Below the pieces are notes generated by a model. That model saw only the letters and a program-made list of their open reading frames with translations. It was not told the origin of the DNA and searched no databases. From positions 1-64,000 of the forward strand of contig NZ_NIZW01000004.1 of NCBI RefSeq assembly GCF_002727185.1: a DNA stretch of 64,000 bases, written 5' to 3'. A program made the translations under genes and the position numbers. Source of the DNA: Rhodopirellula bahusiensis (lineage in GTDB: Bacteria > Planctomycetota > Planctomycetia > Pirellulales > Pirellulaceae). Shown here in pieces: positions 1-64,000 of this stretch (positions are counted from its first letter, which is position 1; every line of letters starts with the position of its first letter).

Positions 1-92
1 AAGTGGACCTATCAGGGCACGCTTCTGGCTGCTTGAGGATCTGGTGAAAATGAGGTCATCAAGCGGCACAAAATCGTTCCGGAGGCACTAGG

Positions 93-108
93 TGGAAAGG
101 TTGTTGCG
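93..108 (+). promoter_or_regulatory. Possible sigma-54 (-24/-12) promoter
   Basis: The sequence TGGAAAGGTTGTTGCG keeps the two invariant dinucleotides of a sigma-54 promoter, GG at 94-95 and GC at 106-107, with the correct 12-base offset. It matches 9 of 12 informative consensus bases (TGGCACG-N4-TTGCA). It lies just before a histidine kinase and an NtrC-type activator, so autoregulation is plausible. One such match can arise by chance. Confidence 0.4.
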
Positions 109-203
109 AACCATGTTCCCTCGCAAAGTGGAACAATCCAGTGACGGCGTTTGTTCACCCGCCATTTTGCCGGCGGAGACTCGATATCAACTACGATGAG
201 TTC

Positions 204-1436
204 ATGACGCAAAGACACGACCTACCGGCACAAGTCCTTCCTCGTCGCGGGCAATCGATCCCGCCGGAGTTCTTTCGTGCAATCGCCGAAAGCACGGTGG
301 ACTGGGAAAGTTGGCAATCCGCCAACGGTCAGGTTGTGTGGGTGAACCAAGCGGTCGAGCGATTCACCGGATACACACCCAAAGAATGCCTCGCGATGGA
401 TGACTACCCATTGCCGATGATTGCCGCAGAAGATCGCGAACGCATGGGGCGTCACTTGGAGGAAGCATCCAAGGGGAGCACTGGAAACAACGTCGAGTTC
501 AAAGTCTTGCATCGTGATCAATCCACCTCATGGGTCGCCGTATCTTGGCAGCCCATGACTGACCGCGAAGGCAATTCACTAGGATTCCGGGCAAGTTTTC
601 GCGATGTGACCGAGCGTCGTCAAATGCGTGAACAACTGCGGGAACAGAACGCCGAATTGGAACACTTGGTACAGATGCGGACAGCCAAGATTGCTCAGCT
701 AGAAAAGCATCGACTCAAGATGGAGAAGCTCGCCGCGCTGGGAGAACTTGCCGCCGGCGTCGCTCACGAGATCAACAACCCGCTGGCCGGGATTCGCAAC
801 GCATTTGCACTTTTGAAACGGCATCTGCCGTCGAATGTGAAGCACTACGACAAACTCGATTTGATCGATGGTGAGATTGAACGAATCCGTGGCATCACGC
901 ACCAGATGTTCCAACTGTATCGTCCGAGCCAACAGCTAGCGGTCATTTTTGATATTCGTCGGTGTTTGGACGAATTGATTTCCTTGGCGATGCCCATGTC
1001 ACGAAAATGCAAAGTGGAGGTGCAACTGCGCTGCGAACCTTTGCCGGCCACAAACGAATTGGAAATGAATCAGGTTCTGCTTCGCGAAGGGGAGTTGAAA
1101 CAGATCCTTTTGAATCTGATTCACAACGCGATTCAGGCCTCAGCGGCAGAGCAAACGGTGAGATTGGACGTGCGTGCTGATGGAGATCGATTGGTCGTGC
1201 GAGTCAACGATCATGGATGCGGAATTGAAGCGGACGTGATTGGTGCCATCTTTGATCCCTTTTTCAGCACGAAGACCACAACCGTTGGGCAAGGAATGGG
1301 ATTGGGGCTCTCCGTCACTCGCGGATTGGTCGAAGCAATGCAGGGAACGATCGAAGTCACCAGTCAGCCAAACGAGGGCACGACGTTTTGCGTTCAACTT
1401 CCAAGACTTTTGAAGACGGAGCCGGAAGCGAAGTGA
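204..1436 (+). CDS. PAS-domain sensor histidine kinase (soluble, NtrB-like)
   Basis: Cytoplasmic two-component kinase that probably phosphorylates the sigma-54 activator encoded next. It has a PAS domain near residues 25-130 (ending RDVTERR), a short coiled coil, an H-box with AHEINNPL (His near residue 188), then HATPase boxes: N-box LIHNAIQ, G1 DHGCGI, F-box DPFFSTK and G2 GMGLGLS. No membrane segment is visible, so the signal is probably intracellular. An in-frame GTG at 141 would add 21 residues; I prefer ATG 204 because those extra residues do not resemble a conserved N-terminus. The next gene starts 11 bases after the stop, which implies an operon. Confidence 0.9.
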
Positions 1437-1447
1437 TTACAAACACC

Positions 1448-2857
1448 ATGCAGCGCATCTTGATCGCCGACGATGAACCGCTCTTTCGTGAAACGACGGC
1501 CGAATTTCTACGGGAGGAAGGTTTCGAGTGCCTGTGCGTTGAGGATGCGAACGATGCCATTTCCGTGTTGAATGAGCATCCGTTCGATTTGATCCTTTCC
1601 GACCTGAACATGCCGGGAAACCTGAAGTTCGAACTCCTGAAAGAAGGACGAACGAAACATTCCGATGTCCCGATGATCGTCATTACTGGAGCACCATCAT
1701 TGCCTTCCGCTATCGAGAGCGTTCGCTTGGGCGTCACGGACTACTTGCTGAAGCCGGTGAAGTTGGAGGATCTGCTGATCGCGGTCCAACGTTCGCTTTC
1801 CCAGGCCGGTCAGCATCTGAAGAATGAACGAAGTGCGTCGTCAGATCCGGTGAATAGCGACACCGAGTCTGACGGTCCAACCTCGTGGCCGAATGAACTT
1901 GGAATTTTGGGCAACAGTTCGAAGATGCAAGAGGTTTTAGAGATCGTCGAGCGAGTTGCGATGAGCGACACCAACGTTCTGGTCACCGGCGAGAGCGGGA
2001 CGGGAAAAGAAGTCATCGCCAATGCAATTCACCACCGAAGCCATCGCCGAGCGAACGCGATGCAGGTCATCGATTGCACATCCATTCCTGAGTCTCTGTT
2101 TGAGTCCGCCTTGTTTGGTCACATCAAAGGATCTTTCACCGGTGCGGTGAAAGATCAGGCGGGATTGTTGCGAGCGTGCGACAGAGGAACCGCATTCATT
2201 GACGAACTGGGTGAATTGCCATTGTCTTCGCAGGCCAAACTATTGCGAGTCATTCAGGAACAAACCTTCACCCCAGTCGGTGACAGTCAACCCATTCGTG
2301 TGAACACTCGATTTGTCTGCGCCACCAACCGCGACCTTCAGGCGGAAGTCGACGCGGATCGGTTTCGTCACGATTTGTATTACCGATTGGCGGTTGTGCA
2401 CATTGAACTGCCGCCGCTGCGTGAACGTGGTGACGATGTGATTCTGTTGGCAAATGCGTTTCTGAAGAAGTATCAGCGTTCCGGTGATAGTCCGAGTTCG
2501 TTTGCCGCGGAAACGCTGGATTGCTTTCGGAACTATCGATGGCCGGGAAATATTCGTGAGCTTCGCAACGTTGTTGAGCGTTCGGTCGCTCTCGCGACGG
2601 ACCGAGTCATTCAGCCGACCGATCTGCCCAAACCACTTCGAGATTCGCTCCACAATCCACAACCCGAAACATTGGATTTGGCTGAGGTGTCGCGAGACAT
2701 CGCTCTCGACACGGCTGATCGTGCCTACTTGTTGCAACTGTTGGAAAAGCATCAAGGCGTCATAGCCAGCGCGGCACGCCAAGCCGGATTGTCTCGCCAA
2801 GGAATGAACAAGCTATTGAAGCGTCACAACATCGACGCCAACGACTTCCGCAGGTGA
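1448..2857 (+). CDS. NtrC-family sigma-54-dependent response regulator
   Basis: Transcription activator with three domains: receiver (phospho-acceptor Asp52 in [10 protein letters not shown], Lys in LLKPVK), AAA+ sigma-54 interaction domain (Walker A GESGTGKE near 180, Walker [10 protein letters not shown], arginine-rich sensor regions), and a C-terminal Fis-type helix-turn-helix ([16 protein letters not shown]). The sigma-54 contact loop reads GSFTGA (228-233) instead of the usual GAFTGA. The frame also opens at a TTG at 1388 that overlaps the kinase gene; ATG 1448 puts the start directly before the conserved [10 protein letters not shown] strand. It is co-transcribed with the kinase and probably its output partner. 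Target genes are unknown. Confidence 0.92.
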
Positions 2858-2871
2858 AAGTGCTTAAGCAC

Positions 2872-2992
2872 GTGAGCGGGAGTCTTTGGGCTTGATCACG
2901 TAGCGGCGTCTCTCCGAGACGCTGTCATTTGCGAGTCTCAGAGAGACTCAACTACGTGAGGTTCTACCCGATCAATTCTGCCTACCTGCTTA
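2872..2992 (+). repeat. Dispersed repeat copy A with REP-like twin hairpin
   Basis: About 120 bases that recur in inverted orientation at 27695-27815. The core, 2900-2955, starts with GTAG and ends with CTAC. It holds two hairpins: GCGTCTC/GAGACGC with loop TCC, and GAGTCTC/GAGACTC with loop AGA. The outer 8 bases TCACGTAG and CTACGTGA are perfect inverted repeats. It lies between convergent genes and may help stop transcription from both sides. Confidence 0.8.
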
Positions 2993-3009
2993 CGAGGAGA
3001 ACCGCCTGC

Positions 3010-3789
3010 CTATCGCAAGACTTCATCGTCACATTGGGTCAGCTCGAGAGCACGTTTTTCCGGTTCGCTCAAAGATACTTTGTGTTTCGAAGCGTCGCCG
3101 GGTTGGAACAGGGACTCGTCCAATTTGCCGAACCGTTGCACGAGACAGATCAGGTCTTCTTCGCTGACGTCGACGAACGAATCCAACGAACGGATAGCTG
3201 ACAGCACTTCCTCATGAGTAGGGTAGGCAACGGCGTTTTCATTCTCTTCTATCGCAACCGGTGATCGAAACAACCCAGCAGGGTACCGGCGCCAGCGGAA
3301 CGGTGCGTTGATGAGAACTGCAAGGACGAGCATCAATGCGACGTTCGCCAAAATTGGGTAAAGCACATACGCGTATCCCAATTCGTGAACCGCTTCGCCT
3401 CCCATGACGGCAGTGAAAGCGGTCGCGCCTCCGGGAGGATGGATGCAGCGAAGTTGGTACATCAGGCCGATCGAAATTCCGACCGCGAGGGCGGTTGCCA
3501 CGGCTGGGTTGCTGATCCACTGATAGCACGTCACGCCGACGCAAGCGGAGATCGTGTGTCCGGCGATCAAAGGCCACGGCTGAGACAACGGTCCGTGTGG
3601 GACCGCGTACAACAAAACCGCGCTGGCTCCCATGGAAGCGATCACGCCAGCCGCCGCCATCGTTGGCAGGCAAAGACTGGTGACATAGAAGACGCAGTAG
3701 ATTGCGCAGGCAGAACCTACTGCCGAAATGAGTTTTTCGTGCTGGCTGACTTCAACAAGTTCGACGCCTAGCCATCTGCTTCCTAGCAT
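3010..3789 (-). CDS. HPP family integral membrane protein
   Basis: Membrane protein of the HPP family, recognised by the signature HPPGGATAF and by several hydrophobic segments in the first 170 residues (four or five are visible). Some HPP proteins have been linked to nitrite transport in chloroplasts and cyanobacteria; that role is not shown here. The C-terminal 80 residues are soluble and charged (SAIRSLDSFVDVSEEDLI), longer than the bare HPP domain and possibly regulatory. The gene is monocistronic and convergent with the NtrC-type regulator; a repeat element fills the gap. Confidence 0.85.
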   Translation of the reverse strand: MLGSRWLGVELVEVSQHEKLISAVGSACAIYCVFYVTSLCLPTMAAAGVIASMGASAVLLYAVPHGPLSQPWPLIAGHTISACVGVTCYQWISNPAVATALAVGISIGLMYQLRCIHPPGGATAFTAVMGGEAVHELGYAYVLYPILANVALMLVLAVLINAPFRWRRYPAGLFRSPVAIEENENAVAYPTHEEVLSAIRSLDSFVDVSEEDLICLVQRFGKLDESLFQPGDASKHKVSLSEPEKRALELTQCDDEVLR

Positions 3790-4204
3790 TTGGGAATCAC
3801 GTTGTTGCGTGGAGTGACCGAATGCATCGCCACGCCATGTCCGCTCATGGTGGGTCGCTGCGCTGGTCGGCCAGTCAGACTAGGCGAAACTGGTTTTGCG
3901 TCAAGCCGCAGAGCGTGTGTAGTCCAAACTACTCTGCAATCGAACCACCGGATGTGGCGGGATTCACGCACTGTATCACGGGTGGTTCTGCTTCGCGGCA
4001 TGGGTAGCAACGTCGGTATGATCGGACAGATCGGCCTCCGAAATGGTCCATTTGCTAGTCGCAACGCAATCCGCACCAACCGCGTCGTTTACCACGTGCA
4101 AAGTTCTTACTCAATAGAGTGGGCACGCAACGATCTTTAGCGACCAGCATGGTCGTCAGCCTGCCCGAGTCGAACAGTGCCTTGTCGTTAGGTCGATCGC
4201 ATCC
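3790..4204. other. Intergenic region, 415 bases, no credible gene
   Basis: This gap separates divergent genes and must hold promoters for both. Reading frames cross it on both strands but encode Arg/Ser/Thr-rich strings with no recognisable fold and no ribosome binding site. A small perfect hairpin GTAGT-CCAA-ACTAC lies near 3929-3942, nested in a looser GCAGAG/CTCTGC pairing. No clear -35/-10 pair was identified. Confidence 0.5.
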
Positions 4205-4798
4205 ATGGGTTGGAAAATTGCTCTCTCAATGCTGCTCTTGCCAGGGTTGATAGGAATGACACAGCTGGTTTCGTACTCCAGTCAACCTGGCCACGTCGGC
4301 CAGTCCGTGCCGGAGTTGTTGCCGTGCAGCTTGTTAGGAGAGGAATCATTCCGAGGTGCTGATCAAACAACGGTTTTGATCTTTTATCATCCGCATTGCC
4401 CATGCACGCGAGCGACGATTCGATGCATGGAAAGGATGATCGCATCATTCGCGTCGCAACCAAACATCGTCGCATACGCATTCATTCCATCCGGCAAAAC
4501 TGATAGTTGGATTGAATCGGAAACGACTGACAAATTGCGGTCGTTTGGCAATGTATCCATTGTTGCTGACCATGATGCGAAGGCATCTCGGCAGTTTGAT
4601 GTAGCAACATCGGGACATGTGCTCGTCTACAACGACGCAAAGCTGAGATTCAGCGGTGGTATCACACCTTCACGTGGGCACGAGGGAACCTGCGACTCCG
4701 GCGCCGCGTTCCTGAACAGCATCAACGGCGAATCAAACCAGCGTGTTGAATGGCCGGTCTTTGGATGTGCAATCGTTAGCCCCAGCGAAGGTGCCTGA
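4205..4798 (+). CDS. Thioredoxin-like exported protein, RedB type
   Basis: Small protein with an N-terminal hydrophobic segment (residues 5-25) that anchors it in the membrane or exports it. A thioredoxin-like domain follows, with the motif YHPHCPCTRAT (CPC at 65-67). It also has GGITPSRGHEG (151-161) and a C-terminal VFGC (Cys188), both typical of the RedB-like family described in myxobacteria. The reaction is unknown; an extracytoplasmic redox or metal-binding role is likely from the paired cysteines and histidines. Its stop lies two bases before the start of a membrane histidine kinase, so it is the first gene of a signalling operon and may modulate that sensor. Confidence 0.75.
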   Translation: MGWKIALSMLLLPGLIGMTQLVSYSSQPGHVGQSVPELLPCSLLGEESFRGADQTTVLIFYHPHCPCTRATIRCMERMIASFASQPNIVAYAFIPSGKTDSWIESETTDKLRSFGNVSIVADHDAKASRQFDVATSGHVLVYNDAKLRFSGGITPSRGHEGTCDSGAAFLNSINGESNQRVEWPVFGCAIVSPSEGA

Positions 4799-4800
4799 TC

Positions 4801-6756
4801 ATGCAAAGTCCAGCGGGCATCGCAGCAACAAACGAATTGTTTCAAAAACGCTACGAGCATGAATGCTTGTGGGTCCACCGATTCATGACCTGGATCATGA
4901 TCGGACAGTGGGCGTTGGGATTGGCATTCGCCGCGTTCCTTTCACCACTGACATGGATTGGACAACGCAACGAGGTCCACGTTCACGTTTGGGCAGCGTT
5001 TCTGATCGGAATGTCCTTGTCCGGATTCGCGATTCTGTGGATGCGGATGTTTCCTCGTGAAGCATCGACACGCCATGTCGTCGCGGTCGTGCAAATGCTT
5101 TGGTCGGCGTTGCTGATTCACTTGTCCGGTGGCCGGATCGAAACTCACTTTCACGTTTTTGCTTCGCTCGCGATTCTTAGCATCTATCGGGATTGGCGGA
5201 TTCTGATCAGTGCCACGGCGGTCGTCGCGATGGATCACTTCGTCCGGGGCGTGTTTTATCCTTTGTCAGTCTTTGGCATTATGACCGAGAGTCCGTACCG
5301 GTGGATGGAACATGCTGCCTGGGTACTGTTCGAAGTCGCATTCTTAGCACCGGGTTGCTACCGGTTGAGGAAAGAGGTGTGGGAACTCTGTGCTCGTCAA
5401 ACTGAAATTGAATTCGCAAAGCGGTCCGTCGATCAACAAGTTGCCGAGCGAACCAAGGAACTGTCCGAAGCATACGATTTGCTCGCGGCGCAAACCGCCG
5501 AAACGGAGAAGCTCGCTCTCGTCGCACGCTACACCGACAATGCTGTCATCATCACTGACGCGGACGCAACGATTGAATGGGTGAACGAAGGGTTCACGCG
5601 AATCACTGGGTACGCCGCTGAGGAAGTCATCGGCAGACGTCCGTCCGACTTCCTTCACGGATCGATGACCGACCCGCAGGTTTGCTCGGTGATGCGAGAA
5701 GCGATTGCCAGCCAAACCGGTTTCAACGTCCAAACGATCAACTATCGAAAAGATGGCATCCCGTACTGGGTGGACATCGAAGTGCGACCGATCCACGAAT
5801 CCGACGGCGTTGTTCGTCGGTTCATTGCGATTGAAGCCGATGCGACCGATCGAGTCCAGCAGGAACAAGAGAAGGTCAGGCTTCATCAAGAACTGCTCGA
5901 TGTTTCGCGACAAGCAGGCATGGCGGAGATCGCCACCGGGGTTCTCCACAACGTTGGGAACATCCTGAACAGTGTCAACGTTTCGGTCTCCGTGATTCGC
6001 AACCAGTACTCGAAGAGTGCCCTGGCCAATCTCGAAAAGGTGTCTGCGCTGATCGCCGAGCATGAAAACACGTTCCCTGAATTTGTTTCGACGGATCAAC
6101 GTGGAAAGAAGATCCCTGCTTACGTTCAGCGAGTCACGAGTGCTTTAAGTGGCGAACGGCAAACGATCGATGTTGAGTTGTTGGATCTCGTCAAAAATAT
6201 TGAGCACATCAAAGAGATCGTTGCGGCCCAGCAATCCATGGCGCGTTCATCCGAACTGATTCAAGAGCTTGACCTTCGTGGTTTGATCGAAGATGCCCTG
6301 GCTGCAAACAAAGCGTCACTCATGAACCACAACATCCAGATCACGCTGGATTTGGACGAAGGTGAAAAGATGATTACGACGGATAAACACCGGTTTTTGC
6401 AGATCGTGATCAACCTGATCAAAAACGCGAAAGACTCTTTGGTCGAGCACAAAGTCTCGGATCCGCAAATCATCGTCCGTGCAACATGCGATGAGGTCTC
6501 CAACACGATTTCTGTGATTGACAACGGGGCCGGTATCCCGGTTGAGAATCTTCAGCAGATCTTCCAGCACGGGTACACCACCAAAACGAACGGACACGGG
6601 TTCGGATTGCATAGCAGTGCCAACACCGCCGGTGAAATGGGTGGAAAGTTGACCGCGTTGAGCGAAGGCCTCGGCTGCGGTGCGCGCTTTGAACTGAACT
6701 TGCCGATCATCGACCAAGACAAAAATGCCGCGAAGAATGTTGAGGTAGCTGTATGA
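4801..6756 (+). CDS. Membrane-bound PAS sensor histidine kinase
   Basis: Sensor kinase with about six hydrophobic segments in residues 28-195, containing a His-rich stretch (GGRIETHFHVFASLA), then a coiled coil, a PAS domain (about 235-350) ending FIAIEADATDR, and a kinase core. The H-box is of the VLHNVGNILNS type with His near 383, a variant seen in a distinct kinase subfamily. HATPase boxes are N-box NLIKNAKDS, G1 DNGAGIP and G2 GHGFGLHS. It follows the RedB-like gene by two bases and overlaps the next gene by four (ATGA), so all three are translationally coupled. The histidines in the membrane domain suggest metal, haem or redox sensing; this is inference. Confidence 0.9.
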   Translation: MQSPAGIAATNELFQKRYEHECLWVHRFMTWIMIGQWALGLAFAAFLSPLTWIGQRNEVHVHVWAAFLIGMSLSGFAILWMRMFPREASTRHVVAVVQMLWSALLIHLSGGRIETHFHVFASLAILSIYRDWRILISATAVVAMDHFVRGVFYPLSVFGIMTESPYRWMEHAAWVLFEVAFLAPGCYRLRKEVWELCARQTEIEFAKRSVDQQVAERTKELSEAYDLLAAQTAETEKLALVARYTDNAVIITDADATIEWVNEGFTRITGYAAEEVIGRRPSDFLHGSMTDPQVCSVMREAIASQTGFNVQTINYRKDGIPYWVDIEVRPIHESDGVVRRFIAIEADATDRVQQEQEKVRLHQELLDVSRQAGMAEIATGVLHNVGNILNSVNVSVSVIRNQYSKSALANLEKVSALIAEHENTFPEFVSTDQRGKKIPAYVQRVTSALSGERQTIDVELLDLVKNIEHIKEIVAAQQSMARSSELIQELDLRGLIEDALAANKASLMNHNIQITLDLDEGEKMITTDKHRFLQIVINLIKNAKDSLVEHKVSDPQIIVRATCDEVSNTISVIDNGAGIPVENLQQIFQHGYTTKTNGHGFGLHSSANTAGEMGGKLTALSEGLGCGARFELNLPIIDQDKNAAKNVEVAV

Positions 6757-8600
6757 ATACTTTGAAGTTGAGCAAATCGCACCGAGTCCTGATCGTTGAT
6801 GACAACCCGTCGATACACGCGGATTTTCGCAAGATCTTCGCGCCCGCACCGGCGGCCCTTCCAGACATTGATGACTTTGATTTAGAAGACGAAGTGGATG
6901 ATAGCCCTGACGAAGGGTTGCGATTCGATTCGGCGCATCAAGGTTTGGACGCGGTCAAAATGGCGCAGTTGGCGGTCGAACAAAACGATCGTTACTCGCT
7001 CGCTTTTGTTGACATGCGCATGCCGCCGGGAATGGATGGCTTGCAAACCATTGGCGAGCTATGGAAACTGGATCCAGAGTTACAAATCGTCATTTGCACC
7101 GCCTACAGCGATCACTCTTGGGAGGACGCCGTTTCCGTGCTGGGACACACGGAGAACTTGCTGATTCTGAAGAAGCCGTTTGACGATGTGGAAGTGCTGC
7201 AAATCGCGGTCGCATTGACTTGCAAATGGGATTCGGCTCGCGCCGCTGGACTCAAGCATCGTGAATTGGAAGAACTGGTCCGAGTCCGCACCGCTGAACT
7301 GGAGCGTGTTGCGCTGCACGATGGATTGACGGGTCTGGCCAATCGCAGCAAGTTCAATGACCGCCTTCGCGAATCGTTGGCTCATGCCGACGCGGACTCA
7401 CATCCTCCGGCGGTGTTGCTCATCGACTTGGATCAATTCAAGCTGATCAATGACACGCTCGGCCATCCCGCCGGCGATGAGCTGATTCGAATCGTCGGAC
7501 ACCGCTTGTCAGCCGTCGTTGGGACCTCGGGGTTGGTCGCAAGATTGGGCGGCGACGAGTTCGCTGTTGTGCTCGACAACAATCCAACTCAACGCACGAT
7601 TGAATCGATTGCGGACGGAATTCAATCGTCGGTTGCAGAGCCCGTTTTGTTGGACGGGATTCCATTCAGCGTCACGGCTAGCATCGGTATTTGCGGTTCA
7701 CCAGATGGAAGTCGCGACGCGGACGAACTGATTCGCAACGCCGACATTGCAATGTATCGGGCCAAGGCAGACGGGAGAGACTGCGCTCGCTACTTTGAGA
7801 AGGGAATGGACCAACAACTGCGGCACCGTCAGATGATGGAAGCCAGCCTTCGTGCGGCGATCGCGAACGATGAGTTTCTACTCCATTTCCAACCGTTGCT
7901 AACGCCCGACACGAGTCAGGTTTGTTCGTTTGAGGCATTGCTTCGATGGCAACACCCGGAGCGCGGACTTGTCCCGCCGTTGGATTTCATTCCTTTAGCC
8001 GAAGAAACGGGACTGATCCGGCAAATCGGCGATTGGGTCCTTCTCAAAGCATGCCAAGAAGCCTGCAACTGGCCCGAACATGTGCGTGTTGCCGTCAACG
8101 TCTCTGCCATCCAGTTCCGAGGTGGGACTTTGCCCGCGAGCGTTGCCTACGCCATCAAAGAATCTGGCATCTCCGGCAATCGACTCGAAATTGAAATCAC
8201 CGAGTCAGTACTTCTCGGTGAGAGTTTGAATGCTCTGGATCAGCTTCACGCTCTTCGTGATCTCGGCGTTCAGATCGCATTGGATGACTTCGGGACGGGC
8301 TATTCCTCGCTCAGCTACCTGCAGCGATTCCGTTTTGACAAACTGAAGATGGACCGTTCCTTCGTTCAGAACCTGCACCAAGCCGATGCGATGGCAATCG
8401 TCAGCACGATCGCCAATTTGGGCAAGTGTTTGGGGATGTCAACGACCGCGGAAGGGATCGAGACCGAGCAACAAATGCGTTGCGTGGTCGAGCATGGATT
8501 CACAGAAGTCCAAGGCTACCTGTACGGCCGTCCGATTCCACCATCGGAGATTCTCGGGACTCACTTCGTCGAAAAGACGTTGGCAAGCAACGAACAATAG
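6753..8600 (+). CDS. Receiver-GGDEF-EAL bifunctional c-di-GMP protein
   Basis: Response regulator controlling cyclic di-GMP. The receiver has Asp87 in AFVDMRMPP and Lys in LKKPFD, with an acidic insert after the first strand (residues 30-55). The cyclase domain keeps GGDEF (266-270), but the usual RxxD inhibitory site upstream is absent (GTSG). The phosphodiesterase domain has EAL (394-396), NVSAIQF, EITES, DDFGTGYSSL, KMDRSF and AEGIET, so every expected catalytic residue seems present. It overlaps the upstream kinase gene by four bases and is very likely its cognate output, linking the sensor to attachment or motility decisions. Confidence 0.93.
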   Translation: MNTLKLSKSHRVLIVDDNPSIHADFRKIFAPAPAALPDIDDFDLEDEVDDSPDEGLRFDSAHQGLDAVKMAQLAVEQNDRYSLAFVDMRMPPGMDGLQTIGELWKLDPELQIVICTAYSDHSWEDAVSVLGHTENLLILKKPFDDVEVLQIAVALTCKWDSARAAGLKHRELEELVRVRTAELERVALHDGLTGLANRSKFNDRLRESLAHADADSHPPAVLLIDLDQFKLINDTLGHPAGDELIRIVGHRLSAVVGTSGLVARLGGDEFAVVLDNNPTQRTIESIADGIQSSVAEPVLLDGIPFSVTASIGICGSPDGSRDADELIRNADIAMYRAKADGRDCARYFEKGMDQQLRHRQMMEASLRAAIANDEFLLHFQPLLTPDTSQVCSFEALLRWQHPERGLVPPLDFIPLAEETGLIRQIGDWVLLKACQEACNWPEHVRVAVNVSAIQFRGGTLPASVAYAIKESGISGNRLEIEITESVLLGESLNALDQLHALRDLGVQIALDDFGTGYSSLSYLQRFRFDKLKMDRSFVQNLHQADAMAIVSTIANLGKCLGMSTTAEGIETEQQMRCVVEHGFTEVQGYLYGRPIPPSEILGTHFVEKTLASNEQ

Positions 8601-8790
8601 CTTCCGCGATGGAGTCCAATCTCCATCCAAATTTCACGGTTGCGAACGCGAAATCGGCGATTCTCGGTTCCCACTAGGCGAGGGAAAGTTGATACGATAC
8701 GGCCCGAAGGGTCTATTGCAAAACCCTTCTGAGGGGCTGCGTTGAGTTCGCGGTCGGGTCTTGGGTGTCAACACAAGGGAATGCTGTACC

Positions 8791-9840
8791 GTGCGATCTT
8801 TGCGAGAATCTATCACAATCACCTGTGTGGTGTCCGGTCTGTTCTTATGCTCGTCTTTGTCGGTCGGCAATGACGCGTTGGATGTCGATCCAACTCGGCC
8901 AGAACGGCAAATTCTGCACCTGTGCGAGACCGACGGGACTCCCATTCGGCCTCTGGTCACCGATGAAGAACTGAGGGATCGATTTGACCACCAAGGAACG
9001 CCGGAAATCTCGGCGGATGGCAAACACATCGCGTTTGATGCTGTGACCTACGATTCGACGCGAACGTCGCAGCAATCGCGAATCGTCATTGTCGACTTTG
9101 ATGGCGACGACGCGATCAATGTCATTGATGGTGAACTGCCGTCGTTCTCGCCAGACGGAAAGCGGTTGGTTTTCAGTCGCCAACGTCGGTACACCAATAC
9201 CGATGGTGCCGAAGGAACATCTGTTTGGATGATGGACATCGATGGCGGCAACAAAAAGATGGTTGCCCACCGAGGTGCATGGGGAGGACGATGGTCACCG
9301 GACGGAAAGTCGATTGTGTTTTACGGCGGCGAGAAGTCGACGGGGGTTCCAGTTGCGAAAAACTGCCTTCGACTCTTTGACATCGAAAGCGAAACGACAA
9401 CCAACGTCTTTTCACCCGACGAATCGCCTTTCGGCGAATTGAGTTTCCAGTTCGAATGGGCAAAGGATGACTCACGCCGAGTTGTGTTTGGAGGCCCATT
9501 GAAAGACACCGCTGAGTTGGCAACGGGAGTGATTCAGGTGGACCAAGGAATCTCATCGCTGACCGTTCGGACTGGTGATACGATGGGAGCAAGTCTGATT
9601 CATGGCAGTTCGTACGACTGGAAACCGGACGGAAATTCGTTCTTGATGTCGGGAACGATTGGAGACCGAATTCTTCCGATTTCTGTTTCCATTGATTTGC
9701 TTGAGTCCTTGCAAACGTTTGATGGCATTCCAGACGACGTTTCGGCCTCAGATCCGATCCACACTCCCGATGGAAAGCACCTCATTGTTTCCTTCCGAAC
9801 CCAGAAGCAATCGGCATCTGATTCGAGCCAGTTGCGTTAG
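8791..9840 (+). CDS. Exported TolB-like beta-propeller protein
   Basis: Exported protein with repeated PDGK-type blades of the TolB/WD40-like (PD40) propeller: ISADGKHIAF, FSPDGKRLVF, WSPDGKSIVF, WKPDGNSF and HTPDGKHLIV. The N-terminus after GTG 8791 gives a signal peptide (about residues 5-25, hydrophobic, ending near LSVG). A TTG at 8761 is an alternative start, but an AAGGGA ribosome site at 8775-8780 favours GTG 8791. No Tol/Pal genes are nearby, so it is a PD40 repeat protein and not TolB itself. Ligand unknown. Confidence 0.75.
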   Translation: MRSLRESITITCVVSGLFLCSSLSVGNDALDVDPTRPERQILHLCETDGTPIRPLVTDEELRDRFDHQGTPEISADGKHIAFDAVTYDSTRTSQQSRIVIVDFDGDDAINVIDGELPSFSPDGKRLVFSRQRRYTNTDGAEGTSVWMMDIDGGNKKMVAHRGAWGGRWSPDGKSIVFYGGEKSTGVPVAKNCLRLFDIESETTTNVFSPDESPFGELSFQFEWAKDDSRRVVFGGPLKDTAELATGVIQVDQGISSLTVRTGDTMGASLIHGSSYDWKPDGNSFLMSGTIGDRILPISVSIDLLESLQTFDGIPDDVSASDPIHTPDGKHLIVSFRTQKQSASDSSQLR

Positions 9841-9921
9841 AGTGGAGTATGAGACGCGAAGAATAGTGAGAAGTTCTTCGTGCCAACAAACTCTGTCGCT
9901 TCAGTCTGGATCGACTTTCAA

Positions 9922-10689
9922 ATGAGCGTGTCGCAGATCGATACAGATGCGAAAAAGGACACGCGGCGACTCGGCATCTACGAGCTGATGCTGATCACTG
10001 CGGGGATCGCAGTTGCGTTTGCCATCAACCGAGGGCTCTCGGTCATGCGGCATGTGCCGGATTGGGCTTGGAGAGGAGCGGAATCCGCTGCTCGGATCAA
10101 CGGGATGGATGTTCTAGTCGCCTGCGTCTATGGGATGAGTCTGTCGGTCTATCTTCTGGCGATTCGTTCAAAGCCTTTTTGGAACAGCCCCGGCAAAACG
10201 CTGGCTTTACTCTTTGCGACGATGTGTCTTTTAGATTGGACACTTGATTTCTTCGCGTCCAGTACTGTTGCTCTCAGATTCTTGGTTGATCCGCAGGCGG
10301 GGAACTCAAATACAGCGGGCTACGTTCTTGGAATTTGGTACGAACAGTTCTCGGCACGCTTGGGCTACTTGTTTGGACTGCCGGTTCTAATTCTGGCAAT
10401 CATTCAATCACGTCAGCAACATCTGACCTGGCGATTGGCATGGGTGGGATTCTTGGTTTTTGACCTTGCGATCGTTGCCGTGTTGAACGTGGATAGTATT
10501 GCATCGTTTCCACGGACCGTGCTGAATTGGTACTTCGAAATCGCGTTGGGGATACCGGTTGTATTGCTTGCAATCGCGTTCTTTCGTGGGATGGTAAAGC
10601 GGGATCTCGATTGGTGGACGGTTCTGACTTGCGTTCCCGTCTTTGTAGCCTGGATGGTTGCGGTCGTCATGAGGTCACTCGGGCCCTGA
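9922..10689 (+). CDS. Polytopic membrane protein, unknown function
   Basis: Unrecognised integral membrane protein of about 255 residues. Seven hydrophobic segments can be picked out, for example LMLITAGIAVAFAI, VLVACVYGMSLSVYLLAI, LALLFATMCLLDWTL, YLFGLPVLILAI, VGFLVFDLAIVAVL, IALGIPVVLLAIAF and CVPVFVAWMVAVV. A GTG at 9880 could add 14 residues; ATG 9922 begins the soluble N-terminus just before the first helix. It follows the propeller protein on the same strand with an 81-base gap, so co-transcription is possible. No catalytic motif is visible. Confidence 0.7.
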   Translation: MSVSQIDTDAKKDTRRLGIYELMLITAGIAVAFAINRGLSVMRHVPDWAWRGAESAARINGMDVLVACVYGMSLSVYLLAIRSKPFWNSPGKTLALLFATMCLLDWTLDFFASSTVALRFLVDPQAGNSNTAGYVLGIWYEQFSARLGYLFGLPVLILAIIQSRQQHLTWRLAWVGFLVFDLAIVAVLNVDSIASFPRTVLNWYFEIALGIPVVLLAIAFFRGMVKRDLDWWTVLTCVPVFVAWMVAVVMRSLGP

Positions 10690-10800
10690 AGCGATACACC
10701 AAAGAACGTGACATCTGCGTTATGATAGGCGATTGAATGCGAGCCGAATCGATTTTGCGAAGATTGCTCGCAACAAGGGAATGACCCGCCGGATACTCGA

Positions 10801-11535
10801 ATGCGTTTGATTCTATCGCCTTGTCTGTTGCTCGTTTGTCTACCGACCGTTGTGGCTCAGTCACCCGCGGAAGTTCTCGATCTATCCCGCTGGCGGTTGA
10901 CGCTGCCGATCGGAGCTGAAGGCGAAGGAAAGCCAGACGAGATCCGGCAACCGGAACTCGATACTTTTTCCAATCCAGAATACTTTCACGTCACCGATTC
11001 ACACGGTGTCGTCTTCCGTGCTCACTGCGGTGGAGTGACTACGAAGGGATCCAGCTTTCCACGCTCTGAACTCAGAGAGATGTCGCCGGATGGCGTGACA
11101 CGGGCGGATTGGGGCACGGAGGAGAATACGATCCACACCCTGTCGATGAAGGTTGCCATCACAGCGACTCCAGCCAAGAAACGTCACGTCGTGTGCGCAC
11201 AGATTCATGATGCCGAAGATGACTTGATGATGGTGCGTTTGGAGGGTGAAAAGCTATTTGTCGAGCGCAACAAAATCGGAGACGTGATGATCGACCGTCA
11301 CTACCAACTCGGCACGCCATTCGAGCTTGAAATCCGAGCCGGTCAGGGGCACGTTCGGGTCTCTTACAACGGGGAGGAAGTGATGGATTGGAAGGTGGCT
11401 CGAAAAGGCTGCTACTTCAAAGCGGGTTGCTACACCCAATCGAATCCAAAGAAGGGAGACGAGGAAAATTCGTTCGGAGAAGTGGTCATTTCGAAGCTCC
11501 AACTTAGCGACACGGCTTCTGAGTTTGGACAGTAA
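10801..11535 (+). CDS. Secreted alginate lyase, polysaccharide lyase family 7
   Basis: Cleaves uronate-containing polysaccharide, most probably alginate, by beta-elimination. A signal peptide (residues 1-20, ending VVAQ) is followed by a single PL7 jelly-roll domain. The family motifs are in order: PRSELRE (substrate Arg/Glu), AQIH (catalytic His region) and YFKAGCYTQ (catalytic Tyr). About 244 residues is normal for a single-domain PL7 enzyme without carbohydrate-binding module. This suits a marine polysaccharide degrader. The next gene starts within about 30 bases and may be co-expressed. Confidence 0.9.
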   Translation: MRLILSPCLLLVCLPTVVAQSPAEVLDLSRWRLTLPIGAEGEGKPDEIRQPELDTFSNPEYFHVTDSHGVVFRAHCGGVTTKGSSFPRSELREMSPDGVTRADWGTEENTIHTLSMKVAITATPAKKRHVVCAQIHDAEDDLMMVRLEGEKLFVERNKIGDVMIDRHYQLGTPFELEIRAGQGHVRVSYNGEEVMDWKVARKGCYFKAGCYTQSNPKKGDEENSFGEVVISKLQLSDTASEFGQ

Positions 11536-11563
11536 ACAATCGATCTTCCTTCGGAGTCATTTC

Positions 11564-12061
11564 ATGAGAACGTTCGCGGTCTTCTTCTTCGTTGCCATGC
11601 TTTGTTCATCGCTAGACGCCAAAGAATTTCGTCCTGTCGACGCAAAGGTGGTCTTCTCGGTCACGGAAGAGACATTGGAGACAATGCCGGCTTGGACGCC
11701 CGGATCGGGGCAACTTCCAGTTTCGGCCGCGGATGCCATTCAGATTGCGGCAGCATTCCACAAGCGAATTGCACCCCATGGCAGGAACGACACATTCGTT
11801 TTCGATTTAGCAGGTGCAACACTGGTTCGTGCTGAGAAAGACCGCTGGTACTGGGTTGTTCAGTATCGAGTTCACTATGATCCAGTCGCGAAGCGAAACA
11901 GTATTGGGGGCGGATGGGTTGGTCCCATGCCTAAGCAGAGTCTCTATCCGGTGCTGATGAATGGCAAGCTTGCGCCGCATCAGCCGATCTCACGCAAAGT
12001 GCCCGCCGCGATCCAGCCGGCCAATGAGTCTGGCGGGAGCGAGGGCGCCGACCGCAAATAG
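11564..12061 (+). CDS. Exported hypothetical protein
   Basis: Unrecognised protein of 165 residues with a clear signal peptide (MRTFAVFFFVAMLCSSLDA). The mature part has one compact region around DRWYWVVQYRVHYDP and a Pro/Gly/Ser-rich tail. The frame opens upstream inside the alginate lyase gene; ATG 11564 is chosen because a GGAG ribosome site lies just before it and the signal peptide starts there. It probably shares a transcript with the lyase. Its stop is 11 bases from the stop of the convergent kelch gene. Confidence 0.7.
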   Translation: MRTFAVFFFVAMLCSSLDAKEFRPVDAKVVFSVTEETLETMPAWTPGSGQLPVSAADAIQIAAAFHKRIAPHGRNDTFVFDLAGATLVRAEKDRWYWVVQYRVHYDPVAKRNSIGGGWVGPMPKQSLYPVLMNGKLAPHQPISRKVPAAIQPANESGGSEGADRK

Positions 12062-12072
12062 GCTATCCAGGG

Positions 12073-13068
12073 CTACTTTGGTAGCACCAATCGTTCAGTC
12101 GTAGTCAGTTCCGGGCCGCCGCCTCGATTGCCACTACCCGAGGCGGTGAACAGCGAATCGCCAATCACGACCAAGCCCGTTCCGTGTCGCCCTCGATTCA
12201 TCGACGGCCACGTTTTCCACTCGCTCGTTGCAGGGTTGAAGACTTCGACTTCATCGTGAGCTTCTTTCTGGTTCGCGCTCTCGCCGCAGCCAACGACCAG
12301 CTGGCCAGCAATCGCAATCACACTGTTCCCAGCACGCTCGGTCGGTAGATCGGGGCATTCCTCCGGCGGCAACCACCGCCCCGCGTCAAAGTCGTAAACA
12401 TCAATCTTGCTGATCGTTTGCGAGAAGACCGCGTTATCGCGTTTCGACGTCACTCGCCCGCCCGCCGCATACAGCCGATTGCCGATCACCGCGGCTTGAA
12501 AGTGGTCGCGTTCATGAGGTGCGTCAGGCAGGATCTCCCACACACCCGTCTTCGGGTTATACCGATCGAACCAGCTTCGGCATCCGTCGACGTGTCCATT
12601 CGTGATGCCACCAACCAAATAGATCCAACCGTCGCGATAGATTGCACCGGCCCCGCCGCGACGTCGTGATTCGGGAATGGAATGAACGAAGTCGAATCGG
12701 TCTTCTTTGGGATGATAGACAACCACCTTCTCGAGCGGAGTCTCCTTTGGATAGGGGCCCGTCATCGCTCCCATCAAATAGATCGCGTCACCAACCACCA
12801 CGCCTTGAAAGTGATGCAGTTCCAACGGCGTCTCAGACTTTGTCGTCCAAACATTGGTCTCGGGATCGTAGACATCGACCGGATTGATGCGGCGACCACC
12901 CAACAAGAAAAGTTTGCCCTGAAAGCCGACCAAAGCTGCCTCATGTCGAGCGGTTGGCTGGCCTTCAGTTTTGACGTTCAGCCATGCGTTCGGCTTCAAT
13001 TCAGGTGGTTCAGCCTGCAGCAGCGACGACGTAGCAAGAAGCAGAGCACACAGTAGCAAACGCGTCAT
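12073..13068 (-). CDS. Exported kelch-repeat beta-propeller protein
   Basis: Exported protein with about six kelch blades. Each shows a Gly-Gly pair and Tyr/Trp spacing, for example KLFLLGGRRINPVDVYD, AIYLMGAMTG, WIYLVGGITNG, RLYAAGGRV, LVVGCGES and SLFTASGSGNR. The signal peptide is MTRLLLCALLLATSSLLQA, giving a start at 13068; the frame extends upstream to 13164, but that part overlaps the end of xseA and looks non-coding. Binding partner or substrate unknown. Some kelch propellers are galactose oxidase-like, but no copper-radical motif is visible. Confidence 0.85.
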   Translation of the reverse strand: MTRLLLCALLLATSSLLQAEPPELKPNAWLNVKTEGQPTARHEAALVGFQGKLFLLGGRRINPVDVYDPETNVWTTKSETPLELHHFQGVVVGDAIYLMGAMTGPYPKETPLEKVVVYHPKEDRFDFVHSIPESRRRGGAGAIYRDGWIYLVGGITNGHVDGCRSWFDRYNPKTGVWEILPDAPHERDHFQAAVIGNRLYAAGGRVTSKRDNAVFSQTISKIDVYDFDAGRWLPPEECPDLPTERAGNSVIAIAGQLVVGCGESANQKEAHDEVEVFNPATSEWKTWPSMNRGRHGTGLVVIGDSLFTASGSGNRGGGPELTTTERLVLPK

Positions 13069-13105
13069 AGTCGATTCGATTAATGGGGATAAACGAGGTT
13101 GATAT

Positions 13106-14434
13106 TCAAGACGGTTCAGATCGGTCGTCGTTCGATTCCTGTCGCGAAACGACGGAAAACACATCGCCGTCGGACAATCGAGTTCTCAAGGTATCACCAG
13201 GAAGAACATCCTGCGTGGAACGGACGACTTGCCCATTCTCGGTCTGCGTCACACTGTAACCACGAGCCAGCACGGCGAGCGGTGAAAGTGCGGACTGGGC
13301 AGCCGCAACGGTCGCTAGTTTAGCTTGGGCCTGTTCCAATCGCCGCCAAATCGCGGAGCGTCCACGTTCGTCCCAATCGTCCAAGTCCCGACTGCGATCA
13401 TGAACCAGCTCAAACGGGTTTTGGAATACCGGGCGAGATTCCCAGTTTTCAAGTCGTTGCCGTTCGGATTGAATCCGCCGGAACAGGTTGGTCGTCATCA
13501 TCTGACCGAGTGCATCGAGGGCCGCGACCATCGAATCGCGGTCCGGCAGGACTCGAGACGCGGCGTCGGTCGGTGTCAATGCGCGAACGTCCGCAACCAA
13601 GTCCGCCAGCGTCACATCAATCTCGTGCCCGACCGCGGAGACCGTCGGAATTCTAGATGCCGCGATTGCTCGGACCAATTGTTCGTCGTTGAACGACCAC
13701 AGGTCTTCCAGTGAACCTCCGCCTCGGGAGACGATCAGCACATCAGGCTGGGGACGCATCCGGTGAGCGGCCCGCATTCCATCAATCAATGCCTCGACAC
13801 TTCCCGGTCCCTGGACACTGGCCGGGATGAGCACGATCTCAATCCCAGCGTGTCGCTGCGCAGCAGCTTGCAAAAAGTCTTGAATCGCTGCGCCGGTGGG
13901 GCTAGTCACAATCGCGACTCGGCGAGGCACCCGTGGCAGCAACCGCTTGCGTTCTGGTTCAAACAAACCCTCGGCTTGCAGTTTCGCTTGCAGTTGTGCA
14001 AAGGCCAGTTGGAGTGCGCCCATTCCTTGAGGCTGGCACTTCCGAACGACAAGCTGGTAGGAACCACGCGCCGCATAGACCTCCACGTCTCCCATGCAAA
14101 GCACGCTTTGTCCGTCGTCCAAGTCGAACGGCAAACGCTCCGCAACACTTCGCCACATGACGCCACGAATCTGCGATCGTTCGTCTTTCAGGGTGAAGTA
14201 CAGGTGCCCACTTCGAGGGCGGGCGATGTCGGTGATCTCTCCCGCCACCCAAACACTTGGAAAGCCCGACTCTACCGTCGACTTGATCTGACGCGTCAGC
14301 TCGCTAATCGAAATCGCATCGTCGCTGGTGGAAGACCGCCGGACTTTCTTTGCAACCTTGCGTTTGGGTGCCGCGGCTTTGGCTGGCTTTTCGTCGTCCG
14401 AATCGAACAGCGAAAATTGGGTGCTGTCACTCAT
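13106..14434 (-). CDS. xseA: Exodeoxyribonuclease VII large subunit
   Basis: Catalytic subunit of exonuclease VII, which degrades single-stranded DNA from both ends in repair. It has an N-terminal OB fold (residues 40-130, SVWVAGEITDIARPRSG and LYFTLKD), then the nuclease core with IVTSPTGAAIQDF, RGGGSLEDLW and SAVGHEIDVTLADLVAD, all family hallmarks. Length (442) is normal. No xseB follows. The preceding small ORF overlaps this start by four bases (ATGA), so translation is coupled. It is the last gene of a minus-strand run starting with polysaccharide genes. Confidence 0.95.
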   Translation of the reverse strand: MSDSTQFSLFDSDDEKPAKAAAPKRKVAKKVRRSSTSDDAISISELTRQIKSTVESGFPSVWVAGEITDIARPRSGHLYFTLKDERSQIRGVMWRSVAERLPFDLDDGQSVLCMGDVEVYAARGSYQLVVRKCQPQGMGALQLAFAQLQAKLQAEGLFEPERKRLLPRVPRRVAIVTSPTGAAIQDFLQAAAQRHAGIEIVLIPASVQGPGSVEALIDGMRAAHRMRPQPDVLIVSRGGGSLEDLWSFNDEQLVRAIAASRIPTVSAVGHEIDVTLADLVADVRALTPTDAASRVLPDRDSMVAALDALGQMMTTNLFRRIQSERQRLENWESRPVFQNPFELVHDRSRDLDDWDERGRSAIWRRLEQAQAKLATVAAAQSALSPLAVLARGYSVTQTENGQVVRSTQDVLPGDTLRTRLSDGDVFSVVSRQESNDDRSEPS

Positions 14435-14667
14435 GAGCTCGGTTGACTCGCCAGTGTGCGCCGGAATGGACCTGTCTCACCAAAACACTCTTTCATGTTT
14501 GGAAAGCCTTGCCGGAACACATCGACCTCTTCCACGGATTTGCTGTCGGCCGCGATAGCGATCAGATGCGGACCGTTCATCGGGATCGCAGAAGCAACCG
14601 CTTCGTCGTCGGTAAGAAAGTCGACTCGAATTCTTTCGACACTGAGGTTCGCCGGGGACGCACTCAT
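14431..14667 (-). CDS. Small hypothetical protein between sufU-like gene and xseA
   Basis: Unrecognised protein of about 78 residues. The start can be GTG 14673, overlapping the upstream stop codon, or ATG 14667. Its stop overlaps the xseA start by four bases, so it is tightly coupled and probably real. It sits where a small exonuclease VII subunit might be expected, but the sequence (SVERIRVDFL, LIAIAADSKSVEEVDVF) lacks the coiled-coil xseB pattern. No signal peptide or membrane segment. Confidence 0.55.
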   Translation of the reverse strand: MSASPANLSVERIRVDFLTDDEAVASAIPMNGPHLIAIAADSKSVEEVDVFRQGFPNMKECFGETGPFRRTLASQPSS

Positions 14668-14669
14668 TA

Positions 14670-15200
14670 TCACTGTTCTTCCCCGAGCGATGGTCCGGTC
14701 GGTGCGGACGAATCACCGTCGTCGTCCATCGGAGAACTCAACGCTGCTTGCAGGATACTCCAGGAAAGAAGGCAGCAATCGTGGCAATCAGGAGCCAGGT
14801 TGGGACCGACCAATTCCAGCATCTCGTCGGCGGTGAAAGCTTTTGCCTCCTCCATCGTCTTGCCTTCCATCAGTTCGATCAACATCGACGCGGACGCTTG
14901 ACTGATCACGCAACCTTCACCTTCAAACCAAGCCTCGGAAACTTTTGCGGAATCATCCAGCTTCAGCGTGATCACGATTCGGTCGCCGCACTGAGGGTTG
15001 TTCCCCTCGTGCATGTGACTGGCGGATTCCAAAATCCCGCGATGATACGGGTCTTCGTAGTGATCCAGCACGTGCGGTTCGTGAATGTCCTGCTCGTTCG
15101 GCATGTTGGATTGGAGGTCGATTATTCGCGGTCGGTGAATCGCATCGGCTTCTGACGACGGAGCAATTGCGTGGTACGTCTGAATCCTCGCGTTGCTCAT
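14670..15200 (-). CDS. sufU: SufU/IscU-like iron-sulfur cluster scaffold
   Basis: Scaffold on which Fe-S clusters are built before transfer to target proteins. The U-type signatures are present: NNPQCGD, FEGEGCVISQASASM and a third cysteine site, PDCHDCCLLSW. The third site departs from the common RxxC pattern by having three closely spaced cysteines. From ATG 15200 the protein has 176 residues; ATG 15104 would remove a non-conserved 32-residue leader. The C-terminal 20 residues are acidic and unusual. No cysteine desulfurase (sufS) is adjacent. Its start is six bases after the deacetylase stop. Confidence 0.85.
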   Translation of the reverse strand: MSNARIQTYHAIAPSSEADAIHRPRIIDLQSNMPNEQDIHEPHVLDHYEDPYHRGILESASHMHEGNNPQCGDRIVITLKLDDSAKVSEAWFEGEGCVISQASASMLIELMEGKTMEEAKAFTADEMLELVGPNLAPDCHDCCLLSWSILQAALSSPMDDDGDSSAPTGPSLGEEQ

Positions 15201-15206
15201 TCAACT

Positions 15207-16007
15207 CTATGCGAGTTGTCGAAAAAGGGAAGCGGGGCTTTCGCTCGAACAGACTTCTCCATTCGTCGCGGTGACTGCACGCCCCGATTGAACCGCTTCC
15301 GCCAGCATTGCAAACGCCTTCTCGAGGTTTGGCCACTGTTCGTTCGCTTCGATTTCCCAGCTATGGCCCCACAGATGGAAAACACCGCCCGTTCGTGCAG
15401 CTTCCTCCAACATCACGGCAACCATCCCGACCCAGTCTGTGTTGCCGGTCAGGGTCCAGGCTCGTTGAAGCGGACCAAACGAAGCCCGCTTCAAAGCGTT
15501 GCGTAGGTAGGCCGACCTCGGGTGCGGATGTGCCTGCACCGAAGTCGTCATGGATGACAACGGCCATCCTTTGTCACCGCGAACGTAGTCACCACGCACA
15601 CGGCGTTTGGGTGGATCGCACTGCAACAACTCGACGGTGCGATAACCGTTGAAACCATGACGTGCGATAGCGTTGACGTGTTCGCGTTGGAACTTTCCCA
15701 GCGGAGGGCAGAACATTTCGCAAGGTCGACCCGTCACATCGGCCACCCAAGCACCGCTGTCGTGGATCTGACGCTCGGCCTCGACATCCGGAAGCGTTGT
15801 CAAAGCCAGATGATCCATCGTGTGAGCACCAATCTCAAACCGCTGGCTCAGCTCCCGAATTTTCTCCTCGGACAAAGTCTCCAATTGAGACTTTCGCGGA
15901 ATGTAGAACGTGGCCGCCAACTCATAGCGAACAAGCAGATCAACCAAGCGGTGATCGAGAGGATGCCCGTCGTCCCAGCTCGTCGTGACCACGCAACGGT
16001 TTGTCAT
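15207..16007 (-). CDS. Polysaccharide deacetylase (NodB/CE4 superfamily)
   Basis: Removes acetyl groups from a sugar polymer. NodB-type motifs are visible: the metal/base Asp pair in TTSWDDGHP near the N-terminus, the HxxxH metal site in GAHTMDHLAL, and CPPLGKF in place of the usual motif 3. No signal peptide is present, so it may act on lipid-linked intermediates in the cytoplasm. Its start overlaps the 3' end of the upstream glycosyltransferase gene by 68 bases. The position behind a glycosyltransferase and a chain-length protein supports a role in exopolysaccharide synthesis. Confidence 0.88.
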   Translation of the reverse strand: MTNRCVVTTSWDDGHPLDHRLVDLLVRYELAATFYIPRKSQLETLSEEKIRELSQRFEIGAHTMDHLALTTLPDVEAERQIHDSGAWVADVTGRPCEMFCPPLGKFQREHVNAIARHGFNGYRTVELLQCDPPKRRVRGDYVRGDKGWPLSSMTTSVQAHPHPRSAYLRNALKRASFGPLQRAWTLTGNTDWVGMVAVMLEEAARTGGVFHLWGHSWEIEANEQWPNLEKAFAMLAEAVQSGRAVTATNGEVCSSESPASLFRQLA

Positions 16008-17313
16008 GTGCCTGTTCGGATTGGGAGGAATTCGCTTGCGAAAATGTCGCCGGTTCTGCGAGTGGTGTCGGGGCTAAATGTGGTTCTACGGAGGAGCCAA
16101 CCGGGTGCTGCAGATCGATCCGCAAATCCGAGTCTGCAACTCGAGTCGCATCGTTTCGCCCGCGAGCGACCAACGCTCGTTCGTAAATCTGAAGCAACTG
16201 TTCGTGATTGATCGCCGCGGTGTACTTGGATTCGTATTCTTCACGAGCCGCGTCACGCATCGCGATTGTTTCTTCCGCGTACTCGACAAAGCGATCCACC
16301 ACGGAGGCAAGTTCGCTGGCGTCGCCGCTTTGGAACAGAGCGCCCACGGCCGGGTGCACCAACTCAGCTTGACCGCCTTGGTTTGCGCACACAACCGGTG
16401 TTCCACATGCGAAAGCTTCGACAACGACTCGGCCGAACGACTCCGCACAATGAGACGGCAGAATCAACATCGCCGCATCGGCCATCGTCTGGTAGACCGC
16501 GTCCTGTTCCAACCGTCCGAGATACTCGACGTTTTCACGCGGCTGGTCCAGCAAGTGTTTGAGCGGTCCGTCTCCGATGATCTTCAACGGAATGGGCTGA
16601 GTCAGTCGCTCCCAGGCATCCAACAAAACCTTCAGTCCCTTTTCCTCGCTCAAGCGGCCGACGAACAACGCGTAGCCGCCTTCACCCTCACCGAGCGGCA
16701 ATTCCGATTCGACGAAGTGAGGTTTGACGACGATCGGTGGCATCGGGTGACCCGATTCTTCAAAACGAGTTTTGACGAACTGCGTCGGAGCGATCGCCAA
16801 GTTGAGCGAACGCTGATAAGTCTTGCGGGATCGATGCAGCCAATTCTTCACGGCGACGACTCCGGATGCCAAGCGGCTGTCGTGAAAGCACGCATGCCGA
16901 ATCGCTGGGGTCGCAAAAGTAGCGGACACACAATCGGTGCAAGGTTGCCCGTCGCGAAAGCAGACTGCCTTGGCACAAAGAATTCGCGAATTGTGCAGCG
17001 TTAACACGGTCGCTGCTCCCGCATCATGAGCGGCCTTGATCGCGGCGGGAGAAATCGCCGGGAAAGTATTGTGGAAGTGCACCACCTCAATTTCTTGCTG
17101 CTTCACCAAGTCGTGGATTTCGTCGGCGATGCCCGAATTCCAAACGGTCATCCGAGCATTCGCGATCGCTCCCGCGCCAGACATCGAATCATTCATTCGC
17201 GTGAACCGCGTGACCCGGTGGCCAAACGATTCGAGCAATTGAGTTTCGGCATCGAACACGACATCCTCGCCACCACGAAGGCGGTAATAGCTGTGAACGG
17301 CTAGGATTCGCAT
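15940..17313 (-). CDS. Glycosyltransferase, GT4 family (GT-B fold)
   Basis: Retaining sugar transferase that probably extends an exopolysaccharide or its lipid-linked precursor. The N-terminal acceptor domain begins RILAVHSYYRLRGGEDVV and has VVHFHNTFP; the C-terminal nucleotide-sugar domain has ALFVGRLSEEKGL, IGDGPL and the E-x7-E region ESFGRVVVEAFACGTPVV. A cysteine-rich loop (LCAKAVCF, PCTDC) is typical of a GT4 subgroup. The last 75 residues are low-complexity and run into the next gene. It follows the chain-length gene by about 80 bases. Confidence 0.9.
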   Translation of the reverse strand: MRILAVHSYYRLRGGEDVVFDAETQLLESFGHRVTRFTRMNDSMSGAGAIANARMTVWNSGIADEIHDLVKQQEIEVVHFHNTFPAISPAAIKAAHDAGAATVLTLHNSRILCAKAVCFRDGQPCTDCVSATFATPAIRHACFHDSRLASGVVAVKNWLHRSRKTYQRSLNLAIAPTQFVKTRFEESGHPMPPIVVKPHFVESELPLGEGEGGYALFVGRLSEEKGLKVLLDAWERLTQPIPLKIIGDGPLKHLLDQPRENVEYLGRLEQDAVYQTMADAAMLILPSHCAESFGRVVVEAFACGTPVVCANQGGQAELVHPAVGALFQSGDASELASVVDRFVEYAEETIAMRDAAREEYESKYTAAINHEQLLQIYERALVARGRNDATRVADSDLRIDLQHPVGSSVEPHLAPTPLAEPATFSQANSSQSEQAHDKPLRGHDELGRRASSRSPLG

Positions 17314-17392
17314 GGCGATGATGGGCGCCGTGGGTCAACGAGGAAGATGGGGCAAATGAGGTCGAGTGTTGCGGAGCATCGGAAACATTCGT

Positions 17393-19045
17393 TTAGCGAG
17401 GAACCGCCGTCAACCCGCCGTTTTCTTCGGTTTCAACCACCGGTTCTGTTTCCGGTGGCTTGTTGAATCCGCGAACACCATCGGAACCACGGTAGCGACC
17501 ATGTCCCGCATCGCTTCGTCGCCGGGTCGGTGGATTGCGATTGGAGTCAATGTCCGCCGATTGAGGCGTCGCCAGCAAACCGCGAATCAATGCCTGAACC
17601 AGCCCAAAGCCCAACGCCAACATCGCGGCCAGGACCAACAAAATCGACCGTTTGGGTTTGACCTTCTTCAGTCCGAGCGAAGGCTCCTGGACCACAGCGA
17701 TTTCGCTGACTGCACCCGACGACAATCGATCAATCAAGCGAGCGTTGTCGCGATTCTCCGCCGTCCGCAAGTACTCGGCTTCCGCCAAATTGGTTTCCCA
17801 ACTCAGCTCCGCCAATTGAACCTCATCGCGATTGAGTTGTGTCAGTTCTCCATTCAGCTTTTCAGCTTGTCCCTTCAAGTTCTTCCGTTTGGATTCCAAC
17901 CCTGAAAGATTTGTGTCGGTTTGTTGCAGCGACATCACCAACGCTTGCCGAACCGGGTTGGTCGACTCGGTCGTCTGAGGTCGCTCGCCCTGTTCTGCCT
18001 GAGCGATCTCAGTCGCGGCGGCCAACTGCTCCCGCAACACTTTCAATTTCGGATGGTCGTCACTCAGCTTCAGCGATTGTTCCTTGTAACGGACTTCCAG
18101 GTCATACAAAGCCTGACGCATCGAATCCCCGGTTGCTTTGGGGATCCCACGGATGGTTTGTGTTTGCAACGTTTCGGGTTGCTGACCAATCTGCTCAATC
18201 AAACGATCTCGCTGCGAGACCGCCGACGCCAATTCGTGTTCCACATCGACCAAGTTGCTTTCGACTTGGCTGATCAATGAACGCAAGGCCGACTGTGCAG
18301 AACCGATGTCGATGATGCCTCGCTCTGTTTTGGCAACTCGTAATTCTTCCTTCGCCTGAACCGCACGTGTGTAGGCGAGTTCCGATTGCTCTTCGAAGAA
18401 CTCCGACGAACCCGATGAACTGTGGGCCATCGCGTGATGTTCGCGGTAAACCTCAACCAAAGCCTTCAGCAAATCTCGCGAGAGGAATGGATCCTCGGTT
18501 CGAACCTCCAAGTCGATCGTGTAGGCGTCCTTGGCCATGAAGAGATTCATTGAGTCTTGAAACTTCTTGATCGCCATTTCTTCGGCAAGCTGTTCGTCCA
18601 CTTCTTCGGCAGACAAGTCGCCCATTGGTTTGGCGTCGCCGCCGGGCAACATCGATGTGAGGTTCTGCATCGTCTTGGACAGCAAGCTGTGCGGTTCCAA
18701 GACTCGGTCGACGCCGACTTCGCTGACGACCTTCTGAGCGATCGCGCGAGATTGCAACATTTCGCGAACGCTGTTGACCTGCGATGCCCGGCTGTCTTGC
18801 AGCGAAACGGTCGGCGAGAGCGTCGCGGTTTGATCCATCGAAACGGCACCGCGCCCCAACCGGATCAGCAGTTGTGAATAAGAATCGAACTGGGCCGGAA
18901 TCAGGAAGACGCAAAACACGAGGACGGGCAACAGCACAATCGTCCAAAGCACGACCGACAATCGATGTCGATAGACGGCTTGCCAGAGATCACTCAATCG
19001 CATGGGACGAAAGTGCTCGGCTTCGGCAAAGGAGCGTTCATTCAT
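17393..19045 (-). CDS. Polysaccharide co-polymerase (Wzz/GumC-like)
   Basis: Inner-membrane protein that sets chain length during exopolysaccharide export. It has a Wzz N-terminal domain with the first membrane helix (VVLWTIVLLPVLVFCVFLIP), a long periplasmic coiled-coil region and a second helix near the end (ILLVLAAMLALGFGLVQALI). No tyrosine kinase domain is fused. The C-terminal 70 residues are Arg/Asn/Pro-rich. Starts at 19045 or 19003 are both possible; neither has a strong ribosome site. It heads the minus-strand polysaccharide run and lies about 350 bases downstream of a predicted terminator. Confidence 0.88.
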   Translation of the reverse strand: MNERSFAEAEHFRPMRLSDLWQAVYRHRLSVVLWTIVLLPVLVFCVFLIPAQFDSYSQLLIRLGRGAVSMDQTATLSPTVSLQDSRASQVNSVREMLQSRAIAQKVVSEVGVDRVLEPHSLLSKTMQNLTSMLPGGDAKPMGDLSAEEVDEQLAEEMAIKKFQDSMNLFMAKDAYTIDLEVRTEDPFLSRDLLKALVEVYREHHAMAHSSSGSSEFFEEQSELAYTRAVQAKEELRVAKTERGIIDIGSAQSALRSLISQVESNLVDVEHELASAVSQRDRLIEQIGQQPETLQTQTIRGIPKATGDSMRQALYDLEVRYKEQSLKLSDDHPKLKVLREQLAAATEIAQAEQGERPQTTESTNPVRQALVMSLQQTDTNLSGLESKRKNLKGQAEKLNGELTQLNRDEVQLAELSWETNLAEAEYLRTAENRDNARLIDRLSSGAVSEIAVVQEPSLGLKKVKPKRSILLVLAAMLALGFGLVQALIRGLLATPQSADIDSNRNPPTRRRSDAGHGRYRGSDGVRGFNKPPETEPVVETEENGGLTAVPR

Positions 19046-19393
19046 GTCGCGAGACGAAGCAAGATACGGGAACGGTTGCAAACATCGGTCCGACGATCGC
19101 ACGAAGCAGCATCGTCACCGATGATCAAAATTGGATTCCACCCCGAGAATCCGACCCGCCCAGTCTAATCCGATATGGGGCAAACGAGAGAGACAAGCTC
19201 GCCCGACACCCAAATTTCGGGCCTCAATAGGCGACGAAGGATCATTCGCCGCCTCTCGCCATTGGTCAATTGCGAAGAAATACCATCGGAACGCCTTCAA
19301 ATCGGTCCGGATGCGGCGAAAACTCTGTTTTGCCAGGTCGACGGAACAAGATGTATCCACGCCAAATTCGACCATCGCAATGCGGTGTGCGCA

Positions 19394-19438
19394 TAAAAAA
19401 AACCGACAGGCTGGATCCATCGATCCGACCTGCCGGTC
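19394..19438 (-). terminator. Rho-independent terminator
   Basis: Read on the minus strand, ACCGGCAGGTCGGATC pairs with GATCCAGCCTGTCGGT (13 of 16 positions Watson-Crick, one more G-U) around a short GATG loop, followed by a run of eight T. The nearest annotated minus-strand gene upstream ends about 395 bases away, so it most likely ends an unannotated transcript. Confidence 0.75.
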
Positions 19439-19602
19439 CAATTCGGTAACAGCCACTCGGCGGCAAGAGTGAAGCCGCTGGGAGAAACGCGTGAATCTCG
19501 ACGTGCTACTGCACAAGTCTTTGAGTGATTCAGACGTGCCCGAAAAATGAACCCTCTGCCGGTGTTATGTGACTGCACCTAACAGACCTCAAAAGATCTG
19601 CT
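19394..19602 (-). ncRNA. Candidate structured small RNA, about 210 nt
   Basis: On the minus strand a promoter-like pair, TTGCTG (19631-19636) and TAAAAT (19609-19614) with 16-base spacing, predicts a start near 19602. A strong terminator hairpin followed by eight T ends it at 19394. Between them several local hairpins can be drawn: CAGATC/GGTCTG, GGTG/CACC, GTGC/GCAC and GCGGC/GCCGC. I could not match it to 6S, SRP RNA, tmRNA or RNase P. It could instead be an attenuated leader for the downstream polysaccharide operon. Confidence 0.45.
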
Positions 19603-19832
19603 GTCTGCATTTTAGGCTCAGTTGCCCATGCAGCAAGGTTGATCGGCCAATTACTTACCGGATCTGATCCGAATCTTCCAATTTGTGCGCTTCACGCCAA
19701 ACTGTCCTGGCCGTTTTCAACTCTTGCGGTCCCGTTTCTACGGGTCGATTTCGGCTCGGGTTCAAACCGCTCGTATTTGATTCAGGTTGGCAAGAGACTG
19801 GGTGAGAATTCTCCCCGCGATCCGCAGGTAGC

Positions 19833-20492
19833 TCAGCGAATCAGCCATTCGCGAAAACCTTCGACGAACTGTTCGCCCTGCCCCATGACCGAACGAACCA
19901 GCATGAAGAGCATCGCCAACGCCACGAACAGGGCCGCCCAACCACGTCGAGGCGACGGTGGCGAGACTCCGCGAACCTGAACTCGCAATTGCCCGAGCAG
20001 GTGACTCCAAAAAGAGAGTGGCAGCATCGGTTCAAACGCCAAGACGCTGACGCAGTCAAACCCTTGATGCCCCTCGATCCGCAGGTGGGCCCCGAATTGA
20101 GGCAAGTGAACTTGCGCGTTCTTTTCGTTGCCCGTCGCGGAAGAATCAATCGCCAGGGCACTTCGCAGCAACGCTGGATAAAGCTCCTCGGCCGTGCGTC
20201 CGTAGACGACCAAACGTGGTTCGCGAGTTAGGACTACCAGTCCGCAGACGAGCACGTATAGCAGCAACAGTGGCAACCAAACGTACGGCCCCAAGAAGAC
20301 CGCCGACGCGCTCGGAAAGAACAGCTGCATCGGTCCGATCGCGACCATGCCCGCCATCGCAAAGAAGACGGCAGCCAAATCGCGACCGCCGGTCGTCACC
20401 AGCACCCGGCCGCTCACGCGAATCAGAGACAGCAACAGCAGGTAGCCAATGATTGGCAGAAAAACGACGGTCAAGACGAACGGGTCAATCAC
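19833..20492 (-). CDS. Membrane protein, unknown function, coupled to antiporter gene
   Basis: Unrecognised 219-residue protein with three N-terminal hydrophobic segments (FVLTVVFLPIIGYLLLLSLI, LAAVFFAMAGMVAI, WLPLLLLYVLVCGLVVL), a soluble middle domain of about 100 residues, and a final helix (AALFVALAMLFMLV). The YetF/DUF421-like beginning (first helices then a soluble domain with LTREPRLVVYGR) is only a resemblance. Its ATG overlaps the stop of the antiporter gene by four bases, so the two are translationally coupled and probably work together in ion homeostasis. Confidence 0.75.
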   Translation of the reverse strand: MIDPFVLTVVFLPIIGYLLLLSLIRVSGRVLVTTGGRDLAAVFFAMAGMVAIGPMQLFFPSASAVFLGPYVWLPLLLLYVLVCGLVVLTREPRLVVYGRTAEELYPALLRSALAIDSSATGNEKNAQVHLPQFGAHLRIEGHQGFDCVSVLAFEPMLPLSFWSHLLGQLRVQVRGVSPPSPRRGWAALFVALAMLFMLVRSVMGQGEQFVEGFREWLIR

Positions 20493-22423
20493 GCTGTCGC
20501 CTCCCCATCATTCGGCGACGGATCGCTCTTGTCATTGGAGTCTACGGCCTCGCTTGCCTCAGGGCGTTTCTTCGATGCCTTCACCGCATGTTTGTCGGGA
20601 ACCGGCGTGCTACTCACCAACGCCAAAATGGTTTGGCCGGCCGCGGGTACCAACGGAGCGTCGACAGTGTTGATGTTGAGAGCTCCTTCCGACGTGATCG
20701 CACACAGCACCGTGGTCACTTCACCGTACTTCTCTTGAAAGTCGGCGAACGAAAAGGACTCGGTCAATTTCGTCGTTTTCAAAGTGGCACCCGCCGCATG
20801 CATCTCCGACAACCGAGTGAACGTCAAACCTTCGCCAAACAATTCGCGGCCCATCAGGTTTTTCGTCAGTCCTCGACGTCCGGCGGTGTTCTTGCTTTTG
20901 AAAGTCAGCTGATACAAACGCGAGGAATCGAACATCGCGCGGCATTCACGGAGAGCCAACGAGTTGACCTCGTCGTTGGGTGTCATCGCGAGCAACCGCC
21001 CGATCCCCGACATCTCCAAATCTTCGCGAGCGTGTTCGTTCAGGATGTTGGCACACTCCCCGCGAAGCCCCGCCATTCGGGCTTGGCTGATTTTGTTGTA
21101 GTTCGTGTCGACCAGCAAAACCGGAATGCCAGCGGACTTGAGTTCCGCCGCGAAGTCTCGTACCCAAGCATCCGCGCCCGCAATCAAGACTCCACGACTG
21201 GATTCCTCTGCGAGTTTCAGCAATCGAGCCAGCGGGGACGCTGCAATTCCGTAAACCGCAACCGTCCCGATGATCACCAAGAACGTCACCGTCGCCAATT
21301 GTTCGGACCCAGGAATGTTCAGGTCCGTTCGGCTTTCCATCGACAATGCAAACACGCTGCTCACCGCCGCCGCGACGATCCCACGCGGGGCCAATCCGGC
21401 GATGAAAGTTTGCTCTCGATAATTCAGCGGGCTTCGCAGCAACGACAAGTAAACCGACAGAGGACGCACAATGAATATCAAAGCGAAGATCAATCCAATG
21501 CCTGGCAAACCGATGGTCGCCAAGTCGGTCAGGTTGACTCGAGAGCCAAGCACGATGAACAAGCATCCGATCAGCAACGTGCGAAGGTTCTCCTTCAGTT
21601 CAATGATGTGCTCGACATCAAAGTGCTTTTGGTTGGTCAGCCAAATCCCCAACACGGTCACGACGATCAGGCCTGACTCGTGAGCGATCATGTTGCTCAG
21701 TGCGAACAGCAACAACGCGAGCGACAGCGCGGTCACGCCGTGCAAATGATCGGGCACCCAATAGCGACGAAGAGCCTGGGTCAACAGCGCACCGCCAGCG
21801 ACGCCTAGGCCAACTCCGATTGTCCCGGTGATGGCGAGCGACATCAACGCGCTGGATAAGTGAGGTGCCGATTGGGCCACCACGACCTCCTCGAACACCA
21901 GCACAGCCAACACCGCACCGATTGGATCAATCACGATCCCTTCCCACTTCAGTGTCGATGCGACTCGGCGACTCGGTTTCACTTGCCGAAGCAACGGTCC
22001 AATCACCGTTGGACCGGTCACAACCAAGATGGCTCCCAACAAAAAGCTGAGGTGCCAACCAAACGCGAGGATCCAGTGGATCGCCAGTGTGTTGCCAAAG
22101 AATGCCAGCGCCGCCCCGACGGTACAAAGTCTCAGCGATGAAGACCCCGACTCGCGAAGCTCGCCGAGCTTCAGCGTCAGGCCACCCTCGAACATGATGA
22201 TCGCAACGGACAACGAAACCAGCGGGAACAAAATGTTCGGTCCGGCCGTCTCATCGCCGCCCGTCAAATCGGCCAGCAAAGCATCGGGCTGGACAACAAA
22301 GTGCCCCAAGCAAACCCCAAACAGAAGCAGCAACAAAATGCTGGGCAACTTCGTTCGCCACGCCAACCACTGTGCCGTCACACCAAGGGCGGGCACAAGG
22401 GCGAGGTAAATCAAGAAATCCAT
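20489..22423 (-). CDS. CPA1-type cation:proton antiporter with TrkA-N domain
   Basis: Exchanges Na+ or K+ for H+ across the inner membrane. About 12 hydrophobic segments occupy residues 1-400, with antiporter motifs TGPTVIGPLL and WEGIVIDPIGAVLAV (conserved Asp of the ion site). A cytoplasmic NAD-binding TrkA-N domain follows, starting GVLIAGADAWVRDFAAEL and continuing to about 560; the usual GxGxxG is changed to GADAW, so nucleotide binding may be altered. The C-terminal tail is charged and disordered. Heads a two-gene operon. Confidence 0.9.
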   Translation of the reverse strand: MDFLIYLALVPALGVTAQWLAWRTKLPSILLLLLFGVCLGHFVVQPDALLADLTGGDETAGPNILFPLVSLSVAIIMFEGGLTLKLGELRESGSSSLRLCTVGAALAFFGNTLAIHWILAFGWHLSFLLGAILVVTGPTVIGPLLRQVKPSRRVASTLKWEGIVIDPIGAVLAVLVFEEVVVAQSAPHLSSALMSLAITGTIGVGLGVAGGALLTQALRRYWVPDHLHGVTALSLALLLFALSNMIAHESGLIVVTVLGIWLTNQKHFDVEHIIELKENLRTLLIGCLFIVLGSRVNLTDLATIGLPGIGLIFALIFIVRPLSVYLSLLRSPLNYREQTFIAGLAPRGIVAAAVSSVFALSMESRTDLNIPGSEQLATVTFLVIIGTVAVYGIAASPLARLLKLAEESSRGVLIAGADAWVRDFAAELKSAGIPVLLVDTNYNKISQARMAGLRGECANILNEHAREDLEMSGIGRLLAMTPNDEVNSLALRECRAMFDSSRLYQLTFKSKNTAGRRGLTKNLMGRELFGEGLTFTRLSEMHAAGATLKTTKLTESFSFADFQEKYGEVTTVLCAITSEGALNINTVDAPLVPAAGQTILALVSSTPVPDKHAVKASKKRPEASEAVDSNDKSDPSPNDGEATA

Positions 22424-22597
22424 GTGGCGGATGCGTCGACGTAAGAAAGCGGAGAATAGAAACCGCTCACAGGATATCTGCCCACGCGGGCGCCGGACAG
22501 CACCGACGCAAATCGATCATGGATTGGGGACGGAAAGTCCACCCTGAACGAACGTCACGCCGTCAAATGCTGCGGACTAGCGACGCCTCACCGTCCC

Positions 22598-23002
22598 TCA
22601 GTAGGTCGGAACCGTCACGATCGGTTGGTCCTGATACAGCTTGATCGATGGCAGAGTGATTCCGCGTTTGGCAGCCTCGTACTTCAGCGCCCGCTCGAAA
22701 AACGGGAACGGATAGTGCGAGTCCCGGCGGATCGCATAGCGCTCAATCGCGACGACCAAACGCAGATCCAACTTCCGCTCGTTGACTCGTTTGGTGATCT
22801 CCAACAAGTAATCTTGCTGGGGCTGAGTCGTCGCATGCAATCGGTTGACCAACCGCTCGTACAACTTGGCGGTGGAATCGCCCTGCGTACCGAGCCGAGT
22901 GCGAGTCGTGATTTGAGCCATCGCAGACGGAGCGTCCGCAAATCCCAAACCCAGACAAACGAACAAGGAAGCGATGAAATAGCGGTGGAGTCGAGCCAAC
23001 AT
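22598..23002 (-). CDS. Small exported hypothetical protein
   Basis: Unrecognised 134-residue protein with a signal peptide (about residues 8-29, ending SAMA). The mature part is basic and mostly helical, with a conserved-looking segment DSHYPFPFFERALKYEA. It stands alone on the minus strand. The insertion sequence begins about 100 bases upstream of its start, so its promoter could be disturbed or supplied by the element. Confidence 0.65.
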   Translation of the reverse strand: MLARLHRYFIASLFVCLGLGFADAPSAMAQITTRTRLGTQGDSTAKLYERLVNRLHATTQPQQDYLLEITKRVNERKLDLRLVVAIERYAIRRDSHYPFPFFERALKYEAAKRGITLPSIKLYQDQPIVTVPTY

Positions 23003-23205
23003 GATGCGACCAAATTTCGCGGAAACACGTGCGAGAATTCTCGGACTGCACCGCTAGCAAAAACTCCGGCATCAGATCAAGGCCGATCATTTGGCCGGCA
23101 AGGTTAGAGCGCACCTCGCGGTTTGCGATTGGCATGGCGTTAGATTTTGGAAGTGGTCAGAATCCCGACTGGCAGGTTCAAATCAGGCTAGCAGGGAGAG
23201 CTGGG

Positions 23206-23559
23206 ATGGCACTTTCGGATAAAGATCGCAAGCGGGCGGAGGAATTGGCTCGTGAGTTAATGAAAATCACGGGTGGGCGAATCAAGCCCGATGGGGTCTC
23301 CAAGACCTTCGCGGAAATTGAAGAAGAAGCCATCGAAGTGACTGACATCGTCGCCTCGGCACTGATCAAGCAAACCGCCAAAGACGCTCCCGATGCCCCC
23401 ACACAGTGCCGTTGTCCTGAATGCAAAGCGGTCCCCGGTGACCGCGGCGAGGACGATGAACCGATCGTCCTGCTGACGGATCGCGGCGAGGTCGACTTCC
23501 TCACCAAAGGTTACTTTTGCCGGCGATGTCGCCGGTCTTTTTTTCCCTCAACTCGCTGA
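23206..23559 (+). CDS. ISKra4-like transposase, N-terminal part (frame 1)
   Basis: First part of the transposase, from ATG 23206 preceded by a GGGAGAGCTGGG ribosome site, 117 residues. It carries helical segments (ELARELMKITGGRIK) and a zinc ribbon with CRCPECKA and CRRCRRSFF. The frame ends at TGA 23557-23559 shortly after a run of seven T (23538-23544). Skipping one T joins it in frame to the catalytic part, giving SFFPQLAELGLRVEA, the expected family continuity. So this is half of one protein, not a separate gene. Confidence 0.8.
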   Translation: MALSDKDRKRAEELARELMKITGGRIKPDGVSKTFAEIEEEAIEVTDIVASALIKQTAKDAPDAPTQCRCPECKAVPGDRGEDDEPIVLLTDRGEVDFLTKGYFCRRCRRSFFPSTR

Positions 23560-24772
23560 ACTGGGACTCCGTGTCGAAGCCACCGTCAGCCCACGCGTGG
23601 AACAAAAAATGGTCTACGCCGGAGCCGGTTCGACCAGCTTTGAGCAAGCACGTAAGGACCTTCTTCATCTGGCCAACCTCGAGATCAAAACCGAGCGTGT
23701 CCGTCGCGCCACTACGCGTAACGGCAAAGCTCGGCTCGCACTGACGCGTCTTCTTGAACAAGCGTTTCTGGAAAAAACGATCCCCGAACAGTTGCGTGGT
23801 GGACCGGCCGATCAAGAGGCTCCACCGATTGCTGCGGTCATGTGCGACGGCGGGCGCTACCAACGATTCGATCGCGGCGAGGCCAAGCCGGAGTCGGGGA
23901 GCTTCTGGCGTGAAAGCCGCGTCGCATGCTTGCTTTCAATGACCGCGGCGAGCTATGGCAATGATCCTGGGTCGGACCTGCCAGACTTTTTGAAAGACGT
24001 CAGCATCGCAAAGAAACTCGCGGAAATCGGGCAAGTTCAGGGAGAAAACCCGGTGGCTCAAAAGCAAACCGATCAAGATCAAGACTCACCTTGGGAGCGT
24101 GGTGAGATGCTCTCCAAAGAAGTTGTCGCCAGCAGTCGAAACTGGAAAGAGTTCGGTTCTCAAGTGGCAAGTCAGGCTTGGTACCGCGGCTTCGGCAAAG
24201 CAACGCACAAGGTGTTTGTCTCGGACGGCTCATCAGCGATTGAAGAACTCCAAGCGGCTTGGTTCTCAGACTACACCAGCGTGCTGGACATCATGCACGC
24301 ACTGTCGTATTCACTCGCGGCGGCCCGCGCGATTCACAGCGATCGAGACACGGCCTGGCAGTGTTATCAACAGTTCGCCACTTGGATTTGGCGAGGCGAA
24401 GTCGACCAAGTGATCGCTTCGCTTGCCGAGCATCAACAGCAACTCGGCGAGCCACCGGCGGATGCAAGCGAGAGCGACCCAAGGGAGATCGTTCGACGCT
24501 CACGCGTCTACTACAGTAATCACCGCAGTCGGATGAACTATCCTCTGTACCGAGAGAAGGGATATCCGCTGACGAGTTCGATCATGGAGTCGACCGTCAA
24601 ACAAGTCAGCCGACGAGTCAAAGGCACCGAGAAATTCTGGTCCAGTGAGGGCGGCGAAGCGGTGCTGCAATTACGCGGCGACTACCTCAGCACCAGCGAT
24701 CCGATGGTCGCACACTGGAAACGAGCCATTGCCGCCGCAAACGGCTTCCGAACCTACCGACTGTCCGCATGA
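23549..24772 (+). CDS. ISKra4-like transposase, catalytic part (frame 2)
   Basis: Second part of the transposase. Open reading continues from about 23549; a GTG at 23597 is the first possible independent start but lies inside the conserved region. The DDE residues look intact: Asp in AVMCDGGRYQRFD, Asp in VFVSDGSSAIEELQAAW, Glu in SSIMESTVKQVSRRVKG. The stop is three bases before the right inverted repeat. Full activity would need a frameshift or transcriptional slippage at the T run; otherwise the copy is broken. Confidence 0.8.
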   Translation, partial: QLAELGLRVEATVSPRVEQKMVYAGAGSTSFEQARKDLLHLANLEIKTERVRRATTRNGKARLALTRLLEQAFLEKTIPEQLRGGPADQEAPPIAAVMCDGGRYQRFDRGEAKPESGSFWRESRVACLLSMTAASYGNDPGSDLPDFLKDVSIAKKLAEIGQVQGENPVAQKQTDQDQDSPWERGEMLSKEVVASSRNWKEFGSQVASQAWYRGFGKATHKVFVSDGSSAIEELQAAWFSDYTSVLDIMHALSYSLAAARAIHSDRDTAWQCYQQFATWIWRGEVDQVIASLAEHQQQLGEPPADASESDPREIVRRSRVYYSNHRSRMNYPLYREKGYPLTSSIMESTVKQVSRRVKGTEKFWSSEGGEAVLQLRGDYLSTSDPMVAHWKRAIAAANGFRTYRLSA

Positions 24773-24989
24773 TCACGCAAACCGCAAGGTGCGCTCAGCT
24801 CAGGCAGGCCGGCTAATCCCCTTGGAAACGCCGGAACACCCGGCACCCGGTTGAAGTGAATCAGGCGATGCGTTCGTGGCCCCAGCCGAACAATCGGTTT
24901 CCAATTCACCTAGAATGCCAGCTGCCTCCCCCACACCAGCACGACGCAAGTCGCCGTGTCCCCGCATCCTCCCACCTCGCCCACACACC

Positions 24990-26438
24990 ATGCCAAGCAA
25001 TTCCGCCGTCTCTCAAGCATCGCCGTCGTGGCCGCACCTGCGATTGCCCCAAGCCTTCCTGTTGCTCTTCGCTTCGATCGTCGCGTTTGCAAATTTCGCT
25101 GACTCCGCGAGTGCCCAAACATCCCGACCAAACGTCGTGATGCTGCTGGCGGATGACTTGGGCTACCGCGATGTGGGTTGCTATGGCGGTCCCGTTCAGA
25201 CACCCACGATTGACCAATTGGCCGCGGGAGGCACTCGGTTCGAACAGTTCTATTCAGGTTGCGCTGTTTGCTCACCTTCGCGAGCCACGTTGATCACCGG
25301 TCGCCATCACATTCGCGCCGGTGTCTACAGTTGGATCCACGATGAATCGCAGAACTCACACCTACGCCTGAGAGAAACCACGCTCGCCGAAGTGATGCGA
25401 GACGCCGGCTACGCGACCGCTCACGTTGGCAAATGGCACCTGGGACTGCCAACTGAAGAACGCAATAAACCGACTCCGGACCAACATGGTTTCGATCATT
25501 GGTTCGCAACGTGGAACAACGCCGAACCCAGCCATCACAACCCCGTGAACTTCATTCGCAACGGGGAGCCAGTCGGCAGATTAGAAGGCTACTCCTGCCA
25601 ACTGGTCGCCGACGAAGCGATCGGCTGGATGGATCGTCACCGCGAATCGGAACCCGAACAACCGTTTTTCCTGAACGTTTGGTTTCACGAACCCCACGCC
25701 CCCATCGCGTCGCCCGATGAGATCACGCAGAAATATGGGAAGGTCAATGACAAAGCCGCGGTCTACTCCGGAACCATCGACAACACAGACCAAGCCATCC
25801 AGCGTCTGCTCGCAAAACTGGACGCAATGGGCGTTCGCGAAAACACGCTGATCATTTACGCGTCCGACAACGGCAGCTACCGAACCGACCGAGTCGGCAA
25901 TCTTCGCGGACGAAAGGGTGCCAACTGGGACGGTGGAATTCGCGTGCCAGGCATCTTCCACTGGCCCGGGCACATTCCCGCCGGTGTTGTCTTGGACCAG
26001 CCCGCTGGTTTGGTCGATGTGCTGCCGACGATTTACGGGCTGCTGAATTTGGAAACACCGAAAGTTCATCTCGACGGCAGCGACCTCACGCCTTTGCTGA
26101 CCGGTCACGCCGATTCATTCGCACGTCATCAACCACTGTTCTGGCATCTACAACGTTCCAAGCCGATTGTTGCGATGCGAGACGGCGACTACTCGCTGGT
26201 CGGATTTCGTGACTATGAGATGTCGAACAACAACATGTTCGACGAGAAATGGATCCCAACGATCAAAACCGGGACGTATCACAACTTCGAGCTCTACAAC
26301 TTGAAAGACGATCCAGGGCAAACCAAGAATCTGGCCGAAGAGCAACCCGAGCGAGTCGAAGCGATGAGGCAACAAATGCTTCAGATCAACGCCAGCATCA
26401 TGAAGGACGCAATGGACTGGCACCTCGGCATGGAATAA
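24990..26438 (+). CDS. Secreted sulfatase (arylsulfatase A family)
   Basis: Hydrolyses sulfate esters, probably on algal polysaccharides. After a signal region (hydrophobic FLLLFASIVAFANFADSASA) the family signatures follow: metal-binding DDLGYRDVGCYGG, the formylglycine motif CSPSR in GCAVCSPSRATLITGR, HVGKWHLG, and FYASDNGSY-type metal ligands (IIYASDNGSY). The Cys in CSPSR must be converted to formylglycine by a separate enzyme, not seen in this window. ATG 24990 is chosen over the 38-codon upstream extension because it begins the export signal. About 482 residues, normal for the family. Confidence 0.92.
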   Translation: MPSNSAVSQASPSWPHLRLPQAFLLLFASIVAFANFADSASAQTSRPNVVMLLADDLGYRDVGCYGGPVQTPTIDQLAAGGTRFEQFYSGCAVCSPSRATLITGRHHIRAGVYSWIHDESQNSHLRLRETTLAEVMRDAGYATAHVGKWHLGLPTEERNKPTPDQHGFDHWFATWNNAEPSHHNPVNFIRNGEPVGRLEGYSCQLVADEAIGWMDRHRESEPEQPFFLNVWFHEPHAPIASPDEITQKYGKVNDKAAVYSGTIDNTDQAIQRLLAKLDAMGVRENTLIIYASDNGSYRTDRVGNLRGRKGANWDGGIRVPGIFHWPGHIPAGVVLDQPAGLVDVLPTIYGLLNLETPKVHLDGSDLTPLLTGHADSFARHQPLFWHLQRSKPIVAMRDGDYSLVGFRDYEMSNNNMFDEKWIPTIKTGTYHNFELYNLKDDPGQTKNLAEEQPERVEAMRQQMLQINASIMKDAMDWHLGME

Positions 26439-26444
26439 AAATCC

Positions 26445-26515
26445 GTAGCTCGGTGTCCCCCACCGAGAATTCGTCGCCGAAATCATGATCGTCTCGGTGG
26501 AGACCACCGAGCTAC
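26445..26515. repeat. REP-like twin hairpin between convergent genes
   Basis: Starts with GTAG and ends with CTAC. The two hairpins are CTCGGTG/CACCGAG with loop TCCCC, and CTCGGTGG/CCACCGAG with loop AGA; the halves are inverted copies of each other. It begins six bases after the sulfatase stop and ends 13 bases before the stop of the convergent PH-domain gene, a good position for a two-way terminator. Confidence 0.8.
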
Positions 26516-26528
26516 AGGCTTCCGTCGT

Positions 26529-27083
26529 TTACAGCGACGTTGGTCGGTCTTCGATCCGTTTCAGAATGTCGCGGATCTCGATCAGCGTCGTTTGAACATT
26601 CGCGTCCACGGCCACATCGGGTTCCGTGGCCGAGGTCAATCGAGCGGGTTCGCCACCGGTCACCGCGTCACGTTGCTTCAATACCGCATCGCGAAAGGCT
26701 CGACCGTTTCTGATGCCAGTCAGCCGGACCAGCGACCCCGGTCCGGATTGGCCAGCCGTCTCGACACTGACGGCCTCCAAGTCCAACGCACGCATGATCG
26801 GACCTTGAACCAACCCCAAGTCCGTGATCCGATCCAGCGGCACCGTTTTCTCTTGTCGAACCAAGACCCCGCGACTGACTTTGAGCGTTCGCTCCGTCAG
26901 CGTGCAGCGGTGGCTTTTCAAATACAGCCCCGACACGTACCAAGCGATCGGAATGATCAACGGTGCCAAGGGGATCAGAACGATCGTCAAAAACGTGGTC
27001 AGAACCGCACTGATCAACCAATACGTTTTGACTTTCGGATTGAATTCCGCTTCCCAAAGGACAGTTTCATCGGAGTCGTTCAT
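26529..27083 (-). CDS. Bacterial PH-domain (YdbS-like) membrane protein
   Basis: Small membrane protein with two adjacent hydrophobic segments (WLISAVLTTFLTIVLIPLAPLIIPIAWYVSG, residues 22-52) followed by a bacterial PH domain of the bPH_2 type: CTLTERTLKVSRGVLVRQEKTVPLDRITD, then VSVETAGQ. The C-terminal 30 residues look like a coiled-coil tail. Function of the family is not settled; stress or membrane-associated roles are proposed for relatives. Convergent with the sulfatase and separated from it by the REP-like element. Confidence 0.82.
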   Translation of the reverse strand: MNDSDETVLWEAEFNPKVKTYWLISAVLTTFLTIVLIPLAPLIIPIAWYVSGLYLKSHRCTLTERTLKVSRGVLVRQEKTVPLDRITDLGLVQGPIMRALDLEAVSVETAGQSGPGSLVRLTGIRNGRAFRDAVLKQRDAVTGGEPARLTSATEPDVAVDANVQTTLIEIRDILKRIEDRPTSL

Positions 27084-27220
27084 CGTTGGGGCGAGCCAGT
27101 TTCAAGGAGCGAGTGACAGAACAAACGCTCTTCGTTCCTGATCACCCGATCTTGGCAACGCATCGTCGATTCCGCGAAAGAAACCCGGTGGTTCTGCTGG
27201 CGGCCACCTCTCCCGCACCG

Positions 27221-27315
27221 AAGTCGTGCCGTTTTGAAGTGCTGTGCCAGTAACGCCTTGAGAACCCCGCCCGTTGCAAGAGGTCGTGCAGTTTTGAAGT
27301 GCCGTGCTCGCAAGG
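27221..27315 (+). repeat. 60-base dispersed repeat, two tandem copies
   Basis: Copy 1 (27221-27280) and a truncated copy 2 (27281-27315) share the core GTCGTGCAGTTTTGAAGTG with few changes. Copy 1 ends GAACCCCGCCCGTTGCAA. A third copy with both core and end lies at 55491-55550. Confidence 0.75.
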
Positions 27316-27342
27316 TTGAAATCACCCTCCTGAACGCAGTTG

Positions 27343-27674
27343 GGGAGGGTCGGAATGCGAGCGTTCAGCGAGAATTCCGGGGAGGGTAGTGCGCGCCTTT
27401 TCCTATGCTCGGCCCTCACCCTCGCGTACGCCTGAACGGCGTCACTCGACCTCTCCCCAAACTTCGTTTCGGGAGAGGTGCGCCGTGTAAAAATCTGCCG
27501 AAAAGCGGTATCAGAAAACTGCACGCCCTCGCAAACGGGAGGGGTCGGAAAGCGAGCGTTCAGCGAAATTTCCGGGGGAGGGCAATGCACGCCGCTTCCC
27601 ATGCTCGGCCCCCTCCCTCGCGTACGCCTGAACGGCGTCGCTCGACCTCCCCAAAACTTCGTTTCGGGAGAGGT
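27343..27674 (+). repeat. Tandem duplication, period 195 bases
   Basis: Units at 27343-27479 and 27537-27674 share long identical blocks, such as CTCGCGTACGCCTGAACGGC and ACTTCGTTTCGGGAGAGG, while the 57-base spacer is unique. Each unit contains a GCGTTCAG/CTGAACG inverted repeat. Confidence 0.75.
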
Positions 27675-27694
27675 TCTCAAATGCTGATAACCGC

Positions 27695-27815
27695 TAAGCA
27701 GGTCGGCAGGAATGATTGGGTAGAACCTCACGTAGGCGAGTCTCTCTGAGACTCGCAAATAACAGCGTCTCGGAGAGACGCCGCTACGTGACCAAGGCCA
27801 GTGACTCCCGCTCAC
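27695..27815 (-). repeat. Dispersed repeat copy B with REP-like twin hairpin
   Basis: Inverted copy of the element at 2872-2992. The core, 27732-27787, runs GTAG, hairpin GCGAGTCTC/GAGACTCGC with loop TCT, hairpin GCGTCTC/GAGACGC with loop GGA, then CTAC. Compared with copy A one stem is longer and base changes are paired, which suggests selection for the fold. Confidence 0.8.
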
Positions 27816-27836
27816 AGCCTGAAACGGCTCAATCTC

Positions 27837-28922
27837 TCAGGAGAGAGGACGATCCGGCATCTCTCGTTTCATGTGCTCGAATGCTTTCGGAGTCGCCAAT
27901 CGTCCGCGGCGAGTCCGCACCAACAACTCGCTTCGCAACAAGAAAGGTTCGACTTCGTCTTCGAGCGTGTCCGAGCTGACGTTCATCGTATGAGCAATCG
28001 CGTCCAAACCAGCCGGACCGCCCAAGAAGACTCGCATCAGCGTGTCCAAGTAATTGCGATCCTGTTTGTCGAGCCCCAAGTTATCGATGCCGATCATGTC
28101 CAACGCCGCTTCGCAGATCCTTGCCTCGACGTTCCCGTTCGCTTTGCTTTGGGCGTAGTCTCGAACCCACAGCAATCGATTGTTGGCCAAACGAGGTGTG
28201 CTGCGGCTTCGGTCCGCGATCACGCCGGCTGATATTGGATCGACTTCAATGTTCAGCTTCTTCGAATTGCGCAGCACGATCTCCGCCAACTCGTTTCGCG
28301 TGTACCAACCCAGGTGCTCACGGATTTGAAAACGATCTCGCAGAGGTGCCGTCAACATCCCGGCTCGCGTCGTCGCACCGATCAACGTGAAAGGTTCCAA
28401 ACTCAGGTTCAACGTTCGCGCGTTGACACCTTCCCCCAGCACAATGTCGATTCGAAAATCTTCCATCGCGGTGTACAGGTACTCTTCGATTGCTCGCGGA
28501 ACACGGTGGATCTCATCGATAAAAAGCACCGATCCTCGCGAAACATTTGTCAGGTAAGGCAGGAGGTCCCGCGGTGCCTTCAGTCCGGCGCCGTTGGCCA
28601 TTTGAACCGTGGTGTTCATTTCTGTCGGGATGACGGTCGCGAAAGTTGTCTTGCCCAATCCCGGCGGACCATCGAACAAAATGTGGCCCAGCGGTTCGCC
28701 TCGCACCTGAGCCGCATCGATCGCGATTCGCAGCCGTTCAATCACGTCCTGCTGTCCGACCATTTCCGTCATTCGCTGAGGACGCAGATTGGCATCGGGT
28801 TCGGGACCGTCGTTGGATTCCTCCCCGCCCCCGGCAGCACCGATTCCAGGTGGCAGGCCGTCCTCAGGTGGATCCCCGCCGGGGTCCGGATTCGATTGTT
28901 GGTAAATTGCTTCGCGAGCCAT
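27837..28922 (-). CDS. ruvB: Holliday junction branch migration helicase RuvB
   Basis: AAA+ motor that drives branch migration with RuvA during recombination. Signatures: RPQRMTEMVGQ near the start, Walker A GPPGLGKTT, Walker B LFIDEIHR, sensor GATTRAGMLTAPLRDRF, and a C-terminal winged helix. The N-terminus has a Gly/Pro/Glu-rich 45-residue extension. A TTG at 28937 is the longest start; ATG 28922 is more likely. ruvA and ruvC are not adjacent. It diverges from the sigma factor gene, sharing a short promoter region. Confidence 0.95.
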   Translation of the reverse strand: MAREAIYQQSNPDPGGDPPEDGLPPGIGAAGGGEESNDGPEPDANLRPQRMTEMVGQQDVIERLRIAIDAAQVRGEPLGHILFDGPPGLGKTTFATVIPTEMNTTVQMANGAGLKAPRDLLPYLTNVSRGSVLFIDEIHRVPRAIEEYLYTAMEDFRIDIVLGEGVNARTLNLSLEPFTLIGATTRAGMLTAPLRDRFQIREHLGWYTRNELAEIVLRNSKKLNIEVDPISAGVIADRSRSTPRLANNRLLWVRDYAQSKANGNVEARICEAALDMIGIDNLGLDKQDRNYLDTLMRVFLGGPAGLDAIAHTMNVSSDTLEDEVEPFLLRSELLVRTRRGRLATPKAFEHMKREMPDRPLS

Positions 28923-29049
28923 CAGGCGATCAATCAAATGGTTTCAGGCAATGAAATGTGTCCGGAACGACTCCAATCCGTCCGGAAAGTTCTGCTACTG
29001 TAACGGTCCGCTGGCAACCCGCGAAGCGACAAACCCAATCGAACCAACG

Positions 29050-29646
29050 ATGACGTCCACCGATCCATCCGATCTCGACCCGTCCGAGCCCCACGATTCG
29101 CCCGTCCGAGCCGAAGAAATCGCTCGGTACGAGCCCTATTTGCGAATGTTGGCCCGGATGCAGATGCGAGCCAGCTACAAAGCTAAATTGGGTGCCTCCG
29201 ACATCGTTCAGCAGACGATGATGCAAGCTGTCGCGGCCATCGATCAGTATCGCGGCACGACGGAAGCCGAATGGCGGGCTTGGTTGCGAAAGATTTTGGT
29301 GCGTCAAATGTGCCATCTGGATCGAGACCTGCACCGCGACAAACGAGACATCCGCCGCGAACAATCGATGGAACAGCGGGTCGCTCAATCGTCCATGCGT
29401 CTGGAAGGCTTGCTGGCCGGCGACGTCGGCACGCCCAGCCAACACGCCATGGTGGGCGAATCGTTGCTCTCGTTGGCCGACGCCATCGAATCGTTGCCGG
29501 ATGCTCAGCGTGACGCGATCGCAATGCACTACCTCGAAGGATTGAAACTGTCCGACGTCGCCGAACGGATGGACAAGACCACCGGATCGGTCGCCGGATT
29601 GCTGCACCGAGGCATGAAACAATTGCGACAGAACTTCCATGAATGA
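29050..29646 (+). CDS. ECF-type RNA polymerase sigma factor (planctomycete group)
   Basis: Sigma-70 family factor of about 198 residues. Region 2 includes YLRMLARMQM and DIVQQTMMQAVAAIDQYRG followed by WLRKILVRQM; region 4 has LPDAQRDAIAMHYLEGLKLSDVAERMDKTTGSVAGLLHRGMKQL. The DIVQxT pattern and the WLRxIL segment are typical of the large ECF group abundant in planctomycetes. ATG 29050 avoids a poorly conserved upstream extension. No anti-sigma gene is adjacent; its stop overlaps scpB by eight bases, so the two are co-translated. Confidence 0.9.
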   Translation: MTSTDPSDLDPSEPHDSPVRAEEIARYEPYLRMLARMQMRASYKAKLGASDIVQQTMMQAVAAIDQYRGTTEAEWRAWLRKILVRQMCHLDRDLHRDKRDIRREQSMEQRVAQSSMRLEGLLAGDVGTPSQHAMVGESLLSLADAIESLPDAQRDAIAMHYLEGLKLSDVAERMDKTTGSVAGLLHRGMKQLRQNFHE

Positions 29647-30517
29647 GCCATCCAATTCGCCGGAAGAAGAGCAACCGGTAAACGATTTACCTGAGACCGA
29701 TGCCCCAGAAAACGAAATCGAACTCGACAATGAGTTTGATGACGATGAAGAAGGCTTCTCGCTCGAACAACTTGGGGCCGCCTACGCCCGCGTCGCCGCG
29801 ATGTCAGAAAGTGGTGACGATGCGCCGGCAGATTTGGATCCAGCCGAACTGTTGCGTTCCGAACCAGAAGCGAAGGGCGGCAACGATGAATCCGGTGAAG
29901 ACTTCGTTGAGGAAGACCCGGATAGCGATGAAGCTCTCGCCGTCGCGGCTCAAAGTTCCGCCGAGTCCGACTCTGCCGCTGATCACGCGGCCTCTCCCGA
30001 AGCGATCGTGGAAGCGGCTTTGTTCGTCGGGCACCCCGAAAACTTGCCGCTGACACCGCCACGCCTGGCATCCATCATGCGAGGATTCTCGCCCGAAGAA
30101 GTCGTCGAAATCATCGACAACCTGAACACGTCTTACCGAGCCGAACGGCAAGGCATGCGAATCGTCGAACAAGACGGCGGATACCGCATGGTCTTGGCAC
30201 CCGAAGTCGAAAACGTTCGCGCTGCGTTCTCAGGAAAAATTCGCGAAACGCGACTGAACCAAGCCGCCGTCGAAGTGCTTTCCTTGGTCGCTTATCAGCC
30301 CGGCATCACTTCCGCTCGGGTCACCGACTTGAGAGGACGTGACAGCGGTTCACTGCTGAACCAAATGGTGCGGCGGCGTCTCGTCGAAGTCAAACGGGAA
30401 CCCGGCGAAGGCACCGACAAACTCGTCTCGCGGTTTTATCCCGCCGAGCGATTACTCGTTCTCTTAGGACTCGAAACCATCGACGACTTGCCGCACGTCG
30501 AGGAAGCCAACATGTGA
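29639..30517 (+). CDS. scpB: Segregation and condensation protein B
   Basis: Partner of SMC and ScpA in chromosome condensation. The tandem winged-helix domain starts at about residue 115 (EAIVEAALFVGHPENLPLTPPRL) and includes RLNQAAVEVLSLVAYQPGITSARVTDLRG, a strong ScpB signature. The first 110 residues are an acidic disordered extension (NEFDDDEEG) not found in standard 180-200 residue ScpB. It overlaps the sigma factor gene by eight bases and its 3' end overlaps the convergent rlmN gene by 54 bases. scpA is not in the window. Confidence 0.92.
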   Translation: MNEPSNSPEEEQPVNDLPETDAPENEIELDNEFDDDEEGFSLEQLGAAYARVAAMSESGDDAPADLDPAELLRSEPEAKGGNDESGEDFVEEDPDSDEALAVAAQSSAESDSAADHAASPEAIVEAALFVGHPENLPLTPPRLASIMRGFSPEEVVEIIDNLNTSYRAERQGMRIVEQDGGYRMVLAPEVENVRAAFSGKIRETRLNQAAVEVLSLVAYQPGITSARVTDLRGRDSGSLLNQMVRRRLVEVKREPGEGTDKLVSRFYPAERLLVLLGLETIDDLPHVEEANM

Positions 30518-31591
30518 GTCGCAGTCCGCCTCGGTTCGCCGAGCAGCGATCGCTCGCTGACGGTTTTCCTGGCGGATCAACTGACCACAAGCCGCTTCGA
30601 TGTCATTGCCCAAACTGTATCGAATCGTTGTCTTCAAACCGGACGCCTTCAAGACATCCGCAAACGATTCAATCGTTGGTCGCGGCGAGGCTTTCAAGTG
30701 CGGCGAGGCTTCGATCGAGTTGTACGGGATCAAGTTTACGTGCACGCGAAGATTGGCGATCCAATCGATCAGCCGCTTGGCGTCTTCCGCTGAATCGTTC
30801 ACGTCGCGAAGCATCAAGTACTCGATCATGAATTCGCGATCTTGGATCGCTTGAATTTCCTGGATCGTGTCGTGCAATTGCGTCAGTGAAGCCTTCTTGC
30901 CGAGCGGAATGATCTGCTGCCGAGTCGCTTGATCGGCGGAATGCAAACTGAGTGCAAGGTTCAAACGAGGAAAAGTTTTCGCCAGCCGCAGCATCGCAGC
31001 GGGCACGCCGACCGTGGACACCAACACCGTCGAAGGCGAGCGAGCGAAATGGTCCGCCGCAGTTAGCAACCGGATCGCTTCAGTCACGTTACCTTCGTTG
31101 TGTAGAGGCTCGCCCATGCCCATGAAGACAATGTTGCTGAGCCGTCGATCTTCGGCTCGAAGAATCTGTCCCGCCTGAACGACTTGGTCCAAGATTTCTT
31201 CGGTCGCCAAATTTTTTGCGATGCCCATCTTTCCGGTCGCGCAAAAATCACACGCCGCCGCACATCCAATTTGGCTGGAAACGCACAACGTCGTTCGCCC
31301 GGTCGCGATCCGTAGGATCACGGATTCGATCAGCAATCCCGATTCGGTTTCGAACAGCAATTTGGTCGCACCATCGATCTCGGAATCCATCCGCTGGTAC
31401 AGCTTCAGCGAGTGAAGCTCGATCGCGTCCGCTGCTGGAAACCGATTCAAGACCAGCTCATCCGGCTCGAACTTCTTCAGCAAATCATTGCGAAGTTTCC
31501 GCAACACCTGAGGATCCAACCGAAGAGCCCGCCGCAGCGATTCCATCTCATCGGCTCGAAACAGTCCAGTGGAGGCGGGTGCGGTGGTCAT
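30464..31591 (-). CDS. rlmN: Dual-specificity rRNA/tRNA methyltransferase RlmN
   Basis: Radical SAM enzyme that methylates C2 of adenosine 2503 in 23S rRNA and of A37 in some tRNAs. The CxxxCxxC cluster motif is CAAACDFC in SSQIGCAAACDFCATG. Also visible: FMGMGEPLHN, VSTVGVP, LALSLHSAD and the C-terminal NDIEAACGQL, which holds the second catalytic cysteine. Length 375 is normal. Its last 54 bases lie inside the 3' end of scpB on the opposite strand. It is monocistronic. Confidence 0.95.
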   Translation of the reverse strand: MTTAPASTGLFRADEMESLRRALRLDPQVLRKLRNDLLKKFEPDELVLNRFPAADAIELHSLKLYQRMDSEIDGATKLLFETESGLLIESVILRIATGRTTLCVSSQIGCAAACDFCATGKMGIAKNLATEEILDQVVQAGQILRAEDRRLSNIVFMGMGEPLHNEGNVTEAIRLLTAADHFARSPSTVLVSTVGVPAAMLRLAKTFPRLNLALSLHSADQATRQQIIPLGKKASLTQLHDTIQEIQAIQDREFMIEYLMLRDVNDSAEDAKRLIDWIANLRVHVNLIPYNSIEASPHLKASPRPTIESFADVLKASGLKTTIRYSLGNDIEAACGQLIRQENRQRAIAARRTEADCDSHVGFLDVRQVVDGFES

Positions 31592-31742
31592 TCCGGGCTT
31601 GCGTGTTTACTAGGTGGAGGAACGCCAAACGGAGGGGCGTGCCGTGGCGGTTTCGCGATGGAAACCTGTTAGATTGTGAGCGTTCGTAAGGAAACATAGA
31701 AAAGCCCATCCTGATTTTCTGTCAACAATTGAAATCCAAAGA

Positions 31743-34700
31743 ATGAATCTCCGGCGACACCCTCTTTCATTTTGTTTCGCGATTTGCCTCGGCTGTTTGG
31801 CAACGGTGGCCCAAGCTCAACGGGATCTGACTGACATCCCCGAACCGGACCCGGTCGCCGAAGCCGCGGCGATGAAGCTGGATTCCGGCGCCGCAGTCAA
31901 TCTATTTGCCGCGGATCCAGCGATTCGAAAACCGATCCAAATGAATTTCGACTGCACCGGCGCCCTGTGGGTCGCCAGCAGCAAGTCGTACCCCCAAGTC
32001 AAACCGGGTGAAATCCCCAACGACCAAATTGTCGTGCTGCGAGATTTAGACAATGACGGCGTCGCCGAATCCAGCACCGTTTTCGCCGACGGATTGCTGA
32101 TTCCCACTGGCGTGATTCCGGATGGGCCGCATGCCGCCTATGTCGCCGCCAGCACCGAACTGCTGTACTTCGAAGACACCGACCACGATGGAGTCGCCGA
32201 CGAACGCCGGATCGTGCTCAGCGGCTTTGGAACCGAGGACACTCACCACTTGGTTCACACGCTTCGCTGGGGCCCGGATGGATGTTTGTATTTCAATCAA
32301 TCCATCTACATTCACTCGCACATCGATACGCCCGATGGAACCAAACGTTTGGACGGCGGCGGGATTTGGCGTTACCGCCCCAGCACCGGACAACTGGACG
32401 TCTTTTGCAAAGGCTTCATCAATCCTTGGGGACACATCGTCGACACGAACGGCGAGTCCTTCGTTTCCGATGGAGCGGCCTTTGATGGCATCACCTATGC
32501 CTTCCCCGACGCGGTCTTCAAGACATCGCCCGGTGCGACCCGATGGTTGCTGGGATTGAACCCAGGCAGCCCCAAGTACTGCGGGTTGGAAGTTCTCTCC
32601 GGATCACACATTCCGCCCGAATGGAAAGGCGATCTGATCACCAACGACTTCCGAAGCCACCGCGTGTGCCGGTTCAGCATCCGTCCCAACGGAGCGGACT
32701 ACATCAGCCGCCAACAACCGGAACCGCTGACGACGGAACACGTTGCTTTTCGTCCGATCGATGCTCGCATGGCTCCCGATGGAACCCTTATGATCGCCGA
32801 TTGGTACAACCCCATCATCCAACACGGCGAAGTCGACTTCCGCGACCCGCGTCGCGACACCGAACACGGACGCATTTGGCGACTGTCGTTTCCTGACCGA
32901 CCGCTCGATCCGTGGCCCGATTTCCTGGCCGCGAAAACGCCGGAACTGCTGAGCTACCTCGAAGACGAATCTCTGACCGTGCGACAATTCGCTCGTCGAA
33001 CACTGTGGGATCATCTGGACGAACCAAGCTTCTTTGACGAAGTCAACAACTGGGTTCACAGCGGCCAAGACGGCTTGGCCCACCGACAACTCGAAGCTCA
33101 GTGGCTTCGCGAAGCCGCGTTCCAACCGATCGAGACCGAAACCGCCATCGCACAACTCAATGCATGGAAAGCCGACCCCACTTCGGTCCCGGACAACGCT
33201 CGCGCTTGGCTGCGAAGCCAGTTCCGATCAGCCGAACAAACCAAAGTGACGGATCCGGCGAACGCATCGAAAGTAATGGCCGATGCAGCCAGCTTGGTCG
33301 AAGCGGCGATCGATATCGCCGACCCCGCTTTGACGCTGGAAGTTGTCGTGCAATGCGGCCAACTCGACAGCGAAGAATCCGCCGTTTGGTTGCATCGCAT
33401 CCTTTCAAGATTGCTGGCTTCGGATCAGCCGTTGTCGTCGCAAGCGTCGCTTGATTTCGCCCTCTGGCAATCCATTCGCGAAACGGCGGAACATTGGCAG
33501 CGTGGGAACGAAACGTTGCAGGAAATCTGGGAAGAGTCCCCCAAAACGCTCGCTTGGTCTGTCGGAGCCGTCGGTAGCGCCGATGCGGCGAAGCTGTTGA
33601 TCAGTCGAGTTGAATGGGACGCACCAACTTCTAAAGCCGCCGACGACCAATGGCTGAGTGCGATCGGCGAAGTCGCGACCGCAGAGCAACTCGGAAGCGT
33701 CCTGAGCCGTTTGCTCACCGGCGATTCAGAGCAGGTTGAACGCCGAATCAGCACGTTGCTGGCGTCCACCTCAAAACGCAATAACGCGGCCCCGGCTGAC
33801 GCCGATTCGAGCGTGAAGCAGTGGCTGGGCAAGCAGAAGAACGAAGACCTGACCGCATCGACTCTGCGTTGGATTTCGCAATCGACCCAGCAATGGAAAT
33901 TGAAGTCCACCGAAGGGGTTTTGTTGTCGGCCATCGAAACTCGATCAGACGCCTCCGCCGCTGACCGCCAAATTTGGATCAACGCTTTGGCATCGCTTCC
34001 ATCGCCCAAAGCGAACCAGACATTGATGAGCATCGCGAAAGAAGGACCGGTCGCCGACCGTTTAGCAGCCATCGATGGCTTGGTCGCCTCACGTCCTGGT
34101 GCCGCGGTTCCTTTGGTGCTGCGTTCCCTTTCCAAACCAGACATGTCCGAAGCAGCCCACGGTTGGTTGGTCAGCGCGCTCTCACGACCTGATTTGGTGA
34201 AACGCTACACCGAGAAAATGAACGAGACCGAACTGCCGTCTGACACCGCTCGCACGTTGCTTCGTGCGATCCGCTCGGCCGGCGGAAACGCTGGCTTGGA
34301 ACAAGCGATCCGGAAATCAGGGAAACTGGCCGATGCGACTTGGGAATTGTCACCGGAACTCAAAACTCGACTTCTCAAACGAGTCCAAGAATCCGGGTCC
34401 GCAACTCGCGGCGAGTTGGTTTATCGGCGAAAAGAATTGCAGTGCATCGCTTGCCATGCCATCGGAACAGCCGGCGGTTTGGTCGGCCCGAACTTGGTTT
34501 CGCTCGGTGGCAGTTCACAGCCGGATTACGTGTTGGAGTCGCTGCTCGATCCAAGTGCTCGCCTGAAAGAGGGCTATTCCACTCGCAAGATTTTGACCGA
34601 AGACGGAGAGGTCATCAGCGGGATCGCGATTGGCCAAACCGAAGACGCAACCCGCTTGCGATTGGCCGATGGAACCGAACGTGAGATCGAAACCGATGCG

Positions 34701-35312
34701 ATCCTCGATGACGCTCCGGGCAAATCATTGATGCCCGAAGGTTTGCTCGACAACCTGACCGAAGCTGAACTGGTCGACTTGACGACGTTCCTGGTCGCTT
34801 TGGGGCGGGATCCAGAGTTCACCGTTTCGACGCAGAACATTGTCCGAAGCTTCGAAACGTTGACTTACACCGCGGAGGCGAACCGCCGACTGAACCGGAC
34901 CAGTGTCGACACGGCCGCCCAGGACGATCCCGCGATGACTTGGCGAGATCTCACCTCGATGGTCGACGGCACGGTTCGTTTAGAAGAAGCCGACAAATTC
35001 AAACAGCATCGCCAATCCCCACACATCAGTTTCCTACGTTTTGACATCGAAGTCACGCCTTCGGACTCCAACTCCGAGATTGCGACCATCGCGTTGAAGT
35101 TGCTTGGAGCTACCCCGTCCGCGGGCGATGCAAACTCATGGGACGGATTCGAGGCTTGGGTGGACGGCAAACCGACCCCGACATGGCAATTGAAGAATCT
35201 CCCCTTGTCGCGAGGTCGCCACCGGATCACGTTGTCGATCAATCGCGACGAAGTGATGACTGCCTTCGGAATCACTCTCGAGGGCGACGCGAACGCAGCG
35301 TCGAAAAATTGA
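31743..35312 (+). CDS. PVC-type haem-binding CxxCH protein with propeller and HEAT-like repeats
   Basis: Large exported protein of a planctomycete family. A signal peptide (residues 1-26, ending VAQA) is followed by a beta-propeller resembling a soluble dehydrogenase (membrane-bound dehydrogenase domain, about 40-400, e.g. HTLRWGPDGCLYFNQS), a long helical HEAT-like region, a cytochrome c domain with CIACH (near 900) and a C-terminal beta domain. The haem would accept electrons from the propeller domain; its substrate is unknown, probably a sugar. Its stop is 10 bases before the next gene. Confidence 0.9.
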   Translation: MNLRRHPLSFCFAICLGCLATVAQAQRDLTDIPEPDPVAEAAAMKLDSGAAVNLFAADPAIRKPIQMNFDCTGALWVASSKSYPQVKPGEIPNDQIVVLRDLDNDGVAESSTVFADGLLIPTGVIPDGPHAAYVAASTELLYFEDTDHDGVADERRIVLSGFGTEDTHHLVHTLRWGPDGCLYFNQSIYIHSHIDTPDGTKRLDGGGIWRYRPSTGQLDVFCKGFINPWGHIVDTNGESFVSDGAAFDGITYAFPDAVFKTSPGATRWLLGLNPGSPKYCGLEVLSGSHIPPEWKGDLITNDFRSHRVCRFSIRPNGADYISRQQPEPLTTEHVAFRPIDARMAPDGTLMIADWYNPIIQHGEVDFRDPRRDTEHGRIWRLSFPDRPLDPWPDFLAAKTPELLSYLEDESLTVRQFARRTLWDHLDEPSFFDEVNNWVHSGQDGLAHRQLEAQWLREAAFQPIETETAIAQLNAWKADPTSVPDNARAWLRSQFRSAEQTKVTDPANASKVMADAASLVEAAIDIADPALTLEVVVQCGQLDSEESAVWLHRILSRLLASDQPLSSQASLDFALWQSIRETAEHWQRGNETLQEIWEESPKTLAWSVGAVGSADAAKLLISRVEWDAPTSKAADDQWLSAIGEVATAEQLGSVLSRLLTGDSEQVERRISTLLASTSKRNNAAPADADSSVKQWLGKQKNEDLTASTLRWISQSTQQWKLKSTEGVLLSAIETRSDASAADRQIWINALASLPSPKANQTLMSIAKEGPVADRLAAIDGLVASRPGAAVPLVLRSLSKPDMSEAAHGWLVSALSRPDLVKRYTEKMNETELPSDTARTLLRAIRSAGGNAGLEQAIRKSGKLADATWELSPELKTRLLKRVQESGSATRGELVYRRKELQCIACHAIGTAGGLVGPNLVSLGGSSQPDYVLESLLDPSARLKEGYSTRKILTEDGEVISGIAIGQTEDATRLRLADGTEREIETDAILDDAPGKSLMPEGLLDNLTEAELVDLTTFLVALGRDPEFTVSTQNIVRSFETLTYTAEANRRLNRTSVDTAAQDDPAMTWRDLTSMVDGTVRLEEADKFKQHRQSPHISFLRFDIEVTPSDSNSEIATIALKLLGATPSAGDANSWDGFEAWVDGKPTPTWQLKNLPLSRGRHRITLSINRDEVMTAFGITLEGDANAASKN

Positions 35313-35322
35313 AAGGGAGTTT

Positions 35323-37305
35323 GTGGGACGACGTAGAAAGAACCAGGCCAATCGCCAAAGCACCAAGGGCTCCAATGAGCCGGTGGACTCGAAGCCCGCT
35401 GAACCGAGCGAAGCGGAGTCATCGACCTCCGGTGGCACGAAGTCCGACTCCGCTTCGAACGAGAAATCTTCGCCGGATAAATCATCGCCAGAGAAACCCT
35501 CACCAGAGAAGCTCAGTGCGGTGATTGGGGAAACCGGCGCCGAGGCTTCGGATTCATCGGTGCCACCCGGCAACCGCAAACAGGTGCTCTTTCCCCAACT
35601 CCCATCCCTCTCGCGGATCATGTCCGTGGTGATGTTGGTGATTGGTATTTTGGCGGTCGGGGTTCTGTTCTACCGATTGATGATCGGGTTCTTTGTCCCG
35701 CTCTTCTTGGCCGCCTTGTTGGTTGTCATCTTTCGTCCCGTCCATTTGTGGATCTTTGAGAAGGTCGGACGACGCAGACGGCTGGCCGCTGGAACCACCA
35801 CCGCGTTGATTCTGTTCATCGTGTTGTTGCCACTGGGAGTCTTGGTGTCTGTCGCGACGACCCAGTTCACCATCCTGCTCAGCAAAATGAATCTGAGCAA
35901 CATGTCCGTCGCGATGGAGCGGGTTCGATCGCAAGTCGGATTGTCGCTGCCCCACCCCGAACATTTTCGCGAACTCGACCGGATCATCGGCGACATCAAC
36001 GTGCCACAGGCCGATGATCCGCAGGCGGTCCGGGCCAAGATCAACGAACTGCAACAAGCGGCAGCGATCATCAAGTACCTGCAATCCGAGGCTCCGGAAA
36101 CGAACATCGCCGAAGGCGCCTCTGAAATCGCGGTCAATAATCTGAATGAGTACGCTCAGCTACTGGGGCTTTCGATCAATTCCGAAACCGGCGATCTCGG
36201 CGCCAAGGTTTCAGCTGGTGACACACTCATTCCCAAACCCTCCGCACCCGCGACATCGTCGCTTGGACAAATCGATTCCGAGACGGCGGATACTGACATC
36301 GACCTAGCTGGAGGCGAAGAGGAACCTTCTTCCGACGATTCATTGGATCCACTTGCTCCCGCATTCAACGTCGAATCAAGCGACGACGGCGAACTCCCCG
36401 ACAACGATCAACCATCGGACGCGGACACGCCGAGTGAAGCGGCAGAAAACCCGCAGCCTCAGTTACTCGTTCAACTGAACAAGAACGAACGCTTTGAACA
36501 GCCCGCGGTCATCACCGCCGCTTCGGTTCGCAGTTGGATGAATCTGTTGTTGGGCGGCTCGCTGCGGAGTCAACTCAGCCTGATCGCCAATCCCGATGAA
36601 AAGGACTTCTCATCGCTCATTCGCATGGCACGTGAATCTTTGCAACCACGATTCGTTCGACTGACCAGCGCGACGGGAAGCATCGTCGTGCAGGTCATCT
36701 TTGGTTTGGTGATCTTGGTCGTCTCGGTCTATTTCTTCTTGATCGATGGCCCGGTGATGATTCGCACGCTCATGCGTCTTTCGCCGATGGATGACGCCTA
36801 CGAGCACCAATTACTGATGGAGTTTGATCGCACCAGTCGAGCGGTGGTGCTGGCCAGCGTCGCGAGTGCTTTGGTCCAAGGCATTTTGGCGACGATCGGA
36901 TTTTGGTTGTGTGATTTCGATCAAATTGTGTTGCTGCTGTTCCTAACCAGCGTGATGGCTTTGGTTCCCTTCCTGGGTGCCGCATCGGTTTGGGTGCCCT
37001 GCGCCTTGTGGCTGGGGTTGGTCGATCAACGTTGGATTGCCGCCTCGTTATTGGCACTCTACGGAGCGACGATCGTTTCTTCGATCGACAACGTGATCAA
37101 GGTTTATGTGTTGCACGGTCGCAGCCAACTGCATCCGTTGTTCGCCTTGCTGAGCGTGATCGGTGGCGTGTCCGTATTTGGTCCGATCGGGATCCTGGTG
37201 GGCCCCATGGTGGTGGTCTTCCTGCAAACCTTGCTCGAAATTCTCAATCATGAATTGAAAACCAGTCACGCTGACGAGGAAATCGAGCCGCAGTCGGTGG
37301 GCTGA
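35323..37305 (+). CDS. AI-2E/PerM family permease with acidic insert
   Basis: Inner-membrane protein of the AI-2E transporter (PerM/YdiK) family. Membrane helices occur near residues 105-185 (MSVVMLVIGILAVGVLFYRLMIGFFVPLFLAALLVVIF) and again in 435-640, with the family motif region VLHGRSQLHPLFALLSVIGGVSVFGPIGILVGP. A normal member has about 350 residues; this has 660, because of an 80-residue Ser/Glu/Lys-rich N-terminus and a 180-residue acidic insert (around 290-380, e.g. AGGEEEPSSDDSLDP) between the helical halves. Start is GTG 35323. Transported molecule unknown. Confidence 0.82.
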   Translation: MGRRRKNQANRQSTKGSNEPVDSKPAEPSEAESSTSGGTKSDSASNEKSSPDKSSPEKPSPEKLSAVIGETGAEASDSSVPPGNRKQVLFPQLPSLSRIMSVVMLVIGILAVGVLFYRLMIGFFVPLFLAALLVVIFRPVHLWIFEKVGRRRRLAAGTTTALILFIVLLPLGVLVSVATTQFTILLSKMNLSNMSVAMERVRSQVGLSLPHPEHFRELDRIIGDINVPQADDPQAVRAKINELQQAAAIIKYLQSEAPETNIAEGASEIAVNNLNEYAQLLGLSINSETGDLGAKVSAGDTLIPKPSAPATSSLGQIDSETADTDIDLAGGEEEPSSDDSLDPLAPAFNVESSDDGELPDNDQPSDADTPSEAAENPQPQLLVQLNKNERFEQPAVITAASVRSWMNLLLGGSLRSQLSLIANPDEKDFSSLIRMARESLQPRFVRLTSATGSIVVQVIFGLVILVVSVYFFLIDGPVMIRTLMRLSPMDDAYEHQLLMEFDRTSRAVVLASVASALVQGILATIGFWLCDFDQIVLLLFLTSVMALVPFLGAASVWVPCALWLGLVDQRWIAASLLALYGATIVSSIDNVIKVYVLHGRSQLHPLFALLSVIGGVSVFGPIGILVGPMVVVFLQTLLEILNHELKTSHADEEIEPQSVG

Positions 37306-37376
37306 AATGACTGCGAAGCGTAGTTACAATACGGCAAAACTTGTCTCAAACAATTCCCGCCGGATTGGTCTCGCTC

Positions 37377-39020
37377 ATGTTGGTCACCTCCTGTCCCCGT
37401 TGCCACGAATCAGTCCGGATTCCTGATCGTTTGCTTTCCGGGCAGGTTGCGACGACCGCTCAAGTGCAGTGCCCTTGGTGTTTGGCGACGCTGGATCAAC
37501 AGGAAATCGAATCGGCCATGCCGCCTGCCTTGATCGTGATCGGCGACGACCTGAACGCCGGTGCAGATCCTCTGGTGGAATTGGAAACGCTTGACTCCGA
37601 CGACGAAGAACCTGCGGCGTTAGGTGGATTCGCACTGGATAGCTCCGCCCCGGAACTCGAATCGCAATCATCGGAACTTGGCAGCGTGGGCGTGATGGAA
37701 GAATCCGCCGACGTCTCCGAAGCGGAAACGATGGACTCAGAATCCTTCGAGGCACCTGCGGAAACCTCCACCGAAGAAGACGACCTGGACGAGTTCATCA
37801 TTCCGGAGAACAAGACGACTGCGGAAGTCGGCGGCGAACCAGAAGTGGCCCCGATGGCGATTTACACCAGCGACAAGAAACGTCGCAAGAAGAAGTCGCT
37901 GATCAAAACGGTCGGATCACCGATCCTCGGAGCGTTGCTGGCACTTCCCGTTGGTGGTGGATTGTTGTGGTACCTCGATGCCCTTCCAAACCTGGGCTTC
38001 TATCCGCTGGATGGGACTTACAGTTCCTCATCCAATCCAGTGCGACGCTCGGCCGCCGCACCCGGAACGGCGGGTGGCTACGTTCCGCCAATCCTGGAAG
38101 ACTCACCCGAAGGACGTTCGTTGGGTGAAGACCTCGACAACGGGTCGGGCGATGACACCGCGACCCCAGAGCCCGTCGAACTGGATACGTCGGAAACCGA
38201 TATGGTGCCTGCCAACGATCCCGCCTCAGAAGCCTTGGCCGAACTAAGTGGCACGCCACCCACCGGAAACGAAGCGCCAGCCGGTGGCGATGCTGAGATG
38301 CCAACTGAACCACCTCAGCAATCGCCGTCGGAAGAACCTGCCATCACAGAAGTTGCCAAGCCACCGGTCGAACCCACCGTGGCCGCCGACGACGCACCCG
38401 TGATTCCGCCTGTCACCGATGCAGTTCCAACCGAGGAAGAACCGTTGATGGGCCTACCCGGGTTGCCGCCTGCCGTCGATACCGCACCTTCGGACAGCAT
38501 GAGCTTGCCGACCGATCCATTGGCGATCGACGAACCCACCTCGGAAACCGCTGATGCGAACTTGAACGCTTCGGTTGACGAGATCGATACGGTTCTCAAT
38601 CGACTCGAAGATCTCGACGTCGCCGATCCAAAGTACGGTCAAGCTGTCGCATTCGCGTATGGAATGCTTTCGCGTTTGTCAGCTGAAACGTCGCCGGACA
38701 ATTACGACCAACTTCAACCGTTGGTCGACCGCATCAAGTCCAACAAGAATCTGTTTGTCTCGTTTGCAAAGCAAGTCCCCGCTTGGGTCAGCACTCCGCA
38801 AGAGGAACGGCAAACTGACGGTGCATTTGTGCTCGGCAAGTTCATCGCTGCGGAAGCAACGGATGGCTACGCGGTTCGTCTACTGGACGGTAACGAATAC
38901 CCAGTCACTTTCGCGGACGGAGTCGAAGCAAAGACAGTCACCGCGGTTGCTCTTGGCAGTCTTGACGCTTCCGAAGAATCTGCCGCGTTTGAAATCAACT
39001 GGATCCAACCGGCACAGTGA
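37377..39020 (+). CDS. Zinc-ribbon, single-TM protein with Pro/Glu-rich domain
   Basis: Unrecognised protein of 547 residues. It begins with a two-Cys-pair zinc-ribbon-like motif (TSCPRCHESVRIPD and VQCPWCLATLD), followed by an acidic region, a basic patch KKRRKKKSLIK, one membrane helix (ILGALLALPVGGGLLWYL), a long Pro/Thr/Glu-rich linker and a C-terminal folded region of about 150 residues (ILxxL pattern NRLEDLDVADPKYGQAVAFAYGML). An in-frame start at 37341 is possible; ATG 37377 begins at the ribbon. The layout suggests a cytoplasmic sensor tethered to an extracytoplasmic domain. Function unknown. Confidence 0.7.
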   Translation: MLVTSCPRCHESVRIPDRLLSGQVATTAQVQCPWCLATLDQQEIESAMPPALIVIGDDLNAGADPLVELETLDSDDEEPAALGGFALDSSAPELESQSSELGSVGVMEESADVSEAETMDSESFEAPAETSTEEDDLDEFIIPENKTTAEVGGEPEVAPMAIYTSDKKRRKKKSLIKTVGSPILGALLALPVGGGLLWYLDALPNLGFYPLDGTYSSSSNPVRRSAAAPGTAGGYVPPILEDSPEGRSLGEDLDNGSGDDTATPEPVELDTSETDMVPANDPASEALAELSGTPPTGNEAPAGGDAEMPTEPPQQSPSEEPAITEVAKPPVEPTVAADDAPVIPPVTDAVPTEEEPLMGLPGLPPAVDTAPSDSMSLPTDPLAIDEPTSETADANLNASVDEIDTVLNRLEDLDVADPKYGQAVAFAYGMLSRLSAETSPDNYDQLQPLVDRIKSNKNLFVSFAKQVPAWVSTPQEERQTDGAFVLGKFIAAEATDGYAVRLLDGNEYPVTFADGVEAKTVTAVALGSLDASEESAAFEINWIQPAQ

Positions 39021-39073
39021 TCCCGCAGGGCAACTGATAGCGAAACAAGGCTCGACGAGCGAACAAGATTAGC

Positions 39074-40438
39074 TCAGACCAAACCGAGAACCGACTCGAT
39101 GACTTCGCCTTCGCTTCGTTTCATCGGACGTCCGATCGGAGTGTCCAGTTCTTCGGTCGGGTCCAACCCCAATGTTGACAAGATCGTGGCGTGAAGGTCC
39201 GGGATCGTGACAGGATCTACTACGTGGGCGTCCGGTTTCTCTGAATTGGGTTCCGAGCCCGTCGCACCGTGAACATGGCCGCGTCGAATTCCACCGCCCG
39301 CCAACAGGGTGCTGAAGCCGTGGATCCAGTGGTCACGTCCGCCGGCCGGATTGATCTGCGGCGTCCGTCCAAATTCACCGCCGCAAACGACCAGCGTTGA
39401 CTCCAACAGACCTCGTTCTTCCAGTCGCTTTAAAAGGGCAGCAATCCCATCATCCAAAGTCCCCGCGGCACTCGATTGCAGACTGTGATTGTTGATGTGG
39501 CTGTCCCATCCGCTGAGTGTCACCTCCACGCACCGCACGCCCACCTCCACCAAACGCGACGCTGCCAAGCAACTTCGCCCAAAAGCGTGATCGCCAAAAG
39601 CATCCAACTCAGCCTGTGACTCTTCCTTGACATCGAACGCGCTCAGTTGATCGCTCGACATCATCTTGCGTGCCGCCTGAGTGCCCGCCAAATGCAACGT
39701 TCGGTTCTCTTGCAGGTTCCGGATACGACCTCGAGTGAATTGCGGCTCCAACACATTGTTCAAGGCATCCAAACGACGCTGGTAGCGTGACTCGTCAACA
39801 CGCGGGCGGACGTCCGGAACCGGCTCGGATGGGTCACCTGTTTTGAACGCATCGAACTGAGGCCCGAGATAGCCACCCGTCGCGGCGTTGCGACCCGCCA
39901 AGATTGAGATGTGGCGGGGAATATCAGCTCCAGCGTCGTCGGCGTGGCAAAGAATGCTGCCGATGGATGGATGCTCCAGCGTTGGATCCGGTCGATAGCC
40001 CGACTTCATCGCATAGATCGCTCGCTCGTGATCGCCTTCTTTCCCGATCACACTTCGAACCAACGAACACAAATGCATTTGCTCCGCCAGTCGCGGCATC
40101 GTGTCAGCGATGCGGAGGTTCTTCAGCGTCGTGGCAACATCACCGACATCGCCTCCGAACTTGGTTCCCGGATGCGGATCGAATGTTTCCAATTGACTCG
40201 GGCCACCCTCCATCCACAACAAGATCACACTCTTTGGCGGTATCCCCGAATCGGCCTGTTGCTCCGCCGCCAAAGTCAGTCGGCGAGCCAGCGACGACAT
40301 CATCAATGCTGACCCAGCGCCCAACAAACGTCGTCGGGAAAGGTGAACCTGAGCACTGCACAGATTGCTTTGCCAGCCAGCGTTGCTGGGCCGGCCAGCA
40401 TCATTCAACCCAGCGCGATCGTGAAATGAGATGCTCAT
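39074..40438 (-). CDS. DUF1501 domain protein, Tat-exported
   Basis: Member of the DUF1501 family, sulfatase-like in fold and very abundant in planctomycetes, usually paired with a DUF1549/DUF1553 partner. A twin-arginine signal is near residue 34 (LSRRRLLGAGSALMMSS). Signature segments include LLWMEGGPSQLETFDPHPG, VRSVIGKEGDHERA, CVEVTLSGWDSHINN and VVCGGEFGRTPQIN, with the metal-ligand-like histidine in GRDHWIHGFS. Biochemical activity is not established. It lies 36 bases downstream of its partner gene on the same strand. Confidence 0.93.
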   Translation of the reverse strand: MSISFHDRAGLNDAGRPSNAGWQSNLCSAQVHLSRRRLLGAGSALMMSSLARRLTLAAEQQADSGIPPKSVILLWMEGGPSQLETFDPHPGTKFGGDVGDVATTLKNLRIADTMPRLAEQMHLCSLVRSVIGKEGDHERAIYAMKSGYRPDPTLEHPSIGSILCHADDAGADIPRHISILAGRNAATGGYLGPQFDAFKTGDPSEPVPDVRPRVDESRYQRRLDALNNVLEPQFTRGRIRNLQENRTLHLAGTQAARKMMSSDQLSAFDVKEESQAELDAFGDHAFGRSCLAASRLVEVGVRCVEVTLSGWDSHINNHSLQSSAAGTLDDGIAALLKRLEERGLLESTLVVCGGEFGRTPQINPAGGRDHWIHGFSTLLAGGGIRRGHVHGATGSEPNSEKPDAHVVDPVTIPDLHATILSTLGLDPTEELDTPIGRPMKRSEGEVIESVLGLV

Positions 40439-40474
40439 GAAAGACTCCAGTTGATTTCAAACAAGGCTCAGGCC

Positions 40475-42649
40475 TCAATGGTTCCAGGCAAACTCACTGC
40501 TGTTAAGCAAAGCCCACGTCAGGTCCGTGATCTCTTGTTTGCGTGATGTCGGCGGGTCATTTTTTTCGCGACTCTCACGCGTGAGACGTTCCGCGAAGTG
40601 CGCCAACTCACGCTCGCTCGGTTCCCGGTTCAAGACCGTCAAATACGAAGTCCGAACCACATCTTCATCGTCTCTCGCGAACATTTCGATGTGCGACGAA
40701 GCATTCAAAATGGGATTGGGACCTGCCGTTTCGCTGATCAGTTTCCCGTTCAGCATCACCAATCGTTGAGTGATCGTGACTGGTTGCTGAGTGAACTCGT
40801 CTTCGCCTAAATCTCCGTATCGTTTCAGGAAATCAGTCAGGCTTCCAAATTGTTGCAATTGAACCAAGAACGATGAATCACGATTGATCGTTTTGATCCT
40901 GCCCGACTGAATCGCCGCACCGGCAACCTGCTCGCTTCGCAAGTGAGTCACCGGGAACACCGCCATCGCCAATTCGTGCTGTTCCGTCACGTCGAAGTCT
41001 GCACGGCTGCTCACGCGAAAAGCGGGTGAATCAGTGATGCATCGAATCAGTTTCCGAACGTTGAAATCACTTTCGATGAACGCCTCGGTCAGTGTCTCGA
41101 TCATTGGCGAAGGAGGCGAATCCAACGGCAGGTTGTCGACTTCACCGACCTGGAATCCGTGGTCCGTTTCGATTGCGGGTGGCTGTCCAAACAGCAACGT
41201 CCACACACGAGTCACCGCCGCCCGAGCGGCCGGCTTGTTTTCGCGATGCGTCAACCAATACGCCAATCGTTCCCGATCGCTCAAATACTTGGGCAACTCA
41301 CTGGACTCCGGCGCATCCTTTGGTTGCTCGACCACATGTTCTGCAGACGCTTCGGACGCATCTCCCTGCTCCGCCGCATCGTCCTTCTCATCGGTTTGCT
41401 CGCGTTGCTTCTCCGGTCGCGGCGGCAACAAATCGCGAAGGAACGGAACGTTGGGCTCAACCGGCACCGTTTCGTCCTCATACAAGTATTGATACTCGTA
41501 GTCGGCACGTTTGTCTTTCAATCCCTGAACACCTTCGCTGGTCGCTGCGGTGAAGAAAGCCGCGAGCGAATGAAAGTCCTCTTGGCTACCTTCGCGAAGA
41601 AGCCAACTCCCATCTGCCGTGTCCGCCGCGGAGTTCACTGTTTCGTCATCAGTTCCGCACGCCATGATCCAAGATGCGTCACCCAGCGAAACATTTCCGA
41701 GGAAGTCATCATGGCACTGCAGGCAATCAATTCGCACGCCCAAGAAAGCACGCGTGGTCCGGGCCGCCAGTCGAATTGGATCGGGAGCGTTCTCCCCACT
41801 ATCAAACGTGACGGTGTGGAAGTTGACTTCGGGTCGGTCGGTCCAAACACCTTCGGCCGTGATCAGCATTCGGACCAACTCGTCGTAGCGAGTGTTCTTG
41901 GCGTATTGCTCCGCTAACCAAGTGCGGAAACGTCGTCCACGATAGAAGATGAACGGCCCCTCATCGGCACCGACCAAGTAGCGGGCCGTGCGTTCGGCCC
42001 AGTAGTGATGAAACCGATCGCTATTGAGCAGTCGTTCACGATGCGTCTCGACTCGATCGGCTTCGGGCAATCGCTGCAGCGAGCGCATCTCTTCGAGCGA
42101 CAATCCGGTACCCACCAATGCCAGCGACAAACGACGACAAACGGTCATCCAGTCAGCCATCGGAGCCGAGTCCAAGTCGCGAGAATCCAACTCGGCACGC
42201 CACTGCTCCTCCAACTTCTTCGCGACCAACGCGAGTCCGGCATCGCCCTTTCGCGAATTTGGTTGGCTTGATGATTCTTGCTGCGACGACCGCAGGCTGA
42301 CTGGTTCGATCGATGCCCCCGCGACGTTGTCCAAAACGATCCCGTCCGGACCGGCCCCGTTGCCGATTGAATCATCTCGTTTAGCCACTTCGTTCGGACC
42401 GACGCGGCTCTCGTCAAAGATTGCTGAAGGATCAGGACTCAAACCTGAGCACAGAAACCCAAACGTCATCAGCGCCAAGACCAGCAACAATCCCCAGCGG
42501 CCCACGGACGCGAGTGCGCGTTTCCAGCCCGGAACGAGTTCAGCGTCGACAACCGGTGGGGAAACCAACTCGGCCGTTACGAGCGAACTTTCCGCGAACG
42601 AGTCAGGGGACTCGTCGCTAGGGTCGATCGTGGGTTCAATGGGTGGCAT
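40475..42649 (-). CDS. DUF1549/DUF1553 domain protein with CxxCH motif
   Basis: Planctomycete-type membrane-anchored or exported protein. After a 50-residue cytoplasmic leader a membrane helix follows (GLLLVLALMTFGFLCSGL). Then DUF1549 (SLALVGTGLSLEEM, FHHYWAERTARYLVG, YDELVRMLITAEG, and CLQCHDDFLG, a possible c-type haem site) and DUF1553 (DRERLAYWLTHRENKPAARAAVTRVW, IRCITDSPAFRVSS). Paired with the DUF1501 gene. The biochemical role of this pair is unknown, though it is often linked to polysaccharide use. The methyltransferase gene diverges from it. Confidence 0.9.
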   Translation of the reverse strand: MPPIEPTIDPSDESPDSFAESSLVTAELVSPPVVDAELVPGWKRALASVGRWGLLLVLALMTFGFLCSGLSPDPSAIFDESRVGPNEVAKRDDSIGNGAGPDGIVLDNVAGASIEPVSLRSSQQESSSQPNSRKGDAGLALVAKKLEEQWRAELDSRDLDSAPMADWMTVCRRLSLALVGTGLSLEEMRSLQRLPEADRVETHRERLLNSDRFHHYWAERTARYLVGADEGPFIFYRGRRFRTWLAEQYAKNTRYDELVRMLITAEGVWTDRPEVNFHTVTFDSGENAPDPIRLAARTTRAFLGVRIDCLQCHDDFLGNVSLGDASWIMACGTDDETVNSAADTADGSWLLREGSQEDFHSLAAFFTAATSEGVQGLKDKRADYEYQYLYEDETVPVEPNVPFLRDLLPPRPEKQREQTDEKDDAAEQGDASEASAEHVVEQPKDAPESSELPKYLSDRERLAYWLTHRENKPAARAAVTRVWTLLFGQPPAIETDHGFQVGEVDNLPLDSPPSPMIETLTEAFIESDFNVRKLIRCITDSPAFRVSSRADFDVTEQHELAMAVFPVTHLRSEQVAGAAIQSGRIKTINRDSSFLVQLQQFGSLTDFLKRYGDLGEDEFTQQPVTITQRLVMLNGKLISETAGPNPILNASSHIEMFARDDEDVVRTSYLTVLNREPSERELAHFAERLTRESREKNDPPTSRKQEITDLTWALLNSSEFAWNH

Positions 42650-42730
42650 GTGTGTGTTTCGCTTTCCGGCGGGCTATCTTGCCAAGGACAACTCAATTTT
42701 ATCCGATTTCTTCAGACAGTCTGTATCAGC

Positions 42731-43486
42731 GTGAATCGAGTCACCGACGACCCATCCAACGACTTCTTCTTCGAAGCATACGACCGCGAAAACATCGCAT
42801 ACGGCATGCAACCCTCGCCGGAGTTGGCTGCGTATCTGAAACAGACTGGGGCCGGCGATTCGCTTTCCACCATTCGCCCAAAAGCCATCGATCTGGGTGC
42901 TGGGGCAGGGCGAGACACGCTGGCTCTCGCCGCAGCGGGTTACGACGTCACGTCGGTGGACGTCAGCGAACGAGGCCTCGATCGCATTCGAGAGCGAGCT
43001 GAACGCGCGAATTTATCCGATCGAGTGAAAACCCTCGTGTGCGATGTTCGCGAATTGTCGATGGAAGCGGATCAGTACTCCGCCGTCATCGCGACCACGG
43101 TTTTGGACCACATTCCCGGTGAAGATGCCCCCGCCGTTTGGAAGAAAATGTGTGTTGCCCTGACAGACAGCGGCATGCTCTACGCTCAAGTCCACACGAC
43201 CGAAGATCCCGGCAGTGATCAATCGCCGGGCAAGGAAAGCGACCAACCCGTCAGCGAAACGGCGGGCGCCGTGATCAATTATTTCCGTCCGAACCAATTG
43301 GTCGGCTGGGCCTGCGACGTGGAATCCCGTCTGCGAGTGTTGCGGTATGAGGAGCGATTGGAGTGGGACATGACCCACGGCGCACCGCACCAGCACGGCA
43401 AGGCGGTCCTGCTCGCCGTTCGCCATTCCTTCCACCCCGATTGGTTCGGCCAACCCGCAGCATTCCCACGTCCGGAAAACAGTTGA
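42731..43486 (+). CDS. Class I SAM-dependent methyltransferase
   Basis: Probable small-molecule methyltransferase with a Rossmann fold. Motif I is AIDLGAGAGRDTLALA, motif II VTSVDVSERGLDRI, then CDVRELSM and IATTVLDHIPG. The C-terminus has an extra small domain with HGKAVLLAVRHSF. It most resembles the tellurite-resistance TehB or ubiquinone-type class by layout, but I cannot assign a substrate. The open frame extends to the start of the divergent gene; GTG 42731 places the start just before the fold. Confidence 0.8.
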   Translation: MNRVTDDPSNDFFFEAYDRENIAYGMQPSPELAAYLKQTGAGDSLSTIRPKAIDLGAGAGRDTLALAAAGYDVTSVDVSERGLDRIRERAERANLSDRVKTLVCDVRELSMEADQYSAVIATTVLDHIPGEDAPAVWKKMCVALTDSGMLYAQVHTTEDPGSDQSPGKESDQPVSETAGAVINYFRPNQLVGWACDVESRLRVLRYEERLEWDMTHGAPHQHGKAVLLAVRHSFHPDWFGQPAAFPRPENS

Positions 43487-43615
43487 CGAAGTTTTCGCGA
43501 ATCTCTCCAGCGGGTGGCTGGCATCGCTGCGGAACAGAATATGCTGTTCTCAGCTGCCGTCTTTGCTTGCAATTTCACGCATTCGCGTTTCCTCCAACGA
43601 ATCCACCAGTTGCCA

Positions 43616-45067
43616 ATGTCTGCCGCCCAGCCGTCCGCTCAAAACCAATCCGTCCTCTCGTTCGATGAACTGAAGTCTCGGTTGGAACCGTTTCAGCAAA
43701 CACAGTTGCTGCGGTTTTGGGACTCGCTCGATTCGAACCAGCAAACGCACCTGAGCCAACAAATCGCACAAGTCGACTTTGCTCAGCTGAAAACTCTGGT
43801 CGAAGGCAACGACAAATCAGTCGACTTCGGCGAACTGGCCGCCCGCGCCGCGATGCCACAAGCCGTCGCCAGTGACGGCAGTGGATGCGATTGGACGCTC
43901 GAGCAAGCCCAGCAGCGCGGTGAAGAAGCCTTGCGTTCCGGCGAGATCGCGACGGTGTTGGTCGCCGGCGGCCAAGGAACTCGCTTGGGATTCGATCAAC
44001 CCAAAGGCATGTTCCCGGTTGGCCCCGTTAGCGAGCGAACGCTCTTTCAATTCTTTGCCGATCGCCTGATCGCGGCCGGTGAGAAGTATGGCGTCGACGT
44101 CCCGTTGTATTTGATGACCAGCGAAGCGACGCACGAGGACACACGTCGCTATTTCGAAAAAAACGACTACCTGGGCCTGAAGCCCGAACAAGTCACGATT
44201 TTCCAACAAGGCACCATGCCAGCCGTCGATGCCGCCACCGGCGATGTGTTGATGGCAGACAAAGGATCGCTCGCGCTCAGCCCCGACGGACACGGCGGGA
44301 CCCTGCGAGCACTTTCGCGAAACGGCTGCATGGATGAGATGCGGAAGAACGGACGGAAGCACCTGTTCTACTTCCAAGTCGACAATCCTTTGGTCGGCTT
44401 GTGCGATCCGGTCTTCATCGGGCATCACTTGTTGGCATGCAGCGAGATGACCACGCAAGTCATCCGCAAACGTTACCCAACCGAAAAAGTTGGCAACGTC
44501 GTCGAGATCGACGGCCAGACTCAAATCATCGAGTACAGCGATCTGCCTGACTCAGCTGCGGAAATGACCAACTCGGACGGCAGCTTGAAGCTGTGGGCTG
44601 GCAACATCGCCGTGCACCTGTTCGACCTCGACTTCCTCGAGCGAATGCTGCAACTGGATGCGTCGCTGCCAATCCACCGAGCCAGCAAAAAGGTGCCGCA
44701 TGTCGACGCCGAAGGCCAGCAGGTGAAACCCGACAGCCCCAACGCAACCAAATTCGAGCAGTTCATTTTTGACCTGCTGCCACATGCGAAAAACACGATC
44801 GTTTGCGAAGCGAATCCGGCTGACGCCTTTGCACCCGTCAAGAATGCCAACGGCGCGGCGACGGACACCCCTGAATTGGCCCGTCAGGCCATTTGTGACT
44901 TGCACCGGCGTTGGTTGCGGTCCTGTGGCGTGACCGTCGACGATTCAGTGAAGGTCGAAATCAACCCGCGATTCGCCATGGATCCCGCCGAACTCAGCGA
45001 AAAACTGGGTGAATCGGGCCAAACCGCAGCAGAGCAAACGATCTCGACGGATCAATATTTTTGCTAA
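43616..45067 (+). CDS. UDPGP-type uridylyltransferase, UAP1-like (UDP-GlcNAc pyrophosphorylase)
   Basis: Makes a UDP-sugar from UTP and a sugar 1-phosphate; by similarity the sugar is N-acetylglucosamine 1-phosphate. The nucleotide-binding loop is VLVAGGQGTRLGFDQPKGMFPVG. The eukaryotic UAP1-like signatures follow: FQVDNPL, WAGNIAVHLFDLDFL, HRASKKVPH, FEQFIFDLLPHAK and FAPVKNANG. ATG 43616 is chosen because the upstream 34 codons look non-conserved. About 484 residues, normal for UAP1 and longer than bacterial GlmU's transferase domain. Product may feed wall or exopolysaccharide synthesis. Confidence 0.88.
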   Translation: MSAAQPSAQNQSVLSFDELKSRLEPFQQTQLLRFWDSLDSNQQTHLSQQIAQVDFAQLKTLVEGNDKSVDFGELAARAAMPQAVASDGSGCDWTLEQAQQRGEEALRSGEIATVLVAGGQGTRLGFDQPKGMFPVGPVSERTLFQFFADRLIAAGEKYGVDVPLYLMTSEATHEDTRRYFEKNDYLGLKPEQVTIFQQGTMPAVDAATGDVLMADKGSLALSPDGHGGTLRALSRNGCMDEMRKNGRKHLFYFQVDNPLVGLCDPVFIGHHLLACSEMTTQVIRKRYPTEKVGNVVEIDGQTQIIEYSDLPDSAAEMTNSDGSLKLWAGNIAVHLFDLDFLERMLQLDASLPIHRASKKVPHVDAEGQQVKPDSPNATKFEQFIFDLLPHAKNTIVCEANPADAFAPVKNANGAATDTPELARQAICDLHRRWLRSCGVTVDDSVKVEINPRFAMDPAELSEKLGESGQTAAEQTISTDQYFC

Positions 45068-45149
45068 AAACGGTTGGGTGATCGCTAGGGTGGAGTAACA
45101 TATTGGCCCGACTGGTGAACTCGCCGTGTTCGCCCTCCCCGTAAAACAT

Positions 45150-45171
45150 CGCGAAACCTTCGCGAGTTTTT
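45150..45171 (+). terminator. Possible rho-independent terminator
   Basis: CGCGAA-ACC-TTCGCG hairpin (six base pairs) followed by AGTTTTT, about 80 bases after the UAP1-like gene stop. Stem is short, so termination strength is uncertain. Confidence 0.45.
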
Positions 45172-45225
45172 GGGGTTTCAAAAGTTAGCCCTCCGTTCTC
45201 TCCCCACGGCCCCCGCCTGAAAATC

Positions 45226-47091
45226 ATGCGATCAATCCAATTCAGCCCGCTTCGGCAACACGCCGGCGCGGAGCGACGTCGCGTTCGTTCGGCTCGCCCA
45301 GTCTTTCCCGATTCCCGAAATCCGGCATCCGCTTGGCGGTATCCGGCCACCTCGGCCGATCAACCGCGAACGGGCGGGATCATGGTCGGCCTGCTGATTT
45401 GCTTGGTTCTGCTCGGTGTCGGCGGCTACTTCGGTTACCAGCGGTATGTCGCTCAACAGTCAACAATCAATGTCGATGATTTGATTGTGACCGAAGTCAC
45501 CAAATCAGCCTTCGATCACACGGTCGTCGAGCAGGGCGAAATTGAAAGCAGCAGCAACACCGAGATTCTCTGTGAAATTGAATCCCGTGGCGGTTCGGGA
45601 ACCTCGATCCTGTGGGTCATCGACGAAGGTTCGCGAGTTCGCAAAGGCGACAAACTGGTCGAGCTCGATTCCTCTAACTTGGAAATCGAACTCAAAGAAG
45701 ACCGGATCCAAGTGATCACCGCCGAGGCCAACGTTGCCACCGCATCGGCTTTGGTCGAGCAAGCCAAGATTGCTCGCGAAGAATACCTCGAGGGCGTCTT
45801 CAAGACGGACGAGAAAACGATCCAAAGTGAAATCGCGGTGGCCGAACAAGAACTGCGAAAAGCACAATTGGCAATTGGCAGTACCGAACGCTTGGTCGCA
45901 AAGGGCTTGGTTAAATCGTTGCAACTGGAAGCCGACAAGTTCGCACTCGCCAACGCTCGCAACCAATTGGAATCTGCTCAAGCCCGCTTGAAGGTGCTGC
46001 AGAACCTGACCCGCCGAAAGATGTTGGTTCAGTTCGACAGCGACATCGACGCGGCGGAAGCCACTCTGTCTGCGGCCCGTTCAGAATTGCTGGAAGAGCA
46101 ACAAGACTTCGCCGACGTTGAACGTCAAATTGAGTTGTGTGTGATGTACGCACCGACCGACGGCGTCGTGGTTCACGCGAACAAATACAGCTCACGCGGC
46201 GGCAACGCAGAATTCGTCGTGGAAGCCGGTGCCCAAGTTCGTGAACGCCAAGCCATCATCGAACTTCCCGACCCCACACGCATGCAGGTTCGTTGCAAGG
46301 TCAATGAATCCCGCGTGACGCTGCTGCGAAGAGGCATGCCAGCCAAAATTCGCTTGGACGCGTTGCCCGAAGTCGTTTTGAAAGGTCGCATCACCAAGGT
46401 CAATCGCTATGCGGAACCTGGCAGCTGGTTCAGTTCTTCCGTCAAAGAATACGCCACCACGATCGAAATCATCGATCCACCTGAGATCATTCGAACGGGT
46501 ATGACCGCGGCCGTCGAAGTGTTCATCCAACAACTTCCCGACGCGACTCAAGTGCCGATCCAAGGTTTGTACGAGCATGGCGGCATGATGTATTCGCTCG
46601 TTCAAAACGGCCCACTCGAATTTGAAACCCGCGAAGTCGAAGTCGGCGCGATCAATGACACGATGGCCAACATCGTCACCGGTTTGGAACCCGGCGAACG
46701 AGTGATTCTCAACCTGCGTGAACACTTGAATCTGCTGGACCTGCCTGAGATCGTCGCTGTCGACAACAGTGAAATGCGTGACCTTCGAGAAACCTCGCCG
46801 GCTGGGGGGGAAGATGAAGCCGACGCCGAATCGGATCGCAAACCTGGTGCGGGTCCTCCCGGTGCCGGACCTCCTGGAGGCCGAAAACCCGGCATGGGCA
46901 AACCAGGAGGCGGTCGCCCACCACAAGGTGGCGGCGGTGGAAAACCCAACTCCCCACGCCCGAATCAGCAATCGGGAACCGAGACTTCCAGCGATGCGGT
47001 TGGCCAGTCCGAATCGGACGTCGAATCTTCGAACGGCGATTCGACCGAGGCCGTTACCGCGGTTGCTGAAACCACCTCGGTCGCGTCATGA
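45226..47091 (+). CDS. HlyD/MacA-like efflux periplasmic adaptor
   Basis: Adaptor subunit of an ABC efflux or secretion system. It has a basic cytoplasmic leader, one membrane helix (MVGLLICLVLLGVGGYFGY), a barrel-sandwich/lipoyl-like half (VVEQGEIESSSNTEI, VDEGSRVRKGDKLVELD-like), a long coiled coil (130-280), the second lipoyl half (MYAPTDGVVVHAN) and a membrane-proximal domain. The C-terminus is a Gly/Pro-rich low-complexity tail. ATG 45226 is annotated; ATG 45382 would begin directly at the helix. It overlaps the ATPase gene by four bases. Confidence 0.88.
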   Translation: MRSIQFSPLRQHAGAERRRVRSARPVFPDSRNPASAWRYPATSADQPRTGGIMVGLLICLVLLGVGGYFGYQRYVAQQSTINVDDLIVTEVTKSAFDHTVVEQGEIESSSNTEILCEIESRGGSGTSILWVIDEGSRVRKGDKLVELDSSNLEIELKEDRIQVITAEANVATASALVEQAKIAREEYLEGVFKTDEKTIQSEIAVAEQELRKAQLAIGSTERLVAKGLVKSLQLEADKFALANARNQLESAQARLKVLQNLTRRKMLVQFDSDIDAAEATLSAARSELLEEQQDFADVERQIELCVMYAPTDGVVVHANKYSSRGGNAEFVVEAGAQVRERQAIIELPDPTRMQVRCKVNESRVTLLRRGMPAKIRLDALPEVVLKGRITKVNRYAEPGSWFSSSVKEYATTIEIIDPPEIIRTGMTAAVEVFIQQLPDATQVPIQGLYEHGGMMYSLVQNGPLEFETREVEVGAINDTMANIVTGLEPGERVILNLREHLNLLDLPEIVAVDNSEMRDLRETSPAGGEDEADAESDRKPGAGPPGAGPPGGRKPGMGKPGGGRPPQGGGGGKPNSPRPNQQSGTETSSDAVGQSESDVESSNGDSTEAVTAVAETTSVAS

Positions 47092-47948
47092 GCGTCCCCA
47101 ACGCCTATGACACTCAGAATTCGGATGCATCTTCGAGCGGAACAGCTTTGGCAAATCAAGAATCGAAATCAGACGCCAGCGGAGGGCGTCTCGCGACGAG
47201 CATCAAGAACTTAACGAAGGAATACGTTCTCAAAAGCGAAACTGTCCGTGCGCTTCGTGGCGTCTCCTTTGACGTGCCCGAAGGTGACTTTGTCGCCATC
47301 ATGGGACCATCGGGTAGCGGCAAGAGCACGCTTCTCAACTTGCTGGGATGTTTGGATCAACCCACGGCAGGTCATTTGATGCTGGGTGACGACGACATCG
47401 GCACAATGTCCGATGACGAGTTGGCTGATATTCGTAGCCGCCGGATCGGGTTCGTGTTCCAGTCGTACAACTTGATTCAACAACTCAGCGTCGTTGAAAA
47501 CATTCAGGTGCCGCTTTACTACCAAGGCAAACTGGGTCCTGAGCAACACCAACGAGTTGTCGAATTGGCCGATCGTGTTGGCCTGGGCGACCGACTCGAT
47601 CACCGTCCCAACCAATTGTCCGGTGGTCAGCAACAACGCGTTGCAATCGCCCGATCACTGGTCAACGACCCGTTCTTTATCCTCGCGGATGAACCGACGG
47701 GTAACCTGGACTCGGTCACAACGGAAGAGATTCTGACTCTGTTTGATGTGCTCAACAGCGAAGGCCGAACAATCATTTTGGTGACGCACGAAGACGATGT
47801 TGCCGACCGCGCCAAACGGGTTGTGCGTCTGAAGGACGGCATGCTGCATAGCGACGAGTTGGTGCCCGATTCACAACGTGAAAGTGCTCGCAACGCTCAG
47901 CGTGACGCCGCCAAAGCTATCCTTGCAAAACAAGGGCTCGAATCATGA
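47088..47948 (+). CDS. ABC transporter ATP-binding protein (MacB/LolD type)
   Basis: ATPase of a MacB-like transporter. Walker A GPSGSGKST, Q-loop FVFQSYNLI, signature LSGGQQQRVAIARS, Walker B FILADEPTG and H-loop LVTHEDD are all present, so the enzyme should be active. The first 45 residues form a non-conserved leader before LATSIKNLTKEYV. Start overlaps the adaptor gene by four bases and stop overlaps the permease gene by four, so adaptor, ATPase and permease form one operon. Confidence 0.94.
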   Translation: MSVPNAYDTQNSDASSSGTALANQESKSDASGGRLATSIKNLTKEYVLKSETVRALRGVSFDVPEGDFVAIMGPSGSGKSTLLNLLGCLDQPTAGHLMLGDDDIGTMSDDELADIRSRRIGFVFQSYNLIQQLSVVENIQVPLYYQGKLGPEQHQRVVELADRVGLGDRLDHRPNQLSGGQQQRVAIARSLVNDPFFILADEPTGNLDSVTTEEILTLFDVLNSEGRTIILVTHEDDVADRAKRVVRLKDGMLHSDELVPDSQRESARNAQRDAAKAILAKQGLES

Positions 47949-49276
47949 TGTGGCTTCGCACTTTCTCGCTCGGCGTCAAAAGCCTGACCCTGCACCCGCT
48001 TCGAACCGGCCTGACGATGCTGGGGATCCTGATCGGTGTGTGGGCCGTGATCGTGTTGACCGCGATCAGCCAAGGTGCCAGCGACCAGGTTCAAAAACAA
48101 ATCGAATCGCTCGGTGCAACGACCATCATCGTCCGAACGATCAAACCGCCGGAAGAGAAACTCGCGGAACGTTCCGCCTCCAAGTACGGGTTGTTGCGTG
48201 CCGAACTCGATCAGATTCTTGCGACACTGCCAACGATTCAAAAGGCAGTCCCAATTCGCGAGATTCGTCGACAGTTCACCTACCGAGACAAATTGTGTGA
48301 TGGACGTTTGGTTGGCAGCACTCCCGGGTATGCCACCGTCAATCAGTTGAAGATCCGAGAACGCGGCGGACGGTTTTTGACGGACGCGGACGGACTGAAC
48401 AACGAAAATGTTTGCGTGGTCGCGACGGGCGTGGTCGAAAAACTGTTCCCCTACGAGGAACCGCTCGGCAAACGTATCTACATTCCCGAGCACACCGACT
48501 TCTACCGAATCGTGGGCGTCTTGGAAGCTCGAAATCCGTCGGCCGCCATCGGTGGTTCTTTGGATTCGCAGGACTTTTCCAAAGATGTTTACATCCCGAT
48601 GCAAACGATGCAAAAACGAATCGGTGACACGATCGTGACGCGTCGGAGTGGGCAATTCCAAATTGAAATGATGGAATTGAATCAAATCACATTGCAGGTG
48701 GAGAGGGTTTCGCAGGTTCGAACAACCGCCGCTGTGATCGAGAACATCCTGGCCCCCAAACACGCCGAAGTCGGTGACATCGCCGTCGTGGTCCCGCTCG
48801 AACTGTTGGAACAAGCTCGCAACTTGCGATTGATGTTCCTGGGCATCGGGATTTTGATCGCTTGCATCTCGCTATTGGTGGGCGGCATCGGGATCATGAA
48901 CATCATGTTGGCCAGCGTGACCGAACGGACGCGTGAGATCGGCATTCGTCGCGCCCTCGGTGCAAAACGAGCCGACATTGTCAGGCAGTTCTTGGTCGAA
49001 ACGATCGTGCTCAGCTTCGCCGGTGCGTTCCTCGGCATTTTGCTGGGCTTCGCCGGACCTCCGATGTATCGATTGTTCATAGGATTGGTTGCCAGAGGGT
49101 TCCCGGACCAATTCGAAGCTCTGCCCAGCGCCATTCGTGATTCGCAACCCGCCATCGTCTACGAAACCATTCCATTGGCTGTGATCATCGCGGTCATGGT
49201 TGGACTGGTCAGCGGTTTGTATCCCGCGATTCGTGCGGCTCGAATGAATCCGATCGAAGCCCTGCGTCACGAATAA
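47945..49276 (+). CDS. MacB-like ABC transporter permease
   Basis: Membrane subunit of the MacB (FtsX-like) family. The N-terminal helix (LTMLGILIGVWAVIVLTAIS) is followed by a periplasmic MacB-PCD domain (about 50-280), then three helices with the family pattern: LRLMFLGIGILIACISLLVGGIGIMNIMLASV, TREIGIRRALGAKR, IVLSFAGAFLGILLGF and PLAVIIAVMVGLVSGLYPAIRAARMNPIEALRHE. No ATPase is fused; it is the preceding gene. Likely exports a lipid, peptide or small molecule across the envelope. Confidence 0.94.
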   Translation: MMWLRTFSLGVKSLTLHPLRTGLTMLGILIGVWAVIVLTAISQGASDQVQKQIESLGATTIIVRTIKPPEEKLAERSASKYGLLRAELDQILATLPTIQKAVPIREIRRQFTYRDKLCDGRLVGSTPGYATVNQLKIRERGGRFLTDADGLNNENVCVVATGVVEKLFPYEEPLGKRIYIPEHTDFYRIVGVLEARNPSAAIGGSLDSQDFSKDVYIPMQTMQKRIGDTIVTRRSGQFQIEMMELNQITLQVERVSQVRTTAAVIENILAPKHAEVGDIAVVVPLELLEQARNLRLMFLGIGILIACISLLVGGIGIMNIMLASVTERTREIGIRRALGAKRADIVRQFLVETIVLSFAGAFLGILLGFAGPPMYRLFIGLVARGFPDQFEALPSAIRDSQPAIVYETIPLAVIIAVMVGLVSGLYPAIRAARMNPIEALRHE

Positions 49277-49413
49277 GATCCTTTGGCGTGTGCGGGACGA
49301 ATCCCCGCTAACAAAGCTCACGGGTGCTTTGCTTTTCGTAAACCGCCCCCGTATCCTGGACCGACAGAAACTCAACGGTTCCTCCGTTCTCTTAACTTCA
49401 TAGGATCAACAAC

Positions 49414-50880
49414 ATGCGTGAAGTCTCGACTTCAAATTTCGGAAGGCGTCAATTTCTGGCCGGTGTCGCGGCTGGCGTTGGCACCGTCGCCCTGAGCAGC
49501 CCGCTTCGTGCCGCTGCCAATGAAGAAGTCCGCATTGCGGTTTTGGGCGCTGGCGGACGTGGTGGCGAATTGGCTCGCACCGTCAACGGTGTGACCGGAG
49601 CCAAACTGGTCGCTGTTGCCGATCCCGATGAAAAACGAGCCGCGTCGTTGGCTGGCAAGTTCGGTGCAAAACCGTACACCGATCTTCGAGAAGCTCTCGA
49701 TTCAGATGATGTGGACGCGGTCGTCATCACGACTTGCAATCACTGGCACTGCTTGGCTGCTCTGTGGGCAATCGACGCCGGCAAAGACGTCTACGTTGAG
49801 AAACCATTGTCGCACTCGCAGTGGGAAGGTCGCCAAGTTGTCGAAGCGGCCAAGAAGTCTGGTGCGATCGTTCAATTGGGAACCCAGCAGCGCAGCGACC
49901 CCATTCAAATGGAAGCTCGCGGGTTCTTGCACGACGACCAAGGTCTCGGCGAAATCAAATACGTGCAAGCCAACCGGCTCGGCGTTCGTGGTCCAATCGG
50001 CAAACGTGACACGCCGCTCGAAATCCCCAAAGAAGTCAACTACGACTTGTGGCTCGGCCCAGCCCAGGACCAGCCCATCATGCGGAACAATCTGCATTAC
50101 GATTGGCACTGGGATTGGAACACCGGCAGTGGTGAAATGGGCAACTGGGGTGTCCACATCCTGGACGACATTCGCAACGTCGCCTACCAAGACCAGGTTT
50201 CTACACCGTCCAAGATGATCGCCGCTGGTGGTCGCATGGGCTGGAACGATGCGGGGCAAACTCCCAATGCTCACTTCGCATTGTTCGAAACCGAACTCTT
50301 CCCGACCGTGATTGCGTTGAGCAACATGTCGATCGAACCGGGCAAGAAAGGCAGCTGGAAAATTCCCGGCGGCAAACCAATGACCGGCCCCGGCAGCGGC
50401 TATGTCATCGTTTGCGAAGGCGGCTACTACCTCGGCCAACGCGGCAGCGGAAAAGCAGTCGACTTGGATGGCAAAACCATTCGCAGCTTCAAAGCCGACG
50501 TGAGCACCGTGCCCGCCCACGTCAGCAACTTCGTCGAAGCAGTGAAGAGCCGCAAAGCCGATACGCTGGCCGCACCGATCGAGAATGGCCACCACAGCAC
50601 CGGTTGGTGCAACTTGGCCAACGTCGCCATGCGTTGTGCGGGCTCGTACAACGACGAACAAGTCCGATCCGCTTCGGAATTGCCTGCTTGGTCGGCTGTG
50701 CTCGACGACATGCAAGATTCGTTGAAGCGATACGGTGCCGACATGTCGGAATTGAAGTCAGGTCCGATGCTGACACACGATCCAAAGACGGAACAATTCG
50801 TTGGCGAAAACGCCGACATGGCCAACCCGTTCCTGCGTCGCGAATACCGACCTGGCTACGAAGTCAAACCCGTCGCCTGA
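49414..50880 (+). CDS. Gfo/Idh/MocA family oxidoreductase, Tat-exported
   Basis: NAD(P)-dependent oxidoreductase, probably acting on a sugar outside the cytoplasm. A twin-arginine signal (FGRRQFLAGVAAGVGTVALSS) precedes the Rossmann fold: RIAVLGAGGRGGELA, ATNHWH-type TTCNHWHCLAAL, and the catalytic-type EKPLSHS. The C-terminal half is the Gfo/Idh substrate domain (YDWHWDWNTGSGEMGNWGVH). Many planctomycete paralogues have this export signal. A strong terminator follows about 70 bases after its stop. It is separate from the MacB operon by a 137-base gap. Confidence 0.92.
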   Translation: MREVSTSNFGRRQFLAGVAAGVGTVALSSPLRAAANEEVRIAVLGAGGRGGELARTVNGVTGAKLVAVADPDEKRAASLAGKFGAKPYTDLREALDSDDVDAVVITTCNHWHCLAALWAIDAGKDVYVEKPLSHSQWEGRQVVEAAKKSGAIVQLGTQQRSDPIQMEARGFLHDDQGLGEIKYVQANRLGVRGPIGKRDTPLEIPKEVNYDLWLGPAQDQPIMRNNLHYDWHWDWNTGSGEMGNWGVHILDDIRNVAYQDQVSTPSKMIAAGGRMGWNDAGQTPNAHFALFETELFPTVIALSNMSIEPGKKGSWKIPGGKPMTGPGSGYVIVCEGGYYLGQRGSGKAVDLDGKTIRSFKADVSTVPAHVSNFVEAVKSRKADTLAAPIENGHHSTGWCNLANVAMRCAGSYNDEQVRSASELPAWSAVLDDMQDSLKRYGADMSELKSGPMLTHDPKTEQFVGENADMANPFLRREYRPGYEVKPVA

Positions 50881-50949
50881 TCGGACCGGGCAAAAATTCC
50901 CATCCCACACGCGATAAAACGTCATCGACGACGAAATCCAAAGAACGAA

Positions 50950-50982
50950 CGCCTTGGTGAGCCCGCTCACCAAGGCGTTTTT
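50950..50982 (+). terminator. Rho-independent terminator
   Basis: Perfect 12-base-pair stem CGCCTTGGTGAG/CTCACCAAGGCG with a CCCG loop and five T after it. It sits between the Gfo/Idh gene and the convergent repeat-protein gene. The T run is on the plus strand only. Confidence 0.9.
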
Positions 50983-51004
50983 ATTTGCGAAGAAGCGTTG
51001 CGTT

Positions 51005-52264
51005 TCAGCTGTCACGCCGCAGATCGGACCGTGGTGGCGATCGAAGTTGAGCGAAGTAATTCTTCCATGCCGATTTGTCATATCCAAAATCGACGTCCGG
51101 CGCGATCGACCGGAGCAACTGCAACACCTCGGGGTGTCGGTGCGGCTTCTTCACGACCACTTGTTTGCTTCCTTGTGAAAACCCGCCACCACCGGTGTTA
51201 TCAAAACCGGCTCGCGAACCGCCACCAACTTGTTGCGTCCGTTCTTCGATCGTGATCAACGCATCGATGTACGCAAACGCGGATTCAGAGTTAGGAAAGA
51301 ACGACAACGCACGGGCCGCCGCTTTGACTTGCTGCGGGTTGTTGCTCTTCAACCACGGCATGTAGGTCGCGATAGCCGAACTGGTCTCATTGGATTGCAA
51401 CCAACGCAGAGCTTCTTCGCGAATCACATCGTCAGACTCCAACAACCCCGTTTTGACAATTGCCTCCACAGCAGCCCCGGTTCGAAACTCCATCAATTTC
51501 TGAAGCCACACCATTCGAACGGGACGCCAACTCGACCCGCGTTTCTGCGAGTCGATCAACTCCTTCGCAATCGCTCGTGATGCCAATGGATCATTGATGG
51601 CTTTCAACTCCACCATCGCTTCCGCATCACCGCGAAGGATTTTAGATAGCAACTGTTTGACCGTCTTGATCCATCGCTTGGCAATCTTGTCGTTGACGTC
51701 CGCGTTCTCGCGCCAAGCAACGACCTCCGGCAGGACCCATTGTCCTTTGCGGTCTTTCACCAAACCTTGGTTGCGCCTCCAAACCTCGGTGAGAATCCAC
51801 TTGCCATCTCGTTTCGTGTACCCCAAAGCGGCTCTCGCGTTAGGATGATCGGGCAGCAAATCAATCGTTCGGATCAGGTGATACTTTCGTTGCTGCAGCA
51901 GATTGTTCTTTCGGCACCAGGTCGCCAGCTCGTAGTGAGCCTGACCGTCCTGGCCGGCCTCCACCACTTGGCGTCGGTACTCGTTCAGCTTCTCATCGCC
52001 GACGATCATCCGCGAATTCGCTTTCGCGATGGCGACAGAGAGTTCTTGATCGACCTGGACCAAGACATAAGGCGTCTTCTTCGAATCCACTTCGCGAACT
52101 TTGCCGGTGAGTTGGCCACCGGTGCTGAGCAGCAATGTGTCCGCCGTCGCCGCCTGGAACGGCAGGCAAATCAGCCCCGTCGCAAAGGCCGCTTTCGCGA
52201 TCATTCTCGTCTTGGAACGAGCCCACGACCGATGTGTCGACTTCGAAGGAGGAAAAGCGTTCAT
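51005..52264 (-). CDS. Exported protein with HEAT-like repeats
   Basis: Unrecognised exported protein of 419 residues. A signal peptide follows ATG 52264 (KAAFATGLICLPFQAATA); the upstream 16 codons are discounted because the signal would be internal. The N-terminal part (TLLLSTGGQLTGKV) has a beta pattern, the middle has TPR-like spacing (HYELATWCRKNNLLQQRKYHLIRTIDL), and the C-terminal third is helical HEAT-like (VIREEALRWLQSN, VKAAARALSFFPN). A planctomycete-type hypothetical. Function unknown; convergent with the Gfo/Idh gene across the terminator. Confidence 0.75.
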   Translation of the reverse strand: MNAFPPSKSTHRSWARSKTRMIAKAAFATGLICLPFQAATADTLLLSTGGQLTGKVREVDSKKTPYVLVQVDQELSVAIAKANSRMIVGDEKLNEYRRQVVEAGQDGQAHYELATWCRKNNLLQQRKYHLIRTIDLLPDHPNARAALGYTKRDGKWILTEVWRRNQGLVKDRKGQWVLPEVVAWRENADVNDKIAKRWIKTVKQLLSKILRGDAEAMVELKAINDPLASRAIAKELIDSQKRGSSWRPVRMVWLQKLMEFRTGAAVEAIVKTGLLESDDVIREEALRWLQSNETSSAIATYMPWLKSNNPQQVKAAARALSFFPNSESAFAYIDALITIEERTQQVGGGSRAGFDNTGGGGFSQGSKQVVVKKPHRHPEVLQLLRSIAPDVDFGYDKSAWKNYFAQLRSPPRSDLRRDS

Positions 52265-52431
52265 GGTCCGGTTCCTTGGCTCATCAGGCGAAATTGAGCG
52301 TCTTTTTCCCATTATACGTCAAAGTCGTGGGGATCCACTTTGATCGGCTCAAGCAGACCGCTTCGGCGGCCGATCTGGATACTTGACCATTCTGATCATG
52401 TATGTAAGGTTTCACACTTCCAAAAGTCATT

Positions 52432-52453
52432 CAGACAGCGTTTTCGCGGTCTG
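52432..52453 (+). promoter_or_regulatory. Hairpin overlapping the cysH ribosome site
   Basis: CAGACAGCG-TTTT-CGCGGTCTG pairs eight of nine positions. Its 3' arm ends at the G that begins the GGAG at 52453-52456, just upstream of the cysH ATG at 52467. Folding could limit ribosome access. A TTGACC-like -35 at 52383-52388 lies further upstream, but no good -10 was seen. Confidence 0.4.
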
Positions 52454-52466
52454 GAGATGAGTCGCA

Positions 52467-53384
52467 ATGCCCATTCGCCTGAACGAGACAGCCGTGGTGA
52501 ACCCCACCTATGTCCCCGCTGAATCCGAATCCAACCCTGTCTCGTCCGAGTCAGCGTCCAAACCGTCGCTGCGCGTGCTGACGCCTGCCGAAATCGCTCA
52601 CAACGCTGCTGCGGCCGGCCCAGACGTCGACGCCCAGGGGATTCCTACCAAACGGGGCGCACTGGCGGCTGATCCGCCTTTGGCTCCCACAGAAGAATTC
52701 CTGGCGGAACTGAAGCGAGACAGCGATTCTTTGGAATCGGCAACGCCACAGGAAGTCTTGAAGTGGGCGGTGGATCGCTTCGCCCCCAAGTTCACCATGG
52801 CGACCGCTTTCGGCCCAGAAGGCATGACGATCATTCACATGCTCGCCACCATCGCTCCTGAAACACCGATCTTCAATCTGGAAACCGGCTATCAGTTTCA
52901 GGAAACGCTCGATCTTCGCGAGAAGGTCAAAGAGCGGTACGGGATGGAAGTCCAATACAAATACCCTGACACAACGGTCGAAGAATTCGAAACGCTTCAC
53001 GGCGGGCCGCTCTACAAAACCGATCCCAATCGCTGCTGCTTCGAACGCAAACTACGAGTTCTGCACCGCGCGGCCAGCGGTTGGCACGCTTGGGCCAGTG
53101 CGATCCGTCGCGATCAAAGCGAAGATCGCGCCAAGGCTCCGATCGTTGGCTGGGACAAGAAGTTTCAACTGGTGAAGATCAGCCCGCTGGCGAACTGGAC
53201 CAAGAAAGATGTTTGGTCGCTGATCTCGAAAGAGAGTATCCCGTACAACCCGCTGCACGACCAAGGCTACCCGAGCATCGGATGCCAAGCCTGCACACGT
53301 CCCGTCCAAATTGGCGAAGACGAGCGAGCGGGTCGGTGGAGCGGATTCCAAAAGACCGAATGCGGATTGCACACCTCGGATTGA
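52467..53384 (+). CDS. cysH: Phosphoadenylyl-/adenylyl-sulfate reductase
   Basis: Reduces APS or PAPS to sulfite in assimilatory sulfur metabolism. Signatures: MATAFGPEGM, FNLETGYQFQETL, and the paired-cysteine Fe-S sites RCCFERK and GCQACTRP that mark the APS-type enzyme with a 4Fe-4S cluster, plus the C-terminal catalytic cysteine in ECGLHT. The N-terminal 80 residues are a Ser/Ala-rich extension not found in standard enzymes of about 240 residues. An Rrf2-type regulator follows after 36 bases. Confidence 0.92.
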   Translation: MPIRLNETAVVNPTYVPAESESNPVSSESASKPSLRVLTPAEIAHNAAAAGPDVDAQGIPTKRGALAADPPLAPTEEFLAELKRDSDSLESATPQEVLKWAVDRFAPKFTMATAFGPEGMTIIHMLATIAPETPIFNLETGYQFQETLDLREKVKERYGMEVQYKYPDTTVEEFETLHGGPLYKTDPNRCCFERKLRVLHRAASGWHAWASAIRRDQSEDRAKAPIVGWDKKFQLVKISPLANWTKKDVWSLISKESIPYNPLHDQGYPSIGCQACTRPVQIGEDERAGRWSGFQKTECGLHTSD

Positions 53385-53420
53385 CCTTGGTCGGTTGAAC
53401 CCAGTTCGGAGAATTTTGCG

Positions 53421-53846
53421 ATGGTGATCAACGCTGCCGTCCATTACGCCTGTTTGGCGATGATGGACTTGGCCATGCACAGCAACGACGGGCAACCAGT
53501 CCGTACGTCGGAGATCACTTCACGCCATGACATTCCCGGTCCCTATCTGACGCAGATCCTTCGCACATTGAAATCGACGGGTTGGGTTCGTGCGGTTCGA
53601 GGTGCTCAAGGCGGATACGTCTTGGCCGTCGATCCGGATTCCATTTCGTTGCTGGACATCGCCGAAGCGATCGGCTGCACCGAATCGACTGATCGAGGCG
53701 ACCAACCGATGTCAGACGCCCAGCGTGCTCTGCAACAAAGATGGAACGAAGCTTCGGAAGAATCTCGAGCACGCCTGGCTCGCGTCCGCTTGGGCGACGT
53801 CGTCCGAGAATGCCAGGACATCGCCGCCCCGATGTTCTACATCTAA
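53421..53846 (+). CDS. Rrf2 family transcriptional regulator
   Basis: Winged-helix repressor of 141 residues. Helix-turn-helix region VRTSEITSRHDIPGPYLTQILRTLKSTGWVRAVRGAQGGYVL is typical of Rrf2/CymR/IscR. Only two cysteines (GCTES and RECQD) are present, fewer than the three of IscR, so an Fe-S cluster is doubtful. Its position directly behind cysH fits a CymR-like sensor of cysteine or sulfide controlling sulfur genes. The operator was not identified. Confidence 0.9.
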   Translation: MVINAAVHYACLAMMDLAMHSNDGQPVRTSEITSRHDIPGPYLTQILRTLKSTGWVRAVRGAQGGYVLAVDPDSISLLDIAEAIGCTESTDRGDQPMSDAQRALQQRWNEASEESRARLARVRLGDVVRECQDIAAPMFYI

Positions 53847-54223
53847 GCGAGCAGCCCAAAAGCCTCGCTCTGTGTTGAGCGCGCAATCTTACGCTGCCCG
53901 GCTTGGAAATGCTTTGCGAAGCAAATCCAACGATGCTTTCAGTCCCCGCCCGCTGAAAGAGGCCACGCAGTCTCGCTTCACCCTCCCTTCGGGAGGGTCG
54001 GCCCGCTTCGGGCCGGGGAGGGTTACGCGCTGACTCTAATGCTGAACCCTCCCCTCGCTTCGCTCGAACCTCCTGCCAGGAGGTTGAACTTGGATGCGGC
54101 GAAATCGGTGTGAGCGGAATCATGATTGATTCCATGCATCGTGATCTGACCATCGTCTCCTTTCTGTTCATCGGGATTGGCCGCTTGGGCATCGGCGCCG
54201 GTTGTGCGTGGGAGCATCAAGGC
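53847..54223. other. Convergent intergenic region with GC-rich hairpin array
   Basis: No gene is credible. Between 53980 and 54085 four hairpins follow in order: CCCTCCC/GGGAGGG with loop TTC, CGGCCCG/CGGGCCG, GGGGAGGGTT paired with AACCCTCCCC 20 bases on, and AACCTCCT/AGGAGGTT with loop GCC. The GGGAGGGTCGG and GAACCCTCCC wording resembles the tandem units at 27343-27674. The rest of the gap is featureless to me. Confidence 0.6.
53980..54085. repeat. Hairpin array, likely terminator or repeat element
   Basis: Four stems in 105 bases, including a perfect 10-base stem (54015-54024 with 54045-54054). It sits between the 3' ends of convergent genes. Confidence 0.6.
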
Positions 54224-54988
54224 TTACCAAAACCATTTCATGCCAAAAGACTCTTGCAGACTGTCTTGCCAGGGTGCACGGAAATTCAGCAAGGATGGAT
54301 CGATGGTTTCATTGATCACGGGATCATAGGTTGTCGAATCTTGCGTCGTGAAGTCCTCAAATTCTGATCGGCTGTCGATACGACGGACAAGGTAGTTTTT
54401 TTGATCAATCCAGATCGTGATCGGATCACCGGAAAACAGGGCTTCGATTGTGAAGCAGGCGTGATCGCCATGTTGTTGATCATCGCCACGTTTCGCTTTG
54501 GTTACGTCGGTCAACGCTCGCCCTCCGACTTCTCGTGGCATTAGCAAAGCCGGAATCGTGTGGGCAGAACCTCCCGACACCCCGGTCGCGCCAGCCAACC
54601 CAAGTCCCAATGAGCCAGGCTGCTTGGATTGTCGACCAACGTCCCACCAAGTACGTACTTGCCCCTGGTCTCGCCAAACGATGTACCGGGACTGCGAATC
54701 ACCCTCGACGCTGAATTCGAAGCGGAATTGATGCGGACGAATCATGGCGGTCGCAAACGGTTTTACCTCTCGGGTCTCGCCTTCATCGGACAGGTAGGTT
54801 GTCGTGAGTGTTCCCGAATCGGTGTAGGTTTGGCATTCAGAATACGTGGTCGCCATTCGGTCAAGTATCTGCGAAGCGGTGGGCAAACGATCGCCTGTGT
54901 CTCGATGGCAACCAAGCATTGGGATCGCGATGAGCAACACAACGAGTGGAGCCGATGACACCGTGTATGGGCGGGGTGAAAACGTCAT
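54224..54988 (-). CDS. Putative exported lipoprotein, LolA-like fold possible
   Basis: Unrecognised protein of 254 residues with an N-terminal signal ending in a lipobox-like MLGC (VVLLIAIPMLGC), so it is probably lipid-anchored. The mature domain reads like the DUF2092/LolA-like fold: helix QILDRMATTYSECQTYTDSG then antiparallel strands (FRFEFSVEGD, YIVWRDQGQVRTWW, ITIWIDQKNYLVRRID). The frame extends upstream to 55159, but ATG 54988 starts the signal. Function unknown; lies alone between two repeat clusters. Confidence 0.75.
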   Translation of the reverse strand: MTFSPRPYTVSSAPLVVLLIAIPMLGCHRDTGDRLPTASQILDRMATTYSECQTYTDSGTLTTTYLSDEGETREVKPFATAMIRPHQFRFEFSVEGDSQSRYIVWRDQGQVRTWWDVGRQSKQPGSLGLGLAGATGVSGGSAHTIPALLMPREVGGRALTDVTKAKRGDDQQHGDHACFTIEALFSGDPITIWIDQKNYLVRRIDSRSEFEDFTTQDSTTYDPVINETIDPSLLNFRAPWQDSLQESFGMKWFW

Positions 54989-55115
54989 GTGCAGAGACTC
55001 TGTCTTGAACCAGGGCGACGGGTACCGTTCCCGACTAGGCTCGATATCAACGGATCCGGGGCGCAGTTTTGTTTTCGGTTCTTGCCCGGAATGGTCGGGA
55101 TGCCGCGGTCGATAC

Positions 55116-55363
55116 CTGTGGATTCCCTTTTCTGGGGAACACTCATCGACGCTTATCAAACACGAATCTTGAGGTAGTTGATCTGATTAGTGTGCGATCA
55201 GTGAAGATCAGTGTTCCCCCTGTCTCACACAAACACGATCGCTAGCTGTGGACTCCTGTTTTTGGGAACACTGATCGACGCTTATCAAACACTAATCTTG
55301 AGGTAGTCGATTTGATTCGTGTGCGATCAGTGAAGATCAGTGTTCTCCCGCATCCCACACAAA
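55116..55363 (+). repeat. Two tandem palindromic units, period 130 bases
   Basis: Units start CTGTGGA and end CACACAAA. Each folds into a long hairpin: arms GGGAACACTGATC and GATCAGTGTTC outside, ACACTAATC or ACACGAATC and GATTCGTGT or GATTAGTGT inside, around TTGAGGTAGT. The two units exchange one base so that the left arm of one pairs perfectly with the right arm of the other. Confidence 0.75.
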
Positions 55364-55490
55364 AATCCGATTGGCACGGGCTTGGGCCTAATCTGCCAGA
55401 CCGTCGCTACCGGCGTTCTGATAGCGGATGCAGTTTTTCTTTCCCGATGGCACCTGCAAAACAACGAGTCTCCGCTCTCACCCGAGCTTC

Positions 55491-55550
55491 GAGGTCGTGC
55501 AGTTTTGAAGTGCCGTGTTCGGAGTGTCTTCAGAACCCTGCCCGTTGCAA
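55491..55550 (+). repeat. 60-base dispersed repeat, third copy
   Basis: Shares core GTCGTGCAGTTTTGAAGTG and end GAACCCTGCCCGTTGCAA with the copies at 27221-27315, in the same orientation. Confidence 0.75.
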
Positions 55551-55570
55551 ACCGGCTTGTTGATCTTGTT

Positions 55571-55630
55571 GTAGGTTGGCCACTCTTGGCCGACATCGAC
55601 CACTCTGACGGGCAAGAGTGCCCATTCTAC
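55571..55630. repeat. REP-like twin hairpin, third stem type
   Basis: GTAG, hairpin GTTGGCCA/TGGCCGAC with loop CTCT, spacer, hairpin ACGGGCA/TGCCCAT with loop AGAG (one mismatch), then CTAC. Loops of the two hairpins are reverse complements. Confidence 0.75.
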
Positions 55631-55746
55631 ATGCGTTGAAACGCGGCCTCGTGGAACTGCACGACCTGCTTCACGACAGAGAGGAGACCGTTCGGTGAAG
55701 GGCCAACGTTGTGGAAGAAAAGCGGCATGCGACCGCTCAAACGAAC

Positions 55747-55783
55747 AACGCCACCGATCCCATCATTTGGAATCGGTGGCGTT
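55747..55783 (-). terminator. Likely terminator hairpin of the flagellin gene
   Basis: AACGCCACCGAT/ATCGGTGGCGTT, a perfect 12-base stem with a 13-base loop, lies about 35 bases after the flagellin stop. The following T content is modest (GTTCGTTT), so it may also protect the 3' end. Confidence 0.7.
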
Positions 55784-55818
55784 GGTTCTTAAAAGTTTGC
55801 CTGGGCCGAAAGGGGAGC

Positions 55819-57873
55819 TTACCCGAGCAACGACAACACGTTCTGTGGGTTTTGGTTGGCCAACGACAACACGTTCGTTCCCGATTGAACCAAGATCTGA
55901 GCCCGGGTCAGGTTCGCGGATTCCTGTGCGAAGTCGGCGTCACGAATCGAGCTTTCTGCTTCTTCCAAGTTGGCGAGCGTTTCGTTCAAGCTGACCAAGT
56001 TGCTTTCCAAACTCGTGGCTTGGAATGCACCGAGTCGACCGCGAAGGCTGGTGACTTTGTCGATCACTTCATCGATGACCGAGGCGGCACCGTTGACGTC
56101 GTTGGTCAAACTCTTGGCTTGACCGCTGCCCAATTCATAGAGACGACCATTCGCTCCACCGAGCTGACCGGTGCTCAAGCTACCGATGCCCAAACGAGCT
56201 TGCTGGTTGCTGGTGACGTCTGGCCCCAACTGGAACAACGCCCCGCCACCAGTGATCGAGAACGAGAAGTTCGCGGAACTCCCATCGTCAACGGTGACTT
56301 CCAAATCCAGCGACGATGTGTTGATCGACAACGTGTTGGCACGTCCGTTCGCTTCCACACCGTTGACCGTCGCGACGATGTCGACTCCGGTTGCGCGGGT
56401 TTCGGCGAGAGAAGATTCAAAGGTCCCGGATGTGCCTTCGTTGATCACATCGATGTTGATCAAGGCTTCCGAACCGTATGCGGTGGAAGTGAATTGCAAC
56501 TGGCCGGTTGTCGTGCTGGCCGAGATTCCCGTGCTGTCACTGACCAGGTTGATCGCAGCGGCAATTTGATCTTGCCCCGTGCCTCCAGCGAAGTTGAATG
56601 TCTCAGCACCCGAGGCACCATTCAACTGGAAGACCAAATCATCCAAGAGCACCTCGCCGCCGCTGTTTCCAGTCGTGAGCGGTGGCTCAGGAGCGACGAA
56701 TGCGTTCGCTCCTGAGTTATTCGTGCTGGTGAACAGGTTGTTGCCCTCATCGTCCTGGACCGCATCGATGGCCGTCGCGATGGCGGCGTAGTCTCGATTG
56801 GTTGGGGTCGCGGCCTGCGAGTTGAAAGTCACGGTCAGAATTTTCTGCTCGTCGTCGAACGAAGCTGTCGCGGCATCATCGGCCGCCGCATCGTTCAAGT
56901 CGACAAACTCGATCTGAACGTTGTTGAATTCCGAGCCTTCTGCGATCGCATCGATTTGGAACGCGACATCAGCAGTGACGTCGGCGGGCAATGCCTGAGT
57001 ACCAGCGACCGTTGTTCCGGAAGCCGAAAATCCATCTTCCGCGTTGATTAGGTTTTGGATTTCAACCGCACTTGCATCAGCGTCCACTTGGGGAGGGGTC
57101 GCGGAATCACCGGTGAAGTTGCCAGTGATGGTCAACACTCCGGTGGTGTCATCGTAAGACACGTCGCCTAGGTTGGAGTTGTTGATATCGTCGACGAAAG
57201 TAACGCTAGTGAACCCTTCCGGCCCAACGATATCGATTGATTCACCATTGATGTCCGCCGTCGTCGAGCTACCAAAGCTGACGGATGCCGCTGCAGCTGG
57301 GCTGAATCCGCCCGTGGTCACGGTCGCTTGAGTCGCCTCGGACTGAACCACGACCTCCACATCAATCTGACCGGTGATGCCCAAGTTGGCTTGGTCGATA
57401 TTGACGTCGCGAATCGAATCCACGCCGCCGGCGGTTGAAACAAAGTCCAACGACCCATCGAGCAACTTACGACCTTGGAAAGTCGTCGTTTGTGCAATCC
57501 GGTTGATGGCTTCCAATGATGAATCGATCTGCAATTGGTTTGCAGCGATCTCTTCAGTGGACAACGCCCCATTATTGGCCGCTTCGACGACCAGACCGCG
57601 GACGTCGTTGAGCAGGTTGCTGACCTGGCCCAGAGCACTGTCGGCGGTGCTGATGATTTGGCTGGCACGCCGCGTGTTGCTGATCGCTCGACCAAGGCTG
57701 GTCACTTCGCTTCGCAACGCTTCACTTGCGATCAAACCAGCTGGGTCATCCGCCCCGCTGTTGATTCGCAAACCCGTGCTCAATCGAGTCAATGCCGTTT
57801 GCAAATCTTCGTTGCTAGCCTGCAGTCGGTTTTGTGCAACGAGCGACGAAACGTTGGTATTGATTCTTGTCAT
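55819..57873 (-). CDS. fliC: Flagellin, large variable domain
   Basis: Structural subunit of the flagellar filament. The conserved D0/D1 ends are clear: N-terminal INTNVSSLVAQNRLQAS, LSTGLRINSGADDPAGLIASEALRSE, and C-terminal LEEAESSIRDADFAQESANLTRAQILVQSG. The central 420 residues are Asp/Ala/Thr-rich and poorly conserved (surface D2/D3), making the protein 684 residues against about 280-500 commonly. No other flagellar gene is in the window. Swarmer cells of planctomycetes are flagellated, which fits. I saw no sigma-28 promoter in the 266 bases upstream. Confidence 0.95.
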   Translation of the reverse strand: MTRINTNVSSLVAQNRLQASNEDLQTALTRLSTGLRINSGADDPAGLIASEALRSEVTSLGRAISNTRRASQIISTADSALGQVSNLLNDVRGLVVEAANNGALSTEEIAANQLQIDSSLEAINRIAQTTTFQGRKLLDGSLDFVSTAGGVDSIRDVNIDQANLGITGQIDVEVVVQSEATQATVTTGGFSPAAAASVSFGSSTTADINGESIDIVGPEGFTSVTFVDDINNSNLGDVSYDDTTGVLTITGNFTGDSATPPQVDADASAVEIQNLINAEDGFSASGTTVAGTQALPADVTADVAFQIDAIAEGSEFNNVQIEFVDLNDAAADDAATASFDDEQKILTVTFNSQAATPTNRDYAAIATAIDAVQDDEGNNLFTSTNNSGANAFVAPEPPLTTGNSGGEVLLDDLVFQLNGASGAETFNFAGGTGQDQIAAAINLVSDSTGISASTTTGQLQFTSTAYGSEALINIDVINEGTSGTFESSLAETRATGVDIVATVNGVEANGRANTLSINTSSLDLEVTVDDGSSANFSFSITGGGALFQLGPDVTSNQQARLGIGSLSTGQLGGANGRLYELGSGQAKSLTNDVNGAASVIDEVIDKVTSLRGRLGAFQATSLESNLVSLNETLANLEEAESSIRDADFAQESANLTRAQILVQSGTNVLSLANQNPQNVLSLLG

Positions 57874-58187
57874 GGGTGGCGAACTCCGTTTCCGATTGAC
57901 TTCTATCCAAGCCAGGAAAGGCCGCAGATCCGCGGTCGTGACTCAGAAGCAAAAAGTGGGGCAGCGGCCTCATGCCGCAAACCGGTGTTTGATTTCTTCG
58001 TTCCTATCGTCCGGCTCGCCCCGATGATGGCAATCAAACCGCCTGAATCACGGTGTGTTGCGGTCAAAGCCTGTTGCACGAGGAATCATTGGTAGAATCA
58101 TCCCAACGCGAACACTTTGCCCGACTGGAATCCTTTGACATGCCGGCCTTCACTCAAGACTCACCCGACAGCCGTTCGGTCAACAGC

Positions 58188-59117
58188 ATGACCGTCCCGT
58201 GCACAACAAATACGTGCGCAATCACAGTTTGCCTGGTCATATCGAGCTTGATACTCAGCCCGTTTGCGTTCGCCCAAGAGTCGGTTGAGAGCACCGCGTC
58301 ATCTTCGCATGTCGTCAATTCGACCGGCTTCACCGCAGACGAAATTCGCGACGCCTATCGAAAATCACACCAGGGCTACAGCAGCGATGAATTGATCCTG
58401 CAGGACAAGTTGCGTGAAACATTCCTTCGTGAACTGGGCATCGACCCCAACGAAGAATCGCAATTCGATCGTCAACGGACTGCACTGAGAGCGCTACTGC
58501 AACTTCGCAAACGAGGCGATCTGGACGTCCCCACGACGAAGCGTTCGGGCGAAGCTTCGCAAACCATCAACGCAGCCATCCCCACCGCCGAGATCGCAAT
58601 TCGCACGGTGCTGGACCGGCACGAAGCCATGATCGACGACGTTTTGTGCGATCCCAGCATGAGGTCCGAACTGCAACAAGAAGCCGAGCGTTTGTCGAAA
58701 GGGGTCTCGGCCGAAACCGTTCGGCGAGCCGTCCTGCGTCTTCGAAAGTCCAGGCGACTCCGTCCCGAGCTCGTCCTTCGCGTCGCGGATTGGGACCGAA
58801 CCGTGACCACGCACCCGATGAAAAACCTGGCCCTGGACACGCTCCCCAACACGCCGGGCGTGTACCTGTTTCGTGATTCGACGGGCTACCTCTACATCGG
58901 GGAAGCAATCCGATTGCGCGACCGAATCGGCGACCATCTGCGTGGCAGTCACAATGCTGGCCTGGCGAGTATCCTAGGTGACGACGCGTCCAACCCAGTG
59001 ACATTGGAGTTGCATGCTTTTCCGGCTAACTCACCGGCGAAGAAGCTGACCGTTCGACGAGCCTATGAAAGCGAGCTAATCCGAAGCAGGCATCCCCGAT
59101 TCAATCTCCAACCCTAG
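58188..59117 (+). CDS. Exported GIY-YIG nuclease-domain protein
   Basis: Protein of about 309 residues with an unusual combination: an N-terminal signal peptide (CAITVCLVISSLILSPFAFA) and a C-terminal GIY-YIG endonuclease-like domain (about 220-309). Catalytic residues look intact: Tyr in GVYLF, Tyr and Gly in YLYIGEAIRLRDRI with its Arg, Glu in YESELIRSRHP and the final Asn. The middle 150 residues are helical and Arg-rich, with no known domain. ATG 58140 would add 16 residues before the signal. If exported, it would cut DNA outside the cytoplasm or act in a periplasm-like space. Confidence 0.78.
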   Translation: MTVPCTTNTCAITVCLVISSLILSPFAFAQESVESTASSSHVVNSTGFTADEIRDAYRKSHQGYSSDELILQDKLRETFLRELGIDPNEESQFDRQRTALRALLQLRKRGDLDVPTTKRSGEASQTINAAIPTAEIAIRTVLDRHEAMIDDVLCDPSMRSELQQEAERLSKGVSAETVRRAVLRLRKSRRLRPELVLRVADWDRTVTTHPMKNLALDTLPNTPGVYLFRDSTGYLYIGEAIRLRDRIGDHLRGSHNAGLASILGDDASNPVTLELHAFPANSPAKKLTVRRAYESELIRSRHPRFNLQP

Positions 59118-59244
59118 TCGACAACGAGCGATCACTTCCGGTTGTATCGATTGAAACGATCAGGCGAGCCTGGCAAGACAATCGGCTATCGAATTTGGTT
59201 TGATTTGCCCGCTCCAATTGCAAACGCGAACTACGTTGGCGTTT

Positions 59245-59928
59245 ATGAAATTGCTCGTTCCAGCCGTTCTGTGTTTCGCCACGGTCACCCTCGCCGTCGA
59301 TTCAACCACTGCATCCGCAGATTGGTTGACGATGCCGAGCACCTACACCCACGACGTTGCATCCGGCCAACGCGTCACCCAGTTCGCCCCGATCGACGCC
59401 CCCACCACGGCGATCACCCAACCGCTCCGAACCAGCGGCTACACACACTTCCGCAGTACGATCGCGTATGGACAATCAGCCGACAACTATCACCGAGTTG
59501 AAGAGTGGGGCGATCCAGTTCGACCCTACGGCGAATGGCGTTTTCCCTATCGTCCTTACAGCACTCCCTACCCGAATTGGGGTCAGCCCTATGGCGGCCT
59601 GAACATCGGATTGGGCGGCGGTTATGGATGGGCAGCCCCCACGCAGTACGGCCCTCCACAAGGACCCGTTGGACCTGGGTATCCGGGCGGACAGCATCTC
59701 GGTGGCGGCCCCGGCAACATCAATGGTCCCGGTGATGTGAACGGCCCTGGGGATGTAAATGGCCCGGGCAACAATCCAGGGCATGGACATCATCGTGGCC
59801 GCGGCCATGATCGCTATCCAAACCCCGCCGCCGGCACCAACCAGTTCGCACCTTATCCATCTGGTCGCGGAACGCCCTATCCGGTCGCTCCGTACTACGA
59901 CGGCTACTCGCCCAACTATCGCGACTGA
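59245..59928 (+). CDS. Exported Gly/Pro/Tyr-rich protein
   Basis: Low-complexity exported protein of 227 residues. A signal peptide (MKLLVPAVLCFATVTLAVDSTTASA) is followed by a Tyr/Pro/Arg-rich part (YGEWRFPYRPYSTPYPNWG) and a short tandem repeat of NGPGD/NGPGN type (four units). A His/Gly-rich segment (GHGHHRGRGHDRY) could bind metal. This looks like a surface or matrix protein; no family recognised. Confidence 0.7.
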   Translation: MKLLVPAVLCFATVTLAVDSTTASADWLTMPSTYTHDVASGQRVTQFAPIDAPTTAITQPLRTSGYTHFRSTIAYGQSADNYHRVEEWGDPVRPYGEWRFPYRPYSTPYPNWGQPYGGLNIGLGGGYGWAAPTQYGPPQGPVGPGYPGGQHLGGGPGNINGPGDVNGPGDVNGPGNNPGHGHHRGRGHDRYPNPAAGTNQFAPYPSGRGTPYPVAPYYDGYSPNYRD

Positions 59929-59960
59929 TCTCCAGCGGTCTCGCAAAAGGCATGCCTGGC

Positions 59961-60776
59961 TCAGCGACCTCGTTTGGCCAGGATGCCGTTCATCACGGGT
60001 GGTGAAACGCGATCGGCGTACACCAAAGCTTTGCCGCCTAGGCTCAAGATCACCTCGCTGCGACCACGCTTGATTGCAGTCAACGTTGCCTGAGCGACAC
60101 GAGCGGGAGGCCAGCTGCCGATGCTGTTGGACTTTTGATCGGGTTCCGTCTCAACCAGCGAGTCGAAGAACTCACTGCGAGTCGTGCTGGGACTGACCAT
60201 CGTCACGCCGATCCCTTCGCGAACCAGTTCCGCTCGCAAAGAATCGTTCCAGCCATGCAGTGCAAATTTGCTGGCGCAGTACTCGCTCTTGTCCGGAACC
60301 GCTCGGTGCCCCAAGACACTACCGATGTTGCAGACCACCGGACGCACGTCTTTTTGAGCCGCCAAACGCAGCCGCGGAATTGCATCGCGAGTCCAATCAA
60401 CGGGGGCAAAGAAGTTCACCTCCATCACCCGGCGCATGCGTTCTGGCGACGCGTCCGCAAAAGGCCCGATCGCTCCCACGCCCGCGTTGTTGACCAGCAA
60501 ATCCAATTCGCCATCACGAAGCGAATCCGCTGCTCGCATCGCTTCCTCTCGGGTCGCGGCATCCGTCACATCGCCGGCGATGCAGTGAACACGTTCGGGA
60601 TGTGACGTTGCATTGGCAAGCTCGATCAGTCGCTCTCGTCGTCGCGCAACCGCAACGACGTGAGCACCTTCGTTGACCAACATTCGAGTCAACTCGAACC
60701 CGATTCCGCTGCTGGCGCCAGTGACAATCGCCACGGCATCCTGAGATTTCCAAACCTGCTGAAACGGCAGCGGCAT
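59961..60776 (-). CDS. Short-chain dehydrogenase/reductase
   Basis: NAD(P)-dependent oxidoreductase of the classical SDR family: cofactor motif VTGASSGIGFELTRML, NNAGVGAIG, catalytic Ser region NIGSVLGHRA and YCASKFAL (YxxxK). Substrate unknown. A TTG at 60782 would overlap the hflX stop by four bases; ATG 60776 follows directly. Either way it is co-transcribed with hflX, a pairing with no known functional logic. Confidence 0.9.
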   Translation of the reverse strand: MPLPFQQVWKSQDAVAIVTGASSGIGFELTRMLVNEGAHVVAVARRRERLIELANATSHPERVHCIAGDVTDAATREEAMRAADSLRDGELDLLVNNAGVGAIGPFADASPERMRRVMEVNFFAPVDWTRDAIPRLRLAAQKDVRPVVCNIGSVLGHRAVPDKSEYCASKFALHGWNDSLRAELVREGIGVTMVSPSTTRSEFFDSLVETEPDQKSNSIGSWPPARVAQATLTAIKRGRSEVILSLGGKALVYADRVSPPVMNGILAKRGR

Positions 60777-60778
60777 GT

Positions 60779-62158
60779 TCAAGCCACGTCGCTCGAACGT
60801 TCGACCGATTCTTCCGCCGAATTCTCGTCGGATTGTTTGGACTCATCATCCGATGCAGTTTGCTTCCACATTTCAAGCGTCGTTGGTGTCACGCTCAACG
60901 CGCTGCGTTTGACCGTTCCCATCGCGGACGCTGGCATGCGAACTCGCACAATAACATGATCGTTTCCAAACTCGCGTGATTCGATCTTGCCGGTCGCAGA
61001 TAGGAACGAAAGCAGTTTGCCATCGTGATGAGCCACGCCGATCTCAACGTCCAAGAATTCACGTGACAGTGCTTCGCCGACCGCCTGAGCCAACGGCTTC
61101 AAACCGGACCGCGAGCGTGCACTGACAGGAATCGCATTGGGATATCGATCCAACACGCGGTTCAGCACACGTGGGCTGGTGATCGCATCAATTTTGTTGA
61201 GCACCAACAATGTGTCCTTGGCTTCGATGCCCAACTCTTCAAGCACCTGATAGACCGCGCTGATCTGCTCAAAGACTTGCGGGCTGCTCGCATCTGCGAC
61301 ATGCAACAACAACTCCGCCTGACGAGTCTCTTCCAACGTCGACTTAAAACTGGCAACCAAAGAGTGAGGCAGGTCACGAATGAAACCGACCGTGTCACTC
61401 AGCAACACGTGGCCCCATTCAGGCAGATGCCATCGTCGCGTTCGAGTGTCCAGCGTTGCGAAAAGTTTGTCTTGCGCCATCACGCCGGCGTCGGTCAGAG
61501 CGTTCATCAAAGTGCTCTTACCCGCGTTGGTGTAACCCACCAGCGAAACAGTCGGTGAATCCGAGCGAGCCGCGACCTGGCGTTCGCGTCGCAATTCAAC
61601 GCTCTTCAACTCGGTCTTCAAATCGTGGATGCGTTTTTGGGCCAACCGGCGGTCAACCTCCAACTGCTTTTCACCGGGACCACGCATCCCGACGCCCATG
61701 GACTGACGCGAAAGGTGAGTCCACATGCGTTTGAGTCGTGGCAACGAGTATTCCAGCTGTGCCAACTCAACGGCCAAACGCGATTCGTGCGTTCGTGCTC
61801 CGGCGGCAAAGATATCCAGAATCAACTCGGTTCGGTCGATCACCTTCGCATTGGTTTTCTTTTCCAAGTTGCGGATTTGAGCGGGGCTCAGATCGTTGTC
61901 GAAGATGACCACGTCGGCTTCATGGCGTTCCACCATCAGCCGCAGTTCTTCAACTTTGCCTTTGCCCAAGTAGGTCGAATGGTCGGGTGTGGAGCGACGC
62001 TGAATCAACTCATCCACCACTTCGGTCCCCGAGGTGGTCGCCAGCCCATGCAGTTCTTCCAACGGATCTTCTTCGACCACGGTGTCGGGCAGGATCAAAC
62101 GAGCCAAGATGCTACGTTCGGGAGAGTCGTCGTGCAGGGTGATGTGTTTATCTGACAC
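60779..62158 (-). CDS. hflX: Ribosome-associated GTPase HflX
   Basis: GTPase that splits stalled 70S ribosomes under stress. The N-terminal HflX domain has ELIQRRSTPDHSTYLGKGKVEEL and VIFDNDLSPAQIRNLE; the linker helix holds QSMGVGMRGPGEKQLEVDRR; the G domain has G1 GYTNAGKST, G3 DTVGFIRDLPHSLVASF and G4 NKID. Start is GTG 62158 without a strong ribosome site. The C-terminus has a 30-residue Ser/Glu tail. Heads a two-gene operon with the SDR. Confidence 0.95.
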   Translation of the reverse strand: MSDKHITLHDDSPERSILARLILPDTVVEEDPLEELHGLATTSGTEVVDELIQRRSTPDHSTYLGKGKVEELRLMVERHEADVVIFDNDLSPAQIRNLEKKTNAKVIDRTELILDIFAAGARTHESRLAVELAQLEYSLPRLKRMWTHLSRQSMGVGMRGPGEKQLEVDRRLAQKRIHDLKTELKSVELRRERQVAARSDSPTVSLVGYTNAGKSTLMNALTDAGVMAQDKLFATLDTRTRRWHLPEWGHVLLSDTVGFIRDLPHSLVASFKSTLEETRQAELLLHVADASSPQVFEQISAVYQVLEELGIEAKDTLLVLNKIDAITSPRVLNRVLDRYPNAIPVSARSRSGLKPLAQAVGEALSREFLDVEIGVAHHDGKLLSFLSATGKIESREFGNDHVIVRVRMPASAMGTVKRSALSVTPTTLEMWKQTASDDESKQSDENSAEESVERSSDVA

Positions 62159-62247
62159 GAGTGATAGGGCGCCTTGGTCGAAAAGGTTGGAAGTGAAGTC
62201 GTGACTTCATTTTAGTCTTAATACGGACCCTTCGCACTCGGAAAGGT

Positions 62248-63684
62248 TCACCGCTCGAGACTGGATTTACTACGCAAAATGTGGTGGTAATGTTGGGCAA
62301 ATCGGTGAGATTCATCGCGAACGTACTGTAGCAAACGCAGTGCAAACGCGTTTTTGCTCAGCCTGAGCGGTTCGGAAATTCCCGGACGAAAAATTTCTTC
62401 GTCGCGTTTCGCGAGGCTAATCACCGTCGGCGGCTGAATGTCTTGATCTCGAAAAGCAGCCATCGCCGCGTTGAGTTGACCTTTGCCACCATCGATCAAC
62501 AACACGTCCGGAAACGCCTCTTGGCGATCCGATAACCCACGGAAACGTCGCGACACAACTTCGTAAATGCTGCGGAAGTCATCAATGCCTTTGACTTCCT
62601 GAATGCGAAATCGCCGGTAACCGGGCTTGAACGGCAGTCCGTCAATGAATTGGACGAGACTGGCGACGGTTTCGTTCCCTCCCAAGTGAGCGATGTCGAC
62701 GCCTTCGATCACGCGTGGCATCTCGGAGAGTCCCAACACCTTCTTCAGTCCCGCCAATCCCTTTTGAGGATCGATGTAGAAAACTTCGGGCTGGGCGTGC
62801 GTGTCCAACTCACCCCGTTCTTCCAATCGCTCGATCATGTTGATCTCATCGCGAAGAATGGCGGCTCGCTCAAAGTCCAACGCTTTGCTGGCGTCCTTCA
62901 TCTCGCCTCGCATCTCGCGCAGCAACTTTGTCTTTCCACCATCCAAGAACGTTTGCAAACGTTTGATGTCGCGGCGGTAGTCCTCTTTGCTGATCCGGAA
63001 GTTGCACGGCGCGGTGCATTGATTGATGCTGGCCAACAAGCACGGTCGGAACCATTGCCACTTTTCGTCGGACTCACTGATGTCGAGCGAACAAGTTCGA
63101 AACTTGAAGATCCGCTGCATCACCTGGATCGCTCCTCGAAGAGCACCCGCACTGGTGAACGGTCCGTAAAGCTTCACGCCTTTGGACGGTGGTTCCCGAG
63201 TCACCTCCACCCGCGGAAATTCTTCCCGAGTGGTGATCATCAAATACGGAAACGACTTGTCGTCCTTCAGCTCTTTGTTGTTTCGCGGCTGAATGTCCTT
63301 GATCAGCCGGGACTCCATCAGCAACGCGTCGACTTCGCTTTCGGTTTCCACAAAGTCGATGTCGGCGATGTCACCGATCCAATCGGCCGTGCGAGCGTCC
63401 TCGCTGGCCGCCTTCAAGAAATAGCTGCTGGCGCGAGACCGAAGGTTCTTGGCCTTGCCAACGTAGATCACCACGCCGGCGGAATCCTTCATTAGATACA
63501 CGCCCGGCGACTGCGGGAATGTTTTGACTTTCCGGTTGGCTTGCTTGAAACCTTGGCTGAAATCCTGCAACACCTTCGCGGGAATCACGGAATCAGGCGA
63601 CGCCTCGACATCCGTAGTTGCCCCATCGTCGACGGGTTCATGGTCGATGGGGTCATCGTTGTTTTCGGTTTCGCGGTCGCTCAT
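62248..63684 (-). CDS. uvrC: Excinuclease ABC subunit C, lacking the C-terminal HhH domain
   Basis: Nuclease subunit that makes both incisions in nucleotide excision repair. The N-terminal GIY-YIG domain (SPGVYLMKDSAGVVIYVGKAKNLRSR) is intact; a UVR motif (ALDFERAAILRDEINMIERL) and the RNase H-like domain (GVDIAHLGGNETVASLV, LLIDGGKGQLNAA, RDESHRFA) follow. The protein stops at RSKSSLER, where the usual (HhH)2 DNA-binding domain would begin; total 478 residues against about 600. Start ATG 63684 has an AGGGACG ribosome site; the frame extends 27 codons further upstream. Flanking genes are unrelated. Confidence 0.93.
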   Translation of the reverse strand: MSDRETENNDDPIDHEPVDDGATTDVEASPDSVIPAKVLQDFSQGFKQANRKVKTFPQSPGVYLMKDSAGVVIYVGKAKNLRSRASSYFLKAASEDARTADWIGDIADIDFVETESEVDALLMESRLIKDIQPRNNKELKDDKSFPYLMITTREEFPRVEVTREPPSKGVKLYGPFTSAGALRGAIQVMQRIFKFRTCSLDISESDEKWQWFRPCLLASINQCTAPCNFRISKEDYRRDIKRLQTFLDGGKTKLLREMRGEMKDASKALDFERAAILRDEINMIERLEERGELDTHAQPEVFYIDPQKGLAGLKKVLGLSEMPRVIEGVDIAHLGGNETVASLVQFIDGLPFKPGYRRFRIQEVKGIDDFRSIYEVVSRRFRGLSDRQEAFPDVLLIDGGKGQLNAAMAAFRDQDIQPPTVISLAKRDEEIFRPGISEPLRLSKNAFALRLLQYVRDESHRFAQHYHHILRSKSSLER

Positions 63685-63812
63685 TCGTCCCTGTTGTGGG
63701 CAAAACCATGGTTGCGGATAGACACTCGCATTGGACCGCGAGCCTGCCTGTTTGGCAACAATCACGTCCGGACGACCACGGCTAGAGCGAATGCCGGACC
63801 ACTTTCAGAGAA

Positions 63813-64000
63813 TCACTCGTAGCGAATGCCGCGTAGCGGTGGGCCCGTGGGTGCGTTGGCGGAATACGCTGCGGCTGAACCTGGCATCCCCACCGACTGC
63901 GTCCAGGGAGCTTCCGAAGCGGGCACGATCGGCCCCGTCGATGCGGGGCTGTATCCCATCGCTCCCGTCGCGGTGCTTCCAAATCCTCCCGGCGAGCCCA
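63813..64000 (-). CDS. C-terminal end of a Gly/Ser/Pro-rich protein (partial)
   Basis: The last 62 codons of a minus-strand gene whose start lies beyond the window. The reading frame is GSPGGFGSTATGAMGYSP and ends GPPLRGIRYE at TGA 63815-63813. It is Gly/Ser/Ala/Pro-rich, probably a disordered tail of a larger protein. Codon use matches neighbours. Identity unknown. Confidence 0.6.
   Translation of the reverse strand, partial: GSPGGFGSTATGAMGYSPASTGPIVPASEAPWTQSVGMPGSAAAYSANAPTGPPLRGIRYE

Follow-up and report, generated by a model that had tools for sequence, protein, structure and literature searches.

Four twin-hairpin elements in a 64,000-base stretch of the Rhodopirellula bahusiensis genome (contig C4:1-64000, the whole of the DNA analyzed here and hereafter the window) can be interpreted, with a probability that we put at roughly 0.83, as GTAG-type REPINs of three families: family B, moved by a REP-associated tyrosine transposase (RAYT), family A, carried within a miniature transposon (MITE) that targets TA, and family C, a REPIN with outer arms, the hairpins additionally providing landing sites for other mobile elements. 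The assembly (G000) comprises 7.78 Mb in 63 contigs and was read in part.

Four GTAG-footed doublets in the window

All four elements were found at exactly the coordinates originally predicted (Table 1), each with GTAG and CTAC feet and paired stem-loops, and the single plan ascribed to them, including the loops, is confirmed. When the window was scanned for doublets of 40-120 bases (GTAG-hairpin ... hairpin-CTAC), these four and no others were detected, and 20 first-order Markov sequences built from the window contained none. In a 1.164-Mb sample of the genome (400 kb of C1, 304 kb of C4 with the window, 60 kb of C2 and 400 kb of C6), nine doublets of 35-110 bases were detected, compared with 1, 0, 0, 0, 1, 0, 0, 0, 0 and 1 in 10 Markov sequences modeled on these stretches (mean 0.3). 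Without the window, the sample contains 5 doublets in 1.1 Mb; the window is denser in doublets than its surroundings, as would be expected of a stretch chosen for these elements. Among the doublets outside the window, C6:8748 belongs to family C, C1:109006 and C6:357425 look like the CGGAAGTCGCC type, and C1:293465 and C6:83063, which by eye fit no named family, may be chance occurrences. Among 600 perfect hairpins with 7-bp stems and loops of 3-5 bases in the same sample (N runs removed, the window's own elements counted), GTAG is the most over-represented foot, with 10 cases observed and 0.93 expected.

DNA folding yields z values of -3.15, -6.88, -5.33 and -5.14 for the four elements; for those at 26445 and 55571, the lowest-energy fold is a single long hairpin joining both ends, not two separate hairpins. 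GTAG is located at the foot of short, perfect or near-perfect hairpins, as is characteristic of GTAG REPs and REPINs, and the hairpins form inverted doublets (head-to-head dimers), as in REPINs. The four elements fall into three families, namely A (2900 and 27732), B (26445) and C (55571). An Rfam scan of the window detected nothing at gathering scores.

With respect to gene context, which was judged for the window copies only, three of these copies are located between long ORFs, and the 27732 element falls within two mechanical ORFs of unverified gene status. The elements at 2900 and 26445 are flanked by convergent ORFs and the one at 55571 follows a flagellin-like ORF, an arrangement that could be expected of immobile intrinsic terminators or mRNA-stabilizing hairpins of the neighboring genes. 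Nevertheless, the same sequences recur at 13 (A), at least 30 (B) and at least 28 (C) places in the genome, the elements end in CTAC without a T run, and family A has sharp edges in most copies as well as an empty site between relatives (see below), so that we consider this explanation highly improbable; as the sole explanation, terminators are ruled out by the dispersal and the edges.

Table 1. Features of the three REPIN families, the associated genes and the intron (positions refer to the window unless a contig or locus is given)
Feature	Location	Strand	Details
Family A REPIN core	2900..2955	+	pattern scan, fold
Parts of the 2900 core	GTAG 2900-2903; hairpin 2904-2924; hairpin 2933-2949; CTAC 2952-2955	+	loop TCC in the first hairpin, AGA in the second; spacer between them
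Family A 124-bp unit around the core	2867..2990	+	imperfect outer inverted repeats AGCACGTG...TACCTGCT
Second family A core	27732..27787	-	both hairpins intact
Outer arms, second family A unit	27697..27820	-	one end diverged; TA on a single side
Family B REP doublet	26445..26515	+	GTAG, hairpin 26449-26467, spacer, hairpin 26493-26511, CTAC
Surroundings of 26445	26438; 26529		stop of sulfatase-like ORF (by eye); end of convergent ORF
Family C REP doublet	55571..55630	+	GTAG, hairpin 55575-55594 (loop ACTC), hairpin 55608-55625, CTAC
Family C left outer arm	55553..55570	+	CGGCTTGTTGATCTTGTT; inverted partner degenerate here, clear in other copies
Neighbor of 55571	55819-57873	-	flagellin-like ORF (by eye); element downstream
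Candidate family B RAYT gene	C27:207-881	-	224 aa
Flanked NF047646 locus	C2:328176		GGCCAGGT type
Flanked NF047646 locus	C3:116344		CCGAC type
Flanked NF047646 locus	C27:240		family B
Flanked NF047646 locus	C7:215143		CGGAAGTCGCC type
Full group II intron copy	L167:9441-11404 (C1 of this genome)		~1.96 kb
Intron 5' exons, family B	C41, C27, C24
Intron 5' exons, family A	C39, C30
Intron 5' exons, CCGAC type	C50, C49, C15, C3, C1, C43

Family B and its candidate RAYT

Family B is a classical REP doublet (REPIN). Its sequence produced at least 47 matches with E <= 0.01 at the places counted above, and at least 74 matches at no fewer than 41 places when E values up to 10 were accepted (40 of the 58 first-look candidates were scored); many of these matches are single hairpins or doublets with different spacers. 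A candidate gene for the cognate RAYT was identified on C27, where B-type hairpins are present on both sides (137-195, with the foot cut by an intron at the contig end, and 977-1039), that is, the same REPs border the gene and occur elsewhere in the same genome, which is the arrangement of a REPtron. The only NCBIfam match of the encoded protein is the REP-associated tyrosine transposase family NF047646 (51.5 bits; cut-off 80), and its PF01797 score is 21.1 bits (cut-off 23). The protein sequence contains NHVH and YIDRNP, which we take to be the HUH motif and the catalytic tyrosine motif, respectively. The best three named matches, with 40-43% identity, come from Rubripirellula, Rhodopirellula and Aporhodopirellula, and five further matches come from metagenome-assembled genomes of Planctomycetota, Hydrogenedentota and Bacteroidales, in a match list that possibly omits this genome and its close relatives. 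B-type doublets also stand on either side of a gene in the congener G011 whose product is related, at 35% identity, to the family A RAYT discussed below.

Under the proposed mechanism, the RAYT, an HUH/Y1 single-strand nuclease, would recognize the GTAG foot together with the hairpin and spread family B. The gene and its flanking hairpins are observed; the cutting and copying step is extrapolated from other RAYT/REP pairs. The prediction that these elements are mobilized by Y1 transposases accordingly fares differently among the families: putative RAYT mobilization is best supported in family B, through the C27 locus; for family A, a partner was found only in a congener and the flanks point to a DDE enzyme; and for family C, the fetched Y1 loci contained no core.

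Tyrosine transposase genes in this genome and in relatives

The genome contains 10 matches to PF01797, nine of them over the cut-off (the C27 protein is the one below), and 12 matches to NF047646, one of which exceeds the cut-off. The original prediction was staked on a genome-wide excess over shuffled sequence and on the presence of a Y1 transposase; since the excess over Markov sequences and the Y1 genes are both there, neither of the contrary outcomes occurred. It further anticipated a transposase gene flanked by matching repeats, and such genes exist: the same GTAG hairpin (17 of 22 hairpin letters alike, within 900 bases) is present on both sides of four of the 12 NF047646 loci (Table 1), compared with 3 of 3000 random positions. 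At the remaining eight loci, no matching GTAG hairpins were found on both sides. In addition, the PF01797 match at C28:355 has GTAGCTCGG hairpins on both sides.

Eight related genomes yielded 113 NF047646 matches, from which 30 loci were fetched and three, cut by contig ends, were skipped; 10 of the other 27 are flanked by matching hairpins and 17 are not. Four of eight named loci are flanked. Several of the unflanked loci, although not all, are weak matches or encode longer proteins.

Two further observations concern these genes. Loci L161, L162 and L163, along with many loci of G002, G007 and G010, contain open frames of ~360-400 aa that weakly match the RAYT profile in its C-terminal part; within a genome, many of these proteins have an identical score, and the DNA of L161 and L163 is 87% alike, so they are possibly a separate group of Y1 transposases. 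At L002 and L003, two Y1 genes are located among direct and inverted repeats of ~50-210 bp that were not recognized as GTAG REPs; these arrangements are perhaps comparable to the TIR-bordered units of PMC3733652.

Family A: a REPIN core inside a 124-base unit

The second family A core (27732-27787) is an inverted copy of the first (2900-2955). The two had been predicted to differ by paired changes, and this part of the prediction was wrong: they differ at three positions, none of them compensatory, and two stem pairs kept in the 27732 copy are lost in the 2900 copy. The paired change (C-G to A-T) is found between the two hairpins within each A copy. The 13 genomic matches of this family have E <= 3.1e-11 and include two cut by an intron and two that are diverged (82 and 89% identity); the same search gave 10 more matches that are short or weak. 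In most of the 13 matches, the alignment reveals sharp edges located beyond the REP core, and the complete unit, AGCACGTG...GACCTGCT, spans 124 bases with imperfect inverted arms, its outer ends being of the AGCAGGTCGGCAGGA type.

The window unit at 2867..2990 is bordered by TA at 2865-2866 and 2991-2992. Among 23 distinct flank pairs from the fetched loci of this genome and its relatives (two of which represent one place in G000 and G006), TA is present on both sides in 16, on the left in 19 and on the right in 19, and CTA/TAG in 10; in seven pairs, TA is missing from one side or both. One site that is occupied in G006 is vacant in C6 of this genome, with a single CTAG, such that at this one site TA is single when empty and double around the element. 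Terminal inverted repeats with a TA target duplication, as in IS630-type MITEs, are thus observed in the long form of family A (for 16 of the 23 flank pairs). Units with A-like outer ends that lack the REP core were also identified (L220:142-266 in G009 and L024:18218-18480 in C28 of this genome). Ten of the 80 genomes, G000 included, contain a family A match (in most genomes, no more than 10 candidates were scored): full-length units in G000, G002, G004, G006 and G009, cores lacking complete arms in G005, G010, G019 and G021, and a unit with one arm missing in G007.

The congener G007 encodes a 223-aa RAYT-like protein (NF047646, 59.9 bits; cut-off 80; no Pfam family at E <= 0.001) with A-type GTAG hairpins on either side of its gene. 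A search of G000 with this protein retrieved four matches with 34-38% identity and no close relative, and a RAYT matching family A was found neither by this search nor among the fetched Y1 loci of this genome. Scanning of the fetched stretches for the ends of the A unit revealed no transposase for the outer repeats. A lone end at L331:9249, considered as a trace of an autonomous element with A arms, was rejected as it adjoins only an ordinary-looking long ORF; the remainder of the scan consisted of scattered weak matches.

Since the 124-base unit combines outer inverted repeats with TA flanks, these sequence features suggest that the long form of family A is an IS630-type MITE carrying a REPIN as cargo. 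Two other explanations bear on this family. According to the first, DDE transposons would account for A and C as ordinary MITEs, whose inner GTAG/CTAC twin hairpins have nothing to do with REPs. The outer inverted repeats of both families, the TA flanks of A and the lack of a matching RAYT for either family among the loci fetched from this genome and in the protein search are all compatible with that possibility, which we nonetheless regard as distinctly unlikely given, for family A, the core matches devoid of full arms in four genomes and the GTAG-footed hairpins on both sides of the RAYT-like gene in G007. Alternatively, RAYTs might copy all three families, the 124-base A unit included, with the arms being passive flanks and TA reflecting the target preference of the RAYT. 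RAYT-like loci are indeed numerous, and tyrosine transposase genes bordered by TIRs are described in PMC3733652; against this, the A arms are inverted repeats of each other and are also found at the edges of units that have no REP core, and the one empty site has a single TA where the filled site has two, so this scenario is possible, if unlikely.

The simplest reading of family A, then, is a RAYT-born REPIN that was later carried by an IS630-type MITE, with a candidate carrier of the DDE type. Family A would have originated as a REPIN of the same kind as B, a RAYT-like gene between A hairpins being present in G007, and would then have been trapped between the outer inverted repeats of a miniature transposon whose insertion target, TA (often within CTAG), is duplicated. 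A DDE-type carrier, rather than a RAYT, would be the likeliest cause of the 124-base copies in this genome.

Near the second A copy, the window contains a repeat of ~250 bp (27280-27530) that matches one on C11 (L244) at 96%; the C11 copy in turn has 85-94% matches to several other fetched stretches.

Family C and its ~190-bp insert

Family C gave at least 36 matches at E <= 0.01 at the places counted above and, up to E = 10, at least 41 matches at a minimum of 31 places (40 of 47 candidates scored). Its copies have common outer arms (CGGCTTGTTGATT.../...AATCAACAAGCCG), which are degenerate in some of them. Searches of the fetched Y1 loci for C cores, by blastn and with exact core patterns, were negative, and no REPtron of this family was found there. 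Family C would be a REPIN that has its own outer arms and is so far without a partner.

In eight of the 20 fetched C copies (L140 and L145-L151), an insertion of ~190 bases, which occurs in both orientations, occupies one site of the second hairpin and has duplicated 11-12 bases, present on both sides of it (GGCAAGAGTGCC; in L148, a common variant, GGCAGGAGTGCC, on both sides). The ends of this insert, a MITE, are TTTTT[GA]TACCCCACATCT. The same insert is also found at other small GGC-loop-GCC hairpins (L152, L181, L184 and L185), with the target on both sides in L152 and 10 of the 11 target letters on both sides in L181.

At the matching place in L139 and L227, a family C element is present in this genome and a family A element in G004, which suggests an insertion hot spot shared by the two families.

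A group II intron at the feet of the REPs

Ten contigs of this assembly (C41, C27, C24, C50, C49, C39, C30, C15, C3 and C43) end in the 5' end of the same group II intron, a full copy of which is present on C1. The intron RNA scores 55.1 bits with RF00029, over the gathering score, and 44.6 bits with group-II-D1D4-4, below the gathering score of 49. The 459-aa reverse transcriptase (RT) exceeds the TIGR04416 cut-off and contains the RVT_1 and GIIM domains; no endonuclease family was detected in it at E <= 0.001 (Pfam), and its best match among solved structures is the GsI-IIC RT. An RT without an endonuclease domain, a domain V, and insertion after a hairpin are thus combined here, as in group IIC introns.

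All 11 readable 5' ends are preceded by a REP hairpin followed by CTA, that is, the intron starts at the TAG foot, and the 5' exons belong to families A and B and to the CCGAC type (Table 1). At the 3' side, the exon starts with C in all 11 ends that reach the last base region, as CTAC requires (a 12th match, 32 bases on C24, was excluded), and on C40 the 3' exon continues into a family A arm. Both flanks are on one contig only for C1, and therefore the restored CTAC foot is inferred for the other copies. Among introns of relatives with 64-95% RT identity, four have a readable 5' exon: hairpin-CTA is found in G003 and G020, a hairpin with a different foot in G019, and no hairpin in G010. The distant introns L199 and L202 (36-39%) have 5' ends as well and stand outside the hairpin count, and the pattern detected no 5' end in the remaining fetched relative intron loci. 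With 11 of 11 here and two of four in the relatives, the REP habit is strong in this genome and weaker elsewhere.

Under the proposed scheme, the hairpins would serve other elements as landing sites, the TAG foot being used by the group II intron and the inside of a C hairpin by the ~190-bp MITE. A broader interpretation, to which we give even odds, is that several kinds of element in this lineage share REP hairpins as a docking surface: a IIC-like intron would have specialized on the GTAG/CTAC foot of RAYT-made hairpins whatever the stem, a MITE enters the hairpin of family C, and family A switched from a RAYT to a DDE vehicle.

Implications and comparison with known systems

If the docking-surface interpretation is correct, REPs would be recognized by foot and fold by a ribozyme in the same manner as by a RAYT, and if the intron indeed seeks REPs, REP abundance would shape its spread. 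The analysis adds a candidate REPtron with its REPs for a planctomycete and suggests two extensions, namely that REPINs may hitchhike in miniature transposons of the DDE type, and that an intron, itself a retroelement, occupies REP hairpins in this genome wherever its insertion site can be read. The natural set of hairpins with varied stems and one foot could be useful for dissecting the target choice of IIC-like introns. The repeats themselves belong to an established class; the REPIN carried in a MITE and the intron that seeks REPs look novel. No paper on a REP-specialized intron or on a REPIN within a TA-duplicating MITE was found in the open-license literature searched, and prior publication elsewhere is possible.

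REPINs as reportedly described by Bertels and Rainey in 2011 consist of two inverted REPs that, with a short spacer, form one mobile unit; family A differs from these in its extra outer inverted repeat and its TA flanks. IS630 elements duplicate TA and prefer CTAG. ISY100 is reported to have a strong TA preference. The TA target is common to IS630/Tc1/mariner MITEs and family A; the cargo of family A is a REPIN, and its carrier transposase is only putative.

Another point of comparison is R. baltica, a Rhodopirellula. According to PMC3733652, R. baltica has differing REP families as well as an abundance of tyrosine transposase genes flanked by repeats, and GTAG REPs are known in planctomycetes. 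The present elements resemble the GTAG REPs, RAYTs and REPtrons of Nunvar 2010 (PMC2817692) and Di Nocera 2013 (PMC3733652) in the GTAG foot, the 7-9 bp stem and the short loop, and the head-to-head dimers and the Y1/HUH gene flanked on each side by one type of hairpin are as in the REPtrons outlined there. In contrast to the published GTAG REP families, with which they were compared by description, families A and C sit in longer units. Cleavage and strand transfer on single-stranded REP by a RAYT were assayed at the bench in PMC8266576.

For P. putida KT2440, PMC1525189 places two of nine group II introns in REPs, and group IIC introns target terminator motifs and attC according to PMC4424553. 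The intron described here resembles group IIC in that its RT is closest to GsI-IIC, lacks an endonuclease domain and belongs to an element inserted right after a hairpin; in contrast to group IIC introns on terminators or attC, the hairpins that it follows are REPs at all of the readable 5' ends.
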